Assembly (NCBI GenBank): GCA_016870695.1
Contig: VGAV01000051.1
Span: forward strand, 1 to 10,666
DNA length: 10,666 bases
Direction: 5' to 3'
Origin: Actinomycetota bacterium
GTDB lineage: Bacteria > Actinomycetota > Actinomycetes > Actinomycetales > Microbacteriaceae
Below the pieces are notes generated by a model. It had not been told where the DNA came from. It saw only the letters and a list, made by a program, of their open reading frames with translations, and did no database searches. This document shows, piece after piece, positions 1-10,666 of this stretch (position 1 is the first letter of the stretch; the number at the start of each line of letters is the position of its first letter). The position numbers and the translations under genes were made by a program.

Positions 1-968
1 TCGAGCGCACGAAGCACGAGACGGACGAGGGTCTCCGGCGTGGAGAACAGCATGTCGTTGGTCACTCGAACGATGTGCCAGCCCGCCGCGGCGAGACGCT
101 CGTAACGCTCGATGTCGCGGAACCACTGCCGGGTGTCACTGCGGTGCTGGTCCCCCTCGTATTCCACCCCCACCAACGCCTCGGGATAGGCGAGGTCGAC
201 GCAGGCGACGAACCCGTCGTGGTCGTAGACATCGTGATTCAGCTCCGGCTCGGGCAAACCGCCGTCCAGAAGAATCATTCGAGTCCACGTCTCGCGCCGG
301 GAAGCCGGTCCGGGCCGCACCATCGGAAGCGCCTCACGCAGCGCGACGATGCCCCGTCGCTTGGGAGCGCGCAGCACAGCCGCCTCGAGCTCCTCGATAC
401 TTACGAGCGGCTCACGCAACACCCGTCCGCGGGGGCCCGGCACACGCGGGGCGGTCACCAGGTAGTCCGCGGCGGCGACGAGGTCGAAGGGATGCCGCAC
501 CGTGCCGCCGAGCAGCGCCCACGTCGTCGCGGCACTGGTCAGCGGCATCCCGACGTCGTTCTTGGAGAGGCGCACTCCCGCCGGCCGCAACTGGTGGCCA
601 CGCACCCCGCGCCCCCTCGGTGCGCGCAGGGGCGGCAGGACGGAGACGTGGATGTCCTCGTCCGGCAATGGCGGAAGAGGGATGCCGTACAAGAGCGCGG
701 CGGTCGTATGGGAGAAGAACTGTCCCGGCGCGAGGAGGACCGCGTACTCCTCTGCCCGACGCAGGACTTCGAGCTCTCGTCGTCGCGCCGGGTGCACGTC
801 GTCCGGGTGCTCTCTGGCGAAGGACCGGACCCCATGGAAAGGCCTGATAAACGCCGGCGCGTCCACCTGTCGGCGGGTGAGGCCGCGTAAACGTGCCTGG
901 GCCGTGGTGAACGCACCCACCCGGGTCGACAACCATGCTTCGAAGTCTGCCCACCGGCATCCGTTCAT
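1..968 (-). CDS. DUF559 domain protein with AbiEi-like N-terminus (3' end cut by window edge)
   Basis: The frame is open for 322 codons from ATG 966-968 to the left edge, with no stop seen, so only the last few residues are probably missing. The N-terminus (about residues 15-55) resembles the winged-helix segment of AbiEi-type antitoxin domains. The C-terminus (about 230-322) is a DUF559 domain, related to Vsr-like and PD-(D/E)XK nucleases. Visible motifs are a conserved Asp at 258, VEYEG with Glu269 and Glu271, a QHR triplet at 274-276, an acidic/basic helix near D285-R288, and GWHIVRV at 296-302. Such proteins are common in Microbacteriaceae; most are annotated as DUF559 proteins of unknown role, and nuclease activity is inferred. 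No clear ribosome-binding site precedes the ATG, so the start is tentative. No partner toxin gene is visible. It lies downstream of prfA, separated by a palindromic repeat cluster, and probably has its own transcript. Confidence 0.75.
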   Translation of the reverse strand, partial: MNGCRWADFEAWLSTRVGAFTTAQARLRGLTRRQVDAPAFIRPFHGVRSFAREHPDDVHPARRRELEVLRRAEEYAVLLAPGQFFSHTTAALLYGIPLPPLPDEDIHVSVLPPLRAPRGRGVRGHQLRPAGVRLSKNDVGMPLTSAATTWALLGGTVRHPFDLVAAADYLVTAPRVPGPRGRVLREPLVSIEELEAAVLRAPKRRGIVALREALPMVRPGPASRRETWTRMILLDGGLPEPELNHDVYDHDGFVACVDLAYPEALVGVEYEGDQHRSDTRQWFRDIERYERLAAAGWHIVRVTNDMLFSTPETLVRLVLRAL

Positions 969-1085
969 CCGGGGTTGTTCACAGCCCCGCGGAGCTTTCC
1001 CCAGGTGTCCGGGTACGAATGCGACAAGTCAGGGCGGAGAAGACCCACCCTGGGCGGTGACCGGACAGTGAAGACCCCGGGCGCT

Positions 1086-1140
1086 GACTTGGCGCAGATG
1101 TACACGCAGCCGTCCCCCACACGTACATTTGCGGCAAGTC
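1086..1140. repeat. Palindromic repeat copy 1
   Basis: This is a 55-bp imperfect inverted repeat. The arms at 1086-1103 and 1123-1140 pair at 16 of 18 positions, leaving a 19-base loop. The left arm reads gacttggcgcagatgtac, and the right arm ends in gcggcaagtc. Confidence 0.85.
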
Positions 1141-1168
1141 ACGGCCGAGAACACCCACCCCGGGCGCT

Positions 1169-1223
1169 GACTTGGCGCAGATGTACACGCAGCCGTCCCC
1201 CACACGTGAATTTGCGGCAAGTC
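1169..1223. repeat. Palindromic repeat copy 2
   Basis: This is the second 55-bp unit, identical to copy 1 apart from two adjacent substitutions in the right arm (tga where copy 1 has tac). Those changes break pairing in the inner part of the stem, so this copy has four arm mismatches instead of two. It is the copy nearer to the end of prfA, and would be transcribed first by read-through from that gene. Confidence 0.85.
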
Positions 1224-1280
1224 AGGGGGGAGAAGCCCCACGCGTGAGCGCAGGCCGCGGGCGGGCGGGGAGGGTGAGGG

Positions 1281-2387
1281 TCAGGCGTCGGAGAGGGCGG
1301 CCAGGCGGGCCTCCTCGTCGGCGGTGATCGCCGACTCGATGATCGGCGCGAGTGCGCCGTCCATCACCTGGTCGAGGTTGTACGCCTTGTAGCCGGTGCG
1401 GTGGTCGGCGATGCGGTTCTCGGGGAAGTTGTAGGTGCGGATCCGCTCCGACCGGTCCATGCCGCGGATCTGCGACCGGCGCGCGTCGGCGGCCACCGCG
1501 TCCCGCTCCTCCTGCTGCTTGGCGAGCAGACGGGCGCGCAGCACACGCATGCCCGCCTCGCGGTTCTGCAGCTGCGACTTCTCGTTCTGCATCGACACGA
1601 CGATGCCCGTCGGCACGTGCGTGATGCGGACGGCGGAGTCCGTCGTGTTGACCGACTGCCCGCCCGGTCCGGACGACCGGAAGACGTCGATCTTGAGGTC
1701 GTTCGGGTCGATGGCGATCTCCTCGGGCTCGTCCACCTCGGGGAACACGAGAACGCCGGTGGTCGAGGTGTGGATGCGCCCCTGCGACTCGGTCGCCGGG
1801 ACCCGCTGCACGCGGTGCACCCCGCCCTCGTACTTCAAGTGCGCCCAGACGCCCTGCGCGGGGTCGCTGGACGACCCCTTGATCGCGACCTGGACGTCCT
1901 TGTAGCCGCCGAGGTCGGACTCGTTGCGCTCGAGGAGCTCGGCCTTCCACCCCATGGATGCCGCGTACTGCAGGTACATCCGGAGAAGATCGGCCGCGAA
2001 CAGCGCGCTCTCCGCCCCGCCCTCGCCCGCTTTGATCTCCATGATCACGTCGCGGGCGTCGTCCGGGTCGCGCGGGATCAGCAGCCGCCGCAGACGCTCC
2101 TGCGTCTCGGCGACCCGCTCCTCGAGGGCCGGCACCTCGTCGGCGAACGCCGCGTCCTCGCGCGCGAGCTCGCGAGCGGCATCCAGGTCGTCGGATGCCG
2201 CCCGCCACGCGTCGTGCGCGTGCACGATGCGGTTCAGCTCGGCGTAGCGGCGGTTGACGCGCTTCGCGCGCGCCGCGTCGGCGTGCACCGCCGGGTCGTT
2301 GAGCTCGAGCTCGACCTGCCGGTGCTCTTCGAGCAGTCCGCGGACGGACTCGAGGATGCCGGACTGCTCGGCGGGCTCAGGCGACAC
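1281..2387 (-). CDS. prfA: Peptide chain release factor 1 (RF1)
   Basis: RF1 ends translation at UAA and UAG codons by triggering peptidyl-tRNA hydrolysis on the ribosome. The 368-residue product is close to the family's usual ~360. The GGQ catalytic loop is at residues 242-244 within [12 protein letters not shown]. The stop-codon-reading tripeptide is PAT at 197-199, followed by ESQGRIHTS, which is the RF1 form; RF2 would have SPF there. The N-terminal ~110 residues form the charged helical domain. The start is GTG 2385-2387, three bases after the rho stop, with no good ribosome-binding site, so translation is probably coupled to rho. Residues aligning with family N-termini begin around residue 10 ([10 protein letters not shown]), so the extra residues are tentative. 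The usual next gene, prmC/hemK, which methylates the GGQ glutamine, is not here. Confidence 0.96.
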
Positions 2388-2390
2388 GGG

Positions 2391-4565
2391 TCAGCGGATG
2401 CCGTTGTCGTCGCCGCCGCGCGCGGGCGCCGGGATCGACTTCTGCATCTGCACGAGGAACTCCACGTTCGACTGGGTCTCCTTGAGCTTGCCGAGCACGA
2501 CCTCGAGGGCCTGCTGGGGCTCGAGACCGGCCAGCGCGCGGCGGAGCTTCCAGGTGATCTTGACCTCGTCGTTGGACAGCAGCATCTCCTCGCGGCGGGT
2601 GCTGGACGCGTTGACGTCGACCGCCGGGAAGATGCGCTTGTCCGCGAGCTGGCGGTTCAGGCGCAGCTCGCTGTTGCCGGTGCCCTTGAACTCCTCGAAG
2701 ATGACGTCGTCCATCTTCGAGCCGGTCTCCACCAGCGCGGTCGCGAGGATCGTCAGCGAGCCGCCGTTCTCGATGTTGCGCGCGGCGCCGAAGAAGCGCT
2801 TCGGCGGGTAGAGCGCCGAGGCGTCCACGCCACCGGTCAGCACGCGGCCCGAGGTCGGCGCCGACAGGTTGTACGCGCGGCCGAGACGGGTGATCGAGTC
2901 CAGGAGCACGACGACGTCGCGGCCCAGCTCGACGAGGCGCTTCGCACGCTCGATCGCCAGCTCGGCGACCGTGGTGTGGTCCTCGGCGGGACGGTCGAAC
3001 GTCGAGGCGATGACCTCGCCGCGCACCGTGCGCTGCATGTCGGTGACCTCTTCGGGGCGCTCGTCGACGAGCACGACCATGAGGTGCACCTCGGGGTTGT
3101 TGTGCGCGATGGCGTTCGCGATCTGCTGCAGGACGATCGTCTTGCCGGCCTTCGGCGGCGCGACGATGAGTCCGCGCTGGCCCTTGCCGACCGGGGCGAC
3201 CAGGTCGATGATGCGCTGCGTCAGCTTCTCGGGCGCGGTCTCCAGGCGCAGGCGCTCCTGCGGGTACAGCGGCGTCAGCTTGCCGAACTCGACGCGCGCG
3301 GCGGCGTCGTCGACCGAGAGGCCGTTGATCGAGTCGACCTTGACCAGCGCGTTGTACTTCTGGCGGGTGGACTGCTCGTTCTCTCGCGGCTGCTTGATCG
3401 AGCCGACGACCGCGTCGCCCTTGCGCAGGTTGTACTTCTTCACCTGGCCGAGCGAGACGTAGACGTCGCTGGGACCGGGCAGGTAGCCGGTGGTGCGCAC
3501 GAACGCGTAGTTGTCGAGCACGTCGAGGATGCCGGCGATCGGCACGAGCACGTCGTCCTCGCCGATCTCAGTCTCGAACTCGTCGCCCGTGGTGTTCTGC
3601 CCGCGGCGCTTGTTGCGCTGGCGGTTGCGGCCGTTGGCCTGCTGCTGCTGCGCCTGCTGCGCGCCCTGCTGCGGCGCCTCGGGCTCGTCGGCCTTCTCGG
3701 CCGGCGCGGGCTTCTCGGCCGGCTCCGGCTTGTCGGCGGCGTCGGCCTTGTTCCGGTTGCGGTTGCGCGACCGGCTGCGGCTGCGGCTGCGGGACGGGGC
3801 CTCGTCGGCGCTCTCACCGTTCTCGGGCGTCGCGGCCGGGGCGTCCTCGCCCGCGGCGGCGGGGGTCGCGTCGCCGTCGGTGGTCGTGGCGGTCTCGGCC
3901 TCGGCCTCGGCGGGAGCGGTGGATGCCGCTGCGTCGGGCGTCGCGTCGGCGGAGGTGTCCGCGGCGGCCGGCGTCTCGACCTCGGCAGCGGGCGACTCGA
4001 CGGCGGTCGACGCCTCGTCGGCGGCGGGGGTCGCAGCCTCGGGTGCGGCACCCTCGGCGGGGATCTCGGTGGCCGCGGCGGTCTCGACCGGCGCCTCGGC
4101 GGCGGGGGCCTCCGCAGCGGGCGCCTCGTCGGCGGGCGCGCTCTTGGCCCGGCGGGGCGCACGCTTGCGCGGTGCACGGGCCGGCTTCTTCTCCTCCGCG
4201 GCGGCGGGCTCCTCCGCGGCGGCGGGCTCCTCCGCGGCGGGCGCCTCGGGGGCGGCCTCCGTCACGGGCTCGGCGACGGGCGCCTCGGGGGCGGCCTCCA
4301 CGGCCGTCTCCTCCGCGGCCGGCGCGTCCGCCGCAGCGGACTCCTCGGCAGCGGGCTCCGCCGCAGCGGGCTCCGCGTCCTCGGCCGCGGAGGCCGCGGC
4401 ATCCGTGTCCTGGTCGGCGGGCACCTCGTCGAACAGGGTCGGCTCGGCGGGAGTCTCGTCGGCAGACGTCTCGGTCTGCTCGGCGGCCGCGGCGGGCTGC
4501 TCCTCGGGGGTGGTGTCGGCGCCCTCGGGCGCGTCGACGGGCTGGGTCTCGGAGATGGACTCCAC
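2391..4565 (-). CDS. rho: Transcription termination factor Rho with long disordered N-terminal extension
   Basis: Rho is a hexameric RNA-dependent ATPase/translocase that ends transcription of untranslated RNA. The 724-residue product has a conserved core from about residue 338: an OB/cold-shock RNA-binding domain (to ~420, including GYLPGPSDVYVS), Walker A APPKAGKT at 469-476, DERPEEVTDMQR near 501-512, Walker B VVVLLDSITR with Asp556, the Q-loop LTGGVDASAL (577-585) and the R-loop KGTGN (627-631). Residues 1-337 are Ala/Glu/Pro-rich low complexity. They include a basic patch (KKPARAPRKRAPRRAK, 126-141), an SR/NR run (258-272) and a Gln-rich tract (299-309). I see no Rho_N-like helical domain. 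The start is GTG 4563-4565, with AGGAG five bases upstream. prfA follows after 3 bases. Actinobacterial Rhos often carry inserts or N-terminal extensions; this one is at the long end. Confidence 0.97.
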   Translation of the reverse strand: MESISETQPVDAPEGADTTPEEQPAAAAEQTETSADETPAEPTLFDEVPADQDTDAAASAAEDAEPAAAEPAAEESAAADAPAAEETAVEAAPEAPVAEPVTEAAPEAPAAEEPAAAEEPAAAEEKKPARAPRKRAPRRAKSAPADEAPAAEAPAAEAPVETAAATEIPAEGAAPEAATPAADEASTAVESPAAEVETPAAADTSADATPDAAASTAPAEAEAETATTTDGDATPAAAGEDAPAATPENGESADEAPSRSRSRSRSRNRNRNKADAADKPEPAEKPAPAEKADEPEAPQQGAQQAQQQQANGRNRQRNKRRGQNTTGDEFETEIGEDDVLVPIAGILDVLDNYAFVRTTGYLPGPSDVYVSLGQVKKYNLRKGDAVVGSIKQPRENEQSTRQKYNALVKVDSINGLSVDDAAARVEFGKLTPLYPQERLRLETAPEKLTQRIIDLVAPVGKGQRGLIVAPPKAGKTIVLQQIANAIAHNNPEVHLMVVLVDERPEEVTDMQRTVRGEVIASTFDRPAEDHTTVAELAIERAKRLVELGRDVVVLLDSITRLGRAYNLSAPTSGRVLTGGVDASALYPPKRFFGAARNIENGGSLTILATALVETGSKMDDVIFEEFKGTGNSELRLNRQLADKRIFPAVDVNASSTRREEMLLSNDEVKITWKLRRALAGLEPQQALEVVLGKLKETQSNVEFLVQMQKSIPAPARGGDDNGIR

Positions 4566-4719
4566 GACTGCTCCTCAGAAATGAAACGTGATCAGATCGC
4601 GGGTCGTCGGTGCAGACGGCAGACGAAGACACTCACCAGCGGCTCGGAAGACTGCAGCCGACGCCGGGTTCGCGATTTGTTGCGGATTTCGCGGGGTGCA
4701 GAGGCTCAGATTCGCGTCT
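4566..4719 (-). promoter_or_regulatory. rho 5' leader / thrB-rho intergenic region
   Basis: These 154 bases separate the thrB stop (TAG 4720-4722) from rho and break the otherwise tight operon spacing, so they probably carry rho-specific control. On the minus strand the segment 4578-4629 holds 19 C and 10 G in 52 bases, a C-over-G excess typical of Rho-loading (rut) RNA. A 7-bp direct repeat (gcagacg twice) sits at 4612-4625. I see no intrinsic terminator for thrB, since no GC stem is followed by a T-run. A role in autogenous control of rho is inference. Confidence 0.35.
4571..4575 (-). promoter_or_regulatory. Ribosome-binding site of rho
   Basis: The minus strand reads AGGAG five bases before GTG 4563-4565. 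This is the strongest ribosome-binding site in the window, and it fixes the rho start at that GTG. Confidence 0.75.
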
Positions 4720-5652
4720 CTACGCGGAACCCTCTGCGGTCCTCACTGTACCACCCTTGACGTCGACGGCCAGCATGAGCGCCTCCCACGGGGTGTCGAC
4801 GAGGGATGCCGTAAGATCCGCCGCGGCCAGGCGCTGGCCCGGTCCGTCGGCGAGCACCAGCACGCTCGGCCCCGCACCGGAGACGACCGCCGCGTAGCCC
4901 TCGGCCCGCAGCGCCCGGACCAGCCGGTCCGTCTCGGGCATCGCCTGCGCGCGGTAGTTCTGATGCAGCTTGTCCTCGGTCGCCGCCATGAGCAGCTCGG
5001 GGCTCTGCGTCATCGCCGCGATCAGCAGCGCCGAGCGCGAGACGTTGAACACCGCGTCCTCGCGCGGCACCTGCAGCGGCTGCAGGCTCCGGGCGACGGC
5101 CGTGGACATCGTGAAGCTCGGCACGAGCACGAGCGGGGAGACGCCGCGGTGCACGATCAGCTGCTTGTGCTGCGGGCCGGCGGCATCCATCCACGCGATG
5201 GTCAGGCCGCCGAAGAGGCCCGGCGCCACGTTGTCGGGGTGCCCCTCCATCTCCGTCGCCAGGCGCAGCAGCTCGATGTCGGTCAGCTGCACCTCGTCCG
5301 CGAGCAGGCCTTTCGCGGCGAGGATGCCGGCGACGACGGCGGCGCCGGACGACCCCATCCCCCGGCCGTGCGGGATGACGTTGGTCGCCGAGAGCCGCAG
5401 GCCCGGCATCTCACGGCCCACCGCCGCGTACGTGTGGGCCATGGCCCGTACGACGAGGTGGGAGGCGTCGCGCGGGACGTCCGCCGTGCCCTCGCCGGCG
5501 ACCTCTATCTCGAGGCGACCCGCCTCGAGTGCCTCGACCTCGAGCTCGTCGTACACGCTGAGCGCGAGACCGAGGGTGTCGAAGCCGGGCCCGAGGTTCG
5601 CGCTCGTGGCCGGAACGCGGACGGCGACCCGGCGCCCGAGGGCTTCGGTCAC
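4720..5652 (-). CDS. thrB: Homoserine kinase
   Basis: ThrB is a GHMP-family kinase that phosphorylates L-homoserine with ATP to O-phosphohomoserine, the substrate of ThrC. The product is 310 residues, normal for the family. The N-terminal motif [19 protein letters not shown] begins at residue 13. The glycine/serine phosphate-binding loop [13 protein letters not shown] lies at about 92-105. The C-terminal GHMP motif [10 protein letters not shown] begins at 258. The start is GTG 5650-5652, which overlaps the thrC stop as GTGA, a typical translational-coupling junction. The frame stays open further upstream, but that part lies wholly inside thrC and looks nothing like a kinase, so I set the start at the overlap. 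It is the last gene of the lysine/threonine set; a 154-base leader separates it from rho. Confidence 0.95.
4745..4750 (-). promoter_or_regulatory. Possible -10 element for rho inside the thrB 3' end
   Basis: The minus strand reads TACAGT, which fits the actinobacterial TANNNT -10 pattern, about 180 bases before the rho start. No convincing -35 box is seen at 16-18 bases, so this is a weak candidate. Confidence 0.22.
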
Positions 5653-6731
5653 GCGGTCACCGGCTGCAGGTCGAGCACGGAGGCGACCTCCGACGTCGTG
5701 GCGTCCACGACCGTGGGCTGCACGTCGGTGCCGTCGCTCTGGCGCAGGGCCCACTGAGGGTCCTTCAGGCCGTGACCGGTGACGGTGAGGACGACCTTGG
5801 CGCCGGCGGGGATGACCCCGGCCTCGGCACGGTCCAGCAGACCGGCGACGCTGATCGCGGAGGCGGGCTCGACGAAGACGCCGACCTCGCCCGCGAGGAT
5901 CTTCTGCGCCGCGAGGATGCGCTCGTCGTCGATCGCCCCGAACCAGCCGTCGGTGGCATCCCGGGCCTCGAGCGCCAGGTCCCACGAGGCCGGGTTGCCG
6001 ATGCGGATGGCGCTGGCGATGGTCTCGGGGTTCTTGACGACCTCGCCGCGCACGAGCGGGGCCGAGCCGGCGGCCTGGAACCCGAACATGCGGGGAACCG
6101 TGCGGGCGGCGCCGCGGGCGGCCTCCTCCCGGTAGCCGCGGGAGTAGGCGGTGTAGTTGCCGGCGTTGCCCACGGGGATGAAGTGGAAGTCGGGGGCGTC
6201 GCCCAGGACCTCGACGACCTCGTAGGCGGCGGTCTTCTGACCCTCGATGCGGTCGGGGTTGACCGAGTTGACCAGGTGCACCGGGTAGTGGTCGGCGAGC
6301 TCGCGCGCGATCTCGAGGCAGTCGTCGAAGTTGCCGCGGATCTGGATGAGACGGCCGTTGTGGGCGACGGCCTGGCTCAGCTTGCCCATCGCGATCTTGC
6401 CCTCGGGCACGAGCACGGCGGCGGTGATGCCGGCGTGCGCGGCGTAGGCCGCGGCCGACGCGGAGGTGTTGCCGGTCGAGGCGCAGATGACGGCCTTGGC
6501 GCCGTGCTCGACCGCGCGGGACAGCGCGACGGTCATGCCGCGGTCCTTGAAGGAGCCGGTGGGGTTCATCCCCTCGAACTTCACCCAGACGTCCGCACCG
6601 GTGCGGCGCGAGAGCGCCGGCGCGGGGATGAGGGGCGTACCGCCCTCGCCCAGCGTGACGACGGTGGAGGCGTCGGTGACGCCCAGACGGTCGGCGTATT
6701 CGCGGAGGACTCCGCGCCAGACGTGTGCCAT
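5649..6731 (-). CDS. thrC: Threonine synthase
   Basis: ThrC is a PLP-dependent fold-type II lyase that converts O-phospho-L-homoserine to L-threonine and phosphate. The product is 360 residues, as in the short actinobacterial form without the long N-terminal extension of the E. coli and plant enzymes. The PLP lysine is Lys62 in [11 protein letters not shown]. The substrate/PLP loop STGNTSAS is at 85-92, the phosphate-binding GNAGN at 188-192, and the C-terminal VTGHGLKD at 317-324. The start is ATG 6729-6731, one base after the hom stop, with GGAAGGGAA five bases upstream as ribosome-binding site. Its stop overlaps the thrB start as GTGA. Gene order and coupling put it in the same operon as hom and thrB. 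Confidence 0.96.
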
Positions 6732-6732
6732 G

Positions 6733-8058
6733 TCAGTTCCCTTCCACGCGCAGTACGGAGACCACGCGCTCGACGACGCCGCTTGCGGCGAGACGCTCGA
6801 CGGTCTCGCTCAGGTCCTGCTCGCGGGCTGTGTGCGTTCCGATGACGAGGCGCGCCGATGCGCCCGTCGCGTCCGCGGTCGGCTCGATGACGGTCTGCTC
6901 GACCGTCGCGATCGAGACGCGGCCGTCGCTGAGGATGCCGGCGACCGTGGCGAGCACGCCCGGCTTATCGTCGACCTCGAGCGTGATCTGGTAGCGCGTG
7001 ATGACGCGGCCGATCGGCACGGTCGGCAGATTGGCGCGGGTGGACTCGCCCACGCCGACACCGCCGGCGATGTGGCGACGTGCGGCCGAGACGACGTCGC
7101 CGAGGACCGCCGAGGCGGTCTGGACGCCACCGGCGCCGGCGCCGTAGAACATGAGGTCGCCCGCGGCCTCGGCCTGGACGAAGACGGCGTTGTTCGCGCC
7201 GTGGACGCTGGCGAGCGGGTGGGCGCGGTCGACCAGCGCGGGGTAGACGCGCACCGAGATGGACTCGCCCTCCTCGCCGTCGGCGGCGGAGAGGCGCTCG
7301 CACACGGCGAGCAGCTTGATGACGTAGCCGGCGTGCCGCGCGGACTCGATCATCGCGGCATCCACCGAGGTGATCCCCTCGCGGTGAACCGCCTCGAGCG
7401 GCACGGTCGTGTGGAACGCCAGGCTCGCCAGGATGGCGGCCTTCTGGGCGGCGTCGTAGCCCTCGACGTCGGCGGTGGGGTCGGCCTCGGCGTAGCCGAG
7501 GTCCTGCGCCTGCGCGAGCACGTCGGCGAAGTCCGCGCCCTCGGTGTCCATGCGGTCGAGGATGTAGTTGGTCGTGCCGTTGACGATGCCCATGATGCGC
7601 ACGACCCGGTCGCCGGCGAGCGAGTCGCGCAGCGGACGGATGATGGGGATGGCGCCGGCCGCCGCGGCCTCGTAGTACACCTGCGCGCCGACCTGGTCGG
7701 CGGCGTCGAAGATCTCGGTGCCGTGCGTGGCCAGCAGCGCCTTGTTGGCGGTGACGACGTCGGCGCCGGAGTTGATCGCCTGCAGCACCTGCGTGCGGGC
7801 CGGCTCGATGCCGCCCATCAGCTCGATGACGATGTCCGAGCCGACGATGAGCGTCTCGGCGTCGGTGGTGAACAGCTCGCGCGGCAGGTCGACGTCGCGC
7901 TTGCCGTCGAGGTTGCGGACGGCGATCCCGGACAGCTCGAGCGTGGCTCCGGCGCGGTCGGCGAGCTCGTCGCCGTGCTTGAGGAGCAGGTCGGCGACCT
8001 GCGAGCCCACGGCGCCGGCGCCCAGCAGGGCGACCCGGAGCGTGCGGTAGTCGGTCAT
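6733..8058 (-). CDS. hom: Homoserine dehydrogenase with ACT regulatory domain
   Basis: Hom reduces L-aspartate 4-semialdehyde to L-homoserine with NAD(P)H, the branch point between lysine and threonine/methionine synthesis. The 441-residue product has three parts. The N-terminal Rossmann domain carries GAGAVG at 13-18 and TANKALL with Lys106. The catalytic/dimerisation domain has NGTTNYIL at 160-167 and the signature [20 protein letters not shown] ending at Lys206. An ACT domain lies at about 357-435 ([20 protein letters not shown] onward). In actinobacterial homologues the C-terminal region mediates threonine feedback inhibition, which is expected here but not shown. The start is ATG 8056-8058, overlapping the lysA stop as ATGA, with GGAG seven bases upstream inside lysA. 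It lacks a fused aspartokinase, as is usual in this phylum. Confidence 0.97.
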
Positions 8059-9521
8059 TCGGTGTCTCCGTACGTCGAAGCGGCGAGGCCGCGGAAGGCA
8101 GGCGACGCGGTGGCGTCGCGGGAGTCGGATGCCGCGACCCCGACATCCCGCGCGAGCAGGTCGTCGACGGTCTCGCCGCGGACGATCACACGGGCGCGGC
8201 CGTCGCGCACGGCGACCACGGGCGGGCGGGGGGTGTAGTTGTAGTTGCTCGCGAGCGAGAAGCAGTAGGCGCCGGTGGCGGGGACGCCGAGCAGGTCGCC
8301 GGGCGTGACGTCGCCGGGCAGGTACTCGGCGTCGACGACGATATCGCCGGACTCGCAGTGGTGGCCGACGACGCGGGACAGCGCGGGCGTCGCGTCGCTC
8401 GTGCGCGAGACGATGCGGGCCGAGTAGTGCGCGCCGTAGAGCGCCGTGCGAGCGTTGTCGCTCATGCCCCCGTCGACGCTCACGTAGGCGCGGTCCAGGT
8501 CGTCGCCGACCGGCACGGTCTTGACCGTGCCGACCTCGTAGAGGGTCACCCCGGCCTGGCCGACGATCACGCGCCCGGGCTCGCAGGCGATGTCAGGCAT
8601 CGGGATGCCGCGGACGGCGCACTCGTCGGCGACCGCGTCGACGATGCCGTCGGCGATCTCCTCGATCGGCCGCGGCGCGTCGACGGAGGTGTACGAGATG
8701 CCGAAGCCGCCGCCCACGTTCAGCAGCGGGATGTCTCCCCCGGCGAGCAGCTCCGCGTGCAGGTCGACCAGGCGCGCGGCGGACTCGCGGAAGCCGGCGA
8801 CGTCGAAGATCTGCGAGCCGATGTGGGCATGCAGTCCGACGAAGCGCAGGCTCGGCAGCTCCCGGATGCGCGCGACGGCCGCGGCCGCACCGGCGAGCGG
8901 GAAGCCGAACTTCTGGTCCTCGTGGGCGGTGGCGAGGAACTCGTGCGTCTCGGCGTGCACGCCCGTGCGGACGCGGACGAGCACCGACTGAACGGCGCCG
9001 CGGCGGTCGGCGATGGCGGCGAGCCGCTCGATCTCGATGGCGCTGTCGACGATGATCGTGCCGATGCCGACCTCGACGGCCCGCTCGAGCTCGTCGACCC
9101 GCTTGTTGTTGCCGTGGAACCCGAGGCGGGCCGGGTCGGCCCCGGCGGCCAGCGCCACCTCGAGCTCTCCCCGGGTGCACACGTCGACGGCCAGGCCCTC
9201 GTCGGCGACCCAGCGGACGACCTCGGTCGAGAGGAAGGCCTTGCCGGCGTAGTAAACGCGCGCCGACACGCCGTGGCGGGCGGCCGCGGACGAGAAGGCC
9301 TCCCGGGCCCGTCGCGCGTGCGCGCGCACCTCGTCCTCGTCGAGCACGTAGAGCGGGGTGCCGAAGCAGTCGCGCAGGTCGAGGACGGAGACCCCGCCGA
9401 TCTCGACGGAGCCGTCGTCGACGCGATGCGCGGACGCGGGCCACACGGGGGCGACGAGCTCGTTGGCCTCGGCCGGGGCGAGGAGCCACGCGGGCACGGG
9501 CGCGGAGTGCGAGGCGGACAC
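8055..9521 (-). CDS. lysA: Diaminopimelate decarboxylase
   Basis: LysA is a fold-type III PLP enzyme that decarboxylates meso-diaminopimelate to L-lysine, the last step of lysine synthesis. From GTG 9519-9521 the product is 488 residues. The PLP lysine is Lys94 in VYYAGKAF. Then come HGNNK, the HAHIGSQIF segment, the phosphate-binding GGGFG at 270-274, CEPGR, and CESGD with catalytic Cys389 from the partner subunit, followed by GAYCFSLASNYNY. The start is uncertain: in-frame GTGs at 9566 and 9575 also exist, and none of the three has a proper ribosome-binding site. I chose 9521 because homologues align from about PAWLLAP, and the extra 18 residues from 9575 look unlike the family. The gene heads the operon and ends in an ATGA overlap with hom. 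In M. tuberculosis argS precedes lysA; here it does not. Confidence 0.95.
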   Translation of the reverse strand: MSASHSAPVPAWLLAPAEANELVAPVWPASAHRVDDGSVEIGGVSVLDLRDCFGTPLYVLDEDEVRAHARRAREAFSSAAARHGVSARVYYAGKAFLSTEVVRWVADEGLAVDVCTRGELEVALAAGADPARLGFHGNNKRVDELERAVEVGIGTIIVDSAIEIERLAAIADRRGAVQSVLVRVRTGVHAETHEFLATAHEDQKFGFPLAGAAAAVARIRELPSLRFVGLHAHIGSQIFDVAGFRESAARLVDLHAELLAGGDIPLLNVGGGFGISYTSVDAPRPIEEIADGIVDAVADECAVRGIPMPDIACEPGRVIVGQAGVTLYEVGTVKTVPVGDDLDRAYVSVDGGMSDNARTALYGAHYSARIVSRTSDATPALSRVVGHHCESGDIVVDAEYLPGDVTPGDLLGVPATGAYCFSLASNYNYTPRPPVVAVRDGRARVIVRGETVDDLLARDVGVAASDSRDATASPAFRGLAASTYGDTE

Positions 9522-9590
9522 GGAGGGACCAATCGGTTTTGCGGCGACGCGACGGCCGCGGATCACGGCACCCACCCCCGCGGGGCGTCA

Positions 9591-9658
9591 CGCGGCGGGC
9601 AGTCCTTGCAGTCTAGGGCACGACGTATGCCGTCCCGGTCCCGCGTCTGCCCGCCGCG
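9591..9658. repeat. 12-bp perfect inverted repeat around the lysA promoter
   Basis: The arm cgcggcgggcag (9591-9602) is matched exactly by ctgcccgccgcg (9647-9658), with 44 bases between them that contain the TAGACT element. One arm lies upstream of the -10 and the other just past the predicted transcription start. It could be paired operator half-sites or a long-loop stem ending transcription from the upstream remnant gene. There is no T-run. The rest of the 147-base gap (9522-9668) shows nothing else I can name. Confidence 0.6.
9610..9615 (-). promoter_or_regulatory. Candidate -10 element for the lysA operon
   Basis: The minus strand reads TAGACT, a good match to actinobacterial TANNNT -10 boxes. 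It would start transcription near 9603, about 80 bases before the chosen lysA start. No clear -35 box is present. It sits inside the loop of a 12-bp inverted repeat. Confidence 0.4.
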
Positions 9659-9668
9659 GACCGGCGCG

Positions 9669-10255
9669 TCAGACCTCGAAGCGCCCGTCGCGGACCACCA
9701 GGGTCTGCGGGGTGGAGGAGAGCGTGCCGGAGCGCTCGCTGTTCTGCCACACCCGGACCCGGCTCGGCTCCTGCGCCTCCACGACGAGCCGGTAGCCGTC
9801 GCCGACCGCCGTCCCGTCGAGGGCGGTGACGAGCTTGTCGTGCGTGTCGTCGCCGTTCACGGTCACCGTCCGCAGCTCGGTGCCGTCGGCATCCTGGACC
9901 GTGATCTTGTAATACGGCTTGCCCGTGAAGTACTCGTGCAGCACCTCGCCGGTGGAGGTGGCGACGAGGCGCGAGCCGTCGCGGCTGATGCCGAGCCGCG
10001 CCCGGTGGGCTGGGGGTCGCTGTGCGAGAAGGCCCGGTTCTCGAGGCCGCTCGTCGCGCTCTGGCTGCCGTGGGGCAGCGCGATCACCCGGGTCGACGCA
10101 CCCGTGTCGTCGTGCACCACGACGGCGGGCTCGCGGATCTCGAAGGCCGTGACCGCGCCGCCGGACGCCGAGCTGACGCTCAGGGTGCCGGAGGCGGCGG
10201 CGGCGCCGCTCCGCACGCGCATCGTGGTGCGGTACCGTCCCTCGCTGTCCGTCAC
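9669..10255 (-). pseudogene. Frameshifted remnant: Ig-like segment plus putative mucin/carbohydrate-binding module
   Basis: Two minus-strand frames read as parts of one protein. The upstream frame, from 10255 to about 10005, has a bacterial Ig-like look (SGVTDSEGRYRTTMRV, then TLSVSSASGGAVTAFEI) and runs to AFSHSDPQ. The downstream frame takes over as RLGISRDGSRLVATSTGEV, HEYFTGKPYYKITVQDADG and YRLVVEAQEPSRVRVW, and ends at TGA 9669-9671. The second part resembles the PF03272-type module found in enhancin/M60-like secreted proteins. The frames join at a G5 run (10012-10016): one extra base would give a smooth SDPPAHRARLGISRDG. Protein-like sequence continues upstream of GTG 10255 to the end of the DUF2993 gene, with no signal peptide and no start, so the N-terminus also seems lost. 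The domain call is from memory of motifs and is moderately sure. A sequencing error at the run is possible. Confidence 0.6.
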
Positions 10256-10308
10256 CCCCGACGGCTGGCCGATCTCCCCCTGGTTGCGACGGACTGCGGC
10301 GCGGGGTG

Positions 10309-10666
10309 TCAGCCGCAGGTGCCGTTCTCCTGCAGCGCCGGGTCGACGATGATGCCGCCGTCGATCGCGAGGCCGGCCACGACGTCGCTGCCCTGCACGG
10401 TCACGGAGGTGAGCGTGAGGCCGGCGGGGAGCTGGTCGGCGATGCAGAGGTTCCGTGTGGCCACGAGTCCGTCGGCCAGGCCGCCGAGCTGACCGCGCAG
10501 GCTGTCCGCGTCGATGTCGTTGCCCGCGAGCTGGAAGGAAGTGGGGGTCAGCGTCAGGTCGCCGTCCGCGACCCCCGGGGCGAGCTCGACCCCGATGGGG
10601 ATCGCAAGCCCGAGCACCGTCACCTCGGTGGCGAACTGCAGGTCGGGGGCCGCGATGCTCACGGCG
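10309..10666 (-). CDS. LmeA family phospholipid-binding protein (DUF2993), C-terminal part
   Basis: The frame is open from the right window edge to TGA 10309-10311, giving about 119 residues; the true start lies outside. The repeated beta-strand pattern (LQFATEVTVLGLAIPIGVEL, LTLTPTSFQLAG) and the ending (NLCIADQLPAGLTLTSVTVQ, then a Gly-Thr-Cys near the stop) match the C-terminal half of DUF2993/LmeA proteins. These are secreted or membrane-anchored TULIP-like lipid binders; the mycobacterial member LmeA is linked to lipomannan/LAM mannan elongation. In this genus the function is unknown. The two Cys residues (in LCIAD and GTCG) may form a disulfide, by inference. The 53 bases to the next remnant (10256-10308) contain no new start or terminator. 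Confidence 0.72.
   Translation of the reverse strand, partial: AVSIAAPDLQFATEVTVLGLAIPIGVELAPGVADGDLTLTPTSFQLAGNDIDADSLRGQLGGLADGLVATRNLCIADQLPAGLTLTSVTVQGSDVVAGLAIDGGIIVDPALQENGTCG

What the first reader, a model, noticed from the sequence alone, without database searches (positions are those of the whole stretch)
490..9894. Highly iterated octamer GGATGCCG, 20 copies in 10.7 kb, written into codon choice
The word GGATGCC (either strand) starts at 490, 544, 680, 956, 1956, 2178, 2193, 2354, 2396, 3527, 3921, 4398, 4804, 5182, 5322, 5955, 6933, 7357, 8127, 8603 and 9888. All but the one at 5955 extend to GGATGCCG. At ~70% GC I estimate 2-3 heptamers and about one octamer by chance on both strands. 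Copies lie in DUF559, prfA, rho, thrB, hom, lysA and the remnant (thrC carries only the heptamer), but not in the palindrome cluster or the DUF2993 end. In several genes they use less-favoured codons: Asp-Ala as GAT GCC (prfA, rho, thrB, hom) and Ala-Ser as GCA TCC (prfA, rho, lysA). In prfA I found only two in-frame GAT codons, one of them in this word. This suggests selection or a biochemical process acting on the DNA word itself, as with cyanobacterial HIP1, Chi or KOPS-like signals, or a methyltransferase target. Orientation is 13 plus-strand to 8 minus-strand.
Basis: partly seen in the sequence, partly recalled or inferred. Interest (0 to 1): 0.75.

Follow-up and report, generated by a model that had tools for sequence, protein, structure and literature searches.

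The report
Self-marking DNA word in Microbacterium
A Microbacterium genome is peppered with thousands of copies of one eight-letter DNA word that relatives replace by their own different word; it looks like a 'same species' tag for taking up DNA, although uptake itself has not been tested.

Summary
GGATGCCG occurs 20 times in the window (0.95 expected) and 2,559 times in its 3.19-Mb draft genome, a Microbacterium. It is not codon preference: synonymous shuffles give a fraction of the copies, and its codons are conserved inside the word far more than outside. There is no replication-strand bias (254 leading, 285 lagging), unlike Chi or KOPS. Of 139 genomes of the order outside the family none exceeds 267 copies per Mb; the family reaches 1,320.

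The main new finding is dialects: relatives have other dominant words, such as GGATGCCR, GGATGCGG, CGGATCC, GGAGGCGC and, in M. mitrae, CGGAACCA (2,917 copies, against 62-126 in 10 other genomes). Four of five variant labels in Microbacterium form single clades.

Non-palindromic, strand-neutral, about one per kilobase, mismatch-graded and dialect-forming, it matches DNA uptake sequences. comEC is in 43 of 43 family genomes and tad pilus genes are common, but a pre-stated pilus rule failed in 5 of 26 genomes. Eight of nine phages have few copies, one does not. A conserved DNA methyltransferase is the main rival lead.

The parts
490..497 (+). copy of GGATGCCG (antisense in DUF559 ORF)
543..550 (-). 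copy of GGATGCCG (sense in DUF559 ORF)
680..687 (+). copy of GGATGCCG (antisense in DUF559 ORF)
955..962 (-). copy of GGATGCCG (sense in DUF559 ORF)
1956..1963 (+). copy in prfA, codons GCG GCA TCC
2177..2184 (-). copy in prfA, codons CTG GAT GCC GCT
2193..2200 (+). copy in prfA, codons GCG GCA TCC
2354..2361 (+). copy in prfA, codons GGC ATC
2396..2403 (+). copy in rho, codons GGC ATC
3527..3534 (+). copy in rho, codons GGC ATC
3921..3928 (+). copy in rho, codons GCG GCA TCC
4397..4404 (-). copy in rho, codons ACG GAT GCC GCG
4804..4811 (+). copy in thrB, codons ACG GCA TCC
5181..5188 (-). copy in thrB, codons ATG GAT GCC GCC
5322..5329 (+). copy in thrB, codons GGC ATC
5954..5961 (-). GGATGCCA in thrC; a full copy of this clade's GGATGCCR dialect
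6933..6940 (+). copy in hom, codons GGC ATC
7356..7363 (-). copy in hom, codons GTG GAT GCC GCG
8127..8134 (+). copy in lysA, codons GCG GCA TCC
8603..8610 (+). copy in lysA, codons GGC ATC

Best explanation
GGATGCCR is a DNA-uptake-sequence-like self tag of this Microbacterium clade. SHOWN: the word is iterated about once per kilobase across the sampled genomes, on both strands, in coding and non-coding DNA, far beyond composition and codon choice; its codons are conserved among genomes with the same dialect and not in others; close relatives have other dominant words, counted genome-wide for CGGAACCA. INFERRED: a surface DNA receptor, most simply a pilin or pseudopilin of the tad (Flp) competence pilus, binds the word; DNA carrying it is taken up preferentially, passes through ComEC and recombines; this biased uptake drives the word to accumulate wherever protein coding tolerates it (molecular drive) and keeps foreign DNA out; when the receptor's specificity shifts, the genome follows, which makes the dialects. 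The receptor is not identified and uptake has not been tested.
For: Density: 2559 per 3.19 Mb in the own genome, 4491 per 3.4 Mb in G106; Neisseriaceae DUS have 943 to 5918 copies per genome (PMC3630211, section read). Codon nulls: G106 sample sense 265 against 40, antisense 225 against 68 after synonymous shuffling; 93 and 120 with amino-acid triplet context kept. Density outside called genes (edge overlaps counted there) 1.52/kb, inside 1.33/kb in G106; 0.63 and 0.84 in the own genome. No strand bias, near-random spacing (CV 1.1). Over-representation falls with mismatch load (G106 8.9, 1.4, 1.05, 1.03, 1.0), as PMC1939737 reports for uptake sequences (passages). Dialects, scores 3.4-9.7 against a largest value of 2.47 in 24 shuffled sets; all but one borderline case hold GGA, as Neisseriaceae dialects share CTG; in Microbacterium labels form clades. 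Word swap at the same sites: GGATGCGG-dialect loci hold GGATGCGG in 262 of 2003 aligned pairs at GGATGCCG sites, their commonest word there. In-word GAT GCC kept in 1949 of 2692 pairs against 196 of 986 outside. comEC in 43 of 43 family genomes, also one of 0.9 Mb. Two tad loci resemble the two that Micrococcus luteus, of the same order, needs for transformation (PMC4322843, passages). Microbacterium acquired a free plasmid in sludge (PMC10257627, passages).
Against: No uptake experiment. The rule written down before the run, that genomes with at most one T2SSF gene have under 300 GGATGCCG per Mb, failed in 5 of 26 (G003, G007, G019, G043, G115), though the association is there (Fisher p 0.003, not corrected for kinship). 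G005 has a strong word and no T2SSF match. Genomes with two or more T2SSF matches but no detectable word: G030, G059, G033, G016, G067, G074. As a plain 8-mer the word is only modestly conserved (0.339 against 0.259 background; control words 0.06-0.45). Phages: eight of nine have 0.07-0.33 copies per kb, but Efeko has 13 in 17.5 kb, 0.74/kb. The GGATGCGG-dialect genome G344 still holds 1855 GGATGCCG, and GGATGCGG was counted only at the locus. Copies are not arranged as inverted pairs. A conserved methyltransferase is an alternative partner.
Confidence: 0.58

Rival explanations
1. HIP1-like: the word is the target of an orphan DNA methyltransferase and is kept for a role of the methylated site (repair, replication or nucleoid).
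For: A small beta-class methyltransferase (61-86% identity for all pairs of 20 fetched but one, 95%) gives a strong PF01555 match (E below 2e-38) in 18 of 18 word-bearing genomes looked at, and only weaker matches in the word-less G051 and G121. All clear dialect words hold GGA, i.e. a constant adenine. In M. mitrae and its sister the enzyme differs at residues otherwise constant in the alignment and has other neighbours than in most Microbacterium. HIP1 is linked to orphan methyltransferases (PMC4390886, start of abstract and passages).
Against: Word-less G024, G014 and G017 have equally strong matches, and those of G024 and G017 are as similar as the others. G152 and G060, with the standard word, have enzymes among the nearest to that of M. 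mitrae (70%). The GGATCC-dialect genomes G034 and G004 keep the constant residues. An 8-bp non-palindromic target would be long for a small enzyme (recalled).
Confidence: 0.17
2. Chi-like recombination hotspot, its word changing with the recombinase.
For: Short, non-palindromic, strongly over-represented, clade-specific; Chi words differ between bacteria (recalled).
Against: No leading-strand bias: 254 leading, 285 lagging over 20 stretches of G106 with dnaA at the contig start, whereas known Chi sites are mostly biased to the leading strand (recalled). Enriched on both gene strands.
Confidence: 0.08
3. Binding site of an abundant chromosome-organising protein, selected for its own sake.
For: Genome-wide, both strands, inside and outside genes; low in eight of nine phages.
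Against: Spacing is close to random (CV 1.1). Replacement of thousands of sites by another word within one genus would be costly for a structural site.
Confidence: 0.1
4. Codon or codon-pair preference, or a mutational bias, without any reader of the word.
For: Most copies sit in codon frames that the proteome allows (Asp-Ala, Gly-Ile, Ala-Ser); density falls in the most codon-biased genes; one phage, Efeko, is rich in the word.
Against: Exceeds the largest of 100 shuffles of each of three kinds, sense and antisense, and is frequent outside genes. GGACGCCG, which deamination would consume, is not depleted: 111 against 101 expected in G000, 141 against 106 in G106 (order-3 model). Eight of nine phages are low.
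Confidence: 0.04

Closest known systems
DNA uptake sequences (DUS) of Neisseriaceae and uptake signal sequences (USS) of Pasteurellaceae
   Same: Non-palindromic word of about 8-10 bp, thousands of copies, no orientation bias, mismatch gradient, dialects with a shared core inside one family and clade-consistent dialects, competence gene comEC present.
   Different: High-GC Gram-positive host (recalled); no receptor known, and the T4P gene pilM is absent from the strong word-bearers G106, G277 and G142; shorter word without an extended flank; not arranged as inverted pairs; uptake not tested.
HIP1 (GCGATCGC) of cyanobacteria
   Same: Iterated octamer, genome-wide; possible orphan methyltransferase partner.
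   Different: HIP1 is a palindrome with one word; here not a palindrome, and many words in one family.
Chi sites
   Same: Short clade-specific non-palindromic over-represented word (recalled).
   Different: No replication-strand bias.
KOPS / AIMS
   Same: Octamers over-represented in chromosomes (recalled).
   Different: Those are polarised towards the terminus (recalled); no polarity here.

Membership tests
DNA uptake sequence (DUS/USS) | Preferential uptake or transformation of DNA carrying the word | not testable with these tools
   Needs a transformation or uptake assay.
DNA uptake sequence (DUS/USS) | Strong genome-wide over-representation | tested here: met
   2559 copies in the own genome against 191 of the reversed word (that word holds TAG, so it is a low baseline); 248 against 37 by an order-2 model in 309 kb.
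[quoted passage not shown]
   254 leading, 285 lagging in G106, 400 kb sampled, terminus assumed half-way. One genome tested.
DNA uptake sequence (DUS/USS) | Over-representation declines with mismatch load | tested here: met
   G106 and G000 decline smoothly; the CGGAACCA pair has 25.3, 1.39, 0.83; in G034 only the exact word is raised.
DNA uptake sequence (DUS/USS) | Dialects that follow the species tree | tested here: met
   10 changes for 7 labels on 81 Hom rows, shuffled mean 30.3. 49 rows carry the default label, among them L103 (ACGGATGC) and weak ones; L078 and L099 were too short to be typed.
DNA uptake sequence (DUS/USS) | Competence machinery present | tested here: inconclusive
   comEC 43 of 43; tad genes associated but with 5 of 26 exceptions and G005.
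DNA uptake sequence (DUS/USS) | Dedicated surface receptor (ComP-like) | not tested
   Nothing beyond pilM, T2SSF and a look at tad loci.
Chi | Leading-strand bias (recalled) | tested here: not met
KOPS/AIMS | Polarity towards the terminus (recalled) | tested here: not met
HIP1 | Palindromic octamer | tested here: not met
   GGATGCCG is not its own reverse complement; of the dialects only those built on GGATCC hold a palindrome.
HIP1 | Orphan methyltransferase that modifies the word | tested here: inconclusive
   A conserved methyltransferase exists, its target is unknown.

The most novel reading that the evidence does not exclude
Microbacteriaceae run a sequence-tagged self-DNA uptake system, the first in Gram-positive bacteria as far as the papers I saw go: a tad-pilus and ComEC route with a receptor whose specificity shifts, and thousands of genomic words that follow it, giving one dialect per clade (GGATGCCG, GGATGCCR, GGATGCGG, GGATGCTG, CGGATCC, GGAGGCGC, CGGAACCA and others around a constant GGA).
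Probability: 0.5. Interest if true: 0.92.

Novelty: new variant of a known kind. Interest (0 to 1): 0.8.

Why it matters
In the papers I saw, sequence-specific DNA uptake is described for Pasteurellaceae and Neisseriaceae (passages). Library searches that combine uptake-sequence or competence terms with Actinobacteria, Microbacterium or Gram-positive terms (no paper; 3, 2 and 14 papers, judged from listings, and from passages or sections of five of them) showed no such word for Actinobacteria, and a search for the word itself found five papers, judged unrelated from their listings. Most subscription papers and all bioRxiv preprints are missing from that library. If real, tagged self-DNA uptake arose separately in Gram-positives with another pilus, and the old question of why cells prefer their own DNA becomes testable in a family with many natural dialects, including a switch inside one genus. 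It could also help to transform the genus.

Tried and rejected
Codon preference: rejected by three kinds of shuffles, the first kind again on the window. Deamination of GGACGCCG: that neighbour is not depleted. Chi, KOPS, AIMS: strand symmetry. Type IV pilus as the general machine: pilM in 23 of 56 genomes and absent from G106, G277, G142. Rule 'at most one T2SSF, no enrichment': written before the run, not met. T2SSF counts differ between two runs for G010 (3, 2) and G013 (2, 1); one search uses those and leaves out G000 and G196. Eco57I-type methyltransferase: 11 of 23, no pattern. Plasmid search with a chromosomal stretch: six records with weak matches, at least one annotated as rho, led nowhere. 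Markov screens alone gave codon artefacts such as AGCAGCA, hence the sense-and-antisense score (null); with 20 kb that score misses known words (G142, G060, G149). G015 could not be judged (4.6 kb called coding). Depletion of the word in codon-atypical genes was not seen. Receptor: not identified.
Full report
WHAT IS THERE. GGATGCCG occurs 20 times in the 10,666-base window, 0.95 expected, and GGATGCC 21 times, 1.82 expected. In the seven main window genes (names supported by Pfam), 19 copies stand against a mean of 3.9 after shuffling synonymous codons within each gene (largest of 1000 shuffles 9). Beyond the octamer the 21 heptamer copies show no strong common flank. The window lies in a draft genome (G000, 3,189,298 bases in 654 contigs, 88% complete) with 1285 forward and 1274 reverse copies, against 100 and 91 of the reversed word; the reversed word contains TAG and is a low baseline, so I rely on the Markov and codon nulls below. 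The best named relatives of the hom product are Microbacterium (94%), and the window groups with 15 rows, several of them M. testaceum (support 100/98).

NOT CODON CHOICE. In 309 kb of the own genome (20 stretches plus the window) the heptamer is followed by G 248, A 107, T 29, C 14 times, with 37, 11, 14 and 19 expected by an order-2 model, so the word of this clade is GGATGCCR. In a complete relative of the same genus, G106 (one contig of 3,371,690 bases), it is GGATGCCG: 4491 of 4674 GGATGCCR. With genes called by a simple codon-usage script, synonymous shuffling gave for GGATGCCG in G000 16 sense and 44 antisense against 98 and 120 observed; in G106 40 and 68 against 265 and 225. Shuffles that keep neighbouring bases, or the amino-acid triplet context, also fell short (G106: 51/100 and 93/120; 100 shuffles each). 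Density outside called genes (copies overlapping an edge counted there) is 1.52/kb and inside 1.33/kb in G106; 0.63 and 0.84 in G000.

ARRANGEMENT. In G106 dnaA and dnaN lie at the start of the contig. Over 20 evenly placed 20-kb stretches, 254 copies are on the leading and 285 on the lagging strand, taking the terminus as half-way. Spacing is near random (coefficient of variation 1.12 in both genomes), and close inverted pairs are not in obvious excess. Over-representation falls steeply with mismatches: 8.9, 1.4, 1.05, 1.03, 1.0 for loads 0 to 4 in G106; 6.8, 1.35, 1.1, 1.05, 1.0 in G000. GGACGCCG, from which deamination would make the word, is not depleted. The word is rarer in the most codon-biased genes (0.67 and 0.88/kb in the top two deciles against 1.1-2.2 in the other eight) and not depleted in the most atypical decile (1.36/kb). 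A resolvase-bearing stretch of 4.7 kb in G106 has no copy.

WHO HAS IT. All 199 genomes of the family search have matches, from 27 to about 1,320 per Mb. Among 139 genomes of the order outside the family the ratio to the reversed word runs from 0.86 to 5.5, and 8.0 in one (G263); the median is 2.1 and the highest density 267 per Mb. Nine phage records (8 of Microbacterium, 1 of Curtobacterium; 353 kb) hold 72 copies, 0.20/kb, against 22 of the control. Eight have 0.07-0.33/kb; Efeko, a phage of M. paraoxydans, has 13 in 17.5 kb (0.74/kb). The actual hosts were not measured; two other Microbacterium genomes in the same call, M. saccharophilum and M. elymi, have 1.1-1.2/kb.

DIALECTS. Twenty-kilobase stretches of other genera already showed other dominant words. 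Among 79 sequences of at least 9 kb at the syntenic hom locus (81 less two short ones), most have GGATGCCG; the window's group has GGATGCCR; L116, L136, L137, L142 have GGATGCCN; L095, L106, L109 GGATGCGG (26, 21, 20 against 2.2, 1.5, 2.4); L083, L084 GGATGCTG (12 against 0.7); L138 (M. mitrae) and L144 CGGAACCA (32 and 23 against about 1); some, such as L114, L127, L135, L146 and L148, have no clear word. Genome-wide, CGGAACCA has 2917 copies in M. mitrae and 2372 in the L144 genome, against 62-126 in the ten others searched, and GGATGCCG has 254 in M. mitrae. The L109 genome (G344), of the GGATGCGG kind, still has 1855 GGATGCCG in 4.4 Mb; GGATGCGG was not counted genome-wide. I also scored words by the weaker of their sense and antisense excess over context-keeping codon shuffles; 24 shuffled data sets from eight genomes gave a largest value of 2.47. 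Scores: GGATGCCG 9.7 (four stretches of G106) and 5.9 (G152), CGGATGCG 5.1 (G026), GGATGCG 4.7 (G020), CGGATGC 5.2 (G102), GGATGCC 3.8 (G057), GGATGCGG 3.7 (G346), GGATGCTG 3.6 (G348), GGATGACC 3.9 (G042), AGGATCC 7.6 (G004), CGGATCC 9.6 (G034), GGATCCG 4.0 (G164), GCAGGATC 3.4 (G047), GGAGGCGC 3.8 (G035), GGAGGCG 3.6 (G055), CGGAACCA 5.6 and 5.1, AGCGGAT 6.2 (G005); G010 has borderline words without GGA (ATCGGTG 3.6, CATCGGTG 3.3). No clear word, 1.8 to 2.7: G121, G051, G024, G014, G017, G013, G030, G059, G033, G016, G045, G074, G067; G073 reached 2.5 with GGATGCG. In single 20-kb stretches known words can be missed (G142, G060, G149). On a tree of 81 Hom proteins, seven labels need 10 changes (shuffled mean 30.3); GGATGCCR, GGATGCGG, GGATGCTG and CGGAACCA are each one side of a well-supported branch, and M. 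mitrae lies among GGATGCCG-bearing and low rows. L078 and L099 were not typed and carry default labels there, and L103 (ACGGATGC) was left under the default.

CONSERVATION. In a codon-matched test over all called genes at the locus (60 strong loci), GAT GCC inside the word was kept in 1949 of 2692 pairs (324 sites) and outside it in 196 of 986 (191 sites), in blocks of 74-79% identity; GCA TCC in 293 of 661 and 193 of 688. In genomes of other dialects the in-word codons are not kept: GGATGCGG dialect GAT GCC 47 of 343 (outside 14 of 97) and GCA TCC 1 of 60 (12 of 60); GGATGCTG GAT GCC 0 of 93 (5 of 114) but GCA TCC 5 of 27 (6 of 43); CGGAACCA GCA TCC 0 of 30 (0 of 12), no usable in-word GAT GCC site (an earlier run on six genes agrees in the main). 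Pairs are not independent; per genome, with blocks up to 80% identity, in-word exceeded out-of-word in 41 of 45. Taken as a plain 8-mer the word is only modestly conserved (0.339, background 0.259, control words 0.06 to 0.45). At GGATGCCG sites, GGATGCGG-dialect loci carry GGATGCGG in 262 of 2003 aligned pairs (GGATGCCG 163, gaps 169) and GGATGCTG-dialect loci GGATGCTG in 162 of 1709 (GGATGCCG 158), each the commonest word; CGGAACCA is not among the commonest words there in its dialect's loci.

MACHINERY. comEC (PF03772) is present in 43 of 43 family genomes, the own one included. pilM is in 23 of 56 genomes and missing from strong word-bearers. There are two tad loci: one with TadA and two adjacent T2SSF genes, and in G277 TadE and Tad-type genes and a short Flp-like ORF without Pfam match, near a VTT-domain gene and, in G106, ligD; and one with TadA and a single T2SSF gene by the topoisomerase I and thymidylate kinase genes. 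Micrococcus luteus, of the same order, has such a pair, tad-1 and a tad-2 with fused TadB/C; both are needed for transformation, with tadB only largely so (PMC4322843, passages only). Five word-less genomes have only one T2SSF match. I then wrote down a rule and ran it on the family sample: of 178 genomes at least 90% complete, 77 of 152 with two or more T2SSF matches and 5 of 26 with at most one reach 300 GGATGCCG per Mb (Fisher p 0.003; none of the 20 genomes at 700 per Mb or more has at most one); the strict rule failed in G003, G007, G019, G043, G115. GGATGCCG density ignores other dialects, so this test is crude. G005 has a word and no T2SSF match; G030, G059, G033, G016, G067 and G074 have two or more and no word found.

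RIVAL LEAD. A beta-class methyltransferase (nearest solved relatives include RsrI and CcrM) gives a strong match in 18 of 18 word-bearing genomes and in word-less G024, G014, G017; G051 and G121 have only weaker matches. Of 20 fetched, all pairs but one are 61-86% identical. The M. mitrae and L144 enzymes (95% identical) differ at positions otherwise constant in the alignment. G152 and G060, with the standard word, are among their nearest relatives, so enzyme and word do not match simply.

LITERATURE. Neisseriaceae DUS: eight dialects, 943 to 5918 copies per genome, common CTG core (PMC3630211, abstract and section 'DUS dialects'). Uptake-enhancing sequences show no orientation bias, an excess in non-coding DNA and a mismatch gradient (PMC1939737, passages). 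HIP1 (PMC4390886, start of abstract and passages). Microbacterium acquiring a free plasmid (PMC10257627, passages).

CONCLUSION. The word is real, at high density family-specific in my samples, and read by something that changes between relatives. The sequence-level features of uptake sequences that I tested were met, the machinery link is suggestive but incomplete, and the defining feature, biased uptake, is untested. I therefore say that it works most likely like a DUS, and do not file it as one.

Noticed in passing
L257:2174-3061, L261:2406-3305 and 18 further loci L258-L276: Conserved small DNA methyltransferase in the family, in 10 of 20 fetched loci near a 350-aa lipoyl-ligase-like gene; in M. 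mitrae it has other neighbours and changed residues.
   Followed up: partly
L250:1-4700 and 6201-9075: In G106 the tadA-tadB-tadC genes are followed by a resolvase-bearing stretch without any copy of the word; no flp/tadE part like that of G277 was called in the fetched 14 kb.
   Followed up: partly
L127 (Microbacterium marinilacus): 12 copies each of AGTGCCAT and CCATATG in 21 kb plus long C runs, as if a dispersed repeat were present; GGATGCCG is low there.
   Followed up: no
several loci listed: CGATCG-containing heptamers are under-represented in many of these genomes (for example CGATCGA 10-14 against about 30-40 expected).
   Followed up: no
G034, G004, G047, G164: Dialects built on the palindrome GGATCC or its part (CGGATCC, AGGATCC, GCAGGATC, GGATCCG) in three other genera and one genome of the window's genus.
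   Followed up: partly
G010 (L150, L210, L230): Borderline iterated words ATCGGTG and CATCGGTG, without GGA, in a 1.4-Mb genome (scores 3.6 and 3.3).
   Followed up: no
G015, 0.9 Mb: Strongly reduced family genome that still keeps comEC and four T2SSF matches.
   Followed up: no
W08 = NC_052941 (phage Efeko): The one phage rich in GGATGCCG: 13 in 17.5 kb, control 1.
   Followed up: no
window 3-968 and 9669-9944: The DUF559 ORF also resembles the REase_MTES_1575 family (below its cut-off); the short ORF near 9.8 kb has a mucin/carbohydrate-binding domain.
   Followed up: no
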